Origin: Rhodothermales bacterium
GTDB lineage: Bacteria > Bacteroidota > Rhodothermia > Rhodothermales > UBA10348
NCBI GenBank assembly: GCA_017643395.1
Contig: JAEPNP010000008.1
Location: forward strand, 1 to 64,000
Length of the DNA stretch: 64,000 nucleotides
Direction: 5' to 3'
Position 1 is the first letter of the stretch. Every line of letters starts with the position of its first letter. Both the position numbers and the translations under genes were made by a program. Of this stretch, positions 1 to 64,000 are shown one piece after another. The notes under the pieces were generated by a model that saw only the letters and a list, made by a program, of their open reading frames with translations, did not search any database and had not been told where the DNA came from.

Positions 1-93
1 AGATCCCAAACTCAGAAACACCCGCCGAAAACGAGCCCCTCGCTGACGAAAGTTTCAACTAGGATTGACTCTTCGCCAAAATCTCCGCCCGGA

Positions 94-120
94 CATGGAA
101 TAGGGCCCCGAGATTCCATG
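94..120. repeat. Perfect palindrome, single copy of the dispersed intergenic repeat
   Basis: The arms CATGGAAT (94-101) and ATTCCATG (113-120) are perfectly complementary around an 11-nt GC-rich centre, AGGGCCCCGAG. The same layout (TGGAAT, a GGGCCC-type centre, ATTCCA) recurs near 18134, 38475 and 54697, so this is read as a single unit of that family. It lies upstream of the 13-bp tandem array and the pntAA promoter. Function unknown. Confidence 0.75.
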
Positions 121-147
121 AGAACGGCAAATCGGTTTCGACGGGAG

Positions 148-342
148 CCGCAACAGCGCTCCGCAACGGCGCTCCGCAACGGCGCTCCGCAACAGCGCTC
201 CGCAACAGCGCCCCGCAAAGGCGCCCCGCAACGGCGCTCCGCAACAGCGCTCCGCAACGGCGCTCCGCAACAGCGCTCCGCAACGGCGCTCGGCAACGGC
301 GCTCGGCAAAGGCGCTCCGCAACGGCGCTCTGCAACGGCCCC
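148..342. repeat. 13-bp tandem repeat array, 15 copies
   Basis: Fifteen head-to-tail copies of a 13-bp unit, consensus CCGCAACGGCGCT, with single-base variants (CCGCAACAGCGCT, CCGCAAAGGCGCC, CGGCAACGGCGCT). The period is not a multiple of three, so every frame through it stays open and mimics low-complexity proteins. None of these is believed to be a gene. The array ends 45 bp before the putative -33 element of the transhydrogenase promoter. Such arrays usually vary in copy number between strains. Confidence 0.9.
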
Positions 343-386
343 AGGAGCTCCCCACGCAGCGGATTTCCGCAACCTCATCGCCCGGA

Positions 387-417
387 TTGCATGGGCATCG
401 GGGCGCGTCTACATTTG
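387..417 (+). promoter_or_regulatory. Bacteroidota-type promoter for the pnt operon
   Basis: TTG at 387-389 and TACATTTG at 410-417 are separated by 20 nt. This fits the Bacteroidota primary sigma pattern of a -33 TTG and a -7 TAnnTTTG, and the -7 element matches exactly. The -7 element lies 32 nt upstream of the chosen pntAA start. Assignment is by pattern only. Confidence 0.5.
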
Positions 418-449
418 ATCGCCCTTCAAAACCGGCCCTGTACATACGC

Positions 450-1586
450 ATGTCCTACACGGTCGGCGTCCCGGAGGAAACCCTCTCCGGTGAGCGCCTG
501 GTCTCCCTCACACCGGAAGTTGTTGGACGTTTGGTCAAGGGCGGTGCCACCGTCAAGGTGGAGCGTGGCGCGGGAAAGGGCGCATTCCACAGCGACGGAG
601 ACTATGAGGCCGCAGGGGCGCAGATTGTCAAACGCAAGGAAGCGTTCTCCTGCGATGTCGTCACCAAGGTGCGCCCGCCGGACAAGAAGGAGATCGGGCT
701 GCTTGAAAAGGGCGGAGTGCTCATCGGATTTCTCAGCCCTCTCGACCAGCCGGAGACGGCGCAGGCACTCGCCAAACAGGGCGTCACTGCACTGGCGATG
801 GAGTTGGTGCCGCGCATTTCACGCGCGCAGAAAATGGACGCGCTCAGCGCGCTCAGCGGTGTGGCCGGATACCGCGCCGTGCTCGAGGCGGCAATCCGCC
901 TGCCCAAGTTCTTCCCGCTGCTGACGACGGCCGCGGGCACGGTGCGTCCGGCGAATGTGCTCGTGCTGGGAGCAGGTGTCGCTGGCCTCCAGGCCATTGC
1001 CACCGCCCGCCGGCTGGGTGCGCGTGTATCGGGGTACGACATCCGCGACGTGGTGCGCGAGGAAATCCAGAGCCTCGGAGCCACCTTCGTCGAGCTCGAG
1101 ATCGAGATGGACGCCATGCAGGACTCCGGCGGCTACGCGAAGGCGCTCGTGGCTGAGAAGGCCAAGCAGCAGACCAAACTGCTGGTCCCGTTCATCGGCA
1201 AGAGCGACGTCGTGATCACGACCGCGCTCATTCCGGGCCGCGCGGCACCGACGCTGATCACCAGGGAGGCCGTGGAAGCCATGGCTCCGGGCAGTGTGAT
1301 CGTGGACCTGGCCGCACCCAACGGCGGCAATTGTGAGCTTACCGAGCCCGGAAAAACGGTTGAGGAACACGGAGTGACCATCGTCGGCTCCACCAACCTG
1401 CCCGCCGAAATGCCGGTGCACGCCAGCCAGCTTTACGCCAAGACGCTGCTGGCCATCCTGCAGGAATTCACGGGAGAAGACGGGTTCACGCCCAACTTTG
1501 ACGACGAGGTTTTCGCCGGCGCCTGTGTCACGCACGACGGAGAGGTCGTGCACGAGCGCGTCAAATCCATCCTGCAATCAGCCTGA
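450..1586 (+). CDS. pntAA: NAD(P) transhydrogenase subunit alpha, part 1 (NAD-binding)
   Basis: The 378-aa product is the soluble NAD(H)-binding domain I of the proton-translocating transhydrogenase, which uses the proton gradient to make NADPH from NADH. The N-terminus has the family pattern VGVPEE...GE.RVSLTPE, and a Rossmann motif VLGAGVAGLQAIATA sits near residue 170. The C-terminus stops where single-chain PntA would continue into its membrane helices, which here are a separate downstream gene. I chose the ATG at 450 because the upstream 21 codons lack similarity to the family and overlap the promoter. It is followed 7 nt later by pntAB, giving the three-subunit arrangement also seen in Rhodospirillum. 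Confidence 0.95.
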   Translation: MSYTVGVPEETLSGERLVSLTPEVVGRLVKGGATVKVERGAGKGAFHSDGDYEAAGAQIVKRKEAFSCDVVTKVRPPDKKEIGLLEKGGVLIGFLSPLDQPETAQALAKQGVTALAMELVPRISRAQKMDALSALSGVAGYRAVLEAAIRLPKFFPLLTTAAGTVRPANVLVLGAGVAGLQAIATARRLGARVSGYDIRDVVREEIQSLGATFVELEIEMDAMQDSGGYAKALVAEKAKQQTKLLVPFIGKSDVVITTALIPGRAAPTLITREAVEAMAPGSVIVDLAAPNGGNCELTEPGKTVEEHGVTIVGSTNLPAEMPVHASQLYAKTLLAILQEFTGEDGFTPNFDDEVFAGACVTHDGEVVHERVKSILQSA

Positions 1587-1593
1587 GCGGCCC

Positions 1594-1869
1594 ATGCTGG
1601 ACAACATCATCGTATTCGTCCTGGCGGCCTTTGTGGGTCGTGAGGTAATCAGCAAGGTGCCGCAGACGCTGCACACCCCGCTTATGTCGGGCTCCAACGC
1701 CATCAGCGGGATCACCATTGTCGGCGCGCTCGTGGTGGCCGGCATGGTCGAAGACAGTCCGTACGCGACCTACATCGGCCTGGCAGCACTGATTTTCGCG
1801 ACCATCAACGTGGTCGGCGGCTTCATGGTGACGGATCGCATGTTACAGATGTTCAAGAAGAAGGACTGA
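1594..1869 (+). CDS. pntAB: NAD(P) transhydrogenase subunit alpha, part 2 (membrane)
   Basis: This 91-aa membrane protein corresponds to the C-terminal helices of PntA. It has about three hydrophobic segments, beginning MLDNIIVFVLAAFVG, then a conserved stretch containing TPLMSGSNAISGI and a final helix ending in a lysine-rich tail. With PntB it forms the proton channel (domain II). The frame is open further upstream inside pntAA, but the start at 1594 gives the usual length and follows the pntAA stop by 7 nt. pntB begins one base after its stop. Confidence 0.93.
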   Translation: MLDNIIVFVLAAFVGREVISKVPQTLHTPLMSGSNAISGITIVGALVVAGMVEDSPYATYIGLAALIFATINVVGGFMVTDRMLQMFKKKD

Positions 1870-1870
1870 C

Positions 1871-3292
1871 ATGAACATCATCGAACTGGTCGACGTCGCC
1901 TATCTGGTCGCGGCAGTCCTCTTCATTTCCGGGCTCAAGCAGCTGACTTCGCCGGCCACGGCGCGGAAGGGCAACCAGCTGGCTTCGGTCGGCATGCTCA
2001 TCGCCGTAGTGGCGACCCTGCTGGTACGTGAGATCGTTACGCCGGTCGAGATGATCGGCGGGCTGGTCTTAGGCGCCGGAATCGGTGTCTTGTTGGCCAA
2101 ACGCGTCGAAATGACCGGCATGCCGGAGCTCGTGGCGGCCTTCAACGGATTCGGCGGAATCGCGTCCGCCCTGGTTGCCGGCGCCGAAATCGCGCGCATG
2201 ATGGCAGACGGCGAGCCGCTTAGCGCCGCCAGCGCAGTCACGATCGGCCTCTCCGTGCTGATCGGCATGATCACGTTCACGGGGTCGTTTGTGGCCTTTG
2301 GCAAGCTGTCCGGCCGCATCAACGGCAATCCCGTCTCGTTCCCCGGGATGCGACTCATCACGATTGTAGCGGCCCTCGCGGCGATCGGCGCTACGGTCTG
2401 GATGGCGATGGAGTCGGGCGCGTTCCCCGACGTTCCGGACGGGGTGATCAACGGCGCCATCACGCTCACGGTCGCGGCCTTCCTGCTCGGTATTCTGCTC
2501 GTCATACCGATTGGCGGCGCCGACATGCCGGTGGTCGTGGCGCTTCTGAACTCCTACTCGGGTCTGGCCGCATCGGCCACCGGATTCGTGCTCGACAACA
2601 CGGCGCTCATCGTTTCCGGCGCGCTGGTGGGAGCCTCAGGACTGATCCTGACGAACATCATGTGCGTGGCGATGAACCGGTCGCTGCTGAACGTGCTGAT
2701 CGGCGGGTTCGGCGGAGATTCCGCCGAGGGCGCAGATCCGGCGCGCTCGATGGAGGGCAAGTCGGTCACGTCCACCAGCCCGGACGACACCGCGATTATG
2801 CTCGCCTATGCCGAGAAGGTGATCGTGGTGCCCGGATACGGCATGGCCGTGGCGCAGGCCCAGCACGCCGTGCGCGAACTGGGAGACGAACTCGAAAAGC
2901 GCGGCGTGAAGGTCAAGTACGCCATCCACCCGGTTGCGGGCCGCATGCCGGGGCACATGAACGTGCTCCTGGCCGAAGCGAACGTCTCGTATGACCTGCT
3001 CTTCGAGATGGACGACATCAACGGCGAGTTCGATACGTGTGATGTCGCCATCGTGATCGGCGCCAACGACGTAGTCAACCCCGCCGCTCGCCATGACAAG
3101 GCCAGCCCGATCTACGGCATGCCGATTCTGAACGTGGACAAGGCCCGCACGTCCATCGTCCTGAAGCGCTCCATGCGTCCCGGCTACGCAGGCATCCAGA
3201 ACGAGCTGTTCTTCAATCACAACAACCGCATGCTGTTTGGCGACGCCAAGGACAGCATCACGGAAGTCGTGAACGAGTTGAAGGCCCTCTAG
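1871..3292 (+). CDS. pntB: NAD(P) transhydrogenase subunit beta
   Basis: The 473-aa product is the beta subunit: eight to nine hydrophobic helices over roughly residues 1-260, then the NADP(H)-binding domain III. In that domain I see the family motifs VIVVPGYGMAVAQAQHAV, HPVAGRMPGHMNVLLAEA and IGANDVVNPAA. The GYGMAVAQAQ loop binds NADP. Length is normal for PntB (about 460-480). It is the last gene of the pnt operon and converges on the tesA-like gene, with a small hairpin between them. Confidence 0.96.
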   Translation: MNIIELVDVAYLVAAVLFISGLKQLTSPATARKGNQLASVGMLIAVVATLLVREIVTPVEMIGGLVLGAGIGVLLAKRVEMTGMPELVAAFNGFGGIASALVAGAEIARMMADGEPLSAASAVTIGLSVLIGMITFTGSFVAFGKLSGRINGNPVSFPGMRLITIVAALAAIGATVWMAMESGAFPDVPDGVINGAITLTVAAFLLGILLVIPIGGADMPVVVALLNSYSGLAASATGFVLDNTALIVSGALVGASGLILTNIMCVAMNRSLLNVLIGGFGGDSAEGADPARSMEGKSVTSTSPDDTAIMLAYAEKVIVVPGYGMAVAQAQHAVRELGDELEKRGVKVKYAIHPVAGRMPGHMNVLLAEANVSYDLLFEMDDINGEFDTCDVAIVIGANDVVNPAARHDKASPIYGMPILNVDKARTSIVLKRSMRPGYAGIQNELFFNHNNRMLFGDAKDSITEVVNELKAL

Positions 3293-3309
3293 GCCCCGTT
3301 TCGGGCGAT

Positions 3310-3324
3310 GGGTCCTAATGACCC
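3310..3324. terminator. Short hairpin between convergent pntB and tesA-like genes
   Basis: GGGTC (3310-3314) and GACCC (3320-3324) pair around the 5-nt loop CTAAT in the gap between two convergent genes. There is no T-tract on either side, so it would be a weak or factor-assisted terminator at best. Confidence 0.35.
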
Positions 3325-3382
3325 GGGCCCGGCGGCGGACCGATCGCGGGAATCCCGGCAGGCCGCGTAGGGGCGGCGCTGA

Positions 3383-4105
3383 CTACGAGGCCTGCTGCGG
3401 CACGCGTTCCAGGGCCTCAAGCAAGTACGGCTCCACCAAATCGGCCACCTTGCGATGGCCCGCCTCATTCGGGTGGATCTGGTCCGGCAGCATGTATTCG
3501 TCGAATCCGCCGACGCCGTCCAGAATGAAGGGAATCAGGATGGCGTCATTGTTCTGCGCCAGCTCGGGAAAGAGCTCCGCAAACTCACGCGCGTAGTCGG
3601 GGCCGAAATTGGGAGGAATCATCATGCCGGCGACGACCACCACGGCCTCCGGGTTCGATGCGCGGGTTTTGTCCACGATGCCTTGAAGGTTCTCGCGGGT
3701 AGATGAGAGGTCGACGCCGCGAAGGGCATCGTTGCCTCCAAGCCCCAGTACGAGCACGTCGACATGGTTCTGGAGTACCCAATCAATGCGGCGCAGACCG
3801 GCCGCCGTGGTTTCTCCGCTGAGCCCTGCGTTAACCAACTCTGCTTCGATGCCCAGCGAGTCCAGGCGATTGTCCAGAAGGGCCGGGAAGGCCTGGTCCT
3901 CCCGTAATCCAAAGCCGGCCGTGATGGAATCACCAAAGAACAGTACCCGCGGCCCGGAGCTGTTCTCCGCAACCTGGGCTCGGGGAGTTGGCGTAGGAGA
4001 AGCCGCCGAACCCTCAGGAGGTGCGTTCTCTCCCGCCTGCGATCCGCAAGCCGCTGTGAGAAGAACCACGACGGCGAGAAGGGGGTATAGCAGCGACTTT
4101 TTCAT
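3383..4105 (-). CDS. tesA: TesA-like SGNH/GDSL esterase (arylesterase), probable lipoprotein
   Basis: The 240-aa product is a GDSL/SGNH hydrolase of the TesA (thioesterase I/lysophospholipase L1) type. Block I is LFFGDSITAGFG with the catalytic Ser. Block II has GLSGETTAAG, block III LGGNDALRG, and block V DQIHPNEAGH supplies the catalytic Asp and His. A hydrophobic N-terminus ends in LLTAACGS, which suggests a lipidated, envelope-located enzyme. I chose MKKSLLYP (ATG at 4105) over a start seven codons upstream because it gives a normal signal peptide and AGGA lies just before it. It diverges from the ABC genes, the arrangement of tesA-ybbA-ybbP in Escherichia coli. Substrate not determined. 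Confidence 0.88.
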   Translation of the reverse strand: MKKSLLYPLLAVVVLLTAACGSQAGENAPPEGSAASPTPTPRAQVAENSSGPRVLFFGDSITAGFGLREDQAFPALLDNRLDSLGIEAELVNAGLSGETTAAGLRRIDWVLQNHVDVLVLGLGGNDALRGVDLSSTRENLQGIVDKTRASNPEAVVVVAGMMIPPNFGPDYAREFAELFPELAQNNDAILIPFILDGVGGFDEYMLPDQIHPNEAGHRKVADLVEPYLLEALERVPQQAS

Positions 4106-4164
4106 AGGTCCTGGTTGGTTGCACACTGCAAAACCTGCCCGGGCAATTCCGGTTTCAGACCTCC

Positions 4165-4866
4165 ATGCCTCCTGTCCTGGCTGTACGCAACCTGTCGAAA
4201 ACCTATCGCAGCGGCGGAAAGCCTTTGCACGTTCTGCAAGACGTCACGTTTGACATCCAGGAAGGCGACACGTGTGCCATTGTCGGGCCCTCCGGCAGTG
4301 GAAAAACCACGCTGCTCGGATTGGCCGCCGGCCTGGACGCGCCGACCTCCGGAACGGTGGAGCTTTGCGGCGAAGAGGTAGGCAGTCTCTCGGAAGATGA
4401 GCGCGCCAACCTGCGCAACCGGTATGTAGGCTTTGTTTTTCAGTCTTTCCGGCTCATCCCCACGCTCACGGCTCTGGAAAACGTCATGGTGCCCGCCGAA
4501 CTGCGCGGCGACCGCGACTGCCGGGCCCGAGCCGAGGAACTGCTCACTCAGGTCGGGCTCGGGGACCGCATGGGCCACTACCCGACGCAGCTTTCGGGGG
4601 GAGAGCAGCAACGTGTGGCCCTGGCGCGCGCGTTTATCAATCGGCCGCGCATCCTGTTTGCTGATGAGCCCACCGGCAATCTGGACACGGATACCGGGGT
4701 GCGCATCGCCGACTTGCTGTTTGATCTGAACCGCACCGCAGGAACCACGCTGGTGCTGGTCACCCACGACCTCGAACTGGCGGGTCGCACGGATCGCGTC
4801 ATTCGCCTGAGGGCGGGCGCGGTGCACATGGACTCGGCGGTTGTCGAAGTCGCGGAGGCGGGCTGA
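4165..4866 (+). CDS. ybbA: ABC transporter ATP-binding protein, YbbA/LolD type
   Basis: The 233-aa product is a complete ABC ATPase: Walker A GPSGSGKTT (41-49), Q-loop VFQSFRLIPT, signature LSGGEQQR (143-150), Walker B ILFADEP (163-169) and H-loop His201. The Q-loop region and short length are those of the LolD/MacB/YbbA subfamily, which drives mechanotransmission rather than classic transport. Its stop overlaps the start of the permease by one base (TGATG), so the two are coupled. Pairing with an FtsX-type permease and a divergent TesA-like gene supports YbbA. The substrate is unknown. Confidence 0.9.
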   Translation: MPPVLAVRNLSKTYRSGGKPLHVLQDVTFDIQEGDTCAIVGPSGSGKTTLLGLAAGLDAPTSGTVELCGEEVGSLSEDERANLRNRYVGFVFQSFRLIPTLTALENVMVPAELRGDRDCRARAEELLTQVGLGDRMGHYPTQLSGGEQQRVALARAFINRPRILFADEPTGNLDTDTGVRIADLLFDLNRTAGTTLVLVTHDLELAGRTDRVIRLRAGAVHMDSAVVEVAEAG

Positions 4867-7382
4867 TGCGCTGGATTCTTTCCATGGCCTGGCGAGACAG
4901 CCGGGGCAGCAGGCGTCGCATGCTGCTGTTTGTCGGATCCATGGTGCTCGGCGTTGCGGCGCTGGTGGCGATCAACTCGTTCGGCACCAACCTGCGAAGC
5001 GCCATCGACGAGCAAGCCAAGGCACTTCTGGGCGCCGACATGTCCCTCGAGTCCGACGTGGCCTTCGCAGACTCGATTGAGGTGCTGATTGCCGAGATCG
5101 GCGGCGAGCAATCTCGCAGGACGTCCTTTCAGAGCATGGCGCAGTTCGAAAGCGGTGTTCGGCTGTCCACGGTACGTGCCCAGGACGGGATTTATCCCTG
5201 GTACGGTGCCGTGGAGACAGACCCCCCGGAAGCCGCGACCGGCTGGGTAGAGCGTGGGGAGGCGCTGGTAGACCAGACGCTGTTTCGCGAGTTTGATCTG
5301 GCGGTTGGAGACTCCGTGCGCATCGGATACACCTCGTACCGGATCGGAGGCAGGCTGCTGCAGACGCCCCGGGAGTCGGCTGCGGCGGGGCTGGTATCGC
5401 CGCGTGTATACATCCCGATAGCCAACGTCGATACCACCTTGTTCGGCTTCGGCTCTCAGGCGGACTATGAGGTGTATTTTCGCTTTACCGACGGACGGGA
5501 CTACGAAGCGCTGGCAGATTCGCTGCGTCCCGCCCTCAGGCCCGCCGATGTCGGTGTGGACTCGGTGTTTGAGGAGCAGGAGAACTGGGACGAGTCCCTG
5601 ACAAACCTCTACCGTTTTCTGAGTCTGGTCGGCTTCATAGCGTTGCTGCTGGGCAGCCTTGGTGTTGCGAGCGCCGTGCATGTGTACATCCGCCAGCGGA
5701 TCGACACGGTGGCCACACTGCGTTGCTTTGGAGCCAAGAGCAGCACCACGATCATGGTCTACGCCGTGCAGGCCCTGGGCATGGGCCTCATCGGTGCCAC
5801 GGTCGGTGCCCTGATCGGCATCGGAATCCAGCTGTTTGTGCCGACGCTACTGGCCGATGCGCTGCCGGTCGACGTGGAATTTGCGCTTGCTCCCGGAGCC
5901 ATTCTCCTGGGGGCAGGGATCGGAGTCGGAGTCACGGTGCTGTTTGCGCTTCTGCCGCTCCTGGCGGTTCGAGGGATCTCTCCGCTGAGGGCCATTAGAG
6001 CCCAGGTTGACCCGGTGGACGAAGGGCGCACGGACGGGCTGACCTGGCTCATCCGTGGCATCGTTGCGGCCGGCGTAATTGTGTTTTCGATGCTGCAGGC
6101 CCCATCGCCCATGTACGGGTTCTGGTATGCCGTCGCGATTGCGGCCGTTTTCGGAGCCCTTGCCCTGCTTGCGCGCGGGTTGATCTGGGCGGTGCAACGG
6201 ATTCGCAGCACGTCCATGCCGTACGTGGCCCGGCAGGGGCTGGCAAATCTGCATCGTCCAAACAACCAGACCCTGCTTCTGACTCTTGCATTGGGCCTGG
6301 GCACGTTCCTGATTGGCATCATGCTCGTCACGGAGCGCACCCTCGTTGCGCAGGTGGACCTGTCGGGGCGCGCGGAGTCACCGAACCTGGTGTTCTTCGA
6401 CATCCAGACCGACCAGGTGGAAGGCGTTCGCGCTGTTCTGGAAGAGGAGGCTGTGCCCGTGGTGGACGAGGTGGCCCTCGTTACGATGCGCATTGCGTCT
6501 GTCAAGGGGCGGACTGTGGAGGAGATTCGGGCGGATTCGACCAGGGAGGGGCCGCGCTGGCCGTTCTTCCGTGAGTACCGCTCGACCTACCGCGGCAACC
6601 TGACCAGCTCGGAAACGCTGGTGGCCGGGGAGTTCACCCCCTCCTGGAGCCTGTCCGATGGGGCTATTCCAGTGTCCGTCGAGCAGGATCTGGCGGCCGA
6701 TCTCGACGTGGCTCTCGGGGATACGATTGTGTGGGATGTACAGGGCGTCGACATGACGACCGTGATCGGAAGTGTGCGCGAGGTGGACTGGCGGCGCGTA
6801 CAGACCAACTTCTTCTTTGTCTTCCCAGAGGGGATTCTGGAAGCGGCGCCGCAATTCACTGTGGTGCTCGCTCGGGCTCCCAATGCTGACGAGTCGGCGG
6901 ACGCCCAGGCCGCAGTGGCGCGTGCCTATCCCAACGTCTCGGCCATCGACGTGTCGCTCGTCTTGAGTGTCTTCGAGGCCATCTTCAGCCGAATCGAATT
7001 TGTGATCCGGTTCATGGCACTGTTTTCGATCCTGACAGGCTTCGTGGTGCTGTTCGGAGCGGTGCTTACCAGTCGCCTGCAGCGCATCAGTGAGACAGTG
7101 CTTCTGAAAACGCTCGGCGCCTCCGGCCGCCAGGTGGTGCGCATCATGCTGGTGGAGTACATCGCCTTGGGCGCCCTGGCATCGCTGACCGGGTTGGGCC
7201 TGGCTTTGCTCGGAGGCTGGGCACTGGCCCAGTTCGTGTTCGAGACACCGGTTGCTACCGGAGGTCCGGTCCTGCTCTGGATTTCGGCGGGCGTGGTGGG
7301 CCTTGTGGTGATGATCGGCGTGCTCAGCAGTCGCGGCGTATACAGGCTACCGGCACTCGAGGTGCTCCGCAGCGAAGGATGA
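4866..7382 (+). CDS. ybbP: ABC transporter permease, FtsX/YbbP family
   Basis: The 838-aa inner-membrane protein has an N-terminal helix (about 20-40), a periplasmic domain, three helices of a first FtsX domain (about 250-390, e.g. FIALLLGSLGVASAVHVYI), central helices (about 400-490), a second periplasmic domain, and a final FtsX domain (about 710-838) ending in the typical coupling segment LPALEVLRSEG. This ten-helix two-FtsX plan matches E. coli YbbP in size and layout. It overlaps yggS by 4 nt. Probable role: export or extraction of a lipid-related substrate with the upstream ATPase (inference). Confidence 0.88.
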   Translation: MRWILSMAWRDSRGSRRRMLLFVGSMVLGVAALVAINSFGTNLRSAIDEQAKALLGADMSLESDVAFADSIEVLIAEIGGEQSRRTSFQSMAQFESGVRLSTVRAQDGIYPWYGAVETDPPEAATGWVERGEALVDQTLFREFDLAVGDSVRIGYTSYRIGGRLLQTPRESAAAGLVSPRVYIPIANVDTTLFGFGSQADYEVYFRFTDGRDYEALADSLRPALRPADVGVDSVFEEQENWDESLTNLYRFLSLVGFIALLLGSLGVASAVHVYIRQRIDTVATLRCFGAKSSTTIMVYAVQALGMGLIGATVGALIGIGIQLFVPTLLADALPVDVEFALAPGAILLGAGIGVGVTVLFALLPLLAVRGISPLRAIRAQVDPVDEGRTDGLTWLIRGIVAAGVIVFSMLQAPSPMYGFWYAVAIAAVFGALALLARGLIWAVQRIRSTSMPYVARQGLANLHRPNNQTLLLTLALGLGTFLIGIMLVTERTLVAQVDLSGRAESPNLVFFDIQTDQVEGVRAVLEEEAVPVVDEVALVTMRIASVKGRTVEEIRADSTREGPRWPFFREYRSTYRGNLTSSETLVAGEFTPSWSLSDGAIPVSVEQDLAADLDVALGDTIVWDVQGVDMTTVIGSVREVDWRRVQTNFFFVFPEGILEAAPQFTVVLARAPNADESADAQAAVARAYPNVSAIDVSLVLSVFEAIFSRIEFVIRFMALFSILTGFVVLFGAVLTSRLQRISETVLLKTLGASGRQVVRIMLVEYIALGALASLTGLGLALLGGWALAQFVFETPVATGGPVLLWISAGVVGLVVMIGVLSSRGVYRLPALEVLRSEG

Positions 7383-8068
7383 GCATTCGAGCCAACCTGG
7401 ATGTGGTCCATGAGCGCATCGCCCGGGCGTGTCTGAAATCCGGCCGCGACCCGGCGGAGGTGACCCTGGTCGCGGTTTCGAAGACGTTTCCACTGGAGCG
7501 CCTTCAGGCAGCGGCCGACCAGGGCCAGATGGTCTTCGGGGAGAACAAGGCCCAGGAACTGGACGAAAAGGCCACGGCGTGGACATCCTCCGATGTCGAA
7601 TGGCACTTCATCGGACACCTGCAACGCAACAAGGCACCGGTGGTCGCACGACATGCCGACGTATTCCACGCCCTGGACAGTGTGCGACTGGCGAGAGCCC
7701 TGGACCGACGATTGGAGGAGGAGAATCGCACGCTGAGATGCCTGGTGCAGGTGAACGTCAGCGGCGAGCAGTCCAAGTTCGGACTGGATCCGAGCGCCCT
7801 GGCTCCCTTTCTGGAGGAGGTCGCCCAGTTTGAGCGGCTGCGCATCGAGGGCCTTATGACTCTCGCCGCGCCCACGGATGATCCGGAGCACGTCCGTCCC
7901 CAGTTCTCACTCCTGCGCAGCCTGCTCTCGACCCCGGCTCCCGGGGGCAATACCCGACTGCGCGCGCTGTCCATGGGGATGAGCGGCGACTTTGAGGTGG
8001 CGATCGAAGAAGGGGCCACGCACGTGCGGGTAGGAAGCGCTATCTTCGGCAACAGGTCGTACCAGTAG
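7379..8068 (+). CDS. yggS: YggS/PLPBP family pyridoxal phosphate homeostasis protein
   Basis: The 229-aa product is a single-domain alanine-racemase-fold PLP carrier. Lys35 in LVAVSKTFP is the PLP-binding lysine. Other family motifs are VFGENKAQEL, WHFIGHLQRNK, VNVSGEQSKFG, GLMTLAA and the phosphate-binding end LSMGMSGDFEVAIEEGATHV. The ATG overlaps the ybbP stop (ATGA). It heads the block leading to divIVA-ileS-lspA, where Firmicutes also place a yggS homologue (ylmE). Confidence 0.95.
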   Translation: MSIRANLDVVHERIARACLKSGRDPAEVTLVAVSKTFPLERLQAAADQGQMVFGENKAQELDEKATAWTSSDVEWHFIGHLQRNKAPVVARHADVFHALDSVRLARALDRRLEEENRTLRCLVQVNVSGEQSKFGLDPSALAPFLEEVAQFERLRIEGLMTLAAPTDDPEHVRPQFSLLRSLLSTPAPGGNTRLRALSMGMSGDFEVAIEEGATHVRVGSAIFGNRSYQ

Positions 8069-8075
8069 TACCGGC

Positions 8076-8336
8076 ATGCTGCCATTGATTGTAGGGGTTG
8101 CGATCGGAGTGGTCGTAATGGGCCTCCTCCGCGCCATGACCCGCTACGAGGCTGCCAGCACCGCCGCGATGCAGGAACAGATGACGTCCATGCAGGCGAC
8201 CATTGACCGTCTTGAGGCGCGTGTGCGGTCATTGGAGACCATTGCATCAGTCGATGTGCTTGAGACCGGCTCGGAACAACCGATGCCCGGAGAAACGGCC
8301 CAGCCCCTGAAAAAGGCCCGTCTCGGAAGGACATGA
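8076..8336 (+). CDS. Small single-pass membrane protein with coiled coil
   Basis: The 86-aa product has one N-terminal hydrophobic helix (about residues 2-20, LPLIVGVAIGVVVMGLL), followed by a heptad-like segment (about 30-58, MQEQMTSMQATIDRLEARV) and a polar tail. It is not YggT/YlmG, which has two to four helices. The gene sits between yggS and divIVA and overlaps divIVA by 4 nt. A DivIVA partner or membrane anchor is conceivable but not shown. No family recognised. Confidence 0.7.
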   Translation: MLPLIVGVAIGVVVMGLLRAMTRYEAASTAAMQEQMTSMQATIDRLEARVRSLETIASVDVLETGSEQPMPGETAQPLKKARLGRT

Positions 8337-9553
8337 AGCTCACAGCACTTGAAATCCGCAAACATGAGTTCGCGAGAGCGTTCCGCGGATACGATGCCGA
8401 GGAGGTGGATGCTTTCCTGAACATGGTTGCCCAGCACTGGCAGACCGTGTCGCAGGACATGAAGCGACTCGAGGAGCGCCTCGAGGAGCAGGCGGAACGC
8501 ATCAACCACTATCAAAAGGTGGAGGAGGCGCTCCAGCACGCCGTCGAGAACGCGGCATCCGCCAGCAAGGAAAAGCTCGCGGCGGCCGAGACCGAAGCCG
8601 AGACCCGCATCAGCGACGCGACGACACAGGCCGAGAGCACCGTGCGGGATGCGGAGAGCAAGGCGGAAGCCACGCTGAAGGACGCGGAATCGCGGGCCAC
8701 GGCTCAATTGGCCGATGCCGAAGAACGTGCAAGTCGTCGTCTCTCGGACGCCGAGCAGCGGGCGAGCGAAGCGCTCGAGACCGCTGAACGGCGCACCACC
8801 GGGATGCAGCGTGTGGCGGAGGAACGTCTTCGCACCGTGATTGCAGAGGCGGAGGCGCGCCTGGAGACCATCCAGCAGGCGGCGGAAGCTGCCCGGCGTG
8901 CGGCCAACCGGGAGTTGGAGCGGGTAGAGAGCGAGCGCCAGCGCCTGCTGCAGTCCTTCGAGGAGTTCATGAAGGACGGTCTGGCCTACGTCGGTCAGTT
9001 TCAGCAAGCGGTGCCGCCGCCTGAACTGAAGGAGTTCGAGCAGGTGGGACCGTCTGTGGGACCCGCTGATGTGGCAGGGCTCGCCGATGAGGTGGCTGCC
9101 AAGCCCGTGAGGGTCTCCGGAGTGGCGACGGATGCAGTACCTGCGCCCCAACTGCTGAGAGATTCCGACGGTCCGACCGAGGATTCGGCGTCTCAGCCTG
9201 CGTCGCCGGAGCGCTCATCGTCTGTTTCTGCCGTGGCAGGAGGCATGCCGCCCGCCGCTGATGCCTTGCTTGAGGCGGAAGGGTTTGAGACGGAAGACGG
9301 CGCTGCAGACGAAGCCCCGGAGTGGGTCGCTCTGGACGACGGTCCCTCCGAGGCTGTCGATGAGCAGGATGCCTTTCTGGACGAGTTGCCTTCGGCGGAT
9401 GATGGGTTTGAGGACGAGGCCGGATCCGACATGCGCCTGGTGAGCGGCCAGGGGGAGGAGGTGACCCCCGCCGAAGATGACCCCGACAGGGAATTTGGCG
9501 CGGAAGAGGAGATCGAAAAGATCCGCAGGATCCTCGAGGACCTGGACAATTGA
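8333..9553 (+). CDS. divIVA: DivIVA-domain protein
   Basis: The 406-aa product starts with a DivIVA domain: LTALEIRKHEFARAFRGYDA, then EEVDAFLNMVAQHW. Known family members use this region to bind curved membrane. Residues about 40-210 form a long Ala/Glu/Arg-rich coiled coil with repeated DAE-type phrases (e.g. ATLKDAESRATAQLADAEER). From about 225 on the chain is acidic and low complexity, probably disordered. It is twice the length of Bacillus DivIVA because of this tail. DivIVA is uncommon in Gram-negatives. Position next to ileS and lspA is conserved with Firmicutes. It overlaps the next gene by 4 nt at a TTG start. Confidence 0.88.
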   Translation: MKLTALEIRKHEFARAFRGYDAEEVDAFLNMVAQHWQTVSQDMKRLEERLEEQAERINHYQKVEEALQHAVENAASASKEKLAAAETEAETRISDATTQAESTVRDAESKAEATLKDAESRATAQLADAEERASRRLSDAEQRASEALETAERRTTGMQRVAEERLRTVIAEAEARLETIQQAAEAARRAANRELERVESERQRLLQSFEEFMKDGLAYVGQFQQAVPPPELKEFEQVGPSVGPADVAGLADEVAAKPVRVSGVATDAVPAPQLLRDSDGPTEDSASQPASPERSSSVSAVAGGMPPAADALLEAEGFETEDGAADEAPEWVALDDGPSEAVDEQDAFLDELPSADDGFEDEAGSDMRLVSGQGEEVTPAEDDPDREFGAEEEIEKIRRILEDLDN

Positions 9554-10182
9554 TCGAGTCCCTGGGACCGGATCAGTTGGCCGACATGGTGTCGGGCGCG
9601 CTTCCGGCCTCGGTCCATACGCTCGTTGTCGGCGTAGGCTCGATTCCCGCGCCCTTGATCAACGTACCGGGCCAGGCTCCGCTCGTTGATCAGGGCAAAT
9701 GGCGACATGTGGCGCGTCTCTCCTGGCCGAATCCAGTGGCCATTGCCCGCGCGGCCGCGCTGAGGGGACTCACCACGTTTGTGTTGGTGGCCCCAGGCGT
9801 GAGTGGCACGGACGGACCGGTGGTCGCCTCGGATCACATCAATCTCTCGGGCTCCAATCCGTTGACGGGCCCGAACCAGGATCGATTCGGGGTCCGCTTT
9901 CCGGACATGACCGAGCCGTACGACCCGAAGCTGCGGGCGCTGCTGGGTGATATCGGACCGGAAGTGGTGGTTGCGGGACTGACCGACGAGGCCACTCCGC
10001 AGGATCTGGTCGCCGTCGAGGGCCTCGGGGCCCAGGCCGCGGTTGGCGGTGCGGTGGTCCACGGCATTCTGGCGGCGCGCCATGCCGGGCTGCGATGCGC
10101 CCTGGTGGTTGCCCCCGCAGGCAAGGAAGACGCCGTGCTCCAGGCTGTCGCGCACGCCTTGGAGGCAGCTGGCCAGGGTTAG
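9550..10182 (+). CDS. Degenerate purine-nucleoside-phosphorylase-like protein
   Basis: The 210-aa product carries clear PNP (PunA/DeoD-II trimeric family) signatures: SDHINLSGSNPL (94-105) and RFPDMTEPYD (116-125), then a distorted C-terminal core ending HGILAARHAGLR. It is shorter than the usual 260-280 aa. The phosphate loop expected as GSGLG reads GVGSIP, the GMS nucleoside-binding triad reads VGG, and the Asn that contacts the purine is replaced. One Glu equivalent to human Glu201 may remain (TDEA). I infer a diverged, possibly non-catalytic PNP fold. The TTG start overlaps the divIVA stop (TTGA); an in-frame ATG lies 12 codons on. Confidence 0.65.
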   Translation: MIESLGPDQLADMVSGALPASVHTLVVGVGSIPAPLINVPGQAPLVDQGKWRHVARLSWPNPVAIARAAALRGLTTFVLVAPGVSGTDGPVVASDHINLSGSNPLTGPNQDRFGVRFPDMTEPYDPKLRALLGDIGPEVVVAGLTDEATPQDLVAVEGLGAQAAVGGAVVHGILAARHAGLRCALVVAPAGKEDAVLQAVAHALEAAGQG

Positions 10183-10284
10183 GATCGACCCGCGATGAAG
10201 CGCGTATTCCCGCGCCCTTCGCTCTGAACGCGGATCCGGAGAAGTATTTTCCGGCTCCAGCCAACCTGTCCCGAGCCGCCACGC

Positions 10285-13200
10285 ATGTCCCGTTTTCCCG
10301 AAGTCAAAGGGCTTGATCATCCTGCCATCGAGGAGTCGATCCTCGACGACTGGTCACGCGACGACATTTTCGGCAAGAGCATCGCACAGCGGGAAGGTGC
10401 CGAATCGTTTACGTTCTATGAAGGCCCCCCGACGGCCAACGGGCGTCCTGGTATCCATCATGTGATGGGGCGCACCATCAAGGATGCCTTCTGCCGGTTC
10501 AAGACCATGAAGGGATTCCAGGTGGCGCGCAAGGCGGGCTGGGACACGCATGGGCTGCCGGTAGAGATTGAAGTCGAGAAAGAGTTGGGCCTGGAAGGCC
10601 GGCATCAGGTAGAAGAGTTCGGCATCCAGCCGTACAACGACGCCTGTCGCAAGAGCGTGCTCAAGTACAAGGACCAGTGGGACACGCTCACCACCCGCAT
10701 CGGATTCTGGGTCAACCTGGATGATCCATACATCACGTTCAAGTCCTCGTACATCGAGTCCGTCTGGTGGCTGCTGAAGCAGATTTATGAGAAGGACCTG
10801 CTGTACAAGGGGTTCAAGATCCAGTGGTATAGCCCGGGCTCCGGCACGGTGCTCTCCAGCCATGAGGTGAGTCTGGGCTACAGGGAGGTGCAGGATCCAT
10901 CGATCTACACACGATTCCGCCTGCGCGAGGACGAGAACGCCTACTTCCTGGCCTGGACCACCACGCCCTGGACTACGATCTCCAACGTGGCCCTGGCCGT
11001 CGGCCGGAATATCGAGTACGTGCGTATCCGCCTGACGACGGAGGATATCGGCGAGCACGACCTGATTCTGGCGGAGGCCCGTCTGCCGGTAATCAAGGAG
11101 GAGTACGAGGTGGTCGGCCGGATGACCGGTGCAGAGCTGCTCGGCAAGCGGTATGAGCCGCTGTATCCCTATTTCGAGGGTCAGGAGGAGACGGCAAATG
11201 CGTGGCGCATCGTGGATGCGGACTATGTCTCGACCGAAGACGGTACCGGCATCGTGCACACGGCCCCGGCCTTTGGCGCTGAGGACCACGAAACGGCCGG
11301 CAAACACGGTCTTCCGATGGTCAATCCGGTGAATCCGGACGGTACGTTCACGCACGAAATCGACCTTGTGGCCGGCATGTGGTTCAAGGACGCCGACAAG
11401 GTCATCGCCCGTGATCTCCGTGACCGGGGTCTGATGTACCGCCACGAGACCTACCTGCACAACTATCCGCATGACTGGCGCAAGGGCACGCCACTCATGA
11501 GCTACCCCGTGGATTCGTGGTTTATCCGCACGACCGCGATACGGGACCGGCTGATCGAGCTGAACAACACCATCAACTGGCAGCCGAAGGGCATCGGAAC
11601 CGGGCGGTTTGGCGATTGGCTCGTGAACAACGTGGACTGGGCGCTCAGCCGACGCCGTTACTGGGGTACGCCACTGCCTATCTGGCAGTCAGACAAGCCG
11701 GATTCGGAGTACCGGGAGATCATCGGCTCGATCGCTGAGCTTCGCGCCAAGTGCGGCGACCAGATCCCGGCCGACGACGACGAGGTGGACCTGCACCGCC
11801 CATTTGTCGATGATCTGACGTGGCCCGCTCCCGATGGGGGAACGATGCGCCGCGTGGAGGACCTGATTGATGTCTGGTTCGACTCGGGCGCCATGCCGTT
11901 TGCACAGTGGCACTACCCCTTCGAGAACAAGGAGTTGTTCGAGCGCAACTTCCCGGCGGACTTCATCGCCGAAGGTGTGGATCAGACTCGGGGCTGGTTC
12001 TACACCTTGCACGCCATCGGCGCGCTGGTGATGGACTCGGTGGCCTATCGAAACGTGGTGGTTAACGGCCTGGTGCTGGACGAGAAGGGCGAGAAGATGT
12101 CCAAGTCCAAGGGCAACGCCGTGGATCCGTTTGCCACCATCCAGGAGCACGGGGCGGACGTGGTGCGCTGGTACATGATGTCCAACGCGCCGCCGTGGGA
12201 GAACCTCAAGTTCAGCGATCGTGGTCTCGGGGAGACCCAGCGCAAGTTCTTCGGCACGCTGGGCAACGTCTACGCCTTCTTCGCCACCTACGCCAACATT
12301 GACGGATTTACCGGCGAGGAGCCGGAGGTGCCGGTGGCCGAGCGCCCTGAGATGGATCGCTGGATCCTGAGTCGCCTGGCCACGACCACCATCGAGGTGA
12401 ACCAGGCGTACGAAGACTACAATCCGACGAAGGCGGCGCGGGCGGTGGAGCGGTTTGTGGACGAGTTGTCGAACTGGTACATCCGTCGGAATCGGCGCCG
12501 GTTCTGGAGCGCCAAAACGGGCGATGGGCACAGTGCCTCAAAAACGGCCGCCTACCAGACGGTGGCACGCTGCCTGCTTGACGTGGCCGGCATGATGGCG
12601 CCGATTGCGCCCTTCTTCAGCGACTTCCTATACCGCAACCTCGGCGGCAGCGCGGAATCCGTGCATCTGGCTGACTTCCCGGAGGCCCCACAGACCTGGA
12701 TCGATGCCGATCTGGAGCATCGCATGGATCTGGCGCGCACCATATCGTCCGTAACCCTCAGTCTGCGGAACCAGAGTTCGATCAACGTGCGGCAGCCGTT
12801 GGCCGGAATCATGGTGGTGACCGGCGTTGGCGTGGAGGAGGATGTCGTGGAGAGCGTTCGGGAGGTCATTCTCAGCGAAGTCAACGTCAAGGAGATCCGC
12901 TACGTGCATGGCGCCAGCGACGTCGTCAGGCGGCAGGCGAAGCCGAACTTCAAGGCCCTTGGCCGGAGGCTGGGGCCGCTCATGAAGCCGGTCGGCGCCG
13001 CCATTCGTGGCATGACGAGCGAAGACATCGATGCCTATCTCAGCTCAGGCTCGGTCACGTTTCCGGCCAACGGCGAGGAGGTCACGCTCAGCGGAGAAGA
13101 CATCGAGATTTTGTCGGAGGGCATTCAGGGCTGGCTGGTGGGTCAGGAGGGTGCCGTGACTGTGGCCCTGGACGTGAATCGCACGCCCGAACTGGTTCGT

Positions 13201-13461
13201 GAAGGCCTTGCACGTGAGGTTGTGAATCGGGTCCAGAACATGCGCAAACAGGCCGGATATGAGGTCTCCGACCGGGTCCTGATCCAGTATGAAGCCAGCA
13301 CGGGTTTGGCCGATGCGGTTGCCGCCTTCGCCGATCGGATTCGGAACGAGACATTGGCTGTCGAGTTGGACCGCAGCCTACAGCCGGAGGGCGATCTGGT
13401 GGAACGCTTCGACATCGAAGCCGAACACATCACCCTGTCAGTTAACAGAGTTTCGGAATAG
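10285..13461 (+). CDS. ileS: Isoleucyl-tRNA synthetase
   Basis: The 1058-aa class I synthetase charges tRNA-Ile. The HIGH-equivalent region reads ANGRPGIHHVMGR (about 51-63), a form common in Bacteroidota. It is followed by KAGWDTHGLPVEIEVE and, in the catalytic half, WFDSGAMPFAQWHYPF and DQTRGWFYTLHA. The KMSKS loop (EKMSKSKGN) lies near residue 605. The editing domain (about 220-400) has WTTTPWT and GTGIVHTAPAFG. The C-terminal VNRVQNMRKQAGYEVSDRV block and the length over 1000 aa point to the eukaryote-like IleS2 type, which is often insensitive to mupirocin (family knowledge). The start at 10285 gives a standard N-terminus. Confidence 0.97.
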   Translation: MSRFPEVKGLDHPAIEESILDDWSRDDIFGKSIAQREGAESFTFYEGPPTANGRPGIHHVMGRTIKDAFCRFKTMKGFQVARKAGWDTHGLPVEIEVEKELGLEGRHQVEEFGIQPYNDACRKSVLKYKDQWDTLTTRIGFWVNLDDPYITFKSSYIESVWWLLKQIYEKDLLYKGFKIQWYSPGSGTVLSSHEVSLGYREVQDPSIYTRFRLREDENAYFLAWTTTPWTTISNVALAVGRNIEYVRIRLTTEDIGEHDLILAEARLPVIKEEYEVVGRMTGAELLGKRYEPLYPYFEGQEETANAWRIVDADYVSTEDGTGIVHTAPAFGAEDHETAGKHGLPMVNPVNPDGTFTHEIDLVAGMWFKDADKVIARDLRDRGLMYRHETYLHNYPHDWRKGTPLMSYPVDSWFIRTTAIRDRLIELNNTINWQPKGIGTGRFGDWLVNNVDWALSRRRYWGTPLPIWQSDKPDSEYREIIGSIAELRAKCGDQIPADDDEVDLHRPFVDDLTWPAPDGGTMRRVEDLIDVWFDSGAMPFAQWHYPFENKELFERNFPADFIAEGVDQTRGWFYTLHAIGALVMDSVAYRNVVVNGLVLDEKGEKMSKSKGNAVDPFATIQEHGADVVRWYMMSNAPPWENLKFSDRGLGETQRKFFGTLGNVYAFFATYANIDGFTGEEPEVPVAERPEMDRWILSRLATTTIEVNQAYEDYNPTKAARAVERFVDELSNWYIRRNRRRFWSAKTGDGHSASKTAAYQTVARCLLDVAGMMAPIAPFFSDFLYRNLGGSAESVHLADFPEAPQTWIDADLEHRMDLARTISSVTLSLRNQSSINVRQPLAGIMVVTGVGVEEDVVESVREVILSEVNVKEIRYVHGASDVVRRQAKPNFKALGRRLGPLMKPVGAAIRGMTSEDIDAYLSSGSVTFPANGEEVTLSGEDIEILSEGIQGWLVGQEGAVTVALDVNRTPELVREGLAREVVNRVQNMRKQAGYEVSDRVLIQYEASTGLADAVAAFADRIRNETLAVELDRSLQPEGDLVERFDIEAEHITLSVNRVSE

Positions 13462-13463
13462 AG

Positions 13464-13482
13464 CGCGCTCCTGGGAAGCGCG
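13464..13482 (+). other. Hairpin between ileS and the TraR/DksA gene
   Basis: CGCGCT (13464-13469) pairs with AGCGCG (13477-13482) across a 7-nt loop just after the ileS stop and just before the AGAGGGGA ribosome-binding site of the next gene. There is no T-tract. It could attenuate read-through or protect a processed 5' end. Confidence 0.4.
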
Positions 13483-13499
13483 TGCAGAGGGGAAGCACG

Positions 13500-13895
13500 A
13501 TGAGTGAAACCAAGACGACGACGACTCCATTTTCTTCGAAGGAACTGGAGCACTTCCGCGGCCTGATTCACGAGAAGCGCGCTTCCGCACAGGACGACAT
13601 CGGCCGTATGCGCGACCAGCTGGCAGATGCGCGCGAGCAGGCCGAGAACGACACGGCCTACAGCTTTCACATGGCTGATGCCGGGACGGACGCCATGGAG
13701 CGCGAGAAGCTGTACCTGATGATCGCACGCCAGCAGAAGTACGTCGGCTACCTGGATCGGGCCCTGGAGCGCATCGAAAACGGCACGTACGGGATCTGCA
13801 AAGTCACCGGCAATCCCATCGCGAAGGAGCGCCTGGAGGCGGTCCCGCACACCGAGATCTCCATCGAGGCCAAGCTCCAGCAGAAGAAGCGCTAG
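13500..13895 (+). CDS. TraR/DksA-family protein with a degenerate zinc finger
   Basis: The 131-aa product has an N-terminal coiled-coil region (about 15-75, including RMRDQLADAREQAENDT) and a C-terminal DksA-type finger segment YGICKVTGNPIAKERLEAVPHT followed by EISIEAKLQ. A classical DksA finger has four cysteines. Here only one remains, a state I recall as typical of Bacteroidota homologues. DksA proteins act in the RNA polymerase secondary channel with ppGpp. Whether this form does so is unclear. The ATG at 13500 is preceded by a strong AGAGGGGA, so I prefer it to a GTG six codons upstream. Firmicutes have a related gene (ylyA) between ileS and lspA. Confidence 0.85.
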   Translation: MSETKTTTTPFSSKELEHFRGLIHEKRASAQDDIGRMRDQLADAREQAENDTAYSFHMADAGTDAMEREKLYLMIARQQKYVGYLDRALERIENGTYGICKVTGNPIAKERLEAVPHTEISIEAKLQQKKR

Positions 13896-13905
13896 GCAGG
13901 CCGAC

Positions 13906-14997
13906 TTGGCAGAAGAGAAGCCCCACAGCGACACCCCCGACTCGGAGGCGCCGGCAGAGACGAATGCTGCGGCGCCGGAATCAGCCGCGGCCGGCACTCA
14001 CGCTGACGGTGCCGTGAAGCCCCCGGCGGAGACGAACGGCGGGGCGCCGGGCTCGGTCGCCAGTCAGGCAACGGGTCCCGAGCAGTCCGTGGCGGACGAA
14101 ATCGAACGCGCGCTCGACGGCGAGGCCGACCTGCCTGCCACGCAGTTTCAACGCCGTGAATCCGAATCGGCGGCGGACGGTGGGGAAATCGAACCTGCAG
14201 GGGAGGAGATCGAGGAAGCTACTGCGGTTGTGGTTCCCCCGGAGCCCGCTGCGGAGCCCGTGGAGGCCCCGGCATCGACCGAGGGTGAAGACTCGCAGGC
14301 CGGCGCGCCGGAGGTGATGCCGCTTCCTGCACCAAAACTGGATACGGGCAAGACCAACTACACGCCGCTGTTGATTGCCGCGGCGATCATTGTTCTTGTT
14401 GACCAGGTCACGAAGATCACGGTCCTGAAGAACATGGACTACGGTCAGAGCATCCCCGTCATCGGGGACTGGCTGAGGTTGACCTACACCGAGAATCCGG
14501 GCATGGCGTTCGGCATCGAGCTCGGGGCACCCGCGCTCGTGACGATCTTCTCCATTGTCGCCACCATCCTCATCGTGGTGTATCTGGCTCGGGTTGGACG
14601 ACTCTACGCGCCTTACCGGTACAGCCTGTCGCTGGTACTTGGGGGAGCTGTGGGCAACATCATAGATCGTGTCTTCTACGGCGCCATCTGGTACGACGAG
14701 CCGCTATTCCTCGGGCGCGTTGTGGACTTTATCCATGTCAACCTTTGGCGAGGTCATGTGCCGGAGGCGATCCCGTTCATAGGCGGCAACTACATCGCCC
14801 TGTTTCCCATCTGGAACGTGGCAGACATGGCCATCGTGACGGGTGTCGCCGGGATTCTGATCTTTCAGCGTTCGTTCCACCGAGCGATGGCGGCCATGGA
14901 GGTCTCGGCGAGTCCGGTTGTGGCGGGCACGGCACCCATCGACGGCGTAGCGCCAAACGACCCACTGGCTCCCGATAGCGAAGCGGCGCCCAAGTAG
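13906..14997 (+). CDS. lspA: Lipoprotein signal peptidase (signal peptidase II) with long N-terminal extension
   Basis: This protein removes signal peptides from diacylglyceryl-modified prolipoproteins. The core covers about residues 148-340 with four hydrophobic helices (first near LLIAAAIIVLVDQVTK). Catalytic aspartates are Asp254 in GNIIDRVFYG and Asp307 in WNVADMAIV; TENPGMAFGIELG is the other conserved motif. With the TTG start at 13906 the protein is 363 aa and carries about 140 residues of Ala/Pro/Glu-rich, probably disordered sequence. An ATG at 14317 would give a normal 226-aa enzyme, but the upstream stretch keeps coding character and begins 10 nt after the previous stop. Confidence 0.9.
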   Translation: MAEEKPHSDTPDSEAPAETNAAAPESAAAGTHADGAVKPPAETNGGAPGSVASQATGPEQSVADEIERALDGEADLPATQFQRRESESAADGGEIEPAGEEIEEATAVVVPPEPAAEPVEAPASTEGEDSQAGAPEVMPLPAPKLDTGKTNYTPLLIAAAIIVLVDQVTKITVLKNMDYGQSIPVIGDWLRLTYTENPGMAFGIELGAPALVTIFSIVATILIVVYLARVGRLYAPYRYSLSLVLGGAVGNIIDRVFYGAIWYDEPLFLGRVVDFIHVNLWRGHVPEAIPFIGGNYIALFPIWNVADMAIVTGVAGILIFQRSFHRAMAAMEVSASPVVAGTAPIDGVAPNDPLAPDSEAAPK

Positions 14998-15069
14998 GCG
15001 AGCAGGGCGTTCGAGCCGCCCGCCGACTGGTCAGACCCCATGCCGGACGCGGTCAGTCCGGGCAAGCGC

Positions 15070-17868
15070 CTACCAGCTGGCTCTGACTGCGAAGGTCACC
15101 ACGCGCGGCAGCAGCTCACGCACTCCTCGGTCCAGAATGCCGGAGTCCGGTGTCGAACTGTAGTAGCGCTCCTTGTCCAGGACGAACCGCCAGTCTGCCG
15201 TGTTGGTACGACCAAGCAGGTTGATGACGTCCAGGCGTGCCTGCATGCCGACCGGTCCCAACTCGAACGAGTAGCCGGCGCCGACGTCCAGCTGCACCAA
15301 ATCGGGCAGCTTGTGGGTGTCGGGTTCGGTCAATGCGTAGTGCTCAGCCTGTCGCCGAATCCGCTCACCGGTGCCCGTGTTGATGGTGGACTCGAGCAGG
15401 CGATCGAGGTCGTTCGAGTAGGCACCGAGAAAATCGTAGTAGGCCTGTCGGAATCCCCAGGTCCGACCGGAGATCATGCGCCAACGCGCCAGCAGGACCA
15501 TGCCCGCTCGAGGCATGACGTTCGTGGAGAGTTCCACGCGATGAGGCTCACCCCAGGGCACGGTGAGTAGCCGGTCCGTGCCCTGAATGCGGCGTCGGCC
15601 GTCCGTGTACTCGTATCGGGCCTGCAGGCTGGAGAGGCCGAATGATCGTTTCAGGACCAGGGAATAGCCCCGGGTGCTTCCGCTGGACGAGCGAAGGAAA
15701 TCAGACTGGGCAAGGTTGGGCACGTCGGTAGATGCCGCATAGTCGAGGGCAAGAATGTGGTAGTGCCGCTTGTAGTGGCTCTCCGCACTGACGGTCCACC
15801 GGGGGGCCGGCCGCCACAGTACTTCGCCCGTCAGATGGCCGGACTTGGGGGGAGCGACGCTTGAGTCGACAGCCATCCAGAACCGGGTGGACGAGACAAA
15901 CGTGCGCGGGCTGCGACTGGAGACATCAAACTGGTTGACAAACTGACGGTAGATGCCACTGCCGAGGTAAAAGGACCAATCGCCGGAACGGGTGCCCGGG
16001 AAATCCAGTCGCGCCGCCAGGCGGGGCTCGGCGTAGAGCGACTTCCTGGCAGCCAGGTAGGTGAACCGGCTTCCCATTTCGAGCACCGCATGCCGACCCA
16101 CCTGCATTTTGTCCTGTACAAAGGACGCGAAGCGCCAACCGGAGAAGCTGTGCTCAAGAGGCAGCTGCTGGCTGCCGGCGATTCGCACGCGATCCGATGT
16201 GAGAACCGCTTCGATACCGGCTTCTGCGTAGTGCCGGTCGGAGAGCGTATAGTCGATTCCTGCAGAGAGGCCAGCCTCCGAAACGCGATTTCCATCGTCC
16301 TCCGGGGAGGCGAGTGTAATCTGATCCCGGGCTACGAAGTCGTGGCGCAGGCCGTATCGGGAGTACCGGGCCTGCAGTGAGCCCAGGGATCGCGCCGAAA
16401 GCACGGCATCATAGGATACTTGCGCCGTGGCTGTCCGCCAGAAGTAGACGTCCGACAGCTGGCCCAAACTGTCTATGTCCACGATGCCTCCCGTGCTGGA
16501 GACGTCGATGCCGGAGAGGTCGTTGCCGAGCTGGCTGCCACCCAGAAACAGAGAGGCGCCGAGCGTTTGCAGGTTGCGCTTGACCTCTCCGGCCAGGTGC
16601 AGATCGCCGAACTGCATGCTGGGGCTGCCGATGGGCGGGAAGGTGTCGAAGGGCGTGTTGCGTTCGGCAAAGGCAGACAGCAGGAAGCTGTCGATGAGAT
16701 TCCAGTCGTCCAGCAGGTTTGAGAGACTGCGCGGCGCGGACAGGGACCACAAGCCGATGCGCGATGCCCCCATGACGGTCGCGCGCATATCGCGTCCCGC
16801 GTGCACGCCGGAGAAGCGTGCATTGATGCTGAGCGGGTCGGCCTGAACAAGCGAGCGAGAGGCGAATCCGGCCTCGGGATTGAGGCCGCGCAGGGCGTAG
16901 CGCAAGTCATGGCGCGCCTCGATCACACCCGAGATGTGACTTCCCAGCGGGGCGCCGAAGCCCGCCTTGTTGATTCGGATCGATCCGAGCGCAAACGGAC
17001 TGAACGGTCCGATGAAAGACGCGACGTTGAGCGGGATGAACACCGGCGCTCCGTCGAGCCTGAACTGATGCTCCCCGGCGTCGCCGCCCTGGATATGCAC
17101 GTCTCCGGTCGCGTCGTTCACACGCACGCCCATCAGGGCATCCAGGCCTTGCAGGCTGTTTGCGGTGCCCAAGCCGCTGGTAAGATCCTCCTGTTCGGCG
17201 AGGGCGAATCCCAGCACCGTGGACGAGGGCTGCATGGCCAGACCCTCCAGTACGAGGGGGGCTAGCAGGACTGCCTGGGCGGTGAGTTCGATTTCCGGGC
17301 GAACGGAGCCGCCCGGCTCGATGACAATTTGCCTGGAGGTGGTCTGGTAGCCGATGTGGGATACCTGTACGGCGTACTCGCCCGGCAGCAACCTGTCGAA
17401 AGCGAACATGCCGCTCTCATTGGCCACGCGGCCGCGCTGGGCTTCAGCCAGATAAACGTGCGCCGAAGGCACCGGCTGGCCGGTACCCGAGTCCACCACG
17501 ATGCCACGCATGTTGCCCCAGAGGGGAGGAGCCTCGATCGCGGCCTCGATGACGTACGTGCCGGACGAGCGACGGTAGAAGTCCAGGCCCGTGCCCCGCA
17601 GAATGCACTGCAGCACGCCCTCGACCCGCTCGTCGCGGGCGACACAATAGACCCGTTTGCCTTCCACAAGAATTGGAAGCCAGACGATGTTCAGGTCGGC
17701 CGCCGCCTGAAATTGCCGGAGTGTCTCATCCAGCGGCGTGCCGCGCCAGGCAAACGTGTACGTGGCGTCCTGGGCAGCGGCTTCCCTGACGGGCAAGGCC
17801 GCGACCAGCAGCAGAAGCAGCACCAGGGTTCGCATCCCGGCGCCGGCTATGGTATTCGTCCGCGACAT
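15070..17868 (-). CDS. TonB-dependent receptor with STN signalling domain
   Basis: The roughly 932-aa outer-membrane receptor has, in order, a signal peptide (MRTLVLLLLLVAALPV...AAAQ), an STN domain (about 35-110, TFAWRGTPLDETLRQFQAAA), a carboxypeptidase-regulatory-like domain (about 125-205, e.g. GIVVDSGTGQPVPSAHVYL), a plug (about 225-340, containing VHIQGGDAGEHQFRLDGAPV) and a beta-barrel to the C-terminus. The STN domain normally contacts FecR in the periplasm to signal ligand binding to the ECF sigma factor. Both partners lie upstream on the same strand. Ligand unknown (siderophore, vitamin B12 or glycan are possible). I chose the ATG at 17868; ATG 17835 is an alternative, and the longer open frame upstream is repeat-rich intergenic DNA. 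Confidence 0.88.
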   Translation of the reverse strand: MSRTNTIAGAGMRTLVLLLLLVAALPVREAAAQDATYTFAWRGTPLDETLRQFQAAADLNIVWLPILVEGKRVYCVARDERVEGVLQCILRGTGLDFYRRSSGTYVIEAAIEAPPLWGNMRGIVVDSGTGQPVPSAHVYLAEAQRGRVANESGMFAFDRLLPGEYAVQVSHIGYQTTSRQIVIEPGGSVRPEIELTAQAVLLAPLVLEGLAMQPSSTVLGFALAEQEDLTSGLGTANSLQGLDALMGVRVNDATGDVHIQGGDAGEHQFRLDGAPVFIPLNVASFIGPFSPFALGSIRINKAGFGAPLGSHISGVIEARHDLRYALRGLNPEAGFASRSLVQADPLSINARFSGVHAGRDMRATVMGASRIGLWSLSAPRSLSNLLDDWNLIDSFLLSAFAERNTPFDTFPPIGSPSMQFGDLHLAGEVKRNLQTLGASLFLGGSQLGNDLSGIDVSSTGGIVDIDSLGQLSDVYFWRTATAQVSYDAVLSARSLGSLQARYSRYGLRHDFVARDQITLASPEDDGNRVSEAGLSAGIDYTLSDRHYAEAGIEAVLTSDRVRIAGSQQLPLEHSFSGWRFASFVQDKMQVGRHAVLEMGSRFTYLAARKSLYAEPRLAARLDFPGTRSGDWSFYLGSGIYRQFVNQFDVSSRSPRTFVSSTRFWMAVDSSVAPPKSGHLTGEVLWRPAPRWTVSAESHYKRHYHILALDYAASTDVPNLAQSDFLRSSSGSTRGYSLVLKRSFGLSSLQARYEYTDGRRRIQGTDRLLTVPWGEPHRVELSTNVMPRAGMVLLARWRMISGRTWGFRQAYYDFLGAYSNDLDRLLESTINTGTGERIRRQAEHYALTEPDTHKLPDLVQLDVGAGYSFELGPVGMQARLDVINLLGRTNTADWRFVLDKERYYSSTPDSGILDRGVRELLPRVVTFAVRASW

Positions 17869-17887
17869 CTGTCCAATACCGGACAGA
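17868..17887 (-). promoter_or_regulatory. Inverted repeat touching the receptor start codon
   Basis: On the minus strand the sequence TCTGTCC GGTATT GGACAGA forms a perfect 7-bp dyad with a 6-nt centre, and its last base is the A of the receptor's ATG. It could be a protein operator or an RNA hairpin that hides the translation start. No Shine-Dalgarno sequence is evident here. Confidence 0.5.
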
Positions 17888-18073
17888 CCGTGCAACCTCA
17901 ATCCTACGGTCCGCCCAGACCGAAAAATACCGCGCAGCGAGACGGGATACAGTGACGCCAGGGGAGTGGTGCAGACAGTTCGCCACCCATACGCGGCAGG
18001 TCGAAGCGAGTGCCGCGAAAAATCGTGGCCGCGGGGTAGTGGGTGGGTGCTGCTCCGGATGTGGTGTGCGGGG

Positions 18074-18205
18074 TCGAAAACGGGGCCCTGATTACACAAC
18101 TACACCCTTCCAAGAGCACCCTTGGTCGAATACGGGCCCTGATTCCACAATCGCGGGCTTCGAAGGGCCGCCGAGGTTGAATCCGGGGCCCTGATTCCAC
18201 ATTGG
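18074..18205. repeat. 51-bp-period intergenic repeat, three units
   Basis: Three copies of a core (C)GGGGCCCTGATTCCACA begin near 18083, 18134 and 18186 (the first has GATTACACA), giving spacings of 51 and 52 bp. Each is preceded by TCGAA or TTGAAT. They belong to the same family as arrays at 23947, 38425 and 54592. The rest of the 430-bp gap between the receptor and fecR (17869-18298) shows no gene. Confidence 0.75.
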
Positions 18206-18298
18206 CGGGGTGGAGGGCGGTGGCGGCCCCGCGACTAACGCTGGGCGCGGTGCGGGCAGCCCCAGGCCTCCCGGTCACGGCCCTGCGCAACCGAAACG

Positions 18299-19273
18299 CT
18301 ACGGCCGCTCGCTCTGATACACCTCGAACCCGTTCGCCGTGGGCCGGATCTCGGCACCCACCGCATCGGCCAGGTCCGCGAGAATCTGGTCTATGCCGAT
18401 CGTCGTCTCCCGCCAGTAGTTGACCTCGATGCGACTGATGGCCTCGGTAGCGTCGATACGCAGGTCGAAGCGTCGCTCGAGCTCTTCAAACACCCCACCG
18501 AGGGCGACACCATCAAAGGCCAGACCGCCGAAGCGCCATGCCGTGGCGCGCTCTACCGAAACCGGTTGGGGAGCCTGTACGGTCGTGGCGACACGAGTAC
18601 CCTGACCGGCGGTCAACCGTACCTCGTCGTCATCACCGGACACGCGCACGACACCGTGCTCGACCGCAACCTGTGTCGCGTACTCAAACCGGGATTCCCG
18701 GGCCCGCACGTTGAAGGCGGTCCCGACCACTTCCACGGACGAATTAAACGTGCCGATGCGGAACGGCAGGTCGCCGGATTCCGAAGCGGGCGTCACATCG
18801 AAGAAGGCCTCACCGTCCAGGTCTACGGAGCGGTCGGAGACGGCAAACCCGTCTGAGACACGGAGTTCTGTGTGTGGAGCGAGGTCCACACTTGTGCCGT
18901 CCACCAGATTGATCGAAGCCACCGCATCGCCGGCCCGGTACACGGACTGGGAGGGATGCGTCAGGTAGCCCGCCATTACAAACAGCAGCAGACTCGCGGC
19001 TACCGCCGTGTATTGGCGGAACACCGAGGTGCGTACAAGACGCAGCATGCGCACCGGTGCGGCCTGTCGCGGCGCAACGCTCGGCGAGAGCCGCACGGAG
19101 GGTCGCTCGGCCGTCATGGCTGCCAGGGCCTGCCACGAGCGGGCCTTCACACCGGCATCGACTGCCGGGGCGTCACCCGCCAATTCCCAGGCCTCCTTGA
19201 GGACCTCCCGCTCATCAGCAGGCACCTCCGCAAGGACGCGTTGCAGGGAATCGTATGATCCGGCGTTACGCAT
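18299..19273 (-). CDS. fecR: FecR-family anti-sigma factor / signal transducer
   Basis: The 324-aa inner-membrane protein has a cytoplasmic N-terminal region (1-85), one transmembrane helix (about 88-105, YTAVAASLLLFVMAGYL) and a periplasmic FecR domain with the family phrases LVDGTSVDLAPHTELRV, DLDGEAFFDV and FNVRARESRFEYATQVAVEHGV. A C-terminal STN-like segment of about 70 residues ends the protein. It transmits receptor occupancy to the ECF sigma factor, whose gene ends 13 bp upstream. Together with the downstream STN receptor this is a Fec-type cell-surface signalling set. Confidence 0.92.
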   Translation of the reverse strand: MRNAGSYDSLQRVLAEVPADEREVLKEAWELAGDAPAVDAGVKARSWQALAAMTAERPSVRLSPSVAPRQAAPVRMLRLVRTSVFRQYTAVAASLLLFVMAGYLTHPSQSVYRAGDAVASINLVDGTSVDLAPHTELRVSDGFAVSDRSVDLDGEAFFDVTPASESGDLPFRIGTFNSSVEVVGTAFNVRARESRFEYATQVAVEHGVVRVSGDDDEVRLTAGQGTRVATTVQAPQPVSVERATAWRFGGLAFDGVALGGVFEELERRFDLRIDATEAISRIEVNYWRETTIGIDQILADLADAVGAEIRPTANGFEVYQSERP

Positions 19274-19286
19274 GGTGAATTGCAGC

Positions 19287-19862
19287 CTAACGGACTTCCA
19301 CGCCTGCCTCGCGGTAGGCGTCCAGTTTCTTCCGTATGTGCTGCAGGGCTAGCACGATGTGGTTGTTGACAGTCTTTGGCGCGAGGCCCATCAACTTCGA
19401 TATCTCCTCGTGGCTCAGACCCTCCCGGCGGCTCAGCAGGAACGCCTCTTTCCGGCGTTCGGGCATCGCGTTGATCCAGGAGTTGATCTTGCTACCGAGG
19501 GTATCGGCGTCGATGTAGTCCTCTACAGAATGTTCGTCCGAAGAGAGTTCTGAGCCGGCATCCAGAGCCTCTGTCCGACGGCGCTTCTTGTGTCGCTCAT
19601 GGTTGAGCGATGCATTTCGCACCATCTGAAACAGAAGCGCCTTCAGCGAACGCTCTGGGTCAAGCGAATCCCGGACCTGCCAGATCTTGGCAAAGGCCTC
19701 CTGAACCAGGTCCGCTGCAGCCTCCCGATCACGCACGATGTAGTCCGCATAGCGATACAACGGGTCGTGCATGTTTTCAAACAGGGCGGCGAAAGCTTCC
19801 CGGTCAGAAGACCGTATGGCGATCGACCAGATCCGAAACTGCCCTTCCGAAACGTCAGACAT
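19287..19862 (-). CDS. ECF RNA polymerase sigma factor, FecI type
   Basis: The 191-aa protein contains sigma region 2 (about 20-90, with FENMHDPLYRYADYIVRDRE and the core-binding AADLVQEAFAKIWQ) and region 4 (about 125-180, with RRKEAFLLSRREGLSHEEIS and the helix-turn-helix end LAPKTVNNHIVLALQHIRK). This is the Bacteroidota FecI-like/RpoE-like form. It precedes fecR by 13 bp and presumably activates the TonB receptor gene downstream. Confidence 0.93.
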   Translation of the reverse strand: MSDVSEGQFRIWSIAIRSSDREAFAALFENMHDPLYRYADYIVRDREAAADLVQEAFAKIWQVRDSLDPERSLKALLFQMVRNASLNHERHKKRRRTEALDAGSELSSDEHSVEDYIDADTLGSKINSWINAMPERRKEAFLLSRREGLSHEEISKLMGLAPKTVNNHIVLALQHIRKKLDAYREAGVEVR

Positions 19863-20204
19863 CAGGACAACCTCCGATCAGGGGTAATACAACCCCGGAA
19901 CCCGAAATACCCAATGGATAGAGCATTTCTGTGTGGACCATTGTCTGATGGATTGAATGCAAGCCCGTAAGTCGTTGTGGCAGTAAGAAGGGGAGGGGCC
20001 GGGGGAGGGGAGTTCCAAGGCCGGGAACCCCCGCTTTTCGCGAAGATCCGGAAGGTAAAGTCGTGCGACTCCATTAAACGGAACACCGCAATTCAATGGC
20101 GATTATAGGCGGCCCATCCGTTGGGAGGCCCCATTCGGATCGGACCCTTCCGCCCGGTGGTACGACGTTTGCCGCCTCCCGATCCTGAACCACCAAGGCT
20201 CCCA
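19863..20204. other. Divergent intergenic region between the ECF sigma gene and lepA
   Basis: About 340 bp with no convincing gene. It contains GGGGT AATACA ACCCC (19881-19896), a 5-bp dyad about 20 bp from the sigma start, a G-rich run (about 19990-20010), the palindrome TTCGCGAA (20037-20044) and AGTCG TG CGACT (20059-20070). Promoters for both flanking genes must lie here, but no clear TTG/TAnnTTTG pair was found. The open frame preceding LepA (from 20121) is not similar to the family. Confidence 0.6.
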
Positions 20205-22010
20205 ATGAGCTACGATCTCAGCCGGATACGCAACTTCTGCATTATTGCGCACATCGACCACGGGAAGAGCACCCTGGCCGATCGGCTGCTGGAGCGAACC
20301 GGAACCCTGACTTCCCGGGAGATGGAAGCCCAGGTGCTCGACTCCATGGACCTGGAGCGTGAGCGTGGGATCACCATCAAGAGCCACGCCATCCGGATGC
20401 AGTACCAGGGCGCGGACAGTCAGGAATACACCCTGAATCTCATCGACACGCCGGGCCACGTGGACTTCACCTATGAGGTCTCGCGAGCGCTGAAAGCGTG
20501 CGAGGGCGCGATTCTCGTGGTGGACGCGGCGCAGGGCATCGAGGCGCAGACCATTTCGAACCTGTTCCTGGCGATGGAGAATGATCTGGAGATCATTCCC
20601 GTCATGAACAAGGTGGACCTGCCGAGCTCCAACCCGGACGTGGTGGCGCAGTCCATCGAAAACCTGATCGGCGAGCCCGCTGAGGACGTTTTGCGCATCA
20701 GCGCCAAGACGGGAGAGGGCGTCGATGAACTCCTGGAGGCCATCGTCCGTCGGGTCCCGGCGCCGACTGGCTCGGCCGACGCACCGCTGAAAGCGCTGAT
20801 TTTCGATTCAGTCTTTAACACGTACCGCGGCTCGATCGTGTACGCCCGTGTCTTCGACGGCACGCTCCAGAAGGGGCAGCGCATGCGGTTCATGTCCAAC
20901 GGGCGCGAGTACGATGCGGAAGAGCTCGGCTTTCTGCGGCTGAACATGGAGCCGGTGAAGAAGCTTCGTGCCGGCGAGGTGGGCTACGTGATCGGATCCG
21001 TCAAGGACGTCAAGGACACGCGGGTCGGCGATACAATCACCACCGCCCGGGGCGGCGCTACCGAGCCTATTTCCGGCTTCCGGGACGTCAAGCCCATGGT
21101 GTTCTCGGGCGTATACCCGACGAACTCGGAGGACTTCGAAGATCTTCGGGCCTCGCTCGACAAGCTGCAGCTGAACGACGCCGCGCTGACCTACGAACCG
21201 GAAACCTCGGCCGCTCTCGGCTTCGGTTTCCGCGTCGGCTTCCTGGGCCTGCTCCACATGGAGATCATCCAGGAGCGTCTGGACCGCGAGTTCGGTCTCG
21301 ACATCATCACCACAGTCCCGAACGTGAAGTACATCGTCCAGAGGACGGACGGATCGGACATGGTGGTGGACAACCCTAGCCTGATGCCCCATACGGGCGT
21401 GATTTCGGAGATCCGCGAGCCGTACGTCAAGGCGGAGATCATCACGCCGAGCGAGTACATCGGCAATCTGATGCAGCTTTGCCAGGAGCGCCGAGGGGTC
21501 TACAAGAACACCCAGTATCTCGATACCGAGCGGGTGAACCTCGTCTACGATCTTCCTTTGGCGGAGATCGTGTTTGACTTCTATGACAAACTGAAGAGCC
21601 TCAGCCGGGGCTATGCTTCGTTCGATTACGAGTTCACGGACTACCAGACCAGCCATCTGGTGAAGCTGGACGTGATGATCAACGGGGACCCGGTCGATGC
21701 GCTCTCCACCATTGTCCACCGGGAGAAGGCCTACGAGATGGGTCGCAAGCTGACTCGCAAGCTGCGAGAGCTGATTCCCCGTCAGATGTTTGAGGTGGCG
21801 CTCCAGGCTACGATCGGAACCCGCGTCATCGCGCGTGAAACCGTTCGGGCGATGCGCAAGGACGTAACGGCCAAGTGCTACGGCGGTGACATCTCCCGGA
21901 AGCGCAAGCTGCTGGAGAAGCAGAAGGAGGGCAAGAAGCGCATGAAGCAGGTCGGGCGCGTGGAAGTCCCTCAGGAAGCGTTTCTGGCTGTTCTGTCGAT
22001 GGACGAGTAG
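20205..22010 (+). CDS. lepA: Elongation factor 4 (LepA), ribosome back-translocating GTPase
   Basis: The 601-aa translational GTPase begins [21 protein letters not shown]1 is AHIDHGKST, the switch I region contains [13 protein letters not shown]3 is DTPGHVDF, G4 is NKVDLPSS and G5 is SAKTGEGV. The C-terminal LepA-specific domain shows [11 protein letters not shown]-like and [23 protein letters not shown] signatures (the latter about residue 550). Length matches the family (about 600). An open frame adds 28 codons upstream, but ATG 20205 gives the conserved N-terminus. It is directly followed by a secreted unknown (TAG then ATG). Confidence 0.97.
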
Positions 22011-22814
22011 ATGACGAGGGGGCTGTTGCTACTCCTGGCGCTGGGTCTGTACGGGCCCGCCGGAGCGCACGCCCAGGAACTTGCCGACCGGTTCCGCCGC
22101 GTGCGCATGGTCTACGTGGCGCAGGAAGTGGCCCGTCAGCAGGGCATGCGCCTGGAGCCCAGGCCACCGGATCACCTGGCTACTCGCGGAGATTCCCTGG
22201 CCGCCTGGATGGATTCGCGGAAGCCTGAGATCGAGCTGCCCGCTCCCGAGCCGCCACCGCCTCCGTTCCGGGTGGAGCGGGTCAAGGTCTACACTCGCCT
22301 GGAGCGTCCGGTCTTCCAGGGCAGGCATCGTCAGGCCAAGTGGGCGTTCATGCAGGGCCGCAGACTCACCGAGATCGACACGACGTCCACCGCCGATCTG
22401 CGGGCACGCCTTCAGGCGCACTTCGGTCCGCCGACCATGACGCTTGCAGAGATGGACAGTGTCGCCGGCCGTTCGGCCGAGGAAATCATCCAGTTCGAAT
22501 ACTGGATGGTGGTCAACGACTCGATCCCCGTCATGATCATCGATGTAAACGGACCGCTGTCCCGCGGTGTCGTTGTAGCAACCGAGGCCAGGTGGCGCGA
22601 GTCACTGGATGCGCTGCGCTACGGACTGCTCGGGAGGCTGTTCACCGATCCTCGGCGCGAACCGTTTGTGGACTATTTCTACCAGACAGAAACGGCAGCC
22701 TGGTATGCCACCGGATTTGACGGAGCAACGTTCTTCCATCAGCGTATTGGGACGCCGAACCTCACGATGGGGCGGCCGCGCCTGGCACAATACGTGAGTG
22801 ATTCGCAGCGTTAA
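22011..22814 (+). CDS. Secreted protein of unknown function
   Basis: The 267-aa product has a signal peptide (MTRGLLLLLALGLYGPAGAHAQ, cleavage near 22). Residues 60-80 are proline-rich (ELPAPEPPPPPFRVE). The remainder mixes strands and helices with many aromatic residues (e.g. EIIQFEYWMVVNDSIPVMII and FVDYFYQTETAAWY). No family recognised. The ATG follows the lepA stop with no gap, and signal peptidase I lies 30 bp downstream, so it probably belongs to a lepA-X-lepB operon. A periplasmic or outer-membrane-associated role is inferred from the signal peptide only. Confidence 0.8.
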   Translation: MTRGLLLLLALGLYGPAGAHAQELADRFRRVRMVYVAQEVARQQGMRLEPRPPDHLATRGDSLAAWMDSRKPEIELPAPEPPPPPFRVERVKVYTRLERPVFQGRHRQAKWAFMQGRRLTEIDTTSTADLRARLQAHFGPPTMTLAEMDSVAGRSAEEIIQFEYWMVVNDSIPVMIIDVNGPLSRGVVVATEARWRESLDALRYGLLGRLFTDPRREPFVDYFYQTETAAWYATGFDGATFFHQRIGTPNLTMGRPRLAQYVSDSQR

Positions 22815-22844
22815 GCCCTCGACCCCTCGAAACTGAGTTCCTTC

Positions 22845-23939
22845 GTGGCCAAGACAGAATCATCACGAGCAGAGCGCAAGAAGCGCCGCGCCGACCGTAA
22901 GAACGCGCGCGGACAGGCTCCGCAGAAGAGCAAGCTGCGCGAATGGCTGGATGCTGTCGTGTTTGCCGTCGTCGTGATGACGATCGTGCGCACACTCTTC
23001 TTTGACCTGTTCCGGATTCCGACGCCGTCCATGGAGAAGAGCCTGCTCGTGGGCGACTACCTCATGGTGTCCAAGCTGCACTACGGCACGCGTACTCCGA
23101 TGACGCTGGGTATCCCATTCACCGGCATCTACCTGCCGGGCGTCAATCTGCCGAATACCCGTTTCCCCGGGTTCAGTGAAGTCAAGCGAGGCGATGCGAT
23201 CGTCTTTAACTGGCCGGCCGACGAAGGTCCCATCGATCGAAGGGAGCACTACATCAAGCGCGTCATCGGACTGCCTGGCGAGTCGGTGCAAATCGATGAC
23301 AAGGCGGTGCTGGTAGACGGCGAGCGCGTGCCGTTGCAGGAGGGCATGCAGCAGACCTGGGACATCGTCAAGACGGAAGCGCGCATGCAGCTCTCCGGAG
23401 CTGCGCTGACGGATCTCGGCGTTTCTCAGCTGATTCAGACGCCTGATCCGGCGATCGTGCGCGTCGCAGCGACGGAGGCCGCGGCTCAGGAAATTGGGCA
23501 ATGGCCGTGGGTGGAAGCGGTCCGTCCCGCCATCGCCGCCCCGAATCCCGGGCTGTCGGCGCTCATGTACCCCTCCTCAAAAGGCTTTACACCCGACAAC
23601 TACGGACCGCTGCCTATCCCCTCGGAAGGCCAAACGGTGACGCTTACCGCCGAAAATTGGGAGTTCTACGCCCCGGCCATCACACGGTATGAAGGACACG
23701 ACTTCGAGGCTCGGCCCGATGGTTCGTTCGCGATCGATGGCGTGCCCGCAGAGACGTTCACCTTCTCGCAGGACTATTTCTTTGTGATGGGAGACAACCG
23801 CGACAATTCCGAGGACAGCAGGTTCTGGGGCTATGTGCCCATGAGCCACGTCGTCGGCAAGGCGGTGTTGGTCTATTTCAGCTGGGACGCGAGCAAGAGG
23901 CTGCCGCGCTTCGGTCGCATCTTTTCGCTGATTCGGTAG
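22845..23939 (+). CDS. lepB: Signal peptidase I
   Basis: The 364-aa membrane serine protease cleaves Sec/Tat signal peptides. A basic N-terminus leads to one helix (about 34-52, WLDAVVFAVVVMTIVRTLFF). Box B is PTPSMEKSLLVGD with catalytic Ser62, box D is RREHYIKRVIGLPGE with general-base Lys138, and box E is MGDNRDNSEDSRFWG (315-329). Between D and E there are about 170 residues instead of the usual 100 or so, an expansion I recall in other Bacteroidota enzymes. The start is GTG. It converges on the L,D-transpeptidase gene across the 51-bp repeat array. Confidence 0.95.
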   Translation: MAKTESSRAERKKRRADRKNARGQAPQKSKLREWLDAVVFAVVVMTIVRTLFFDLFRIPTPSMEKSLLVGDYLMVSKLHYGTRTPMTLGIPFTGIYLPGVNLPNTRFPGFSEVKRGDAIVFNWPADEGPIDRREHYIKRVIGLPGESVQIDDKAVLVDGERVPLQEGMQQTWDIVKTEARMQLSGAALTDLGVSQLIQTPDPAIVRVAATEAAAQEIGQWPWVEAVRPAIAAPNPGLSALMYPSSKGFTPDNYGPLPIPSEGQTVTLTAENWEFYAPAITRYEGHDFEARPDGSFAIDGVPAETFTFSQDYFFVMGDNRDNSEDSRFWGYVPMSHVVGKAVLVYFSWDASKRLPRFGRIFSLIR

Positions 23940-23946
23940 GCGCGGG

Positions 23947-24303
23947 CTCTGATTGCGTCAACCTATTCGGCCGCCCGGGGCGCGATCAGGTTCCATATTG
24001 GCTCGGATTGAACCTATTCGGGCGCCCGGGGCACGATTAGGTTCCATATTGGCTCGGATTGAACCTCTTCGGCCACCCGGGGCGCGATCAGGTTCCATAT
24101 CGGCGCTGAGTCAATCTTTTCGGCCACCAGGGGCGCGATCAGGTTCCATATTGGCTCGGATTGAACCTCTTCGGCCGCCCGGGGCGCGATTAGGTTCCAT
24201 ATTGGCTCGGATTGAACCTATTCGGCCGCCAGGGGCGCGATTAGGTTCCATACCGCCGCTGAGTCAACCTATTCGGCCGCCCGGGGCGCGATCAGGTTCA
24301 ATA
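23947..24303. repeat. 51-bp tandem repeat array, seven units
   Basis: The core CGCGATCAGGTTC (with CACGAT, CGATTAGG and similar variants) begins at 23981, 24032, 24083, 24134, 24185, 24236 and 24287, an exact 51-bp period. A typical unit is CTTCGGCCGCCCGGGG, then CGCGATTAGGTTCCATA, then TTGGCTCGGATTGAACCT. The last segment has two versions, TTGGCTCGGATTGAACC and CGGCGCTGAGTCAACC. Most units carry an AGGTTC...GAACCT dyad with a 16-nt centre. The array fills the gap between the convergent lepB and L,D-transpeptidase genes. Confidence 0.92.
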
Positions 24304-24367
24304 CTCGCCGCACCGCGCCGCGCCGGTCGGGCCTTCCGCACGGTAAAGTCGCCTCGCAAGCTGACGG

Positions 24368-25312
24368 TCAGTCTCCGCGGCGGACGCGGTCGAACATCTC
24401 CTGCTGACGCGTGCCCGGCGGCACGTCGTACGGATTGCCGGGAAGGATCACGCGATTGAGGATCGGGTAGCGCGCGCGCTCGTGGAACGGCTGGGGATCG
24501 CCCACCGGATCCTCACCGATCACAAGCACGGTAGTCCCAGGCTCGATCACCCGCACATTTGCGGAGCTGACCATGCCCGATCCGGCCGACGTGACCCAGG
24601 TGTCTCCCCAGTCGTAGATCCACTTTGCGTCCTCTTCCACCAGGCGCACGCACCCGTGGCTACTCGGACCGCCAGTGGGCATGGGATACTGGTGGATATG
24701 GATGCCGCGGCCCTCGTGGAAGTTGAACACCCAGTACATCTCCCACGGTTCGCCCGGAGGCGACATGGACGACACACGATATTCGGTCTTCCAGTTGAAA
24801 TTGAAGCGGCCCGTCGGTGTGGGCGTGATCTCCCCACCGGTATTGACGATTCCCCAGCGCGCCAGTCGTCCATTTTCGTAGGCAGCCCACGCCTGCACAC
24901 TCTTGTCGATCACGAATAGCTTGTCGAAATCGGCTCCGCCCTGGTAGAACTTCGGAAAGGGGGTATAGGCGCAGAACTCCAGGTCAAAGCGGCTCGGCAC
25001 GACCAGCGTGTCGCCCACTTCGGCGCGCTCAATCAGTTTGCGGTTGAGCATGCCCACAAGCTTGGCTCGTTTCCGGCCCAACTGCAGGTCGCCGTCTCCG
25101 ATCACCTTGTAGAACGTGTTTCTGGCCAGTACAGAATTGTTGCGGCTCGAGTAGAGGATGAAGTACTCGTAATTGACCTCGGGCAATTCGGTCACACGCG
25201 GGCTGCACGGCGACAGAATCTCAGCCAGCGCCCGCTGATTGATGTACTGACCGCTGGCCGGTAGCGCAGTCGCGAGAGCGAGCAACAGGAGCAAAGGGAA
25301 TCGAAAACGCAT
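24368..25312 (-). CDS. L,D-transpeptidase (YkuD domain), exported
   Basis: The 314-aa product has a signal peptide (MRFRFPLLLLLALATALPASG) and, near residues 200-260, a YkuD catalytic domain: HQYPMPTGGPSSHGCVRL with the catalytic Cys in SHGCVR and an upstream His. Upstream is a region resembling the helper part of ErfK/YafK proteins (VYKV-like phrase NTFYKVIGDGDLQLG). These enzymes cross-link peptidoglycan or attach proteins to it. The open frame extends 66 codons upstream into the K+ channel gene; ATG 25312 gives the signal peptide. It follows the channel gene by 10 bp. Confidence 0.9.
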   Translation of the reverse strand: MRFRFPLLLLLALATALPASGQYINQRALAEILSPCSPRVTELPEVNYEYFILYSSRNNSVLARNTFYKVIGDGDLQLGRKRAKLVGMLNRKLIERAEVGDTLVVPSRFDLEFCAYTPFPKFYQGGADFDKLFVIDKSVQAWAAYENGRLARWGIVNTGGEITPTPTGRFNFNWKTEYRVSSMSPPGEPWEMYWVFNFHEGRGIHIHQYPMPTGGPSSHGCVRLVEEDAKWIYDWGDTWVTSAGSGMVSSANVRVIEPGTTVLVIGEDPVGDPQPFHERARYPILNRVILPGNPYDVPPGTRQQEMFDRVRRGD

Positions 25313-25322
25313 AATCAAAGCA

Positions 25323-26381
25323 TCAAGCGGTGGCCGGAGCGCACCCTTCCTCTCGCAATTGTTGGACCATTTCCAAACTGCCGAGCACCACGAGGGAATC
25401 TCCCGGCGTGAGCTCGACATCGGAACGTGGATTGAATACCATCTTGTCGGTCTCCTTGTCGATGATTGCCACGACAATGGCCTCGAAACGGCTCCTGAAG
25501 TCGCTTCCATCCAGGCTGGAGCCGGCGAGAAGGCTGCCCTCTTCGATCTTCACCTCCTGCAGGTTCATGCTCTCGGTGAAGCGCACACTACTCATGAACT
25601 TGTCGACATCGGGTCTCAAAATGACCTGTGCCATGCGATCAGCCCCGATTTCGTAGGGCGAAATCACCTGGTTTGCTCCGGCGCGCAGCAGTTTGCGGCG
25701 ATTCTGCTCCTTGTCCGTGCGCGCCAGAATGAAGACGTCCGGATTCATCTCCCGGGCTACCAGCGTTACAAAGACGTTGGCCCGGTCCTCGGGAAGCGTG
25801 AGAATGAGGCCCTTTGCCCGTCGGATACCCGCCGCGTCGAGCGTCATCTCCTCCTCGGCGTCACCATCGACATGCGTAAACCCGGCATCGAGGATCTGGT
25901 CGATTTTCGGCTGGGACCTCTCAATGATCAGAAAGGGAATGTCGTTAACCGACAGGTCGACGGCGATTCGACTCCCGATGCGGCCGAATCCGCAGATGAT
26001 GTAGTGATCCGACAACTTCTCGATCATCTTGAGGCGGTGACGTTCGCTGAACGTGCGACTGTTGATCAGAATCTGGGCAGACCGAGTGGCTATGAACGCC
26101 ACCGTGCCGATGCCGCCCAGCCCCAGAAAGATCGTAAACACTCTTCCGAGGGGCGAAAGGCTCTGCACCTCGCCGAACCCGATCGTGGTCAGCGTGATGA
26201 AGGTCATGTAGAACGCGTCCAGCCACGACCACTCCTCGATGACCACATAACCCACGGCGCCGAGCCCCATAAGTCCGGCCAGGGCCAGGTTGGCCGCCAT
26301 CAGCTCTCGCCGGGCGGAGTCGTCGGCCCTACTCAGGCCACGAGGTTTGTGCTCGGTATCCCGAAGACGCGTGAGTGCCAT
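25323..26381 (-). CDS. Potassium channel protein with RCK (TrkA-N/TrkA-C) domains
   Basis: The 352-aa protein is a two-helix K+ channel subunit: helix 1 (about 28-46), pore loop with selectivity filter TLTTIGFGE (about 63-71), helix 2 (about 80-100), then a TrkA-N Rossmann domain (IICGFGRIGSRIAVDL) and a TrkA-C domain (about 265-345) with GDSLVVLG. It matches the MthK/Kch-like architecture gated by a cytoplasmic ligand. The chosen ATG overlaps the upstream gene by 49 nt; ATG 26300 would avoid the overlap and start just before helix 1, so the start is uncertain. Confidence 0.92.
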   Translation of the reverse strand: MALTRLRDTEHKPRGLSRADDSARRELMAANLALAGLMGLGAVGYVVIEEWSWLDAFYMTFITLTTIGFGEVQSLSPLGRVFTIFLGLGGIGTVAFIATRSAQILINSRTFSERHRLKMIEKLSDHYIICGFGRIGSRIAVDLSVNDIPFLIIERSQPKIDQILDAGFTHVDGDAEEEMTLDAAGIRRAKGLILTLPEDRANVFVTLVAREMNPDVFILARTDKEQNRRKLLRAGANQVISPYEIGADRMAQVILRPDVDKFMSSVRFTESMNLQEVKIEEGSLLAGSSLDGSDFRSRFEAIVVAIIDKETDKMVFNPRSDVELTPGDSLVVLGSLEMVQQLREEGCAPATA

Positions 26382-26848
26382 GTTTCGCGCGCTTCCTGTT
26401 CGATGCGGCCCAGGTCGGCGACTTGAGTGAGGGAGAGGTCAATGACGGGAGTAGTTCCGAGCACCCTGCCGGCTGCGACAAGGGCTCGGAACTCCGGTCG
26501 TTCTACGACCTGAACCTCGCCTTTATCGGTTCTGTAGGCAATGGAGAGGCCGGTCATCCACCGAAAGTCCATCGCCCGTCCAATCCCTTCCAGGATATGC
26601 ACGGACTTGTCGATTCCGCATCCGGATATGTCGGCTTCCTCGACGACGGCGGCGATTCCAAGCAGGCGGCCTTCGATGAGCTCTGCGGCGGCCAACACCG
26701 GTCTGCCATGGCTGGTCCAGGTGTCCATGAAGGCCTGAACGCGGGTCATGACAAAGTCTTGCTCCGACGGCGTCAGCACGCGATCGCAGGCGTACAGCCA
26801 GAGCCGCGCCTCCTGAGGGAGACGGGAAATCTTGGAAAAATGGGTCAT
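26333..26848 (-). CDS. Conserved Bacteroidota protein (often named ABC transporter ATPase)
   Basis: The 171-aa soluble protein has the pattern LPQEARLWLYACDRVLTPSE, then WTSHGRPVLAAAELIEGRLL and ADISGCGIDKSVHILEGIG. I recall this combination (LW.Y...R.L...E, W.SHG, SGC.IDKSV) in short Bacteroidota proteins annotated as ABC transporter ATPase. Nothing here resembles a Walker motif, so that name is not supported. It lies 6 bp downstream of xseB and overlaps the K+ channel start. Function unknown; its Cys in SGCGIDKS is the obvious residue of interest. Confidence 0.75.
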   Translation of the reverse strand: MTHFSKISRLPQEARLWLYACDRVLTPSEQDFVMTRVQAFMDTWTSHGRPVLAAAELIEGRLLGIAAVVEEADISGCGIDKSVHILEGIGRAMDFRWMTGLSIAYRTDKGEVQVVERPEFRALVAAGRVLGTTPVIDLSLTQVADLGRIEQEARETWHSRVFGIPSTNLVA

Positions 26849-26854
26849 CGGGGG

Positions 26855-27130
26855 CTACTCAAACAGCGTTCCTGAAGTGTTCGAATCGGGGACGGAAAGG
26901 GAGTTGGCTTCCCCGTCTCCTCCAGCCGGGCTTCCGGCTGGTTGGGCACGCAACTTCTCCACACGCTGCTCTGCCTGCTCAAGTCGTTCCATGCATGTGC
27001 GTGCCAGCTTCGTTCCCTGTTCGTACAGTTCTATCGCCTGCTCCAGACCAGTCTCCGGGCTTTCTAGCAATTCCGTGAGCTTCTCGAGGCGATCGAGGCT
27101 TTCCTCAAAGGTCCCTTCCGGAGAAGACAT
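26855..27130 (-). CDS. xseB: Exodeoxyribonuclease VII small subunit
   Basis: The 91-aa product contains the XseB two-helix hairpin: TFEESLDRLEKLTELLESPE, then GLEQAIELYEQGTKLARTCM and ERLEQAEQRVEKL. XseB binds several copies per XseA to form exonuclease VII, which trims single-stranded DNA. The C-terminal 30 residues are Gly/Ser/Ala-rich. xseA lies about 2 kb away on the same strand instead of adjacent, separated by an SDR gene on the other strand and a YjbQ-like gene. Confidence 0.92.
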   Translation of the reverse strand: MSSPEGTFEESLDRLEKLTELLESPETGLEQAIELYEQGTKLARTCMERLEQAEQRVEKLRAQPAGSPAGGDGEANSLSVPDSNTSGTLFE

Positions 27131-27222
27131 GGCATAAAAGCTGGTTGAGCGGCCTTGTACCGACCGCGCGCCGGAAAGATCACGTATACTCCCGCCCGCT
27201 TGCCAAAGGAGGACTGGACTGA

Positions 27223-27999
27223 ATGGATCTGGGACTGAAAGACCGTGTAGCTGTTGTGACCGGCGCCAGCCGGGGAATCGGGCGAGGTATCGCCGAATCG
27301 TTGGCCCGGGAGGGCTGCAAGCTGGTGGTGTGCGCCCGCGGGGAAGAGCGACTGGAAGAAACCGCTACGGCGCTGCGTGAGCTGGGTGCTGAGGTGGTGG
27401 CTGTTTCGGGCGATGTGACCTCTGCTGAAGGGGCCGTGCGGCCGATAGAGACCGCGCTTTCCGAGTTCGGTGCCGTGCATGTGCTGGTGAGCAACGTCGG
27501 CGGCAATCGTCGTGGCCGTTTCGCCGATACGTCGGATGACGACTGGGAAGCCGTGCTGGACGCCAACCTGCGTGCGCACATTCGTGTGGCACGTCGGGCC
27601 GTGCCGGCCATGGAACAGTCCGGTGGAGGAGCGATCACCTTCACGGCTTCGATCTTCGGACGGGAGGGGGGAGGTCCCGGCCTCTCGATCTACAACAGCA
27701 CCAAGAGCGCGCTGATTTCGATGGCCAAGATCATGGCCATGGAGCTTGCGGAGAAGAACATCCGCGTGAATACCATCGCGCCGGGTTCGATTCGATTTCC
27801 GGGCGGCAGCTGGGACCGGCGCTGCAACGAGGACCCCGAGGGCATGAAGGCGTTTATCGCTGACAACCTGCCGTTCGGCCGGTTTGGTCGCGTGGAGGAG
27901 GTGGCCGACACCGCGGCCTTCCTCAGTTCGGACCGCGCCTCATGGATCAGCGGGGCATGCCTGAACGTGGACGGCGTGCAGTCCAAGTCCCTGATCTAG
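27223..27999 (+). CDS. Short-chain dehydrogenase/reductase
   Basis: The 258-aa classical SDR has the cofactor loop TGASRGIG (13-20), Asn115, Ser143 and the YxxxK pair Tyr157/Lys161 (YNSTK). It ends with the usual SSDRASWISGACLNVDGVQS. The Asn-Ala-Gly motif reads SNVGGN. Arg39 in VVCARG suggests an NADPH preference (inference). It is FabG-like but not assignable to a pathway. A strong AAAGGAGG at 27205-27212 sets the start; TATACT at 27185-27190 could be a -10. It is transcribed divergently from xseB and stands alone. Confidence 0.9.
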   Translation: MDLGLKDRVAVVTGASRGIGRGIAESLAREGCKLVVCARGEERLEETATALRELGAEVVAVSGDVTSAEGAVRPIETALSEFGAVHVLVSNVGGNRRGRFADTSDDDWEAVLDANLRAHIRVARRAVPAMEQSGGGAITFTASIFGREGGGPGLSIYNSTKSALISMAKIMAMELAEKNIRVNTIAPGSIRFPGGSWDRRCNEDPEGMKAFIADNLPFGRFGRVEEVADTAAFLSSDRASWISGACLNVDGVQSKSLI

Positions 28000-28030
28000 G
28001 CGGGCTCGCAGGCAGCCCGACCCCGGGAGA

Positions 28031-29101
28031 TCAGACGTAGCGCGTGTAGGTGACGTTCACGCGGCGGGCACCCGTTTCGGCCCGGCGCCATTGCACCAGG
28101 ATCGGGCTCTGGTACGTCCCTGCGATAATGCGACTCGGCTTTTCGGCCTCGCTGCCCTCGACGACCAGGCTGACACCGCGTTTCATGCGGAGAAACCGCT
28201 GGGCCGGTACCTGTACGAACTTGTCGATCACCCGCTCGATGAAGGATTCCGAGAGACCCGCCCGGTCTATGAATCGGTTCACGAAGTGCACCAGGTCATA
28301 TTTGGCGTAGTCCTTGGCCTTCTCCTTGATGGCTTTCGGGTCGCGCAGCATGTTGCGGCCGCGCTGGGCCATGAACCGGATCGGGTCCTGTAGCACCTCG
28401 CGGAGGTCGTGACGCATCAGCAGCGTCTCGTACTCGTTGACGGTCAGGCCGGTGTTCTTCTCACAGGGATCCAGGGCCAGATCGATGCGGCCGCGATCGA
28501 TCCCGTGGATGCGAATCAGCTCATGCAGCCGGTCAAAAAGGCCAAGCTGGGGATCCCAGAGATTGATGGAGTCGATTGGGTGCTTCGAAACCGGGATTTC
28601 CAGAGTGAACTGGTCTACGATCTCATCCCGGTTGTAGCCAAGGGCCGTCGTGCGACGATTCCGGCGGTTCTCCTCATACACGCCGTCGAGATCCACAAAG
28701 TAGACTGGCGTGTCCGGCTCGTTGTGGTACGTGACCGTGTTTTCGAGGCCCGACCCGATGAAGGTCAGGTGCGAGTCGGCATTGCGGGGCTCGACCAATT
28801 TCTGTTCATCGGACAACTCATCCCGCAGGTCCATCTGGTCGTGCCGGTAGTCGGCACCCTCGGGAAACAGACCCTGAAAAGAGCCCACATAGGCCTGCAG
28901 CGTCTGACGATCATGACCCAGCCTCTTCGCGAACACCTGCTCGAAGTAGCCGGCTGTGGTGTGGTAGGACGTATATGTGGTCCGGGGAAACTCAGACAGG
29001 AATCCGGGCGCCTGCTCCTCAATCCGCTTCGAAACATCAATGATGTCGACCCGCCGTTCCGGCTGGATGTCGACAGTTACTTCAGCAGGTTCCTGAGCCA
29101 T
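28031..29101 (-). CDS. YjbQ/UPF0047-like protein with a large helical insertion
   Basis: The 356-aa protein looks like a YjbQ-family fold (thiamine-phosphate-synthase-like, normally about 140 aa) split by an insertion. N-terminal half: YHTTAGYF (46-53), the FPEGADYRHD segment (79-88) and NADSHLTFIGSG (107-118) correspond to the HTTA, P...Y.HD and N..SHL motifs of YjbQ. The C-terminal GTYQSPILVQW (from 328) matches the family's GTWQ.I.L strand and is followed by ARRVNVTYTRYV. Between them lie about 180 residues, largely helical and Asp/Arg-rich. The YjbQ assignment is mine from motif order. The start overlaps the xseA stop by one base. Confidence 0.6.
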   Translation of the reverse strand: MAQEPAEVTVDIQPERRVDIIDVSKRIEEQAPGFLSEFPRTTYTSYHTTAGYFEQVFAKRLGHDRQTLQAYVGSFQGLFPEGADYRHDQMDLRDELSDEQKLVEPRNADSHLTFIGSGLENTVTYHNEPDTPVYFVDLDGVYEENRRNRRTTALGYNRDEIVDQFTLEIPVSKHPIDSINLWDPQLGLFDRLHELIRIHGIDRGRIDLALDPCEKNTGLTVNEYETLLMRHDLREVLQDPIRFMAQRGRNMLRDPKAIKEKAKDYAKYDLVHFVNRFIDRAGLSESFIERVIDKFVQVPAQRFLRMKRGVSLVVEGSEAEKPSRIIAGTYQSPILVQWRRAETGARRVNVTYTRYV

Positions 29102-30393
29102 TACTTGGTGTGGGCGTTGGAAATGAGGGAGCGGCCTTCTGAATCAGCAGAGGTGAACGAGGTGTCCCCGTCACCGTTCCGAACCTGTCGTGCCGACACG
29201 CTTCCTTCTTGGAATCGTATACGAAAAGGTTCATCGGATGGCACGTCGCGCGCGCTGACAATGCGACGACCGGCGTGTTCGACGAGCGCAAAGCCGGTTT
29301 CAAGCGGTCGGAGGGGGTTCATCCCTTCGAGACGGGCCTTGCGCGCTTCCAGTTGCAGCTTCGCACGCTCCAGCAGGGAGGCCAGGGAGCGCTCCAGTCG
29401 CGTGACACGTCGGTCCACCTCGCCCCGCGCCCGGTCGATGCGCAGCCCGGGATGCGGGACCCGGCGTGCCCGCTCCACTAGTGCCCTGGCGCGTTGGATA
29501 CGCGCACGGATGAGTCCGTCCTGTCTGGCCGCGATCGCGCGCAGCGTGCCACGGAGCTCTTCCTGGTCCGGAACCGCAAGCTCGGCCGCCATGCTCGGCG
29601 TAGCCGCTCGCTGGTCCGCCACAAGGTCAACCAGCGTGGAGTCGGACTCGTGACCGACACCCGAGACAACCGGTATTCCGGACGCGTGCACGGCGCGCAC
29701 CGTCACCTCCTCGTTGAACGCCCAAAGGTCCTCAAGGCTGCCACCACCCCGTCCGACAATCAATACATCCGGACGCTGCGGATGTGACCCGGGCAGGCGG
29801 TTGAAGGAGCGCACCGCCCGCGCGATATCGTTTGCGGCGCCATCGCCCTGGACCAGAACCGGCTGCACCACCACCCGCGCCAGGGGATATCGCCGCTTGA
29901 GAACGGTGAGGATATCCCGGACCGCAGCGCCCGTGGCGGACGTCACCACCCCTACACACCGGGGGAATCGTGGCAGTGAGCGTTTCCGTGCGGGGTCGAA
30001 CAGCCCCTCGAGGTCCAGCTTGCGGGCCAGTTCGGCGAGCGCCTTCTGAAGTGCGCCCTCTCCAGCGGGCTGCATGCTGCGCACGCTGATTTGCAGGTCT
30101 CCGCGCGCGGCATACACAGTCAGGCCGCCCCGGATGCGGACGCGCATGCCGTCGGCAGGCCGAAACCGCAGGCGAGCTGCGTCGGAGGCCCACATGGTGC
30201 AACGGACCTGTGCGCGTTCGTCCTTGACCGTAAAGTAGCAGTGTCCGGAGCGGGGGCGCTTGAAGTTGGAGATCTCGCCTTCAACGAAGACGGTTCGGAA
30301 CTCTCTCTCGACGAGGCCGGCCAGTCGGCTGACCAGTCGCGTCACCGTTACCGGTTCTTCGCTGCGTCCCCCTGTGTATCTTCCCTCCACCAC
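29101..30393 (-). CDS. xseA: Exodeoxyribonuclease VII large subunit
   Basis: The roughly 430-aa product has an N-terminal OB-fold (VTVTRLVSRLAGLVEREFRT, GEISNFKRPRSGHCYFTVKD) and the Exonuc_VII_L catalytic region with LPRFPRCVGVVTSATGAAVRDI, RPDVLIVGRGGGSLEDLWAF and PVVSGVGHESDSTLVDLVAD. A coiled-coil stretch (about 300-380) precedes the C-terminal segment LRPLETGFALVEHAGRRIVS. No ATG fits, because the longer open frame runs back through the thx gene. A GTG at 30393 (or 30390) gives the family's normal N-terminus. It forms a 1-nt overlapping pair with the YjbQ-like gene. Confidence 0.9.
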   Translation of the reverse strand: MVEGRYTGGRSEEPVTVTRLVSRLAGLVEREFRTVFVEGEISNFKRPRSGHCYFTVKDERAQVRCTMWASDAARLRFRPADGMRVRIRGGLTVYAARGDLQISVRSMQPAGEGALQKALAELARKLDLEGLFDPARKRSLPRFPRCVGVVTSATGAAVRDILTVLKRRYPLARVVVQPVLVQGDGAANDIARAVRSFNRLPGSHPQRPDVLIVGRGGGSLEDLWAFNEEVTVRAVHASGIPVVSGVGHESDSTLVDLVADQRAATPSMAAELAVPDQEELRGTLRAIAARQDGLIRARIQRARALVERARRVPHPGLRIDRARGEVDRRVTRLERSLASLLERAKLQLEARKARLEGMNPLRPLETGFALVEHAGRRIVSARDVPSDEPFRIRFQEGSVSARQVRNGDGDTSFTSADSEGRSLISNAHTK

Positions 30394-30408
30394 GGAATAA
30401 ACAATACG

Positions 30409-30510
30409 ATGGGCAAAGGCGACAAACGCACCAGACGCGGCAAGATTCGGGCAAAGTCCTACGGCAAGAGTCGACCGCGCAAAAGCAACAAGGCATCCAA
30501 GAAGTCCTGA
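30409..30510 (+). CDS. thx: Small ribosomal subunit protein bS31 (Thx)
   Basis: The 33-aa, extremely basic product reads MGKGDKRTRRGKIRAKSYGK followed by SRPRKSNKASKKS. It matches the Thx family (MGKGD.RTRRGKI...YG..RPRK) known from Thermus and Bacteroidota 30S subunits, where the peptide fills a cavity in the head of the small subunit. Its ATG is only 15 bp from the divergent GTG of xseA, so each gene's promoter must lie inside the other or further away. The M14 peptidase gene starts 2 bp after its stop. Confidence 0.9.
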   Translation: MGKGDKRTRRGKIRAKSYGKSRPRKSNKASKKS

Positions 30511-30512
30511 GC

Positions 30513-32108
30513 ATGCGAAAGACCGGCGTGGCCCGTGCACAGTGGTCCGCACTGGCCACGGCAGTGCTTCTGCTGATCGCGCCCCGGTCGGGCGCGCAAG
30601 AGCTTGATCTCGGGTTTCTGCAGACCCGCGCGGAGGCGACGGGCTACGCGGAAACCACGGGCTATGACGAGGCGGTGGCCTTTCTCGAGGTTGCGGCAGC
30701 CCAGTCGGACCGGCTCCACATTACCACTTTCGGATACACGACAGAGGGGCGTTCGCTGCCACTGGTGGTCTGGGGGGACGTGGATCCTGATCCTGTCTCA
30801 CTTCGCGAAGACACCCGGCTCCGCATCTACCTGCAGGGCAACATCCACGCCGGCGAGGTTTGCGGAAAGGAGGCCATGTTGGCTCTGGTCCGGGACCTGG
30901 CCGCCGGTGGTTATGACGCGTGGCTGGACGATGTCGTCCTGCTCATCGCACCCATCTATAACGCGGATGGGAACGAGCGCGTCAGCCTCTACAACAGGCC
31001 GAGACAGCACGGGCCCGTGGGGGGCATGGGGCAGCGACCGAATGCCCGCAATCTGGACCTGAATCGGGACCACATGAAGCTCGCGAGTCCCGAAGCACGC
31101 TCTCTGGTCCGCATGATCAGCGCCTATGATCCACACGTGCTGGTGGATCTGCATACCACCAACGGATCCCGCCACGGATACCATCTGACGTACGCGCCGC
31201 CGCTGAATCCGAACACCCACCCGGCCATCGACGGGCTTCTTCGCGACGAGCTTCTGCCGGCAGTCACGGACGCCGTTCGCGAGCAGCACGGCTGGGAATT
31301 CTACCACTACGGCAACCTGCCCTTCCGGAATGCCCCGCGTGGCTGGTACACGTTTGATCATCGCCCGCGATTCAGCAACAACTATGCGGGCCTGCGCAAC
31401 CGATTCGGCATTCTCTCGGAGGCCTACTCCTACGCGTCGTTCGAAGATCGAGTGCGTGCCTCACGGGCGTTTGTGGAGGCCATCGTGAACTATGCGGCAG
31501 CGAATCGGGAAGCCATGATGGGCGCCCTTCGGGAGGCGGACGATGCCGTCCTGCCGGGATCGGAGTACGGCGTGACGGCCACCTGGAAGCCAACGCCTGA
31601 GGATGTCCCCATCCTGCTGGGAGAGGTGGAGCAGGTCCGAAACCCGTACTCCGGGGCTCCGATGCTCCTGCGAACAGATGAGACACGGGTCGAGGACATG
31701 CCGGCGTACATCGCCTTTCAGGCCGCCGAGACGACCGTGCTACCGGAAGCCTACCTGATTCCTCCCGGCCACGATTCGGTCATCGCTCTCCTGAAGGACC
31801 ATGGTGTGGAAGTCATGGCGGCTCCGGGCGGGCGCGCGCTCGGCGAGGCCTTTGGCATTGACTCGACGCGTGTCGCTGAGCGCGCCTTCCAGGGCGTGAA
31901 TGAGCGCACAATACTCGGAAGCTGGGCGCCGCGTTCTCAGGAGACGACTCAGGAGTGGACCCGGGTGCCTCTGGCGCAACCCCTTGGCCGCCTCGTGGCG
32001 TATTTGCTGGAGCCAAGGAGTGACGACGGCATTGTCAATTGGGATCTGATACAGTTCGACGGACCGGAATACCCGATCCTGCGCATCCCCGCCGGGCATC
32101 GGGAGTGA
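30513..32108 (+). CDS. M14-family zinc carboxypeptidase, exported
   Basis: The 531-aa product has a signal peptide (about 1-29, ending RSGAQ) and an M14 domain. Zinc ligands are His112 and Glu115 (NIHAGEVCGKEA) and His214 (VDLHTTNG). Substrate-binding Asn-Arg is in LDLNRDHMK (Arg185) and the general base is Glu303 (GILSEAYSY). About 190 further residues after the catalytic domain lack a recognised family. These enzymes trim peptides or cell-wall stems in the periplasm. It follows thx by 2 bp and overlaps the LuxE-like gene by 4 nt (GTGA). Confidence 0.92.
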   Translation: MRKTGVARAQWSALATAVLLLIAPRSGAQELDLGFLQTRAEATGYAETTGYDEAVAFLEVAAAQSDRLHITTFGYTTEGRSLPLVVWGDVDPDPVSLREDTRLRIYLQGNIHAGEVCGKEAMLALVRDLAAGGYDAWLDDVVLLIAPIYNADGNERVSLYNRPRQHGPVGGMGQRPNARNLDLNRDHMKLASPEARSLVRMISAYDPHVLVDLHTTNGSRHGYHLTYAPPLNPNTHPAIDGLLRDELLPAVTDAVREQHGWEFYHYGNLPFRNAPRGWYTFDHRPRFSNNYAGLRNRFGILSEAYSYASFEDRVRASRAFVEAIVNYAAANREAMMGALREADDAVLPGSEYGVTATWKPTPEDVPILLGEVEQVRNPYSGAPMLLRTDETRVEDMPAYIAFQAAETTVLPEAYLIPPGHDSVIALLKDHGVEVMAAPGGRALGEAFGIDSTRVAERAFQGVNERTILGSWAPRSQETTQEWTRVPLAQPLGRLVAYLLEPRSDDGIVNWDLIQFDGPEYPILRIPAGHRE

Positions 32109-33052
32109 GCGCTCCGTACCCGATTGATGCCATCCTGGAAACCGAACGGCACGGCTTCGACGAGCTGGCGGAGTCGGTGCTTGCCTACCAGCGACAGGAG
32201 AACCCGGTGTACCGCCGGTTCAGCCAGGTAGCACGGCATCTGCCGGTGGAGGCCTTCAAGCGCACGGCGGTCACCACTTTCCCGGCTGAAGAGGCCGAGG
32301 CGGTCTTCCAGTCCAGCGGCACGGGATCAGGCACGCCGTCTCGGCACTACGTGCGGTATCGGGACGACTATCGTGCGGTGGTCACTGCGGGGTACACGCG
32401 CATCTTCGGCGATGGGCCCCGGCGCATCATTGCTCACCTGCCTGCCTATGCGGAGACCTCATCGCTCGTAGCCATGGCCTCCGATCTGATGGAGCGGTTC
32501 GGGGCCGACGGCTCGGGTTTCTTCCTGGATGACCCGGGCTTGCTGGACCGGGCCGTGCATACTCCCGGAGCCCCGATCTGGCTGATCGGCGCTGCATTTG
32601 GTTTGCTGGATCTGGTCGATGAGCGGCCTCGCGCGCTGCCGGAGGGCAGTGTTGTCGTTGAAACCGGCGGCATGAAGACCCACAGACGGAGCATACCCCG
32701 GACCGAGCTTCATGCGCGGCTGCAAGTGGGCTTTTCAGTGCCTGTGACGTCACTCTGGAGTGAATACGGCATGTGTGAGCTGATGTCCCAGGCCTGGGGG
32801 CGTTCTGGGGAGGCCTTCGAATCGCCGCCCTGGATGAAGGTCTCGATCGTGAATCCGGAGGATCCCGTGCGGGAGGTACCGGCGGGTCAGACTGGTGCGA
32901 TTGCCGTGGTGGACCTTGCAAATCAGCACTCGGCCTCGGCCATCCTTACGCAGGACCGGGGTCGCATGGCCCCGGGGGATCGATTCGAAGTACTTGGCCG
33001 TCTTACAGGCGCCGAACTGAGGGGCTGTAATCACTTGATGGAGCAGGTTTGA
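32105..33052 (+). CDS. LuxE-like acyl-protein synthetase (long-chain-fatty-acid ligase family)
   Basis: The 315-aa product has the LuxE-family adenylate-forming layout: AVFQSSGTGSGTPSRHYVR (about residues 68-86, the ATP-binding Ser/Gly/Thr loop), a middle segment VVVETGGMKTHRRSI and SLWSEYGMCELMSQAW near 220. In luminous bacteria LuxE activates a fatty acid and hands it to LuxC. Outside lux operons the role is unclear. The start is GTG at 32105, overlapping the M14 stop; the frame upstream is inside that gene. It is coupled to the crotonase by a TTGA overlap, so both may act on the same acyl chain. Confidence 0.8.
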   Translation: MSAPYPIDAILETERHGFDELAESVLAYQRQENPVYRRFSQVARHLPVEAFKRTAVTTFPAEEAEAVFQSSGTGSGTPSRHYVRYRDDYRAVVTAGYTRIFGDGPRRIIAHLPAYAETSSLVAMASDLMERFGADGSGFFLDDPGLLDRAVHTPGAPIWLIGAAFGLLDLVDERPRALPEGSVVVETGGMKTHRRSIPRTELHARLQVGFSVPVTSLWSEYGMCELMSQAWGRSGEAFESPPWMKVSIVNPEDPVREVPAGQTGAIAVVDLANQHSASAILTQDRGRMAPGDRFEVLGRLTGAELRGCNHLMEQV

Positions 33053-33843
33053 TCCGAATCGACCACCAGATCCACCCCAGTGTGCGCACCATTCGCATGG
33101 ACCGGGCGGAGAAACGCAATGCGTTGGATGCCGAACTCGTCGAGGCATTGACGGCCGCCGTGGTGCATGCGGACGAGGACGATGCGATACGGGTGATCGT
33201 GCTTACCGGGACAGGCAAGGCTTTTTCCGCAGGGGCCGATCTGGCGGCGCTGCAACGACTTGCGTCTGCGTCATTCGAAGACAACCTGAATGACAGCCGC
33301 ACCCTGGCCGACCTGTTCGAGTCGGTCTATCAGAGCAGCAAACCGGTGGTCGCCCGTGTCAACGGGCATGCCATCGCCGGCGGTTGCGGATTGGCCGCCG
33401 TATGCGACTTTGTCGTGGCGGACGATCGGGCACGATTCGGATTTACTGAGGTTCGGATCGGCTTTGTGCCGGCCATCATTTCGGTGTACCTGCTGGAACG
33501 GTTTCCGGAAGCCGCGGTCCGGCGCGACTTCCTGCACGGGGGCCTGTTTACAGCAGCGGAGGCCGCGGAGCGCGGGTTGGTGAATCAAGTGGTGGGCGCA
33601 GATGCGCTCGACGCCGCGGTTGCCTCGCTGGCGGGGGACCTCGCCCGTGAAACAAGTCCTACCGCCGTCGCGGCCACGAAACTGCTCCTGCGTCAACAGC
33701 ATCCGGATCACGACGTCCGCCTGGAGCGGGCGGTTGAACTCAACGCGCGCGCACGCGGAACGGCGGAGTGCCGGGCGGGCGTGGCGGCCTTCCTGGCCAA
33801 GACACCCTTTCCCTGGGCGGACGCATGGGACTCCAACGCGTAA
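33049..33843 (+). CDS. Enoyl-CoA hydratase/isomerase family protein
   Basis: The 264-aa crotonase-fold protein shows both oxyanion-hole motifs, FSAGADLAAL (about 63-72) and HAIAGGCGLA (about 106-115), and the catalytic neighbourhood RFGFTEVRIGFVPAI (about 128-142). It starts at a TTG that overlaps the LuxE-like stop. The C-terminus overlaps the next gene by 19 nt. Family members hydrate or isomerise enoyl-CoAs, so a role in acyl-chain turnover with the LuxE-like ligase is a reasonable guess. Confidence 0.9.
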   Translation: MIRIDHQIHPSVRTIRMDRAEKRNALDAELVEALTAAVVHADEDDAIRVIVLTGTGKAFSAGADLAALQRLASASFEDNLNDSRTLADLFESVYQSSKPVVARVNGHAIAGGCGLAAVCDFVVADDRARFGFTEVRIGFVPAIISVYLLERFPEAAVRRDFLHGGLFTAAEAAERGLVNQVVGADALDAAVASLAGDLARETSPTAVAATKLLLRQQHPDHDVRLERAVELNARARGTAECRAGVAAFLAKTPFPWADAWDSNA

Positions 33844-34613
33844 GGCCCTTTTCCGGGAAGCAGTACCCCGAAGCCCAGCGAGAGGCCATCGCCGCGCTTT
33901 GGAAGTGGTACGACGTCTCCGGATCCGATCGTGCCACCAAGGAGGATGCCGCCAGGGTTCGATCGGGCGGGCAGCCACTCCGGGTCCCGGCCATGCACTG
34001 GCGGCTGCTCGAGGACCGATGCCGGAGATTGAAGGTCGACCCGGTGCCGCTGGCGAACCGGCTGGAAGCGACTGCAAGGCTGCGTTACGGAGACGGGCCG
34101 GTCTCCGGAGCCGAGATCACCCCGTTCCTGGATCAGCTTGTCGGATGCGTTGCATCGACGTATGTGAGCCTGATCGGGATGAAGGGCTCCTGGCAGCGCA
34201 AATCCGCATCGGAATTCGCGCAGGGCCTCATCCTGTTGGAGTACCTCCAGTGGGCTCCTGAGTACGCGCGGCGCGGCATGACGCTGTTTTGCCGCAAGGA
34301 ACTGAAACAGGCGGGGATCACCGTCGACGACCTGGCTGGAACGGAGCCGCCCAAAGGCTACCGCGCGCTGGCTTGGAAACAGAGCATCCGAGCACGAGAC
34401 GCGCTTGCCGGCGCACGAACGCTGATCGTAGAGCTGGATTTTCTGGACCGGCTCTATACCAAGCGGGTCTGGTTCGCCGCGCTCGAATCCCTCTACGTGC
34501 TCGACAAACGGGACTTCGACGTCTGGACGGAGAAGCCGAGTCTTTCTCCGGTGGCGAAGGCCAGGGTGGGTATTCAGAGTATTTTCGGTCGCACCGCGTT
34601 CCGCTCCTCGTAG
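33825..34613 (+). CDS. Squalene/phytoene-synthase-like protein lacking the second Asp-rich motif
   Basis: The 262-aa protein resembles the trans-isoprenyl synthase family. Its central LLEYLQWAPEYARRGMTLFC and RKELKQAGITVDDL mimic the family region normally written L.NIL.D..EDA.RGR.YLP.e.L...G....dl. However, the metal-binding Asp residues are replaced (QWAPEYA), and the N-terminal Asp motif is doubtful (DVSGSDRATKEDA). Either it is catalytically inactive, works on a different substrate, or the match is only structural. The open frame extends upstream, but ATG 33825 is the first that fits the overlap with the crotonase gene. Confidence 0.55.
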   Translation: MGLQRVRPFSGKQYPEAQREAIAALWKWYDVSGSDRATKEDAARVRSGGQPLRVPAMHWRLLEDRCRRLKVDPVPLANRLEATARLRYGDGPVSGAEITPFLDQLVGCVASTYVSLIGMKGSWQRKSASEFAQGLILLEYLQWAPEYARRGMTLFCRKELKQAGITVDDLAGTEPPKGYRALAWKQSIRARDALAGARTLIVELDFLDRLYTKRVWFAALESLYVLDKRDFDVWTEKPSLSPVAKARVGIQSIFGRTAFRSS

Positions 34614-34639
34614 CTTCCCGCACACGCAGCCGCCAGATC

Positions 34640-35647
34640 ATGAGCATCACCTACAAGGACGCCGGAGTCGACATCGAGGCCGGCGAAGAGACGGTTCGCC
34701 GCATCAAACCCCTGGTGAGATCCACCTTTACCCCCGGTGTGCTGGCCGACATCGGTGCATTCGGCGGATTTTTCGAGCTGGACCTCGCCGCCTGGAAACG
34801 GCCGGTCCTGGTCTCCTCGGTCGATGGGGTCGGCACCAAGCTGAAGGTTGCCTTCCGCTCGGACAAGCACGACACGGTTGGACAGTGTTTGGTGAACCAC
34901 TGCGTCAACGACATCGCCGTCTGTGGAGCGAAGCCGCTCTATTTCCTGGACTATTTCTCCACCGGAGCACTGGATCCTGGCGTGGCGGAGGATGTGATTG
35001 CCGGATTTGCCGTCGCCTGTCGGGAGAATGGTTGTGCACTGATTGGCGGCGAAACGGCAGAAATGCCGGACCTGTACCAGGAGGGTGAGTATGACCTTGC
35101 CGGCACGGTGGTGGGTGTGGTCGAGAAGGACCGCATCCTTGACGGAAGCCGCGTGGAGAAGGGCGATGTGCTCATCGGACTTCCCTCGACCGGATTGCAC
35201 ACGAACGGCTACTCACTTGCCCGCAAGGTGTTGTTCTCGCGGTTTGAAGTGACTGATCGTCCGGATGCGCTGGGGGGCGCCTCGGTGGGTGAGGCATTGC
35301 TCGCCGTCCATCGTTCATATCTGCAGGCGATTCAGGCACTGACCGAGCGAGACATGGCGCATGGGTTTGTGCACGTCACCGGCGGAGGCATCCCCGGCAA
35401 TACCCGGCGCATCATGCCGGATGGCCTCACATTCGAGGTCCTCTACGAGGCCTGGGAGCGCCCTGCGCTTTTCCGTTTGATCCAGGAAATCGGGCACGTT
35501 CCGGAGGAGGATATGAGACGAACGTTCAACCTGGGCATCGGGCTCATTGCCTGCGTGCCCGGTGCTGCAGCCTCTGAGGCCCTGGAGATCTGGCGGAGCA
35601 TGGGCGAGGAGCCTGCCGTGATCGGACGCGTGCTCGCCGACGCGTAA
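34640..35647 (+). CDS. purM: Phosphoribosylformylglycinamidine cyclo-ligase (AIR synthetase)
   Basis: The 335-aa PurM closes the imidazole ring of AIR in purine synthesis, using ATP. It begins MSITYKDAGVDIEAGEETVRRI. Signatures include SSVDGVGTKLKVAF, NHCVNDIAVCGAKPLYFLDY, CALIGGETAEMPDLY, IGLPSTGLHTNGYSLAR, HVTGGGIPGNTRRI and FNLGIGLIACVP. The frame stays open 117 codons upstream inside the previous gene; ATG 34640 gives the normal start. A stable hairpin follows the stop. Confidence 0.97.
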   Translation: MSITYKDAGVDIEAGEETVRRIKPLVRSTFTPGVLADIGAFGGFFELDLAAWKRPVLVSSVDGVGTKLKVAFRSDKHDTVGQCLVNHCVNDIAVCGAKPLYFLDYFSTGALDPGVAEDVIAGFAVACRENGCALIGGETAEMPDLYQEGEYDLAGTVVGVVEKDRILDGSRVEKGDVLIGLPSTGLHTNGYSLARKVLFSRFEVTDRPDALGGASVGEALLAVHRSYLQAIQALTERDMAHGFVHVTGGGIPGNTRRIMPDGLTFEVLYEAWERPALFRLIQEIGHVPEEDMRRTFNLGIGLIACVPGAAASEALEIWRSMGEEPAVIGRVLADA

Positions 35648-35656
35648 TCGGCGAAA

Positions 35657-35682
35657 CCTGACGCCGACTTTTCGGTGTCAGG
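35657..35682 (+). terminator. Stable hairpin after purM
   Basis: CCTGACGCCGA (35657-35667) pairs with TCGGTGTCAGG (35672-35682) in an 11-bp stem (one G-U) around the loop CTTT. It starts 10 nt after the purM stop. No U-run follows, so it may be a processing or Rho-assisted end instead of a classic terminator. Confidence 0.55.
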
Positions 35683-35720
35683 GATCGGTGTCGATGTTAT
35701 TCTCCTTGAACTGAATCGGC

Positions 35721-36404
35721 ATGCTCTCTATAGCGGTAATTATCGTACTCAGCTACCTGGTAGGATCGATCCCGGGTAGCATTCTGGTCGGCAAGGCCCT
35801 GTATGGGGTCGATCTGCGGGCGCACGGGTCTGGCAATGCCGGCGCCACGAACACCTTCCGGGTTCTGGGTTGGAAGGCAGGCACGCTCGCCACGGTCATC
35901 GACGTAGGCAAGGGACTGCTGGCCGCCGGACTGATCGCAACCATCCGCATTGACGCGGTGCCGCAGGGACTCGGCTTCTGGAATGCCGAATCGGTGATCA
36001 GACTCATCGCAGGGATTGCGGCTGTGGTGGGACATATGTATCCCGTGTGGGCCGGATTCCGGGGTGGCAAGGGCGTGAACACGTCGGCGGGCGTGCTCTT
36101 TGCGCTTACGCCGGTTTCGATGCTCATCACACTGGCGGTATTCGCCACAGTGCTGTTCCTGTCGCGCTACGTCTCCCTGGCCAGCCTAGCCGCCACGGCT
36201 GCGTTCCCGTCCACGATTGCGATCCGCAAATATGTATTTGGGGTCGACACGCTGGACGCCAGTCTGCTTTTTCTGAGCCTGATCATGGCGGCTGCCATTT
36301 TTTACGGCCACCGATCCAATATCGAGCGATTGCGCAGTGGGACCGAGTCCCGGATCCGCAGCTTCCGACCTGCCGTCGGGATGCGGAATCGGGGAGAACT
36401 CTGA
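35721..36404 (+). CDS. plsY: Acyl-phosphate:glycerol-3-phosphate acyltransferase
   Basis: The 227-aa integral membrane enzyme makes lysophosphatidate from acyl-phosphate and glycerol-3-phosphate. Its motifs are SYLVGSIPGSILVGK, RAHGSGNAGATNTFRVLGW and GFRGGKGVNTSAGVL, with five or more hydrophobic helices. It begins MLSIAVIIVLSYLVG. gpsA starts 4 nt after its stop, so the two enzymes that make and use glycerol-3-phosphate share an operon. Confidence 0.96.
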   Translation: MLSIAVIIVLSYLVGSIPGSILVGKALYGVDLRAHGSGNAGATNTFRVLGWKAGTLATVIDVGKGLLAAGLIATIRIDAVPQGLGFWNAESVIRLIAGIAAVVGHMYPVWAGFRGGKGVNTSAGVLFALTPVSMLITLAVFATVLFLSRYVSLASLAATAAFPSTIAIRKYVFGVDTLDASLLFLSLIMAAAIFYGHRSNIERLRSGTESRIRSFRPAVGMRNRGEL

Positions 36405-36408
36405 CTTT

Positions 36409-37437
36409 GTGGAAGATCGTATTGCCGTAATCGGAGCCGGCAGCTGGGGAACCGCGCTGGCTATCAGTCTCGCCCTGGGAGGGCGGGATGTTTCGTTGTG
36501 GGCGCGTCGTTCGGAGGCGGCCGAGGTCATGCGGACCGAGCGCCACAATCCGACGTATCTCCCCAGGGCCATCATTCCGGACGGTGTCCAGGTCACGTCT
36601 GATCTGGAATCGGCCATCCGCGACAGGGGAGTCTGGTTGTTTGCCACTCCCAGTCAGTCCGTGCGAGAAGTGGCGGGCAAAGTGGCTGGTTTCGCGACGC
36701 CGAAGCACGTGTTGGTTTCGGTCGCAAAAGGCATTGAGAACGGCACGCTTCTGACCACGTCCGGCGTGTTGCGGGAAGCCGTGCCGACGGTGCCTGCCGA
36801 GCGCATCGGCGTGCTGTACGGCCCGAGTCACGCCGAAGAGGTCGCTGCCGCAGTGCCGACGGCAGTTGTGGTGGCGTTCGACGACCTGGAGGTGGCCGAG
36901 CACGTGCAGGACCTCTTCATGTCGCCCCGACTTCGCGTTTACTCGAACCCGGACCTGTTGGGCGTTGAGATCGCGGGTTCGGTCAAGAACATCCTGGCCA
37001 TCGCCACCGGCATTTGTGATGGTGTTGGCTACGGCGACAACGCCAAGGCCGCCCTGATCACCCGGGGCATCGCCGAAATCAAGCGCCTGGGCGTTGCGAT
37101 GGGGGCGCGGGAGGAGACGTTTTCCGGCCTCGCAGGCATCGGTGACCTTGTCGTGACGTGCATGAGTCGACATAGTCGCAACCGGTACGTAGGAGAGCAG
37201 ATCGGAAAGGGGCGTGCCCTCGACGACATTCGCAGCGAAATGAAGATGGTCGCAGAGGGCGTGCGCACGGCCGTTTCGGTGCATGAACTGGCTGCCCGGC
37301 ACAAGGTGGAAATGCCCATCGTCGAAGCCGTCTACGACATCCTGTTTAACGGGAAGGCGCCGAGGGCCGCGGTGCACGATCTCATGACCCGCGCGGCCAA
37401 GCGAGAAGACCGTCTCTACATCGACAGCCCGGCATGA
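36409..37437 (+). CDS. gpsA: Glycerol-3-phosphate dehydrogenase [NAD(P)+]
   Basis: The 342-aa enzyme reduces dihydroxyacetone phosphate to glycerol-3-phosphate. It has the N-terminal Rossmann motif AVIGAGSWGTALA, then LYGPSHAEEVA, the catalytic-lysine stretch AGSVKNILAIATGICDG and GLAGIGDLVVTCMSRHSRN. The GTG at 36409 is used. The open frame reaches back into plsY but lacks homology there, and GGGAG lies about 12 nt upstream. It overlaps the AlbA_2-domain gene by 4 nt. Confidence 0.96.
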   Translation: MEDRIAVIGAGSWGTALAISLALGGRDVSLWARRSEAAEVMRTERHNPTYLPRAIIPDGVQVTSDLESAIRDRGVWLFATPSQSVREVAGKVAGFATPKHVLVSVAKGIENGTLLTTSGVLREAVPTVPAERIGVLYGPSHAEEVAAAVPTAVVVAFDDLEVAEHVQDLFMSPRLRVYSNPDLLGVEIAGSVKNILAIATGICDGVGYGDNAKAALITRGIAEIKRLGVAMGAREETFSGLAGIGDLVVTCMSRHSRNRYVGEQIGKGRALDDIRSEMKMVAEGVRTAVSVHELAARHKVEMPIVEAVYDILFNGKAPRAAVHDLMTRAAKREDRLYIDSPA

Positions 37438-38117
37438 TTTCCGAATCCCCCCAGGAAAAGAGCCTCAGTCTTAGTGATGTCCAGCGTCTTGCCGGGATCG
37501 GGGAGGGGCAGTTTATCGAGTTCAAACGGCGAGTCCCTCAGGGGCGCCGCCTCGCCAAGGAGGTCGTGGCGTTTGCGAATTCCAGCGGCGGACATCTGCT
37601 GCTTGGTGTGAACGATGCGGGGGAAGTTGTCGGCTTGCGCGATGTGCATGAGGAGATCTTCGCGCTCGAACGTGCCCTGGAGCAGCACTGCTATCCGGCC
37701 GTCGCGTATTCGCTGGAGCGGGTGGAGGTCAGTCGCCGTCGCGAGGTTATCGTGGTGCGCGTCCCCGAATCGGAAGGCAAGCCCCACTTTGTGATCGAGC
37801 CCGATGATCCCATGCGGAGGACCGCCTACGTACGCGTCAAGGACATGAGCATTGAGGCCAGCCGGGAGGCGGTGCGGCTCATGCGGACCGGTACCGATTC
37901 CGATACCAGCTTCGAGTTTGGCAAGAAGGAACTGCTGCTCATGCGCTACCTCGACGAGTACCAGCGCATCACGGTCAGCCAATTCGCGCAGCTCGCCGAC
38001 ATCCCGAACAAGCGCGCGTCGCACACGCTGGTGCTGCTCGCGCGCGCCGAGGTGCTGAAGCTGCACATTGACGCCGGCGGCGATTACTTCACGCTGGCGA
38101 GGAACCGGGCTGCCTGA
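37434..38117 (+). CDS. AlbA_2 (Schlafen-like) DNA-binding domain protein with C-terminal winged-helix-like region
   Basis: The 227-aa protein has an AlbA_2/AAA_4-type domain at about residues 15-140: GEGQFIEFKRRVPQGRRLAK, then EVVAFANSSGGHLLLGVNDA and VRVPESEGKPHFV. These are typical of nucleic-acid-binding regulators and Schlafen-like proteins. The C-terminal 70 residues (ELLLMRYLDEYQRITVSQFA, then PNKRASHTLVLLARAEVLKL) look like a winged helix. It may be a transcription regulator. ATG overlaps the gpsA stop (ATGA). Target unknown. Confidence 0.8.
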   Translation: MISESPQEKSLSLSDVQRLAGIGEGQFIEFKRRVPQGRRLAKEVVAFANSSGGHLLLGVNDAGEVVGLRDVHEEIFALERALEQHCYPAVAYSLERVEVSRRREVIVVRVPESEGKPHFVIEPDDPMRRTAYVRVKDMSIEASREAVRLMRTGTDSDTSFEFGKKELLLMRYLDEYQRITVSQFAQLADIPNKRASHTLVLLARAEVLKLHIDAGGDYFTLARNRAA

Positions 38118-38400
38118 GGGGGGCTCGGCGGGCTCGGCGGCGCGGGGTGGAGCCCGCCCGGCGGCTTGGCGCTGGCGTGGCGCTGGCGTGGCGGCGTGGC
38201 GTGGCGCTGGCGTGGCGCTGGCGTGGCGGCGTGGCGTGGAGCCCTCTCGGCGCCGTGGCGGGGCGCCCGCCCGGCGGCTTGGCGCTGGCGTGGCGGCGTG
38301 GCGTGGAGCCCTCTCGGCGCCGTGGCGGGGCGCCCGGGGTGCCCGCCCGGCGGCCGAACGAGGCCCACAGGCCCGCGGATGCCGCCGGCTCGACCCGAGC
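38118..38400. repeat. G-rich low-complexity direct repeats
   Basis: The segment is built of GGCGTGGCG and GGCGCTGGCG modules. A roughly 50-bp block starting GCGTGGCGGCGTGGCGTGGA and ending CGGGGCGCCCG occurs at 38221 and again at 38288. A block starting CCCGCCCGGCGGCTTGGCG occurs at 38153 and 38266, and in part at 38342. All frames stay open by composition. I see no gene in it. The G-rich strand is the coding strand of the neighbours. Confidence 0.85.
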
Positions 38401-38424
38401 GCGCCCGCAAAATGCCCCCAAGTG

Positions 38425-38550
38425 TAATCCGGGGCCGAGATTCCACTCAGAGGCAACTCAGCACGACCCGCATATGGAATCCGGGCCCTTATCCCACATC
38501 GCCGGGATGCCGCAGGATCCGGTTGTGGAATCGGCCTACCTGTTTCCATA
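38425..38550. repeat. 51-bp-period intergenic repeat, three units
   Basis: Units begin near 38425 (TAATCCGGGGCCGAGATTCC, then ACTC), 38474 (ATGGAATCCGGGCCCTTATC, then CCACAT) and 38525 (GTGGAATCGGCCTACC, then TGTTTCCATAT). The conserved TGGAAT of the second and third copies starts at 38475 and 38526, 51 bp apart, and the GGGCC of the first and second at 38432 and 38483, also 51 bp apart. It is followed by about 160 bp of unremarkable DNA before parC; no gene is seen there. Confidence 0.8.
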
Positions 38551-38711
38551 TCGCCCAACCGCCGGGCCCGAGGTCGGCGGCCGATTTGACTACCGCAGGG
38601 AGAGCGTCGGAGAAACCAACCTTTCCACATCCCCTCTCGGGGGCATAAGGATGTCACAGGGGCGTCGTAGATTATGCGGTCGGACCATGCATCCGTTATT
38701 GTGAGCGCTTA

Positions 38712-41039
38712 ATGCCCATCGTCGATGTAGTCCCGCTGCACGAAACGACCAGTCAGCGGTATCTCAACTACGCGTTATCCGTTATTACCTCCCGGGCGCT
38801 GCCCGATATCCGGGACGGCCTGAAGCCCGTGCACCGGCGGATTCTGTACGCGATGTACAACAACCTCCGCCTCTATCCGGACGGAAGGTTTCGCAAATCC
38901 GCGACGGTGGTCGGCGAGGTAATGGGCAAGTACCATCCCCACGGAGACTCGGCCATCTACGAAGCGATGGTGCGCATGGCCCAGGACTTCTCACTGCGCG
39001 TACCGCTGGTCCACGGCCATGGCAATTTTGGCTCCCTGGACGGTGACAGCCCGGCCGCCATGCGGTACACGGAGGCCAAGCTTCAGGCAGTAGCGATGGA
39101 GCTGCTGCAGGAGATCCGGAAAAACACCGTCGCGTTTCGGCCCACGTTCGACGGAACGCTCAACGAGCCGGTAGTCCTTCCGGCCCGTTGGCCGAACCTG
39201 CTCGTCAACGGTTCCTCCGGCATTGCCGTCGGCATGGCCACGAACATCCCGCCGCACAACCTGGGCGAGGTGGTCGATGCGCTCATCTACATGGTCGGCA
39301 ATCCGAACCCGAGGGTGTCGACGCTGGTGGAGAAGTTTGTAAGGGCTCCGGACTTTCCGACGGGAGGCCGGATTCTGAACACGCCGGACGAGCTGCTTGC
39401 CATCTACGAAAATGGGGAAGGGCCCGTTGAGGTGCGGGGCGAATACGAGTCCGAGGGCAAGAGTCGGGTCATCGTGACTTCGATTCCCTACGGGATCTCC
39501 AAGAGCTCGCTGATCGAGCAGATCGCCGATCAGATCATCAAGGGGAAGCTGCCCCAGGTGGTCGATGTGCGGGACGAGTCCACCGACGATGTTCGCATCG
39601 TGCTGGAGCTGAAGCGAGGGGCCGCCGCGGAAGTGGCGATGGCGTATCTGCTCAAACACACGTCGCTGCAGACGCGCTTCCATGTCAACATGACGTGCCT
39701 GCTACCGACAGACAACCCGGAAGTCTGCCGGCCGGAAAAGGTTGACCTCAAGACGGTGCTCAGGCACTTCCTGGACTTCCGCATGGAAGTCGTGGTGCGA
39801 CGTCTGCGCTATGACCTGCATGAGCTGGAGAAGCGCATCCACATTCTTCGTGGCTTCGAGATCATCTTCAATGACCTGGACGAAGCCATCCGGCTGATCC
39901 GGGCCTCGGACGGCAAGCGTGACGCAGCCGAGAAGCTCATGGCGCGGTTTGAGCTGGATGAGGTTCAAACCGAAGCGATTCTTGAAACCAAGCTCTACAA
40001 GCTCGCCCGCCTGGAAATCGAGGCCATCCGCGCAGAGCTGGCCGAAAAGGAAGCTGCGGCGGCGGCCTTGCGGGAACTGCTCGGAGACGAGGTCGCGCGC
40101 TGGAAACTCATCAAGGATGAGCTTCGCGAGGTGCGCAAGCAGTTCGGCGACGACCGTCGCACGCTGGTTGCAGGCCCGGATGAGGCGCTGGAGTACTCGG
40201 TAGAAGACTACATCGTGGACGAGGAAGTCTACGTCATCGTCACCGGGGATGGCTGGGTAAAGCGCCAGGGATCGTACAAGGACGTCGAGTCGATTCGGGT
40301 CCGGGACGGCGATTCCGTCAGTTGGGTGCTTCCGGGTTCCACCCGCAAGGCCGCCGTCTTCTTCACGAACGTGGGTACCGCCTACACCACGAGGATCGAG
40401 GCCCTGCCAAGCACTACCGGTCATGGGCTGCCCATCCAGAAACTGTTCGATTTTTCGGACGGAGAGCGCATCGTAGGTGTAGTGTCGATGGACGAGGCGG
40501 CGCTTCCCAAACCGGTGGTTGAACCCGACAGCGAACCCGAGCTCTTTGGAGACCGGGAGCCCGCGAATGAAGGGCCGTATTTTGTGGCCATGTCCCGCAA
40601 TGGACAGTGTCTGCGGTTGCCGCTGTCCACGTTCTCGGAGCCTTCCACCCGCGTGGGGCGACGGTTCATGCGTCTCCTGGGCAACGATGAGGTGTTGGGT
40701 GTTGAGCCGGCCTCCGGAAGCGAAAACGTCTGTCTTGCTACGAAAGAGGGCTTTGCACTCATCTATCCGGTGCAGCAGGTCCCGGTGATGAAGGGGGCAG
40801 CCAAGGGCGTGATTGCTGTGCGGTTGGGTGCTCGCGACTCGGTGCTCGGATTCACGCTGTCTCAGGCGGCGCGTCAGGGACTTGAAGTGGAGACGACCCG
40901 TGGCCGCCGGGAGGTCGTGCGGACTACTAAGTTTGAAGTCTCCAACCGTGGCAACAAGGGCCGCCTGGTGATCCAGCGCGGATCCCTGGTCAAGGTGGTT
41001 CGAACGCCGGTTGAGATCCGGCGCAACGGAACGGCATAA
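38712..41039 (+). CDS. parC: DNA topoisomerase IV subunit A (ParC)
   Basis: The 775-aa type IIA topoisomerase A subunit has the [12 protein letters not shown] segment (75-86) and the active-site Tyr119 in [11 protein letters not shown]. The QRDR region reads [13 protein letters not shown], with Ser80 and the adjacent acidic residues. The coiled-coil domain lies at about 360-460 and the C-terminal beta-pinwheel at about 500-775. I see no QRRGGKG-type GyrA box, and the gene is directly followed by a B subunit. This favours topoisomerase IV (decatenation) over gyrase. Confidence 0.93.
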
Positions 41040-41040
41040 G

Positions 41041-42978
41041 ATGGCGACAGCTGCAAAGAGCTACACAGGAGCTGATATCCAGGTCCTTGAAGGCCTGGAA
41101 CCCGTTCGGAAGCGTCCGGGCATGTACATTGGCGGCACCGGCAAACCCGGGCTGCACCACCTGTTGTGGGAAGTCGTGGACAACGCCGTCGACGAAGCCA
41201 CCAACGGGTACGCGTCGCACATCGAGGTGGTGCTGCATGCGGACGGTCGTAGCGTCACCGTGGTCGACAACGGTCGTGGCATCCCCGTGGACAGGCATCC
41301 CACCAAGAAAAAGCCTGCGCTTGAGGTCATTCTGACCACTCTGCATGCCGGAGGCAAGTTCGATTCCTCGAACTACATCACTTCCGGCGGTCTGCACGGT
41401 GTGGGTGCATCCGTGGTGAACGCGCTTTCGGAGGAACTGGTAGCGCAGGTGAAACGGGGCGGCAAGACATACGAGCAGCGCTATGCTCGCGGCGTTCCGA
41501 TCACCAAATTGAAGGTGGTCGGCACCGGAATCCGTGGCACCGGCACGTCGATGTTCTTCCGACCCGACCCGGAAATCTTCGAGTCGGTGGACTTCGATCC
41601 GGCGTGGATTGCGGAGCAGCTGGAGATAAAGACCTACCTGAATGGCGAGCTGCGCATTGTTTTTCGCGACGAGACCTCCGGCGAGCGCCACGAATTCCAC
41701 CATGAGGGAGGTATCGCCGAGTATGAGCAGCACCTGCTCAAGTCGCTTGGCGCTCGCCCGGTTCAGGATGAAGCGTTCGTGGTCCGTCAGGACATGGGAG
41801 ACGGCAGCCGCGTCGAAATCGTGGTCCGCTGGACCGAACTGCCGCGGGAGCAGATCAAGAGCTTTGTCAATGGCATTCCAACGCCGGACGGGGGCACGCA
41901 CGAGGCCGGCCTGAAGGACGCGGTTCGAAGCGCGATCCGCGCGTACATGGATACGCACGACCTGCTGCCGAAGAAGCTCGAAATCTCGGCAGACGATATC
42001 CGGGAGGGCATAGTGGCCGTGATCAGCCTCTTCATGGTCGACCCCCAGTTCCAGGGGCAGACCAAGGAGAAGCTAAACAACCCGGAGGCGAAAGGGCTGG
42101 TCTCCGGCGCGCTACGGCTGGAGCTGGAGCAGTATCTGAACAGGAACCCCACGACGGGGGAGGCCATCGCCGCCCGCGTGATTCAGGCCGCCCGCGCACG
42201 CCACGCGTCTCGGGCTGCGGCGCGTACCGTGCGTCGGGCGACCAGCGTTTCGCATCGGCTGAATCTTCCGGGAAAGCTGGCCGACTGCTCCAGCACAGAC
42301 CCGGCCGAGAGCGAGATCTTCATTGTCGAGGGGGACTCCGCCGGAGGCTCTGCCAAGCAAGGCCGGGACCGGAAATACCAGGCCATTCTCCCGTTGCGCG
42401 GCAAGGTGCTGAATGCGGAGCAGGCGGCGCTAAATAAGGTGTTGGACAACAAGGAGTTATCCAATGTGGTTCAGGCTTTGGGTTGTGGGGTGGGAGACCA
42501 TCTGGACCTGGAAAAGCTGCGCTACCACAAGGTGATTCTCCTGATGGATGCCGACTCGGACGGGCACCACATCTCAACCCTGCTTCTGACCTTCTTCTAT
42601 CGGTACATGAAGCCCCTGATCGACGAGGGCTTTGTATACATCGCCCAGCCCCCGCTCTTCCGCATCGACGCGGCGAAGGATACCTACTGGGCGTTGGACG
42701 AGGCGGATCGAGACCGGATCGTGGCCTCTATCAAGAAGAAGAACCGCAACACGCGGGTCGAACTTCAGCGCTTCAAGGGCCTGGGAGAGATGATGCCGGC
42801 CACGTTGAAGGAAACCACGCTGGATCCCGAACGGCGGCGCCTACTGCGTGTGGCCATTCCGGAGGGGCAGCGGGTACAGACCGAACGCACCATATCCGAC
42901 CTGATGGGAAAGGACGCCTCTGCGCGCTACAGCTTCATCATGGACCACGCAGGGGAGGTGGAGGAGCTGGACGTCTAG
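41041..42978 (+). CDS. parE: DNA topoisomerase IV subunit B (ParE)
   Basis: The 645-aa B subunit has a GHKL ATPase N-terminus: VRKRPGMYIGG, HHLLWEVVDNAVDEA, VVDNGRGIPVD and GGLHGVGASVVNALS. The transducer follows, then the Toprim motifs IVEGDSAGGSAKQGRDRKYQ, ILPLRGKVLN and DADSDGHHISTLLL, and a C-terminal RFKGLGEMMPATLKETTLDP. It starts one base after the parC stop. The open frame upstream is within parC. Its 3' end overlaps the convergent lipoprotein gene by 4 nt. Coupled expression with parC is likely. Confidence 0.94.
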   Translation: MATAAKSYTGADIQVLEGLEPVRKRPGMYIGGTGKPGLHHLLWEVVDNAVDEATNGYASHIEVVLHADGRSVTVVDNGRGIPVDRHPTKKKPALEVILTTLHAGGKFDSSNYITSGGLHGVGASVVNALSEELVAQVKRGGKTYEQRYARGVPITKLKVVGTGIRGTGTSMFFRPDPEIFESVDFDPAWIAEQLEIKTYLNGELRIVFRDETSGERHEFHHEGGIAEYEQHLLKSLGARPVQDEAFVVRQDMGDGSRVEIVVRWTELPREQIKSFVNGIPTPDGGTHEAGLKDAVRSAIRAYMDTHDLLPKKLEISADDIREGIVAVISLFMVDPQFQGQTKEKLNNPEAKGLVSGALRLELEQYLNRNPTTGEAIAARVIQAARARHASRAAARTVRRATSVSHRLNLPGKLADCSSTDPAESEIFIVEGDSAGGSAKQGRDRKYQAILPLRGKVLNAEQAALNKVLDNKELSNVVQALGCGVGDHLDLEKLRYHKVILLMDADSDGHHISTLLLTFFYRYMKPLIDEGFVYIAQPPLFRIDAAKDTYWALDEADRDRIVASIKKKNRNTRVELQRFKGLGEMMPATLKETTLDPERRRLLRVAIPEGQRVQTERTISDLMGKDASARYSFIMDHAGEVEELDV

Positions 42979-43898
42979 TCCCTTCTCCAGAGGTCCTCGC
43001 TGAAGGAGCCTATTCGTCCAAATTCGTAGTGCTGGAGACGGACCAGACCCCGACCGGGCTCGAATCTGGCTCTCAGTGACGTTGATCCACCGAAACCGGC
43101 CCGGAGCAGTACATCGATTGAATCTGGCGTGTTCGGCTGCAGCGTGCCGTATGGCAGCGGATCAATCAGCCCGAAGTACCCTGTTCCGGATAGGGAATCC
43201 CTGGACAGACTCAACAGCATGGACCGGGTGAACGTTGTGTCGAAGGGCTGCGGGGGAAATAGGCCCCAATCGGCTGCGTAGTCCGGGTAAGGCTCCCACT
43301 CCTGTCGGGCCTGGATGTGCTCCTGCACCGTCGCCGAGTACACCCCGTCGTCGCACCGCTGGTTCGCAAATGTCCACGTGGCCGTGCCCCCGCGCACCCA
43401 GGTGATGGGAAACGGCGCGTTGAAATTTGTGAATGTGTGTCGGTAATCGAATGCCCACTCCGAGGCCGCTGAGACGGGCATGAGCATCGCGCTCCAATCA
43501 ACCGGTCGGTCGCACGCGTCGGCGATCTGCGTGGTGAACTCCCAATTCCAGGATCGACCGTCGGTGCCAGTCAGGCGAACGACCACCACGCCAGAACCTT
43601 CGCCTGTTGGTGTAACGGACAGGATCCTGGTGTCCGAGCCGATCAGGTAGGCCCTTACCGAATGATGGGAGGCAACCACCTGGTAGGTGGCCACATCGAC
43701 AAAGAAATCGTCCAGATCCCACTGCGACGCAGGGTCGTCGCTGTCGCGGCCAAACGCGGTAAAGGGAGGAGTGCCGAACGGCACGTTGTCGGATGGAGGC
43801 GGCTTCTCCGAGTCGTCCCGGGACGGCGCTGCCGGCCCTACTACGGAGTCACACCCCACCACCAGAAGCAACAAAACGGAGAGGCTACTTGCTCGCAT
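42975..43898 (-). CDS. Predicted lipoprotein of unknown function
   Basis: The 307-aa product has a lipoprotein signal, MRASSLSVLLLLVVGCDS (lipid Cys near residue 16), followed by a Pro/Ser/Asp-rich linker (18-50). The body is strand-rich with many Trp, Tyr and Phe residues. No family recognised. It faces the subtilase gene across a shared 220-bp promoter region and converges on parE with a 4-nt overlap. Confidence 0.75.
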   Translation of the reverse strand: MRASSLSVLLLLVVGCDSVVGPAAPSRDDSEKPPPSDNVPFGTPPFTAFGRDSDDPASQWDLDDFFVDVATYQVVASHHSVRAYLIGSDTRILSVTPTGEGSGVVVVRLTGTDGRSWNWEFTTQIADACDRPVDWSAMLMPVSAASEWAFDYRHTFTNFNAPFPITWVRGGTATWTFANQRCDDGVYSATVQEHIQARQEWEPYPDYAADWGLFPPQPFDTTFTRSMLLSLSRDSLSGTGYFGLIDPLPYGTLQPNTPDSIDVLLRAGFGGSTSLRARFEPGRGLVRLQHYEFGRIGSFSEDLWRRD

Positions 43899-44041
43899 GT
43901 CTTTGATACCTGCCGCGGCGCCTCAACACCCAAGGGCAAGGATGGCGCCGGCCCGAATTGCCGCCTCGTCGTCCAGAAATTCCGGGATTTGTTCACGTAA
44001 ACGCTTTCGAATTCTCGAGATCGGCCGAAATCGTAAGTGGC

Positions 44042-44057
44042 AGGCTTCTTGAAGCCT
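44042..44057. promoter_or_regulatory. Inverted repeat between divergent lipoprotein and subtilase genes
   Basis: AGGCTTC TT GAAGCCT is a perfect 7-bp dyad with a 2-nt centre, 64 nt upstream of the subtilase ATG and 144 nt from the lipoprotein start. It is a candidate operator. No other clear promoter pattern is seen in this 222-bp gap. Confidence 0.4.
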
Positions 44058-44120
44058 CCATGAATGCGCGTCGGTCGTGCAGCGGTTGTGCGACTCGGCG
44101 CAGAAGAACGAGGCCGACAT

Positions 44121-45062
44121 ATGAACCACTCCCGCTACATGAGCGCCATCGCGACCCTTCTGGTTGCCGGCGTCGCGGGGTGCGCAGGATTCGAGCGGCC
44201 TGAGCCACGGTTCGAACTGGCCGGGTTTACCACACACAGCGATGCCGACTTGTGGAATGTCGTGCGCTCTGGTGGGGCAGCCCCGGTTAATGGGCGAGTT
44301 TGCATCCTGGATTCCGGCGTCGATCTCAACCACCCCGACCTGAACGTTTCCAAAGAACTAAGTCGCAGCTTTGTGTCCAGAGGACCGGAGCAGGGCGATC
44401 CACATGACTACAACGGGCACGGCACGCATGTGGCCGGCATCGTCGCCGCCATCGACAATGGAATCGGCGTCACGGGGATCGCAAGCGGCGCCACCGTCGT
44501 GGCCATCAAGGTGGTCAACAAGGACGGCCAGGGCTATACGGGCGATGTGCTCGCAGGCATTCGATACGCCGCATCGCGCCTGAAGGACGGCCAGCAGCTG
44601 TGCGACGTGGTGAACTTCAGCATAGGAGCTGCAGCCGACAAACGGGTTGACAAGGCCGTTCGGCGGGCCGCCAAACGGGTGCCCTTCGTGGCTTCCGCAG
44701 GCAACAAGGGCCGCCACGTGCGCGATTTCTCTCCAGCCCGCCTCAACGCCAAGAACGTGTACACCGTCACGGCGATTGCGAGGGGGGACCGCTGGCCGAT
44801 GTTCTCCAATTTCGGATCTACGGCCGTCGACTTCGCGGCTCCGGGCGTGCGGGTACGCTCGACGTGGAAGGACGGGGGCTACAAGACCATCAGCGGCACG
44901 TCAGCGGCGGCAGCTCACGTGACCGGCATGCTGCTGCGAGGCGGCATGCTTGCGGATGGCATCGTCATGGATCCGCGCGGAGACGCATACATGATTCCGG
45001 TTGCGCCTCCGGTTGAGCTGGAGCCGGCGCTGGCGAGTGCGGAGCCGACGTCGGGTCGGTAG
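44121..45062 (+). CDS. Subtilisin-like serine protease (S8), lipoprotein
   Basis: The 313-aa product has a lipoprotein signal ending VAGVAGC (lipid Cys21), then a compact peptidase S8 domain. The catalytic triad is Asp64 (ILDSGVDLNH), His100 (NGHGTHVAG) and Ser261 (SGTSAAAAHVTG), with oxyanion Asn195 (ASAGN). It is short and has no obvious propeptide between the lipid anchor and the catalytic domain (about 30 residues). Likely an outer-membrane or periplasmic protease. ATG 44121 is preceded by GAGG. The open frame starts earlier but without homology. Confidence 0.9.
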   Translation: MNHSRYMSAIATLLVAGVAGCAGFERPEPRFELAGFTTHSDADLWNVVRSGGAAPVNGRVCILDSGVDLNHPDLNVSKELSRSFVSRGPEQGDPHDYNGHGTHVAGIVAAIDNGIGVTGIASGATVVAIKVVNKDGQGYTGDVLAGIRYAASRLKDGQQLCDVVNFSIGAAADKRVDKAVRRAAKRVPFVASAGNKGRHVRDFSPARLNAKNVYTVTAIARGDRWPMFSNFGSTAVDFAAPGVRVRSTWKDGGYKTISGTSAAAAHVTGMLLRGGMLADGIVMDPRGDAYMIPVAPPVELEPALASAEPTSGR

Positions 45063-45137
45063 GGCAACGAGCCCCAACCATCTGTTTTTGTTGAAGCAGG
45101 GAGCGTGTTTGCGGGTACGAGGTTGTAGCGCGCCTTC

Positions 45138-45210
<73 letters not shown>

Positions 45211-45228
45211 CGACGTTCGGTTACTGAT

Positions 45229-45615
45229 TTGTTGACTCGCCGATTTCTGGTTGCTCTCGCTCTGGCGCTTGTTTCCCTCTGCGCGTGCGAATGGCCCATC
45301 GGGGATGAGGACGAATTCAGCGTCGGTGCCGGCAACGGTGTGCTCGTCCTTCGTAACGGCCTGGATGAACGCGTCCACTACATGGTGATCGGCGAACTCA
45401 TGGCAGGCCTGTCAGACCTTGCACCGGATCTGAATGGGACCTTCCTGGAGCCAGGAGAGAGCACCGTCGTGCCCGAAGAAGAGTTTTCGCTCTACTGGGA
45501 GGGAGAGACCTAGGTACTCGTCCTGTGGTGGACCGAGGTCGGTCTTGAGACGAAGGGCGCTGGCCGCCTCACAGAAGTCAGAGTGCCGCTGGCCGAGGCG
45601 CTGAACGAGCGATAG
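45229..45615 (+). pseudogene. Small lipoprotein gene interrupted by an in-frame TAG
   Basis: From tandem TTG codons at 45229 the frame encodes 94 residues with a signal of lipoprotein type (MLTRRFLVALALALVSLCAC, lipid Cys near 20) and ends at TAG 45511-45513. The same frame then continues open for 33 codons (VLVLWWTEVGLETKGAGRL, then TEVRVPLAEALNER) to TAG at 45613-45615, with high GC at third positions. The second half reads like the continuation of the first. Explanations: point-mutation pseudogene, sequencing error, or readthrough. It could also simply be a 94-aa gene. Family not recognised. Confidence 0.5.
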
Positions 45616-45621
45616 CAAGGA

Positions 45622-46497
45622 ATGACCGACCTTCGCCCCGACGAATCGGAAGTAATCGTAACCGCAATTGGCCCGGACCACCGGGGCCTGGCGGATCCGA
45701 TCATCCACTGCCTGACGCAGGCCGGCGCCAATATCGCCGAGATCCAGATGTACGACCGCGACGAGGCGAGCCAGTTCGCCATGCTCGTGCGTGTCCACCT
45801 GGCGGATGACCGCGTTGAGCGCCTCCGAGCGGAGATGAAGGAGATTGGCCGTCAGACCCACCTCATGATCCGGACCTGGGTCCCGCGCTGGGGGCGTCGG
45901 GCGCGCATCGCCATTTGCTGCACCATCAGGCAGGAGCCGGTGCAGGCGATTCTGGATGCAGCTGCGAACGGCGTTTTGCCCGCGGATCCGGTGGTGGTGA
46001 TCGGCAATCGCGACCGCTGCCGGCCGCTGGCAGACAACGCGGGCGTACCGTTTGAAATGATCGGCGACGAGAAGGGCGAACCGGACAACGAGCGGTTCAT
46101 GAGCCTGATCGACGACTACCAGGTGGACTACGTGGTCTTGGCGCGCTACATGCGTCTGGTCCCGCCAGACATGTGCTGGAGCTTTGCTGGCGGGCGAATC
46201 ATCAATCTGCACCACGGCTTGCTTCCAGGTTTTCCGGGCATTCGGCCGTATCACGCGGCTTTCGCCAGCAACATGCTGACGTTTGGCGCCACCTGCCACT
46301 TCATCGTTCCGGAGCTCGATGCGGGCAATCAGATTGTATACCAAAGCACCTTTGCGGTACCGCCGGGCACTCCGCTGAAGCAGGTGATCCGGCAGGGCCA
46401 GTCCGAGAACGAGCCGCATTGCATTGTAGAGGGGCTCAGGCGCGTAGTGATGGGGGAGGTGCGGCTGCACTTTCACCGGGTGATCGCCGCGGGGTAA
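45622..46497 (+). CDS. purU: Formyltetrahydrofolate deformylase
   Basis: The 291-aa product has an N-terminal ACT domain (about 8-85, VIVTAIGPDHRGLADPIIHC) and a C-terminal formyltransferase-fold domain. The hydrolase residues are in INLHHGLLPGFPGIRPYHAA (Asn and His) and PELDAGNQIV (Asp), the counterparts of the PurU triad. PurU releases formate from 10-formyl-THF to balance one-carbon pools. The HHGLLPGFPG stretch differs from E. coli (HHSFLPAF.G), so a related formyltransferase is not excluded. Confidence 0.88.
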   Translation: MTDLRPDESEVIVTAIGPDHRGLADPIIHCLTQAGANIAEIQMYDRDEASQFAMLVRVHLADDRVERLRAEMKEIGRQTHLMIRTWVPRWGRRARIAICCTIRQEPVQAILDAAANGVLPADPVVVIGNRDRCRPLADNAGVPFEMIGDEKGEPDNERFMSLIDDYQVDYVVLARYMRLVPPDMCWSFAGGRIINLHHGLLPGFPGIRPYHAAFASNMLTFGATCHFIVPELDAGNQIVYQSTFAVPPGTPLKQVIRQGQSENEPHCIVEGLRRVVMGEVRLHFHRVIAAG

Positions 46498-46572
46498 ACC
46501 GACGCTGGCGCGCCCCAACCGAGCTCCGCTCAGGCCCGGCGCGGACCCCATCGCACGAACCCTGCGTTTCGT

Positions 46573-46601
46573 GTAAACCGCGCCACGCCGCATGCTGTCT
46601 A
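46573..46601 (+). promoter_or_regulatory. Possible ECF-type promoter upstream of the sigma gene
   Basis: GTAAAC (46573-46578), a 17-nt gap and TGTCTA (46596-46601) resemble an ECF promoter (AAC in the -35, GTCTA in the -10). The spacing would place the start of transcription about 20 nt before the ATG. Only one instance is seen, so this is a weak pattern. Confidence 0.25.
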
Positions 46602-46626
46602 TGGAGACGATCGCTCTCGCCACAGC

Positions 46627-47187
46627 ATGTACGCCGTCACCCAAACACTCCCCATGGAGACCCCGCTCCACCGCCAGCTGGACTTTCCGCAGATCGTCCG
46701 GCAATACAAACGGGGCGTTCTGGCGCTGGCCTACGACCTGACGGGCAACGCGCATGACGCCGAGGACCTAGCGCAGGAGGTGTTTATCAAGGCCCATCGT
46801 GGGCTCTCGACCTTTCGCGGAGACTCCGGCATCTATGCCTGGCTGCGGCGCATTGCGGTCAACACACACCTGAATCGCAAGCGGAAAAAAGCCGTCAGCC
46901 ACATGAGGCTGTTCGGCGACGTCTCGGAAACCGACACCTGGGAAGGCGCCGAAAGGCCACCGGATTCCGGTGCCGAGGCCACAGACACCCGCTCGCACAT
47001 AGATCGTGCGCTCGAGCAGCTCTCTCCCCGAGAACGCAGTGCGTTCGTCATGCGACACTACCAGGAGCTCTCCACCCGCGAGGTGGCCGAGGCGATGGGC
47101 GTGGCGGACGGCACCGTGAAGAGTCTGCTTTTCCGCGCCACCACAAAACTTCGTTCCTCCCTGCATTACCTGAGGCAGGAATCATGA
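46627..47187 (+). CDS. ECF RNA polymerase sigma factor
   Basis: The 186-aa product has sigma region 2 (about 20-90, LALAYDLTGNAHDAEDLAQE, then FIKAHRGLSTFRGDS and YAWLRRIAVNTHLN) and region 4 (about 125-180, QLSPRERSAFVMRHYQELST, then VADGTVKSLLFRATTKLR). This is an RpoE-type group, distinct from the FecI-like one at 19287. It overlaps the anti-sigma gene by 4 nt, and four HEAT-repeat genes follow, so it probably controls them. ATG 46654 is an alternative start. Confidence 0.93.
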   Translation: MYAVTQTLPMETPLHRQLDFPQIVRQYKRGVLALAYDLTGNAHDAEDLAQEVFIKAHRGLSTFRGDSGIYAWLRRIAVNTHLNRKRKKAVSHMRLFGDVSETDTWEGAERPPDSGAEATDTRSHIDRALEQLSPRERSAFVMRHYQELSTREVAEAMGVADGTVKSLLFRATTKLRSSLHYLRQES

Positions 47188-47978
47188 AAGAGAATCATTT
47201 CACCGCGTGTGAATCCTGGCAGCCTGTCATGGTCGATGTCCTCTTCGGCGATGCCGACGAGGCTGTGATTGCGAACCATCTACGGGAATGCCCGACCTGC
47301 GCCGCTGAGTTTCGCTCGCTGCAGGAGACGCTCGAGTTGACCGCGGATCGGCCGGCCTTCGCGCCTGAAGAAGCCGTTCTTGCGCGCCTGGAAGAGCGCG
47401 TCCTGACCGAAACGGCTCGTCACACGCTGCGCCCGTTGCCGATGCCCCGGATGCGTCGTTTGCCCGCGTGGACGTATCGCATGGTTGCCGTGGCCGCTGT
47501 TCTGGTGATCGGGATTGCCATCGGACGCCTCATTCCGCAGGAGGAGACCAGCGCTCCGAATGCCAGTCTGCCTTTGACTGCGCAGCTCACGCCTGTGGAA
47601 GCCCGCGCACATTCGTACCTCGACCGCTCAAAGACGGTGCTGCTCGGCGTGGTCAATTTTGACCCTGCGACGGACAACCCGGCCAGCCTGAACCTGCCTC
47701 AGCGCAGTGCGATTGCCTCAGAACTGCTGCAGGAGGCCAACTTTCTGAAGACGACACTCTCCGAGTCTGAACAGCAGCGTCTGAGGGCCCTGGTCAGCGA
47801 ACTCGAAATCATTCTGCTTCAACTCGCCAATCTTGAGGAGCGCGTGGACGTGCCCGAACTCGAGATCATGAAGGCGGGCGTGGATCAGAACGCACTCCTT
47901 TTCAAGATCGATGTGGAGCAGATGCGCCGCACGGTGAGCAAACCCGAGACCCGCAAGGATCCGGGAGCGGCCGTGTAG
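47184..47978 (+). CDS. Anti-sigma factor with zinc-finger-like N-terminus
   Basis: The 264-aa product has an N-terminal anti-sigma zinc-binding pattern (Cys near 9, His-Leu-Arg-Glu-Cys-Pro-Thr-Cys at about 32-39), one transmembrane helix (about 100-118, MVAVAAVLVIGIAIGRLI) and an external domain (about 120-264) with a long helical region (EQQRLRALVSELEIILLQL). It presumably holds the ECF sigma factor until a signal reaches the periplasmic domain. Its ATG overlaps the sigma stop (ATGA). The first HEAT gene follows 56 bp later. Confidence 0.85.
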   Translation: MKENHFTACESWQPVMVDVLFGDADEAVIANHLRECPTCAAEFRSLQETLELTADRPAFAPEEAVLARLEERVLTETARHTLRPLPMPRMRRLPAWTYRMVAVAAVLVIGIAIGRLIPQEETSAPNASLPLTAQLTPVEARAHSYLDRSKTVLLGVVNFDPATDNPASLNLPQRSAIASELLQEANFLKTTLSESEQQRLRALVSELEIILLQLANLEERVDVPELEIMKAGVDQNALLFKIDVEQMRRTVSKPETRKDPGAAV

Positions 47979-48034
47979 CGCTACCCGTCGACTGTACATA
48001 GATACGCCAGCCTCCGGGCCATCCGGAAAGAGCC

Positions 48035-49783
48035 ATGACCAAGTACAAGATCATCCTGATTGTGCTGCTGACGACACTTGTCGCGCCAGCCGCCGCCCAG
48101 ACTTCCGACGCAGATGCCGCCTACCGTGCGGCCAATTCCCTGGTATTGGACCAGCGCTGGTCCGAGGCCCGCGACGCGATGCGGCAGTTTGCGCGGACGT
48201 ACAGCCGTCATGACCGCGCCGACGATGCGTCATTCTACGCCTGCTACGCGCAGGATCAGCTGGACTCGGCCTCGTCCGCGGTATTTGAGTGCTACTCCGA
48301 CTTCGTGGAAGCCCACGGTCGCAGCAACTACGCCGACGATGCCAAAGCCAACATGATCAGGGTGGCTCGTGCGCTCTCGAGTGCCGGCCAGCCCGAGTAC
48401 ATGACCCGCATTAGGGATCTGCAGCAGGAGAACGATGAGGACGTGGCTCTGGCCGCCCTGTATGCCCTCCAAAACCTCGGCGACGATCGCGCGCTGGACA
48501 CCATTCTGGCCGTCTACGACCGCTCGACGAGCGACAAGGTGCGCAGCCGCATCGTGTATATGCTGGGCGATTTCGACAGCGACGCAGTGATGCCCAAACT
48601 CCAGGAGATTGCCCTCGGCAACGCGTCCGTTTCCGTGCGCAAGAGCGCGGTCTACGCCCTGGGCAATCACGACTCGCACAACGAGGCTGTCACGGCGCTG
48701 AAGGCCATAGTGGCTTCGGATGCGGAGACCGAAATCCGCAAGACCGCGGTCCGCGCCCTTGGCAATGTGGATGCTCCCGACATGGTGCCAGTACTCGCCG
48801 AACTGGCTGCCGGCTCCGGCGACATCGAGCTGGGCAAGGCGGCGGTGTACGCGATGGGCAACAGCGACGGAGCGGCAGCCGTGGAGGCGCTCAAAACCAT
48901 TGTTTCGGGCGATGGGGCCGTCGAAGTCCGGAAGGCCGCGCTGTATGCCCTGGGCAACAGCGACCACGGTGGGTTGGTGCCGTTCCTGGCTGAGATCGCG
49001 ACATCCTCCACCAATGCGGAACTGGCAAAAACTGCAGCCTACGCCATCGGAAACCACGATTCAAGCGCCGGCTCGGAGGCGTTGATGTCCGTGGTCCAGA
49101 ACGGCAAGTCCGTCGAGGTACGGAAGGCGGCGCTGTATGCGCTGGGCAACCGGGACGGCGCGCGTGCGGTTGAAATGCTGCGCGAGGTGGCCATGTCTTC
49201 TGATGACAACGAGTTGCAGAAGGCTGCTGTCTACGCCATCGGAAATGCGGATGGCGAGAGTGCATCGCGCGCTCTGCGGCAGATTTACGGCGCAAGCGAG
49301 TCGGTGGAGGTCCGGAAAGCGATCCTGTATGCCATCGGAAACAGCGAAGGGCGGGGTGCCAGGGACTTCCTCATGGACGTCGCGACGACCTCGGCAGAGT
49401 CGGAACTGGCCAAGGCTGCCGTGTACGCGCTGGGCAACCACGTCGATGACGATACCAGTGTGCTCATCGAAGTCCTGCGCAAGGCCACGAATGCCGAGGT
49501 CCGCCGAGCCGCGCTCTACGCCATCGGCAATTCCGATACGAGCCAGGCGACCGCGGCCCTGGATAGCATCTTGAAAGATGAGCGCGACCCCGAATTGCGC
49601 CGTGCCGCCGTATTCGCACTGGGCAATACGGGTGAGGACCGCGCTGTCTCAATCCTGGTGCGCGTGGTCCAGGAAGATGCCAGCACGCGCGTGCGCACCG
49701 CGGCTGTTCAGGCCCTTGGCAACATAGGCACGGAGGCTGCGCAGGAGGCCTTGCTCAAAATCCTGGAAGGCGGCGACGACTAG
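48035..49783 (+). CDS. Exported HEAT-repeat protein, 14 repeats
   Basis: The 582-aa product has a signal peptide (MTKYKIILIVLLTTLVAPAA), a helical region of about 90 residues that looks TPR-like (about 25-115), then 14 HEAT repeats of about 31 residues to the C-terminus. The phrase VRKAALYALGNSD recurs with small changes. Most successive repeats alternate between VRK-type and L(A/G/Q)K-type helices. HEAT solenoids usually bind proteins. Third gene of the sigma/anti-sigma cluster. There is no catalytic motif. Confidence 0.9.
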   Translation: MTKYKIILIVLLTTLVAPAAAQTSDADAAYRAANSLVLDQRWSEARDAMRQFARTYSRHDRADDASFYACYAQDQLDSASSAVFECYSDFVEAHGRSNYADDAKANMIRVARALSSAGQPEYMTRIRDLQQENDEDVALAALYALQNLGDDRALDTILAVYDRSTSDKVRSRIVYMLGDFDSDAVMPKLQEIALGNASVSVRKSAVYALGNHDSHNEAVTALKAIVASDAETEIRKTAVRALGNVDAPDMVPVLAELAAGSGDIELGKAAVYAMGNSDGAAAVEALKTIVSGDGAVEVRKAALYALGNSDHGGLVPFLAEIATSSTNAELAKTAAYAIGNHDSSAGSEALMSVVQNGKSVEVRKAALYALGNRDGARAVEMLREVAMSSDDNELQKAAVYAIGNADGESASRALRQIYGASESVEVRKAILYAIGNSEGRGARDFLMDVATTSAESELAKAAVYALGNHVDDDTSVLIEVLRKATNAEVRRAALYAIGNSDTSQATAALDSILKDERDPELRRAAVFALGNTGEDRAVSILVRVVQEDASTRVRTAAVQALGNIGTEAAQEALLKILEGGDD

Positions 49784-49790
49784 TCGGTTT

Positions 49791-49806
49791 GTCGCCGCAG
49801 GGCGAC
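49791..49806 (+). terminator. Hairpin between HEAT genes 1 and 2
   Basis: GTCGCC (49791-49796) and GGCGAC (49801-49806) pair around the loop GCAG, 8 nt after the first HEAT stop, in a 100-bp gap. No T-run follows. It may give partial termination or mark an mRNA processing site. Confidence 0.4.
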
Positions 49807-49883
49807 GCGCAATCACCCATTAACACGGTTCTTCGGCCGATGTGCGGCACGAATAGCCACCACTGTATCTGGAGGAAACTGCC

Positions 49884-50510
49884 ATGAACACAACGAAATT
49901 CCTGGGATGGGCCACCATCGGTGCCGCTGCGCTCCTGATCGCGTCCCCCTTCATTGTAGACGAGGTCCGCACCGCTACGCAGTCCGCCAAAGTGGTCCTT
50001 GCAGACACCCCGGTGCCTTCGGACTCTGAAGATCCTGAGGTGGCCAAGGCTGCCATTTATGCGCTGGCGAACTCGCTGGAGGAGGGAGAGATTGATCTTC
50101 TGGTGCCCATCGTCAACGAGGCGAAGCATGAGGAGGTGCGCAAGGCAGCGCTCTACGCCATTGGAAACGTTGGCGGAGCATCGGCTGCGGAGTTTCTAAA
50201 GGAAACGGCCATCTCGCACCGGGAGACCGAGACCGCCAAGGCCGCGCTGTACGCTTTGTCGAACACGATCGAGGACAACGACGTCGGTCCGCTTGTAGAG
50301 GTGCTGCAGAAATCGGATGTGCTCGAAGTCCGGAAGGCGGCCCTGTACCAGATCGGCAATGAGGACTCTGAGGAGGCCGTCGCTACGCTCGCCGAGATCG
50401 CGCGGGAGGGCGAACCGGAGTTGCGGAAAGCGGCCGTCTATGCGCTGGGGAACAGTGACCTGGAGTCAGCTCGGGAGGTGCTGATCAACCTGGTCGGCGG
50501 GTTGGACTAA
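49884..50510 (+). CDS. HEAT-repeat protein, five repeats, membrane-anchored or exported
   Basis: The 208-aa product starts with a hydrophobic segment (about 7-25, LGWATIGAAALLIASPFIV) that acts as a signal peptide or anchor. Residues 45-208 contain five HEAT repeats (e.g. VRKAALYAIGNVG, VRKAALYQIGNED, LRKAAVYALGNSD). A good ribosome-binding site, GGAGG, precedes the ATG by 8 nt. The stop overlaps the next HEAT gene by one base (TAATG). Repeat sequences are close to those of the upstream protein, so the two probably arose by duplication. Confidence 0.87.
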   Translation: MNTTKFLGWATIGAAALLIASPFIVDEVRTATQSAKVVLADTPVPSDSEDPEVAKAAIYALANSLEEGEIDLLVPIVNEAKHEEVRKAALYAIGNVGGASAAEFLKETAISHRETETAKAALYALSNTIEDNDVGPLVEVLQKSDVLEVRKAALYQIGNEDSEEAVATLAEIAREGEPELRKAAVYALGNSDLESAREVLINLVGGLD

Positions 50511-51307
50511 TGCGTCGCCTGCTCATTGCATTTCTCCTGCTGAGTCCGGGCATGGTCCGGGCTCAGCAGGTGGTTCAGCCTCCCGCCACGGCGGAGACCT
50601 TTGAGGACCGCCTTTCCTGGGCGCTGGCCCAGCGGGGGGAGGCGACCATACTTTGGACCGTGGATTCGCAGGCCATGATGTCGTCCTGGTCGGAGAACGA
50701 TCCGCCGTTGCGTGAGGTGCTCGGCCTGTCTGACGGAGACCCGGCCCAGGCAGCCATCATGCTTAGACTCGAGGGAGGATCGGTGGTCCACATCCGTACG
50801 CAGAGGCTGGATTCTCCGGCAGTGGAACGAAGGCCAGAGGAGCGCAGAAGGCCGATCCGCTGGTTGGGTGCCGCTACTCAATCGGAGAGTTTCGCGGCGC
50901 TTTCCGGGCTGAGCGTCAGCGGCCGGGCGATACGGGGCAGACTGTACGCCTACGGGATTCTGTCTGATGTGCCGGCAGCAGGTCGCGTGGTCTCAGATGC
51001 GCTGGTCTCAAGCGAGTCCGTCGACCTGCGGAAGGCCGCCGCGTATGCGTTGGGCAGGCACTCGGGAAACGATGCCATAGAGCGACTGAAGCGGGCCTCG
51101 CTGGAGGACCCGTCCGTTGATGTCTCCAAGGCGGCCGGGTACGCCATCGGGGCCGTGAACACGCCCGAGGCCCTGACGGCCTTGCAGGACCTCATCGCCC
51201 GTCACACGTCCCGGGAAATCCGGAAGGCGGCGGTGTATGCAGTGGGGAACCTGGACCTGCCGGAAGCCCGGATGTACTTGCTGGAACTCGCCCGCACGGA
51301 ACAATGA
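50510..51307 (+). CDS. HEAT-repeat protein, exported, three clear repeats
   Basis: The 265-aa product begins with a signal peptide (MRRLLIAFLLLSPGMVRAQ). The first 150 residues show no clear family (including LSWALAQRGEATILWTVDSQ). The C-terminal third has three HEAT repeats (LRKAAAYALGRHS, VSKAAGYAIGAVN, IRKAAVYAVGNLD). It is linked to its neighbours by a 1-nt overlap upstream and a 4-nt overlap (ATGA) downstream. Confidence 0.85.
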   Translation: MRRLLIAFLLLSPGMVRAQQVVQPPATAETFEDRLSWALAQRGEATILWTVDSQAMMSSWSENDPPLREVLGLSDGDPAQAAIMLRLEGGSVVHIRTQRLDSPAVERRPEERRRPIRWLGAATQSESFAALSGLSVSGRAIRGRLYAYGILSDVPAAGRVVSDALVSSESVDLRKAAAYALGRHSGNDAIERLKRASLEDPSVDVSKAAGYAIGAVNTPEALTALQDLIARHTSREIRKAAVYAVGNLDLPEARMYLLELARTEQ

Positions 51308-52182
51308 AGGAGAAGTTGGCAGTGTGGGCCGCCGTCCTGACCCTCGCGGTGCCGGCCTCCGGGCAGGATGTCGTACGGGCCACCGGGGTACACGTCACCG
51401 AGTCGCTCAGCTACGCTGCAGGGATCGCGCAGGATCGGGAGTGGGACCGTGTCTGGGTGGGGTTCACCGTTCCTCGCACGGAGTACGGCGGTATGTACTA
51501 CGGCGGCAATCTGAATTCAGACCGACGCACTCTGGAAGACGTTTTGGATCCACCGACGGTCGAGCAGGCGGCCCGGCGCGCACTGCTGCGCGCATCCGGT
51601 GAGGAGACAGAAACGACCGCCGTGGCTGTCCTTCTTCAGCTTGAGGAGGGTAGTCTTCGGGATGCGCGCATTCGGTCGATGGGCGCGCCAGCGGGACTCG
51701 GCGGGCAGCCGTTGGTCTGGCTGGGGGAGGCGGACCCGCTAGATTCCCTGCCCTGGCTCATGGCGCTCCTGGACGATTCACGTGGGGAATTACGGGAGGA
51801 CCTAGTGTCTGCAATCGGTCTGCACGAATTGCCGGATACCGTTGTGCCGTTTCTCTTTGAGCTTGCCCACTCCGATCCGGATGAGGAGGTCAGGGAACGG
51901 GCGCGTTTCTGGATGGCCGATGCCGTTGCGAGCCGGATGGGCCTCATGCGTGGCTCGGCCGAAGAGCGAGATAGCGACGACGCTCGCGTGCAACGGAGCG
52001 CCGTCTATGCGCTGGTGAATTCCGACGAGGCCGGCGCTCCGGCGAGGCTGGAGCGCTTGATTGAGTCAGGCACCAGCAAAGAGGTCAAGCGGCATGCCGT
52101 CTTGAATCTTGCCTATCTGGACGACGGTCGGGGCCTGCCTGCGCTGGAGGTCCTGGCCCGGAGGGCGGGTCTCTTGAAGTAG
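51304..52182 (+). CDS. HEAT-repeat-like protein, exported, most divergent of the four
   Basis: The 292-aa product has a signal peptide (MKEKLAVWAAVLTLAVPASG, cleavage near 20). The N-terminal half resembles that of the preceding protein in plan (e.g. EDVLDPPTVEQAARRALLRA and QPLVWLGEAD). The C-terminal half holds four eroded HEAT repeats (LREDLVSAIGLHE, VRERARFWMADAV, VQRSAVYALVNSD, VKRHAVLNLAYLD). It ends the sigma/anti-sigma/HEAT cluster and converges on the CBS gene. Confidence 0.8.
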   Translation: MKEKLAVWAAVLTLAVPASGQDVVRATGVHVTESLSYAAGIAQDREWDRVWVGFTVPRTEYGGMYYGGNLNSDRRTLEDVLDPPTVEQAARRALLRASGEETETTAVAVLLQLEEGSLRDARIRSMGAPAGLGGQPLVWLGEADPLDSLPWLMALLDDSRGELREDLVSAIGLHELPDTVVPFLFELAHSDPDEEVRERARFWMADAVASRMGLMRGSAEERDSDDARVQRSAVYALVNSDEAGAPARLERLIESGTSKEVKRHAVLNLAYLDDGRGLPALEVLARRAGLLK

Positions 52183-52213
52183 TCGGGGAGGGGGTTGGGA
52201 ACCCGGGGAACAC

Positions 52214-52657
52214 TCAGCCGGGATAGGATCCGGAAATGAGGTTCTCCAGGTGCTCTGCCTTGGCCTGTGATTCTTTCAGGAGGCTTTTTACCAGGTCCCC
52301 GATGGACAGCACACCGACCAGGCGTCCGTCCGCCATAACCGGAAGGTGTCGGATGCGGTGCTCGGTCATCAGCGCCATGCAGTCCTGCACCGACATCTCC
52401 GGTTCCACGCTGACGAGATCGCTCGTCATGGCGTCCTTGACCAACGTGCTGCGCGAGGTGCGTCCCTGTAAGACTATGCGGCGCAGATAGTCGCGCTCGG
52501 TGAAAATGCCGGCCGTCCGGCCCTCTGAGGTGGCGATAATGGAACCAACCCTGCGGGCCTCCATGATCTCTATCGCCTGAAACACCGTGGCGTTCTCGTC
52601 GATGGTGATGACGTCGTTTCCCTTGCGGCGGAGGAGGTCGTCAACGCTTGTATTCAT
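52214..52657 (-). CDS. CBS-domain pair protein
   Basis: The 147-aa product is made of two CBS domains (about 1-65 and 75-140): VITIDENATVFQAIEIMEAR, GIFTERDYLRRIV, then SVEPEMSVQDCMALMTEHRI and GRLVGVLSIGDLVKSLL. Stand-alone pairs bind adenosine nucleotides and act as energy or redox sensors. ATG 52657 is chosen; the longer frame adds nine residues. It diverges from the thioredoxin-like gene across a region with two dyads. Confidence 0.9.
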   Translation of the reverse strand: MNTSVDDLLRRKGNDVITIDENATVFQAIEIMEARRVGSIIATSEGRTAGIFTERDYLRRIVLQGRTSRSTLVKDAMTSDLVSVEPEMSVQDCMALMTEHRIRHLPVMADGRLVGVLSIGDLVKSLLKESQAKAEHLENLISGSYPG

Positions 52658-52731
52658 GGCACTTACGGGTTGGATCCACCACAATCAAACGATCCCGACG
52701 CCAAATGCAAGTCTAGCAGGACAAAGTGGTG

Positions 52732-52748
52732 GTTCCCTGACCGGGAAC
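52732..52748. promoter_or_regulatory. GC-type dyad in the CBS/thioredoxin intergenic region
   Basis: GTTCCC TGACC GGGAAC is a perfect 6-bp inverted repeat with a 5-nt centre. It lies 7 bp from the AT-rich dyad at 52756, in the 154-bp divergent gap. Candidate operator. Confidence 0.45.
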
Positions 52749-52755
52749 TGCACGG

Positions 52756-52773
52756 TATTTGTTGTAACAAATA
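52756..52773. promoter_or_regulatory. AT-rich 18-bp dyad upstream of the thioredoxin-like gene
   Basis: TATTTGTT GT AACAAATA is a perfect 8-bp inverted repeat with a 2-nt centre in an otherwise GC-rich genome, 38 nt upstream of the chosen ATG (52812). The palindrome and its AT content suggest an operator for a dimeric regulator. I cannot name the regulator. Confidence 0.55.
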
Positions 52774-52811
52774 TGAGTCGTTGTGGTCTAAGCATGGCAA
52801 GCCCGACAACC

Positions 52812-53438
52812 ATGATTGATACTGACCTTATCGTACCCGTCTCGATGTCCGAGGCGTATGATCTGACCCGAAAAGGCATGACCACGGAGCAGCTGCTGGC
52901 CGAGTGGCAGCAGCTTGCGGAGGCGCCGCTGCGCGGGCTCGACCGTGAGGAGCGCCGATACCGGTTCTATGTGCGCTACAACTGGGAGCGATTCAATCGG
53001 GTCACCGAGTCATTCGAGCTGCCTGAGTCGTTCCAGGCCCTGATGCGCCTGCAGGGGGCACAAACCTGGCTCTTCCTGACGGAGCACTGGTGTGCCGATG
53101 CCGCCTACAGTTTGCCGGTGGTGCTGGCGGCCGCTGAGGCCGCCCCGAGCGCGGAGGTGCGCTTCCTCCTTCGGGACGACAACCTGTCCGTAATGGAGCG
53201 GTATCTGACAAAGAAGGCCCGGTCCATTCCGGTTTTGGCTGTCTTCGATGCCCAGGGCAATGAGATTCTTCGGTGGGGATCCAAGCCTCTGGCCCTGGAC
53301 GTACACCGGAAGGAGCTGCAGGCATCAGGCGCCGACGGTCCGACCGTATCTGCGGCCACCATCAAGTGGTACGAAGGCGAGGGTTGGCTGGAGGTGGCGA
53401 GAGAGCTGGAGGAGCGTTTTCTGGCAGTCTCCGGTTGA
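52812..53438 (+). CDS. Thioredoxin-like protein, single-Cys (WCADA) motif
   Basis: The 208-aa product has a thioredoxin fold at about 75-175: TWLFLTEHWCADAAYSLPVV, EVRFLLRDDN and SIPVLAVFDAQG, with the cis-Pro in the SIPV strand. The active site reads WCADA, one Cys instead of CXXC, which I recall from the Thioredoxin_9-type family of Bacteroidota. The N-terminal 70 residues are helical. It may be a thiol-disulfide or peroxide-response protein, but redox activity is uncertain with a single Cys. Alternative starts: ATG 52773 or 52794. Confidence 0.82.
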   Translation: MIDTDLIVPVSMSEAYDLTRKGMTTEQLLAEWQQLAEAPLRGLDREERRYRFYVRYNWERFNRVTESFELPESFQALMRLQGAQTWLFLTEHWCADAAYSLPVVLAAAEAAPSAEVRFLLRDDNLSVMERYLTKKARSIPVLAVFDAQGNEILRWGSKPLALDVHRKELQASGADGPTVSAATIKWYEGEGWLEVARELEERFLAVSG

Positions 53439-53490
53439 TCGGGACGGGCGGAATGTAGGACGGTTGTGCCCTATTTTCGCCGATCTTGAC

Positions 53491-54306
53491 ATGGAGCCCA
53501 TGAGCGAAAAGACCGACCCTACGACCAGCCCTGACAACGCCCAGGACCTGGCGCTGATTTTCATCGCCCTTGCCTACGGCGCAGACGCCGAACTCACCGA
53601 CCGGGAGATCGAAAGTCTGACGGCGGCGCTTTCCCGTTGGCGCCCCGAGGCTGACGAAGAGCGAATCCGCGAGATCGTTGTCGAAGCCTGGGCGGTGTTC
53701 GAGGAGGACGAGGAGGGTGACGAGGTGGTGCGAGCCATCGAAAACCTCAATACGGTGCTCAAACCTGCGTCCAAGCAGCGCGCACTGGAAGACGTCATGC
53801 GCGTGGCAGAGGCCGATGGGCTCCTGCTGACCTCGGAACGGTCGCTGATTGCTGTGCTGGCCGCGACCTGGGATCTGCGCGGTTCGGAGGCGGAACTGAT
53901 CGCCAATACCACGGCGACCATCGACAGCCGCCCGGTGTGGTCCATTTTGCATGACATCGCCGTGTTGGGCATCGCCGTGGCGCATGGCTCCACCGGCAGT
54001 CTTGACGAGGTCGAGATCGACAGCCTGTCCGGCCGGCTCTCGGGGTGGCGTTCCGAACTGGAGATCGACGACACGCGGGAAATCATTCGGTCGGCGCTGG
54101 AGATCTATTCAACGCTCGAGCTCACGGTCATCCTGCAGCAGAGCGCAAGCTCCATCAAGGAGCGGCTGCCGCACGCGCTGCGCTTGATCGTGCTGGATGA
54201 CCTGATCGCGGTGGCTGAGGCTGACGGCCGCATGAACCGTAACGAGGCCGACATGATCGGGTCGCTTGCGCAGGCTTGGCAGCTGGGCGTGCGGGTCGAC
54301 GCCTGA
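53491..54306 (+). CDS. TerB-like protein, two domains
   Basis: The 271-aa, acidic protein has two similar helical domains (about 15-130 and 150-270): DLALIFIALAYGADAELTDR, EVVRAIENL, DVMRVAEADGLLLTSE; then ILHDIAVLGIAVAHG, GSLDEVEIDSLSGRL and DLIAVAEADGRMNRNEAD. The pattern A.ADG......E is typical of TerB/TerD-associated and DUF533-like domains, often linked to metal or tellurite stress and membrane complexes. No signal peptide is seen. The start may be ATG 53491 or 53500. Function unknown. Confidence 0.72.
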   Translation: MEPMSEKTDPTTSPDNAQDLALIFIALAYGADAELTDREIESLTAALSRWRPEADEERIREIVVEAWAVFEEDEEGDEVVRAIENLNTVLKPASKQRALEDVMRVAEADGLLLTSERSLIAVLAATWDLRGSEAELIANTTATIDSRPVWSILHDIAVLGIAVAHGSTGSLDEVEIDSLSGRLSGWRSELEIDDTREIIRSALEIYSTLELTVILQQSASSIKERLPHALRLIVLDDLIAVAEADGRMNRNEADMIGSLAQAWQLGVRVDA

Positions 54307-54591
54307 GTTCTGTCTTTGCCTCGCGGGGCGAATCCTGGGCCGAGCGGCGCCCGGCCGGCGGGGCAGGGTGCGCAACGTGCCCGGCGATGGGGGCTTGAGG
54401 CGCGCTGCATCGTGGGGCCTGCTAGCTGTGGCCGCGCCCGCGTCCGGGGGCCGGCTCTCTGGGCCCGCGCTTGCGCCGCGGGCTCGGCTTGGGGGCGGTG
54501 TCGCGCTTGGCCGCGGGGCCGGGTTCGAGCTCTGGCCGCGCGCTGCGTCCGGCTTGAAACCGCGCGTCTGGGGCCTGCGGCCGGGCGCGTT
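54307..54591. other. GC-rich low-complexity intergenic segment
   Basis: Strongly GC-rich (GGCCGCG, GCGCTTGC and GGGGGCCGG modules), without stop codons in several frames because of composition. I see no gene, RNA gene or clear promoter in it. It is followed by the 51-bp repeat units. Confidence 0.7.
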
Positions 54592-54724
54592 TGTGGAAAA
54601 CGCCCGGCGCATTACACATGGGACCACGTCGCCGTGGTCGCGACATGGACTGGAGGCCCGTATTCCACTCGCGGTCGGTTCTGGAGTGTCATGAGGTGGA
54701 ATCCGGGCACGCTATTCCATGTCG
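54592..54724. repeat. 51-bp-period intergenic repeat, three units
   Basis: TGGAAA (54594), TGGACT (54646) and TGGAAT (54697) mark the units, 52 and 51 bp apart. Partners are ATTACACA, ATTCCACTC and ATTCCATGT, with GC-rich centres (CGCCCGGCGC, GGAGGCCCGT, CCGGGCACGC). The following 215 bp, to the recombinase promoter, hold no gene I can see. Confidence 0.75.
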
Positions 54725-54939
54725 GCGGCGAATCAGCTTTTGAGCGCACCGGCGAGCGGGCCACACAACGGCGCATCGGCCTCGGCGCCAAAGCACACGC
54801 CAGCCGCAACGACGCGGCGCAGCTGCGGACACGTGGCGCAAAGGCCGTCGCGCCGCATCGCCGCAGCGGACAGACCAGCCGCAGGGGCCGCCATGCCGCA
54901 GCCCACGCAATTCCCTCAAACGCCCACCAACCCAACCAC

Positions 54940-54971
54940 TTGCTAATGCAACGTAATTTACCTTATGTTTC
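54940..54971 (+). promoter_or_regulatory. Bacteroidota-type promoter for the recombinase gene
   Basis: TTG (54940-54942), a 21-nt gap and TATGTTTC (54964-54971) match the TTG/TAnnTTTG pattern with one mismatch. The region 54939-54990 is markedly AT-rich. The -7 element is 34 nt upstream of the ATG at 55006. Confidence 0.45.
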
Positions 54972-55005
54972 ATCACGAAGGTAACAAACGGCGCTGAGAG
55001 CCCCC

Positions 55006-55926
55006 ATGTCCGATAAGTTGGTTCCTGTGTACAGTGAGCGTGATCAGATGCGTCTGGCGCGGTCGACCGGGTCTGACCAGGATCTGATCAATCTTTGGCT
55101 GCGCGGCAAGAGTCCGCGGACGGCCGAGGCTTACCGTCGGGACACGAACCAATTCCTGAAGTTCTTCGGCGGCAGCTTGCACTACGTCAAGCTGGACGAC
55201 CTCTGGGAATGGAATGACGAGCTCACGGCCCGCGACTTGTCGGTGTCCTCAATCGCTCGCAAGATGGCGACGCTGAAGAGCCTGTTCAGCTTCGGTCATC
55301 GCATCGGCGTGCTGACGGTCAATGTCGGAGCGGCCTTCAATCTGCCCAAGGTGCCCAGCCACCTGTCCGAGCGCATTCTGACCGAGGAGGAAACGCGGCT
55401 CTTGCTGAACGATCCGGATTCTACACGCAATACGGCGCTGCTCCGCCTTTTCTACGCCTCGGGAGCCCGCGTTTCCGAGCTCGTTGCTCTGACGTGGACG
55501 TCCGTGAGACCGCGCAAATCATCAAACGGGCGTGCGACCGCTCAGATCACGCTTCTGGGAAAGGGCTCGAAAGTGCGCACCGTGCTACTTCCGGCATCGG
55601 TTTGGGACGTGGTTGCTCGGTACTGGGAGTCCGAGCAGGCCGGCGGCTTCGGCCGCCCGGATGATCCGGTGTTTCGGTCCATTCGTGGTGGAGCGCTTTC
55701 GCGCCAACAGATGTGGCGCATTGTGCGAAGCGCGGCTCGGCGCGCGGGGCTGCCGCAAAAAGTCTCTCCACACTGGCTGCGCCATGCGCACGCGTCCCAC
55801 GCGCTCGACCGGGGTGCTCCGGTTCATCTGGTCAAGGAGACCCTCGGTCATGAGTCGCTCGCCACGACCAGCAAGTACACCCACGCACGACCGGACGACT
55901 CTTCGGCCAACTACCTGGACGTATAG
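55006..55926 (+). CDS. Tyrosine recombinase (XerC/XerD family)
   Basis: The 306-aa product has a SAM-like core-binding domain (about 25-110) and a catalytic domain with all residues: Arg155 (SGARVSEL), Lys186 (LLGKGSKVR), His256 and Arg259 (PHWLRHAHAS), His282 (LGHESLATTSKYTH) and Tyr291. Length and arrangement match chromosomal XerC/XerD, which resolve dimers at dif, but I cannot tell which it is or exclude an integrase of a decayed element. Upstream are the 51-bp repeats, downstream a pair of 11-bp direct repeats. Flanking genes (TerB-like, rhodanese, MiaA) are ordinary. Confidence 0.9.
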   Translation: MSDKLVPVYSERDQMRLARSTGSDQDLINLWLRGKSPRTAEAYRRDTNQFLKFFGGSLHYVKLDDLWEWNDELTARDLSVSSIARKMATLKSLFSFGHRIGVLTVNVGAAFNLPKVPSHLSERILTEEETRLLLNDPDSTRNTALLRLFYASGARVSELVALTWTSVRPRKSSNGRATAQITLLGKGSKVRTVLLPASVWDVVARYWESEQAGGFGRPDDPVFRSIRGGALSRQQMWRIVRSAARRAGLPQKVSPHWLRHAHASHALDRGAPVHLVKETLGHESLATTSKYTHARPDDSSANYLDV

Positions 55927-55976
55927 GCTCGGCTCGCGATTGCCAATGGCCACGCCCCGGTCGATACGGATATCGG

Positions 55977-56031
55977 CCCAATAACGGAAGTGGCCCCTGA
56001 TCCTGCGTTCCTGGAGGGATCCCAATAACGG
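55977..56031. repeat. 11-bp direct repeats downstream of the recombinase gene
   Basis: CCCAATAACGG occurs at 55977-55987 and again at 56021-56031, 44 bp apart, in the 180-bp gap between the recombinase and rhodanese genes. They might be recombinase arm sites or part of a regulatory region. Nothing else in the gap looks like a gene. Confidence 0.5.
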
Positions 56032-56106
56032 CATTTATCTGTTTGCACAAGTATTACACTATACCGTGTGCTATTTTCGGGGTCCCTCAGAGCCCATCGG
56101 TCCCAC

Positions 56107-56442
56107 ATGTTTGCCACCTCGATTCCGTCAATCGACGTTCACGCCCTCAAGGCCCGCCGACAAGCGGGCGCCGATCCGGTGCTCCTGGATGTGCGGCGTG
56201 ATTTCGAGCGGGAAATCGCCTCACTCGGCGGCCTGCACATCGAGATGTCAGAGTTACCCGATCGATTGGAGGAACTCGAGTCCCATCGTTCGGACGAGCT
56301 GATCGTCTACTGCCGTTCAGGCCAGAGGTCGGCCCGCGTGGTTCAGTACCTCCAGCAGCATGGATTCACGGGTGCGGTGAACCTCGACGGAGGCGTACTC
56401 GCGTGGAGCCGGGAAATCGACCCGGAAATGCCCCAGTATTGA
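56107..56442 (+). CDS. Rhodanese-like protein
   Basis: The 111-aa single-domain rhodanese has PVLLDVRRDFEREIASLGG and the active loop IVYCRSGQRSARVVQYLQ with the catalytic Cys and a short loop typical of GlpE/PspE-type sulfurtransferases. It ends NLDGGVLAWSREIDP. ATG 56107 is chosen; upstream codons have no similarity. miaA starts one base after its stop with GTG. Confidence 0.93.
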   Translation: MFATSIPSIDVHALKARRQAGADPVLLDVRRDFEREIASLGGLHIEMSELPDRLEELESHRSDELIVYCRSGQRSARVVQYLQQHGFTGAVNLDGGVLAWSREIDPEMPQY

Positions 56443-56443
56443 T

Positions 56444-57355
56444 GTGATCCCGCTGATCACCGGGCCCACCGCGGTCGGCAAAACCGCCGTGGTGCTGAAG
56501 CTGGCAGGCGAACTGGACGGGGAAATTGTGTCGTGTGACAGCCGGCAGCTGTACGCTGAACTGAATGTCGGCACAGCCAAACCCACCCAGGAAGAGCTCG
56601 CAGCCGTTCCGCACCACTTTATTGGCGAGGCGACCGTTGGCGACCCGTGGTCGGCCGGGCGCTACGCCCGGGTGGCCGAAGAACGCATCGCCCAGATCCT
56701 GGATCGCGGCCGCTCGCCGGTCGTCGTTGGAGGGTCCACGCTGTACATCCAGGCGCTGGTCGAGGGCCTCGCGGACATTCCGGCCACGGACCCCGCGGTA
56801 CGTGCTGCTCTGAACGAAAAGCTGGAAACCGTTGGTCCGGCCGTGCTCTTCCAGGCTCTCGAGCGAGTGGACCCTGCATTTGCGTCCACCCTGGATCCCA
56901 CGAAGAGCCAGCGCATCGTGCGGGGTCTCGAGGTCTACGCCTCCACCGGCAGGCCGCTCTCCTCCTTCTTTGAGGACATGCCCCCTCCCCGCTTTTCGTA
57001 CGGGGTGGTCGTGCTGGACCGGGAACGGGAACGCCTCTATGCCAGAATCGACGAGCGTGTTCACGCCATGATCGAGGCGGGGCTCATCGAGGAGCTGCAT
57101 CGGCTGATGGAGGCGGGCTACGACCCGGAAGCCAATCCCTTGCGTACCATCGGCTACTCGGAGCTGGTGCCCTTTGTGCGTGGCGAGCGCAGTCTCGATG
57201 AGTCCATTGCACTTATCCAGCGCAACTCACGTCGCTACGCCAAGCGGCAGCTAACATGGTTTCGAGGGCGCGATGACTGGCATTGGCTGCCCCTCGATGG
57301 ATTCGATTCGGTCGATGCGACCTGCGCCGCAGTCAGACAGCGTCTCGGGATGTGA
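56444..57355 (+). CDS. miaA: tRNA dimethylallyltransferase
   Basis: The 303-aa enzyme adds the dimethylallyl group to A37 of tRNAs that read UNN codons. P-loop GPTAVGKTA (7-15), then the DSRQLYAELNVGTAKP region (about 32-47), the HHFIGEATVGDPWSAGRYAR segment, IVVGGSTLYIQAL-like text (VVVGGSTLYIQALVEGL) and the QRIVRGLEVYASTGRPLS stretch. The C-terminal tail has RNSRRYAKRQLTWFRGR. It starts with GTG one base after the rhodanese stop. It converges on the glycosyltransferase-methyltransferase gene with a 23-nt overlap. Confidence 0.95.
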   Translation: MIPLITGPTAVGKTAVVLKLAGELDGEIVSCDSRQLYAELNVGTAKPTQEELAAVPHHFIGEATVGDPWSAGRYARVAEERIAQILDRGRSPVVVGGSTLYIQALVEGLADIPATDPAVRAALNEKLETVGPAVLFQALERVDPAFASTLDPTKSQRIVRGLEVYASTGRPLSSFFEDMPPPRFSYGVVVLDRERERLYARIDERVHAMIEAGLIEELHRLMEAGYDPEANPLRTIGYSELVPFVRGERSLDESIALIQRNSRRYAKRQLTWFRGRDDWHWLPLDGFDSVDATCAAVRQRLGM

Positions 57356-59126
57356 GGCGCCACAAGTGCTTGGCGTGCAGCGGACTGTACCGGATCGACT
57401 CAGCCGTCACCTGAAAGCCGGCATCAGCAAACAGGGCGCGCCAATCGGCCGCTGATCGGAAGGAGGAGTGCTCCTTCCACGCGGCCCGCGAAGGCGCACG
57501 CCAGAAGTTGGCCAGCCGGTCGAGTACCGGCAGCACGTGTCGATCCACGTCTCCTCGCAGCACACTCTCCACCACAATGACCGGTCCGCGACTGACGCGC
57601 GCCATCTCTCTTAGGAGTCCTCCGGGGTTGTCGACGTGATGCAGCACAAACACGGCGCAGGCCGCATCGATCGAGCGTGCCGGCAGGGGCATAACCTCAC
57701 CGTCGTACAGTAGCATATCCGCCAGTCCGTCGGTGCGGTCTTCGGTCTCAAGCACCGTCACCTCCTTTCCGTGACGCTGGCGAAGCTCCGCGGCGACGTA
57801 CCCCTCTCCCCCTCCCACATCCAGCCAGGAATTGCCCCCTGCGAACGCACTCACCCAGGAGGCCTTCCAGACGGCGCGTCGTTTGAGGGCCCATTGCGCG
57901 CATGACGGAAGAAGCAGCAACGCGAATCCCGTCCAGGCGACCACGACAAAGACCCAGTAGGGTCCGCCTGTGTACAGCAGGTAAGTCCCGATCGACCACG
58001 CGGAAAGCCACGACCACGCGGCGACGTGCCTGCCGGTCAGTACGGCCAGCAGCAGTACCCCGTAGAGATACCACGGGTGCACGGTCGTCGCTGTGACTGT
58101 GAGCAGGAACACCAGGCCATAGAGCACGCTTTCAAGCGTCCATCTGGCCCGCCAGGCTGTCCACAGAAGCACGCCGGCTCCTCCCAGAAACAGCCAGCGG
58201 AAGGCCGGCCCGAGTTGCTTGCTCCAGTCGTCGCCTGTGAAGAGCCGAAAGACCTCCTTGGCGGCGTAATACGGGCCTGCGTTGAATTCGAAGTACCGCA
58301 CGTAGAGGTTCAGGCTCTCCGACACATGGGCCCAGACGTAGGGGGCGACAAATGGAGCGGCCAGTCCGGCTCCCACCAAAAAGCCCGTCGCCACCGCACG
58401 CGGCTTTCGGAGAAACGCGGGTGCAGCCAGGACCGGCCACAGCTTTACATGCGCGGCGACCGCGACAGCGGCCCCTACCCAGCTCCACCGGTCGCGGCGG
58501 GCCGCCCACACCGCCGCCACGACGGGAAGTGCCAGCAGGGCGTCTGTATGCGCTTGTCCCGCTCCAGACAGGAGCGCCATGGGATGTGTCGCGAACACCA
58601 GGAGCAGCCACGGACTCACAATTCTGGCGAGGAGCAGAAGGGCGGCCAATTCGGCCACAAGGACCAGCGCCTTCAGAACATAGAACGAGGCCGGAAAAGC
58701 CCCGCCGCTCAGCCAGTGGGCGGCGACGAACACCGCCTGGGAAGCCGGTGGGTAGACCGAGTAGAAGCCGGCCGAATTCAGGGAGTCGTAGCCGGGATGA
58801 GCCCGGAACGAACGCAACGCCTCGTCGGACGGCACATACTGGTACGGATTGATCCCCTCGGCCACCAGCTGGCCGTCCCAGGCGTAGCGATACGAATCAT
58901 CGGAAAGCGAAGGCGGCAGCGAAAACAGCAGCAGCCTCAAAAGCACCGCCATGACCACCACGATCCACACGCGCGGCGCCGCATCCCGAATCCAGTAAGC
59001 GCACGCCGCAAGTCCGATACCCGCAGCCACCATAAGTGGCCATGTATCGAGGCTGTCCGCGCCCCATCGAAACAACAGCCCGCAGGCGAGCACCCCGACC
59101 ACACCGAGCCCGGTGCGCCTGGTCAC
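57333..59126 (-). CDS. Fusion of a polytopic mannosyltransferase-like (GT87-type) domain and a methyltransferase
   Basis: The 597-aa protein has about ten hydrophobic helices over residues 1-420, with a GT-C-type acidic loop (PSLSDDSYRYAWDGQLVAEG, then INPYQY). Residues about 425-597 form a class I SAM-dependent methyltransferase: SWLDVGGGEGYVAAEL (motif I), then LLYDGEVMPLPARSIDAACA and VLHHVDNPGGLLREMARVSR. Integral glycosyltransferases of this type use lipid-linked sugars. A methyltransferase on the same chain suggests sugar or lipid modification in one step. The start overlaps the RsbW-like gene by 4 nt, so they are cotranscribed. Confidence 0.8.
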   Translation of the reverse strand: MTRRTGLGVVGVLACGLLFRWGADSLDTWPLMVAAGIGLAACAYWIRDAAPRVWIVVVMAVLLRLLLFSLPPSLSDDSYRYAWDGQLVAEGINPYQYVPSDEALRSFRAHPGYDSLNSAGFYSVYPPASQAVFVAAHWLSGGAFPASFYVLKALVLVAELAALLLLARIVSPWLLLVFATHPMALLSGAGQAHTDALLALPVVAAVWAARRDRWSWVGAAVAVAAHVKLWPVLAAPAFLRKPRAVATGFLVGAGLAAPFVAPYVWAHVSESLNLYVRYFEFNAGPYYAAKEVFRLFTGDDWSKQLGPAFRWLFLGGAGVLLWTAWRARWTLESVLYGLVFLLTVTATTVHPWYLYGVLLLAVLTGRHVAAWSWLSAWSIGTYLLYTGGPYWVFVVVAWTGFALLLLPSCAQWALKRRAVWKASWVSAFAGGNSWLDVGGGEGYVAAELRQRHGKEVTVLETEDRTDGLADMLLYDGEVMPLPARSIDAACAVFVLHHVDNPGGLLREMARVSRGPVIVVESVLRGDVDRHVLPVLDRLANFWRAPSRAAWKEHSSFRSAADWRALFADAGFQVTAESIRYSPLHAKHLWRLTSRDAV

Positions 59127-59527
59127 CCGGCCCGGAATCGCATGATCACGCGCCTCCCATCATCCTCGTAGCGGATATCATCCGCCAGTTCCTCCATCAG
59201 GAAGATTCCCCGCCCTCCGGTCGCGAGCAGATTCTTCTTGGCGAGCGGGTCGGGCACCTCCGACTTCTCGAACCCGGTGCCCTCGTCCTGCACAGTCACC
59301 TGCACATGCGTCGCGGTTGCCTCGTAGTGGATGTGCACCTTCTTGTCCGCATCCATGCCGTTGCCGTGTTCCATGGCATTGGTGACCGCCTCCGTCGTCA
59401 GCAGGACGATGTTGTAGGCCTGTTCCTCATCCAAATCCAGCGGCACGAGGAACTGCTCGGTCTCCTCGACCACCCGATCCATGTGCTCGAGATCAGTCTC
59501 AAGCACAAGCTGACGGTGCAGGCGCAT
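59123..59527 (-). CDS. RsbW-like HATPase (anti-sigma/serine kinase) domain protein
   Basis: The 134-aa GHKL ATPase has an N box TEAVTNAMEHGNG (about 45-57), G1 VQDEGTGFE and G2 LATGGRGIFLMEEL. These are the hallmarks of the HATPase_c_2/SpoIIAB-RsbW group of serine kinases that bind sigma factors or STAS partners. No STAS or PP2C gene is adjacent. It precedes the GT-methyltransferase gene with a 4-nt overlap, so it may regulate surface-polymer or stress functions. Confidence 0.88.
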   Translation of the reverse strand: MRLHRQLVLETDLEHMDRVVEETEQFLVPLDLDEEQAYNIVLLTTEAVTNAMEHGNGMDADKKVHIHYEATATHVQVTVQDEGTGFEKSEVPDPLAKKNLLATGGRGIFLMEELADDIRYEDDGRRVIMRFRAG

Positions 59528-59569
59528 GCTATTTGCAGAGGTGGGGATTAACCGGGCGGGAGGCCGAAC

Positions 59570-60829
59570 TTATGAACTTATGCGGTCGAGAACCGCCGCG
59601 AGTGTACCGGCAAGTTCGGAGCGGTCATGCGCGGCCCGGAAGGGTTCGAACGGGGCGGGCCATTGACCCTCTTCCCAACACCGAACGATGTCGCGAAAGG
59701 CCTCGTCTACGGCATCGGGATCGTCGGGGTGCGCCGTCCACGAGGCGCCGTATGCCGACAGCGCCTCATTTGCGACGCCTGGGGGCACAAGCCCGAGAAT
59801 CGGCTTTCCGGCACCGATGTACGCATAAAGCTTTCCGGTAGAAATCTGCTCCTGCCCGGGCCCGTGCCCCACCACAAGCCATGGCACATCGGATTGCCCG
59901 ACATGTGCCATCGCCTCGGTGTGCGCGGCATACGGGACCTCATGAACCACGTCTTCGAGGCCCAGGTCATGCACAAGCCGCTTGCCGCGGTCCGGAAACA
60001 GGCCCACAAATCGGGCCTCGATGTGCTCTCGCAACCCGGGCCGCTCGCCGAGTAGCCGCGCCAGGCCCCTCAAGAACGCATCCGGCGTCTGCAGGTCGTA
60101 AAACACGCCCGCATACACAAAGCGGAGCTTGTTGTCCGAGCGCTCAGAGCGCGCTGGATAGTCCTCGACGTCAAAGCCCTGCGGAACGACCGTGGTCGGC
60201 ACCCCCAGGCGTTCTCCAATAGCACGGGCGATGGGCTCGTTAATGGCTACGACCGCGTCAGCTGCCCGCCCTGCATACTGCTCCAGTCGGCGATGCAGCG
60301 CCCGGTGAACCGGCGTGGGATAGATGTGTCGCGGATTCCCGATCCAGTCGTCTCTGTAGTCGAGCACCAGAGGCAGGCGATAGCGTTTGGCGAGCCGGGC
60401 CGCCACCACATGCGAAGAATACGGAGGTGCCGTGGACAGGATGGCATCGAACGACCCCTCCTCCAGCAGTCTGCCGGCAGCGCGCAGCGCGAAGGGTATC
60501 CACCCCACCTTGTTGTCCGGCACAAACACCCATTGAGAGAGCGACGCCAGCCGTTTTCGTTTGCCTTCGGAGGGCAGTGCAATCGTGCGCGAGGGCCGAA
60601 AGAGGCGCGTGGGGTCCAGCGAGCGGGTCCGCTCGATCGGGATCTCGCGCTCGGTCAATTCGCGCAAGAGGTGCTGGTCAAACGCGAAGTAGCCTCCCGG
60701 CTCCACCGTTACGACCGTCGGCTGCCATCCGTGATCGGGCAGGTACTTGACGAACTTGCTTGCCCGCTGCACGCCACTCAACCCCATCGGGGGGAAGTAG
60801 TAGGCCAGCACAAGCAGTTTGCGGGGCAC
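59570..60829 (-). CDS. Glycosyltransferase family 4 protein
   Basis: The 419-aa GT-B enzyme begins VLAYYFPPMGLSGVQRASKF (N-terminal acceptor domain, glycine-rich loop). The C-terminal domain has LRFVYAGVFYD and the nucleotide-sugar pattern STGKLYAYIGAGKPILGLVP, with the E/G-type region in the LDYRDDWIGN stretch earlier. It is a retaining enzyme of the GT4 type, likely building envelope polysaccharide or a glycolipid. It is next to the GT-methyltransferase fusion gene. Confidence 0.88.
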   Translation of the reverse strand: MPRKLLVLAYYFPPMGLSGVQRASKFVKYLPDHGWQPTVVTVEPGGYFAFDQHLLRELTEREIPIERTRSLDPTRLFRPSRTIALPSEGKRKRLASLSQWVFVPDNKVGWIPFALRAAGRLLEEGSFDAILSTAPPYSSHVVAARLAKRYRLPLVLDYRDDWIGNPRHIYPTPVHRALHRRLEQYAGRAADAVVAINEPIARAIGERLGVPTTVVPQGFDVEDYPARSERSDNKLRFVYAGVFYDLQTPDAFLRGLARLLGERPGLREHIEARFVGLFPDRGKRLVHDLGLEDVVHEVPYAAHTEAMAHVGQSDVPWLVVGHGPGQEQISTGKLYAYIGAGKPILGLVPPGVANEALSAYGASWTAHPDDPDAVDEAFRDIVRCWEEGQWPAPFEPFRAAHDRSELAGTLAAVLDRISS

Positions 60830-60832
60830 GGC

Positions 60833-61501
60833 CTACAGCACCGTCGCGATTTCGCCCACGGCTTTTCGGGAGATGTCGGGCACACGCGCATCTGCCGCCG
60901 CATGGCCCACCACCAAAATCAGAAAGGCGTGCTCTCGACTGGGTCGACCCAGCACCTCCTGCAGGAATCCCATGGGGCTGGGCGTATGCGTCAACGTGGA
61001 CAAGCCGCACGCGTGCAAGGCTGAAATCAGCATGCCGGTCGCAATGCCGACGGACTCCTGCACGTAGTAGTTCTTCCGCCGGGACCCGTCCTCATTCTCG
61101 CCATAGCGTTCGGCGAAAACCACAATCAGGGCCGGGGCGGTCTCCAGGAATGGTTTGTGTGCGTCCGTTCCCAGCGGGGCGAGGGCTTCAAGCCAGTCTT
61201 CCGGGGCGCGATTGCCGTAAAACGCCTGCTCCTCCCTCTCGGCCGCTTCCCGCACCTGCCGTTTGATGTCGGGATCGCGAACCAGTACAAAATGCCAGGG
61301 CTGTCGATGGGCTCCGCTCGGGGCCGTACCAGCGGCCCGAATGCACTCCAGAAGGACCTCATCGGACACATCCCGTGGGTCGTAGTCCCGCACAGTCCGT
61401 CGCCCATCCAGCATGGAGCGAAATTGTCGGGCCCGCGCCAGGCGCTCCTCGTCCGTGCACGGGTCGGGATGGGCGTAGGGCACAAATGGAAAGTCCGGCA
61501 T
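60833..61501 (-). CDS. Nitroreductase-family flavoprotein
   Basis: The 222-aa product has the FMN-binding start GRRTVRDYDPRDVSDEVLL, the family segment APSGAHRQPWHFVLVRDPDI and a C-terminal loop region ALHACGLSTLTHTPSPMGFL, then REHAFLILVVGHAAA. Members reduce nitro groups, quinones or flavins with NAD(P)H. The physiological substrate is unknown. Gap of 6 bp to the M24 peptidase gene upstream. Confidence 0.92.
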   Translation of the reverse strand: MPDFPFVPYAHPDPCTDEERLARARQFRSMLDGRRTVRDYDPRDVSDEVLLECIRAAGTAPSGAHRQPWHFVLVRDPDIKRQVREAAEREEQAFYGNRAPEDWLEALAPLGTDAHKPFLETAPALIVVFAERYGENEDGSRRKNYYVQESVGIATGMLISALHACGLSTLTHTPSPMGFLQEVLGRPSREHAFLILVVGHAAADARVPDISRKAVGEIATVL

Positions 61502-61507
61502 GCAGGG

Positions 61508-62569
61508 TCAGACGATAGTCAGATCGCGATGAAGGGTAGTTAGGCGCTCGCAGCCATCCGGGCGAAGGACCACAATATCTTCGATGCGCACCCCAAATGC
61601 GCCCGGAAGGTAAACCCCCGGTTCCAGGGTGACGACGCTGTTCGGTGGAAGCGTCGCCGGGGACCGATGCGACACCGCAGGCTTCTCGTGGATTTCGAGG
61701 CCCACGCCGTGTCCCAGGCTGTGGCTGAAGTGTTCGGCAAAACCCGCCCGCCGGATGATCGATCGAGCAGTCTCGTCAAGCGCGCTGGCCTGCATTCCGG
61801 CCCGGGCCGCGGCAAGTGCCGCTTCAAGGGCTTCATTCACCAGTGTATGGATCTCGAGGAATCTGGGGCCTGGTGGCCCCAGGTGGACCATGCGTGTCAT
61901 GTCACTGGCATAGCCGTCCAGGAAACAGCCCATGTCGATCAGCACAGGCTCGCCGACCTGCAGGGCTCGAGTCCCGGGCCTCGCATGTGGCATGGCACTG
62001 TTGGGGCCTGCTGCCACGATCGGATCAAACGACATGCCCGATGCGCCACGTTTCAGATGGGCGTACACCAGTTCTGCAGCGAGCTCCGCCTCGCTCATTC
62101 CGGCACGAATGCGCGGCACCACCTCAAGGAAAACCGACTCCGTGAGGGCCTGAGCGGCTCGGATGGCTTCGACCTCGTGAAGTGATTTGTTGGCGCGGCC
62201 CGCCGCGACGAGCCCATCCCGGTGATCCAGCTCGAGCCGGTCGTTCGCCTCGGAAAGCGAGCCGGCCTGGGCCAGGGTCACGTACTCGCTCTGCAGCACC
62301 ACCCTGCCAGGCTCGAGCAACTCCCGCGCCGCGTACGCAAACAGGCTGCCCTCGGCAATATGCACCTCGGCGTCGTGGACCTCCCGGGCTGCCTGCGTCG
62401 TGTATCGCCCGTCGGTAATCAGATGGCGGGCATCCTCATGGATGAGCAGCAGTGCGTTGGACCCGGTAAACCCGCAGGCCCAGCGGATGTCGGGTGCGTG
62501 GGAGATGAGTGCGGGCCCTCCGGCCCACTCGGCGATGCGGTCCAGCCGCTCTGCCCCCGGAGTGCCCAC
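61508..62569 (-). CDS. pepP: M24-family Xaa-Pro aminopeptidase
   Basis: The 353-aa product has an N-terminal creatinase-like domain (about 1-130) and a pita-bread metallopeptidase domain. Metal ligands fall in LIDMGCFLDGYASDMTRMVH (two Asp), SHSLGHGVGLEIHEKP (His), VVTLEPGVYLPG (Glu) and FGVRIEDIVVL (Glu). The substrate should be peptides with proline in second position. The pepP name is a family-level assignment. It is 3 bp from guaB. Confidence 0.9.
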   Translation of the reverse strand: MGTPGAERLDRIAEWAGGPALISHAPDIRWACGFTGSNALLLIHEDARHLITDGRYTTQAAREVHDAEVHIAEGSLFAYAARELLEPGRVVLQSEYVTLAQAGSLSEANDRLELDHRDGLVAAGRANKSLHEVEAIRAAQALTESVFLEVVPRIRAGMSEAELAAELVYAHLKRGASGMSFDPIVAAGPNSAMPHARPGTRALQVGEPVLIDMGCFLDGYASDMTRMVHLGPPGPRFLEIHTLVNEALEAALAAARAGMQASALDETARSIIRRAGFAEHFSHSLGHGVGLEIHEKPAVSHRSPATLPPNSVVTLEPGVYLPGAFGVRIEDIVVLRPDGCERLTTLHRDLTIV

Positions 62570-62572
62570 CTG

Positions 62573-64000
<1,428 letters not shown>

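Follow-up and report, generated by a model that had tools for sequence, protein, structure and literature searches.

An ECF sigma/anti-sigma operon with four HEAT-repeat genes in Rhodothermales and a candidate extracytoplasmic partner for its anti-sigma factor

The window, by which we mean the whole 64,000-nucleotide stretch of Rhodothermales DNA that was analysed, contains six consecutive genes behind a predicted promoter, all on the forward strand:

46572..46600, + strand: predicted autoregulatory ECF promoter, TGTAAACC-N16-TGTCT, with 26 nt between its end and the ATG of the sigma gene
46627..47187, + strand: ECF sigma factor with sigma2 and sigma4 domains (Pfam, NCBIfam)
47184..47978, + strand: putative membrane anti-sigma factor (alignments A1 and A3; AlphaFold2 model)
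48035..49783, + strand: HEAT1, with a hydrophobic N-terminus, a TPR-like head and 14 HEAT repeats (HEAT_2, 1.2e-62)
48098..48490, + strand: head of HEAT1 as covered by profile A4, a TPR-like segment plus the first HEAT unit (20-locus alignment)
49884..50510, + strand: HEAT2, with an apparent N-terminal membrane anchor and 5 HEAT repeats (HEAT_2, 7.5e-21)
50510..51307, + strand: HEAT3, with a hydrophobic N-terminus, an N-terminal domain in common with HEAT4 and 3 HEAT repeats (HEAT_2, 3.5e-14)
51304..52182, + strand: HEAT4, with a hydrophobic N-terminus, an alpha/beta N-terminal domain (residues 23-142) and 4 HEAT repeats (HEAT_2, 1.7e-10)

The sigma and anti-sigma genes overlap by 4 nt, gaps of 56 nt and 100 nt separate the anti-sigma gene from HEAT1 and HEAT1 from HEAT2, and the HEAT2/HEAT3 and HEAT3/HEAT4 pairs overlap by 1 nt and 4 nt. 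A renewed reading of the open reading frames in the window bore out the six genes of the preliminary description with their coordinates, strand and overlaps, and our own count of the repeat motifs by eye likewise gave 14, 5, 3 and 4. Judged by eye, the N-terminus of each HEAT protein is hydrophobic, and the proposed extracytoplasmic location of the four is supported by the sequences. Pfam gave no enzyme family in any of the six proteins, in line with the earlier statement that no enzyme is present. The promoter motif, the TPR-like head of HEAT1 and the domain common to HEAT3 and HEAT4 are absent from that description.

The sigma factor, a protein of 186 amino acids, scores over the Pfam cut-offs for Sigma70_r2 (3.7e-17) and Sigma70_r4_2 (2.3e-17) and over the cut-off of 42.9 for the NCBIfam family TIGR02937 (110.4 bits); the named equivalogs among the 25 NCBIfam families listed all score under their own cut-offs. 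For the anti-sigma factor, the Pfam search gives no match at E 0.1, and the NCBIfam equivalog NF052375 scores 44.1 bits, under its 100-bit cut-off. The protein contains an HxxxCxxC motif (H32, C36, C39), which is invariant in 24 of 24 aligned anti-sigma factors, includes the CPTC motif noticed earlier and is presumably a zinc-binding anti-sigma signature. The motif is followed by a transmembrane helix at approximately residues 95-116, seen as a hydrophobic helix in the AlphaFold2 model. With these two features of ZAS-type membrane anti-sigma factors, the protein is a putative inhibitor of its partner sigma factor. The outer part (residues 137-252) is predicted to be an extracytoplasmic helical bundle (pLDDT 83.6, pTM 0.51). 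Foldseek gave no match to the model at E 0.001 or better, and VIA-align retrieved only common helical bundles (best Z 8.8, 129 aligned residues, rmsd 5.9). The anti-sigma factor of a congener is 57% identical.

All four HEAT proteins match HEAT_2 over the curated Pfam cut-off. In HEAT1, residues 23-119 or thereabouts are TPR-like, with matches under cut-off to the YbgF and BamD models, and the alignment of the head has a mean column identity of 56% over 20 loci. The N-terminus of HEAT2 looks by eye like an uncleaved anchor. Homologues of HEAT2, 46-58% identical, occupy the same position in loci L029, L033, L034 and L036, and HEAT2 homologues also match HEAT1, which indicates that the repeats of the two proteins are alike. 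HEAT3 and HEAT4 are 23% identical in an alignment along their length (A2) and have a non-HEAT N-terminal domain in common. Homologues of HEAT4 were found in L051, L053, L055, L061, L094, L095 and L097, and are located after HEAT1 in several phyla. The preliminary description took the set for a duplicated solenoid family. Given the common domain of HEAT3 and HEAT4, the similar repeats of HEAT1 and HEAT2 and the TPR-like head of HEAT1, the proteins look like two kinds rather than the result of a single four-fold duplication.

The AlphaFold2 model of HEAT4 (pLDDT 85.3, pTM 0.77) yielded nothing at E 0.001 or better in Foldseek, and in VIA-align the rows lie mainly over the HEAT part (best Z 9.4, 129 aligned residues, rmsd 4.2). 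The structure matches listed gave no relative for the N-terminal domain of HEAT4 or for the outer domain of the anti-sigma factor. The model matches only HEAT-type solenoids such as alphaRep and importins, all weaker than E 0.001, and this resemblance to binding solenoids would suit a reading in which the HEAT proteins are effectors only: envelope scaffolds, or proteins that bind damaged or misfolded envelope protein, produced once the sigma factor is active, with an anti-sigma factor that senses the signal alone. We regard this reading as rather less likely than not.

The TGTAAACC-N16-TGTCT motif is located upstream of the sigma gene with the same spacing in 16 of 23 orthologous loci, compared with an average of 0.005 over 200 shuffles, a count made on the same sequences from which the pattern was derived; the other seven sigma genes lack it. 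Six of the 29 loci (L098, L100, L101, L102, L103 and L105) stand outside this count, and the site is present in L098 and L103. In its strict form, GTAAACC-N16-TGTC, the motif has a sole match in the genome of the window, upstream of the sigma gene. The presence of a conserved ECF-type motif before the sigma gene makes autoregulation of the operon probable. The position of the HEAT genes in this operon, behind the sigma promoter, is also what the effector reading would predict.

With up to two mismatches, seven of 43 sites in the same genome lie upstream of a gene. They precede the operon itself, a MacB/FtsX permease, an HlyD adaptor, a DUF4097 protein (L157), a DUF5916 protein, a 426-aa exported protein and an ndk-like gene, the last of which was taken as a chance site. 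Two matches to the motif with a 15-nt spacer, C5:119506 and C8:62466, were set aside, the latter being inside a gene. In a second species (G001), the site is found at a similar distance before the orthologous permease gene (65% identical) and 426-aa gene (73%). Genome-wide counts are hardly above background, with 23 strict sites in 13 operon-bearing genomes against 21 for the reversed-pattern control, and 38 sites with up to two mismatches in G001 against 32. Sites outside the operon lie upstream of a gene in 8 of 14 cases, compared with 2 or 3 of 10 in operon-less genomes, a difference that does not reach significance in Fisher's test (p 0.10 or 0.24). Operon-less here means that the anti-sigma search of the order gave no match, another search giving weak matches in some of these genomes. 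The locus L209 in G007 was dropped from this comparison. It contains a site that resembles the promoter of the operon but is followed by no called gene, and may be a relic. The preliminary description proposed a dedicated envelope signal. An envelope theme is supported, but the signal does not appear to be dedicated, since similar sites also precede the permease, efflux adaptor, DUF4097 and DUF5916 genes, which suggests an envelope-stress regulon in which the HEAT proteins are not the sole targets.

Within the order, 13 genomes have an anti-sigma match below E 1e-13, and in all 13 a HEAT1-type gene adjoins the anti-sigma gene. The same holds for 9 of 10 named loci from elsewhere; the remaining one stops at a contig end. 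In one of the 13 genomes (G041), the neighbourhood is split over two contigs. A reverse search with the head of HEAT1 in 394 genomes of the phylum gave 19 matches, of which 16 adjoin an anti-sigma match; 11 of the 19 are rows of profile A4 itself, which was built from loci chosen because the module is present, and without them the fraction is five of eight. In Acidobacteriota, an anti-sigma match is located just upstream of the head gene, on the same strand, in 29 of 29 loci, which are the best head matches and not a random sample, and none of which is a row of profile A4. All 29 anti-sigma matches extend into the outer domain, to position 230 of the model or beyond. Conversely, a head match lies downstream of 50 of the 68 full-length anti-sigma matches listed and none is listed for the other 18, a count that rests on shortened and partly selected lists: the 68 rows are near end-to-end matches to the model, partial rows having been dropped, and the head rows comprise 46 down to E 2.1e-11 and 20 weaker ones, mostly chosen for an anti-sigma factor in the genome. 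Among the 46, 32 are paired, which is a low estimate as at most eight candidates per genome were scored.

HEAT repeats were found in 15 of the 29 Acidobacteriota partners, 11 by a profile derived from the repeats in the window and four more by Pfam. This profile is insensitive, as it detected none in 18 of the 29 and four of these 18 have HEAT_2 matches over the Pfam cut-off. The Pfam matches in partners missed by our profile weaken the claim that the HEAT repeats were a late addition. Eight of the remaining 14 have HEAT_2 matches under the cut-off and six have none at E 0.01, and the repeats in these 14 may have diverged rather than be absent. With the head as the probe, the reverse searches speak for the pair and do not separate the head from the HEAT part as the conserved element.

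The linkage between the HEAT genes and the sigma pair is conserved across phyla, among them Bacteroidota, Acidobacteriota, KSB1 and Latescibacterota. An arrangement in which HEAT homologues usually lie away from the sigma pair, which the preliminary description named as counting against its proposal, applies to HEAT proteins in general but not to the HEAT1 type. HEAT repeats are common elsewhere in the genome of the window, with 26 matches, and could by this abundance come to lie beside unrelated genes by chance or within a single lineage, but the retention of the linkage in so many phyla makes this highly improbable. The anti-sigma factor, with its outer domain, and the HEAT1-type protein that begins with the TPR-like head appear to be a long-conserved neighbour pair, which fits a signalling partner as well as a target. 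The earlier view of the HEAT genes as output alone is supported by the shared operon and challenged by the conserved pair. For the effector reading, it can be said that the number of HEAT genes per locus varies from one to four, and that adjacency and autoregulation would likewise result if HEAT1 were the main target; against it, a gene with the same head stays beside this type of anti-sigma factor in several phyla.

A second observation that argues against effectors only comes from the loci L102 and L103, where the outer half of the anti-sigma factor and the neighbouring gene change together, both differing from the HEAT-type loci. Their sigma factors group with the HEAT-linked sigma factors of the order (a fork of 13 rows, 100/99), and the anti-sigma profile matches the N-terminal half only. 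The gene that follows the anti-sigma gene encodes a DUF4097 protein, identified by Pfam in L102 and by sequence in L103.

Our preferred reading, which we hold at somewhat less than even confidence, is that the operon encodes an autoregulated envelope-stress module, made up of an ECF sigma factor, a membrane anti-sigma factor and a dedicated extracytoplasmic partner, most likely HEAT1. The sigma factor would read the TGTAAACC-N16-TGTCT motif, the head of HEAT1 would contact the outer bundle of the anti-sigma factor, and the HEAT1 solenoid, the anchored HEAT2 and HEAT3/HEAT4 would bind an envelope component. Damage to the envelope would alter this complex, upon which proteolysis or release would inactivate the anti-sigma factor, leaving the sigma factor free to transcribe its own operon as well as the MacB/FtsX permease, HlyD-type adaptor, DUF5916 and DUF4097 genes. 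Larger amounts of the partner protein would then reset or tune the switch. More tentatively still, exported TPR-like/HEAT solenoids may represent a new multi-phylum class of partners or receptors for ECF anti-sigma factors with a helical bundle as outer domain. The result would be an envelope-sensing device of three parts, in which the number of HEAT proteins varies and the outer half is exchangeable as a unit, as in the DUF4097 version.

To our knowledge, the signal sensed by many ECF anti-sigma factors is not known. In this module, a conserved anti-sigma outer domain is accompanied by a candidate partner that is conserved as well. The pair spans several phyla, many of which are represented mainly by metagenome assemblies, and the predicted promoter and target list make signal and partnership directly testable. 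Exported HEAT and TPR proteins, whose present names reflect repeat type only, thereby gain an initial functional context. Such proteins may be part of the signalling device and not its output alone.

In the sigmaE-RseA-RseB system, an ECF sigma factor, a membrane anti-sigma factor and an extracytoplasmic accessory protein are encoded together. The layout here is similar, but the accessory protein is of the TPR-like/HEAT type without a match to RseB, and the anti-sigma factor carries an HxxxCxxC finger, with an outer part that is predicted to fold as a helical bundle. A form of our preferred reading modelled on RseB, in which HEAT1 would shield the anti-sigma factor from proteolysis until an envelope ligand titrates it, giving negative feedback, draws on this analogous layout, on the third position of HEAT1 and on the probable autoregulation of the operon. 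HEAT1-HEAT4 gave no MucB_RseB match in Pfam at E 0.1, and we consider this form unlikely.

In the mainly open-access literature covered, we found no account of HEAT-repeat genes paired with a sigma/anti-sigma pair. In the text of PMC7406223, the title of a cited reference names the sigmaE-RseA-RseB proteins, and "heat" occurs only in a reference title; in PMC3174227 and PMC10434189, HEAT repeats are mentioned in gene tables. A survey of PSP systems describes Toastrack (DUF4097) systems in which a sigma factor is operonically linked, and neither "anti-sigma" nor "HEAT repeat" was found in the text available (PMC11237479). These systems likewise combine membrane signalling with a linked sigma factor, and DUF4097 recurs here as a predicted target (L157) and as the neighbour in L102 and L103, but in most relatives seen here the HEAT genes hold its place. 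The genome of the window also encodes a BlaI-BlaR1 (M56) sensor fused to HEAT repeats (L002). This too ties an envelope-sensor family to HEAT repeats, but as a metalloprotease/repressor system with the repeats fused, in contrast to the sigma/anti-sigma pair with HEAT proteins encoded apart. CpoB/YbgF of the Tol-Pal system has an exported TPR domain with a protein-binding role, according to the text available (PMC7391070). The head of HEAT1 is a weak YbgF match that falls below the cut-off (TIGR02795, 28.3 bits, cut-off 90.1), and HEAT1 differs from CpoB/YbgF in carrying a long HEAT solenoid.

The six genes at 46627-52182 are arranged as in the preliminary description, all on the forward strand; three junctions overlap, by 4, 1 and 4 nt, and two leave gaps, of 56 and 100 nt. 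The first gene encodes an ECF-type sigma factor according to Pfam, and the last four all have HEAT_2 matches above the cut-off. The anti-sigma protein has no Pfam match and is matched by an NCBIfam anti-sigma model below the cut-off. The genome is 4.5 Mb in size and contains 26 HEAT_2 matches, and the window lies within its contig C8. One solitary, exported-looking HEAT protein of 263 aa is encoded on contig C5 (L001:6387-7175, +), where no called neighbour matches the sigma or anti-sigma gene. The window also contains tandem repeats, periods of 13 and 51 bp included, at 148-339, 23960-24303 and 38163-38336, and a second sigma/anti-sigma pair in a FecI/FecR-like cassette.

Flanks of the operon and members of the FecI/FecR-like cassette
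Upstream flank of the operon: formyltransferase-domain gene
Downstream flank of the operon: CBS-domain gene, convergent
15070-19862 (-): FecI/FecR-like cassette
19287-19862 (-): sigma-like ORF of the cassette, by sequence
18302-19273 (-): FecR of the cassette
(-): third member of the cassette, a large protein with a carboxypeptidase-regulatory-like domain

The expectation that the HEAT genes belong beside the sigma pair was borne out for HEAT1-type genes, other phyla included. With the anti-sigma protein as query, 17 of 60 genomes were matched (the window's own among the 60), 13 of them below E 1e-13, and a HEAT1-type gene directly follows the anti-sigma gene in all 13, one of which (G041) has the operon spread over two contigs. 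At the best-match loci of the four remaining genomes (G030, G038, G048 and G052), our HEAT profile identified no HEAT gene. Scanning named genomes yielded 17 loci, of which seven, records named Rhodothermales among them, were recognised by contig as relatives already in the set; the other ten come from Aminicenantes, KSB1, a Deferribacteres-named MAG, Melioribacteraceae (which genome G167 places in the phylum of the window), Terriglobia, Acidobacteria, Latescibacterota and one further bacterium. The HEAT1-type gene follows the anti-sigma gene in nine of these ten, and the tenth, L057, stops at a contig end. Among 13 loci fetched in a phylum search, one of which (L093) is the same place as L056, the next gene is HEAT1-like in nine (L093-L101), several only distantly alike, while L102 and L103 have a DUF4097 gene instead and L104 and L105 have neither. 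Four HEAT genes are present in the window, L029, L033 and L036; the remaining loci of the conservation set contain one to three, some being clipped by contig ends. Since homologues of HEAT4 lie behind HEAT1 in several phyla, HEAT2 and HEAT3 look, from their presence, like additions of the window's order.

The pairing also recurs in the reverse direction. The profile of the HEAT1 head (A4) identified 19 places in 16 of 394 genomes of the phylum, and an anti-sigma match adjoins 16 of the 19, of which 11 are rows of the profile itself; among the eight that are not, an anti-sigma match adjoins five. The place in G035 (L161) has a sigma gene upstream (41% identical), with no anti-sigma gene called. 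The last two places are proteins of about 1020 aa of another kind. Of 297 genomes from G428's phylum (L061, titled Acidobacteria), 110 have head matches at E 1e-6, and in 29 of 29 other fetched loci, which are the best head matches, an anti-sigma match that reaches into the outer domain lies directly upstream on the same strand (28 in the scan of the fetched loci, L172 by coordinates). HEAT repeats were identified by our own profile in 11 of these 29 partners; in the other 18, Pfam gave HEAT_2 above the cut-off in four and below it in eight, and no HEAT match at E 0.01 in six. TPR models were above the cut-off in most of the partners run through Pfam. By coordinates alone, a full-length anti-sigma match precedes at least 32 of 46 listed head matches; among 68 full-length anti-sigma matches listed, 50 are followed by a listed head match, the lists being partly selected. 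The head contains two cysteines (CY ... CY, residues ~70 and ~86), the first present in all 20 loci and the second in 18 of them (absent in L055 and L094), which may form a disulphide.

The sigma factors of L102 and L103, both in the window's order, are 55% and 52% identical to that of the window and group with the HEAT-linked sigmas of the order (13 rows, 100/99), nested in the wider HEAT-linked set in a midpoint-rooted tree. The match to the anti-sigma profile is confined to positions 2-131 (L102) and 4-129 (L103) of 269, and the next gene is DUF4097 by Pfam in L102 and by sequence similarity in L103, which retains the promoter motif. The neighbouring gene and the outer half of the anti-sigma factor differ together in these two loci, a small sample. 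In the model of the anti-sigma factor (pLDDT 83.6, pTM 0.51), helices past the transmembrane helix span residues 137-157, 171-191, 195-215, 223-235 and 238-252, and the HEAT4 model (pLDDT 85.3) has strands and helices over 23-142 followed by helical hairpins. No solved structural relative was identified for the outer parts of these two proteins, an absence that proves nothing.

A conserved motif, [TC]G[TC][ACT]AAC[CG]-N16-[CT]GTC[TC], lies upstream of the sigma gene in 16 of 23 loci (mean 0.005, maximum 1 in 200 dinucleotide shuffles). The strict form, GTAAACC-N16-TGTC, matches once in the window's genome and 23 times in 13 operon-bearing genomes, versus 21 for the reversed control; nine of the 23 are the operons' own, eight lie upstream of other genes and six within genes. 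Three of the eight (L123, L124 and L129) have a MacB_PCD match just behind the site; this family is matched 31 to 110 times per genome in the four genomes searched. The 18 operon-less genomes gave 11 matches versus 15 for the control, seven within genes, and site placement did not differ significantly between operon-bearing and operon-less genomes (Fisher p 0.10 or 0.24). A site at position 1500 of L209 (G007) is nearly identical to the promoter of the operon in a congeneric genome and has no gene called behind it; it may be what is left of an operon since lost.

Allowing two mismatches at most gave 43 sites in the window's genome versus 14 for the control, and 38 versus 32 in its congener, G001. 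The 43 sites include 33 within genes, three intergenic without a near gene and seven upstream of genes. The operon is among these seven, but predicted sites also precede other envelope-type genes, which suggests that the signal is not dedicated to the HEAT set. The site of an ndk-like gene (named by sequence) overlaps the gene start and was taken as chance.

Predicted targets in the window's genome
The operon itself
MacB/FtsX permease, 791 aa
HlyD-family adaptor
DUF4097 protein
DUF5916/CBM9 protein
426-aa exported-looking protein without Pfam match

Two orthologous targets have sites in both genomes: the permeases (65% identical over 796 aa; site-to-start distances 32 and 29 nt) and the 426-aa genes (73% identical; distances to the shared Met 65 and 61 nt). 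The start codons of some predicted target genes are uncertain.

Members of the 426-aa protein family, without Pfam match and with the sigma-operon motif upstream in both species
L141:159-1445 (-)
L160:1590-2867 (+)

DUF5916-type genes also have a site in both genomes, yet are only 32% identical, and in G027 a site lies upstream of a gene with a DUF5916-type look (L110). The predicted targets fit an envelope-stress role. Genes resembling DUF5916/CBM9 by eye, a type that also has predicted sites, lie beside the module in L035, L094, L051 and L101.

The comparisons establish the layout of the operon, the recurring pairing, the conserved upstream motif and the sites shared by two orthologous targets. 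By inference, the sigma factor would recognise this motif and HEAT1 would touch the anti-sigma factor; the sign of HEAT1's effect and the signal itself are likewise inferred. In the parts of the literature searched, no description of a sigma/anti-sigma pair with HEAT proteins was found, and the closest context in the published text seen was that of Toastrack/DUF4097 systems with a linked sigma factor (PMC11237479). A parallel, though not a proof, is found on contig C2 of the same genome, where HEAT repeats are fused to another sensor in a BlaR1-type M56/BlaI pair.

The M56/BlaI pair
L002:3420-6914 (-): Peptidase_M56 (BlaR1) protein, 1165 aa, with seven HEAT_2 stretches
L002:6920-7306 (-): BlaI-type (Penicillinase_R) repressor beside it
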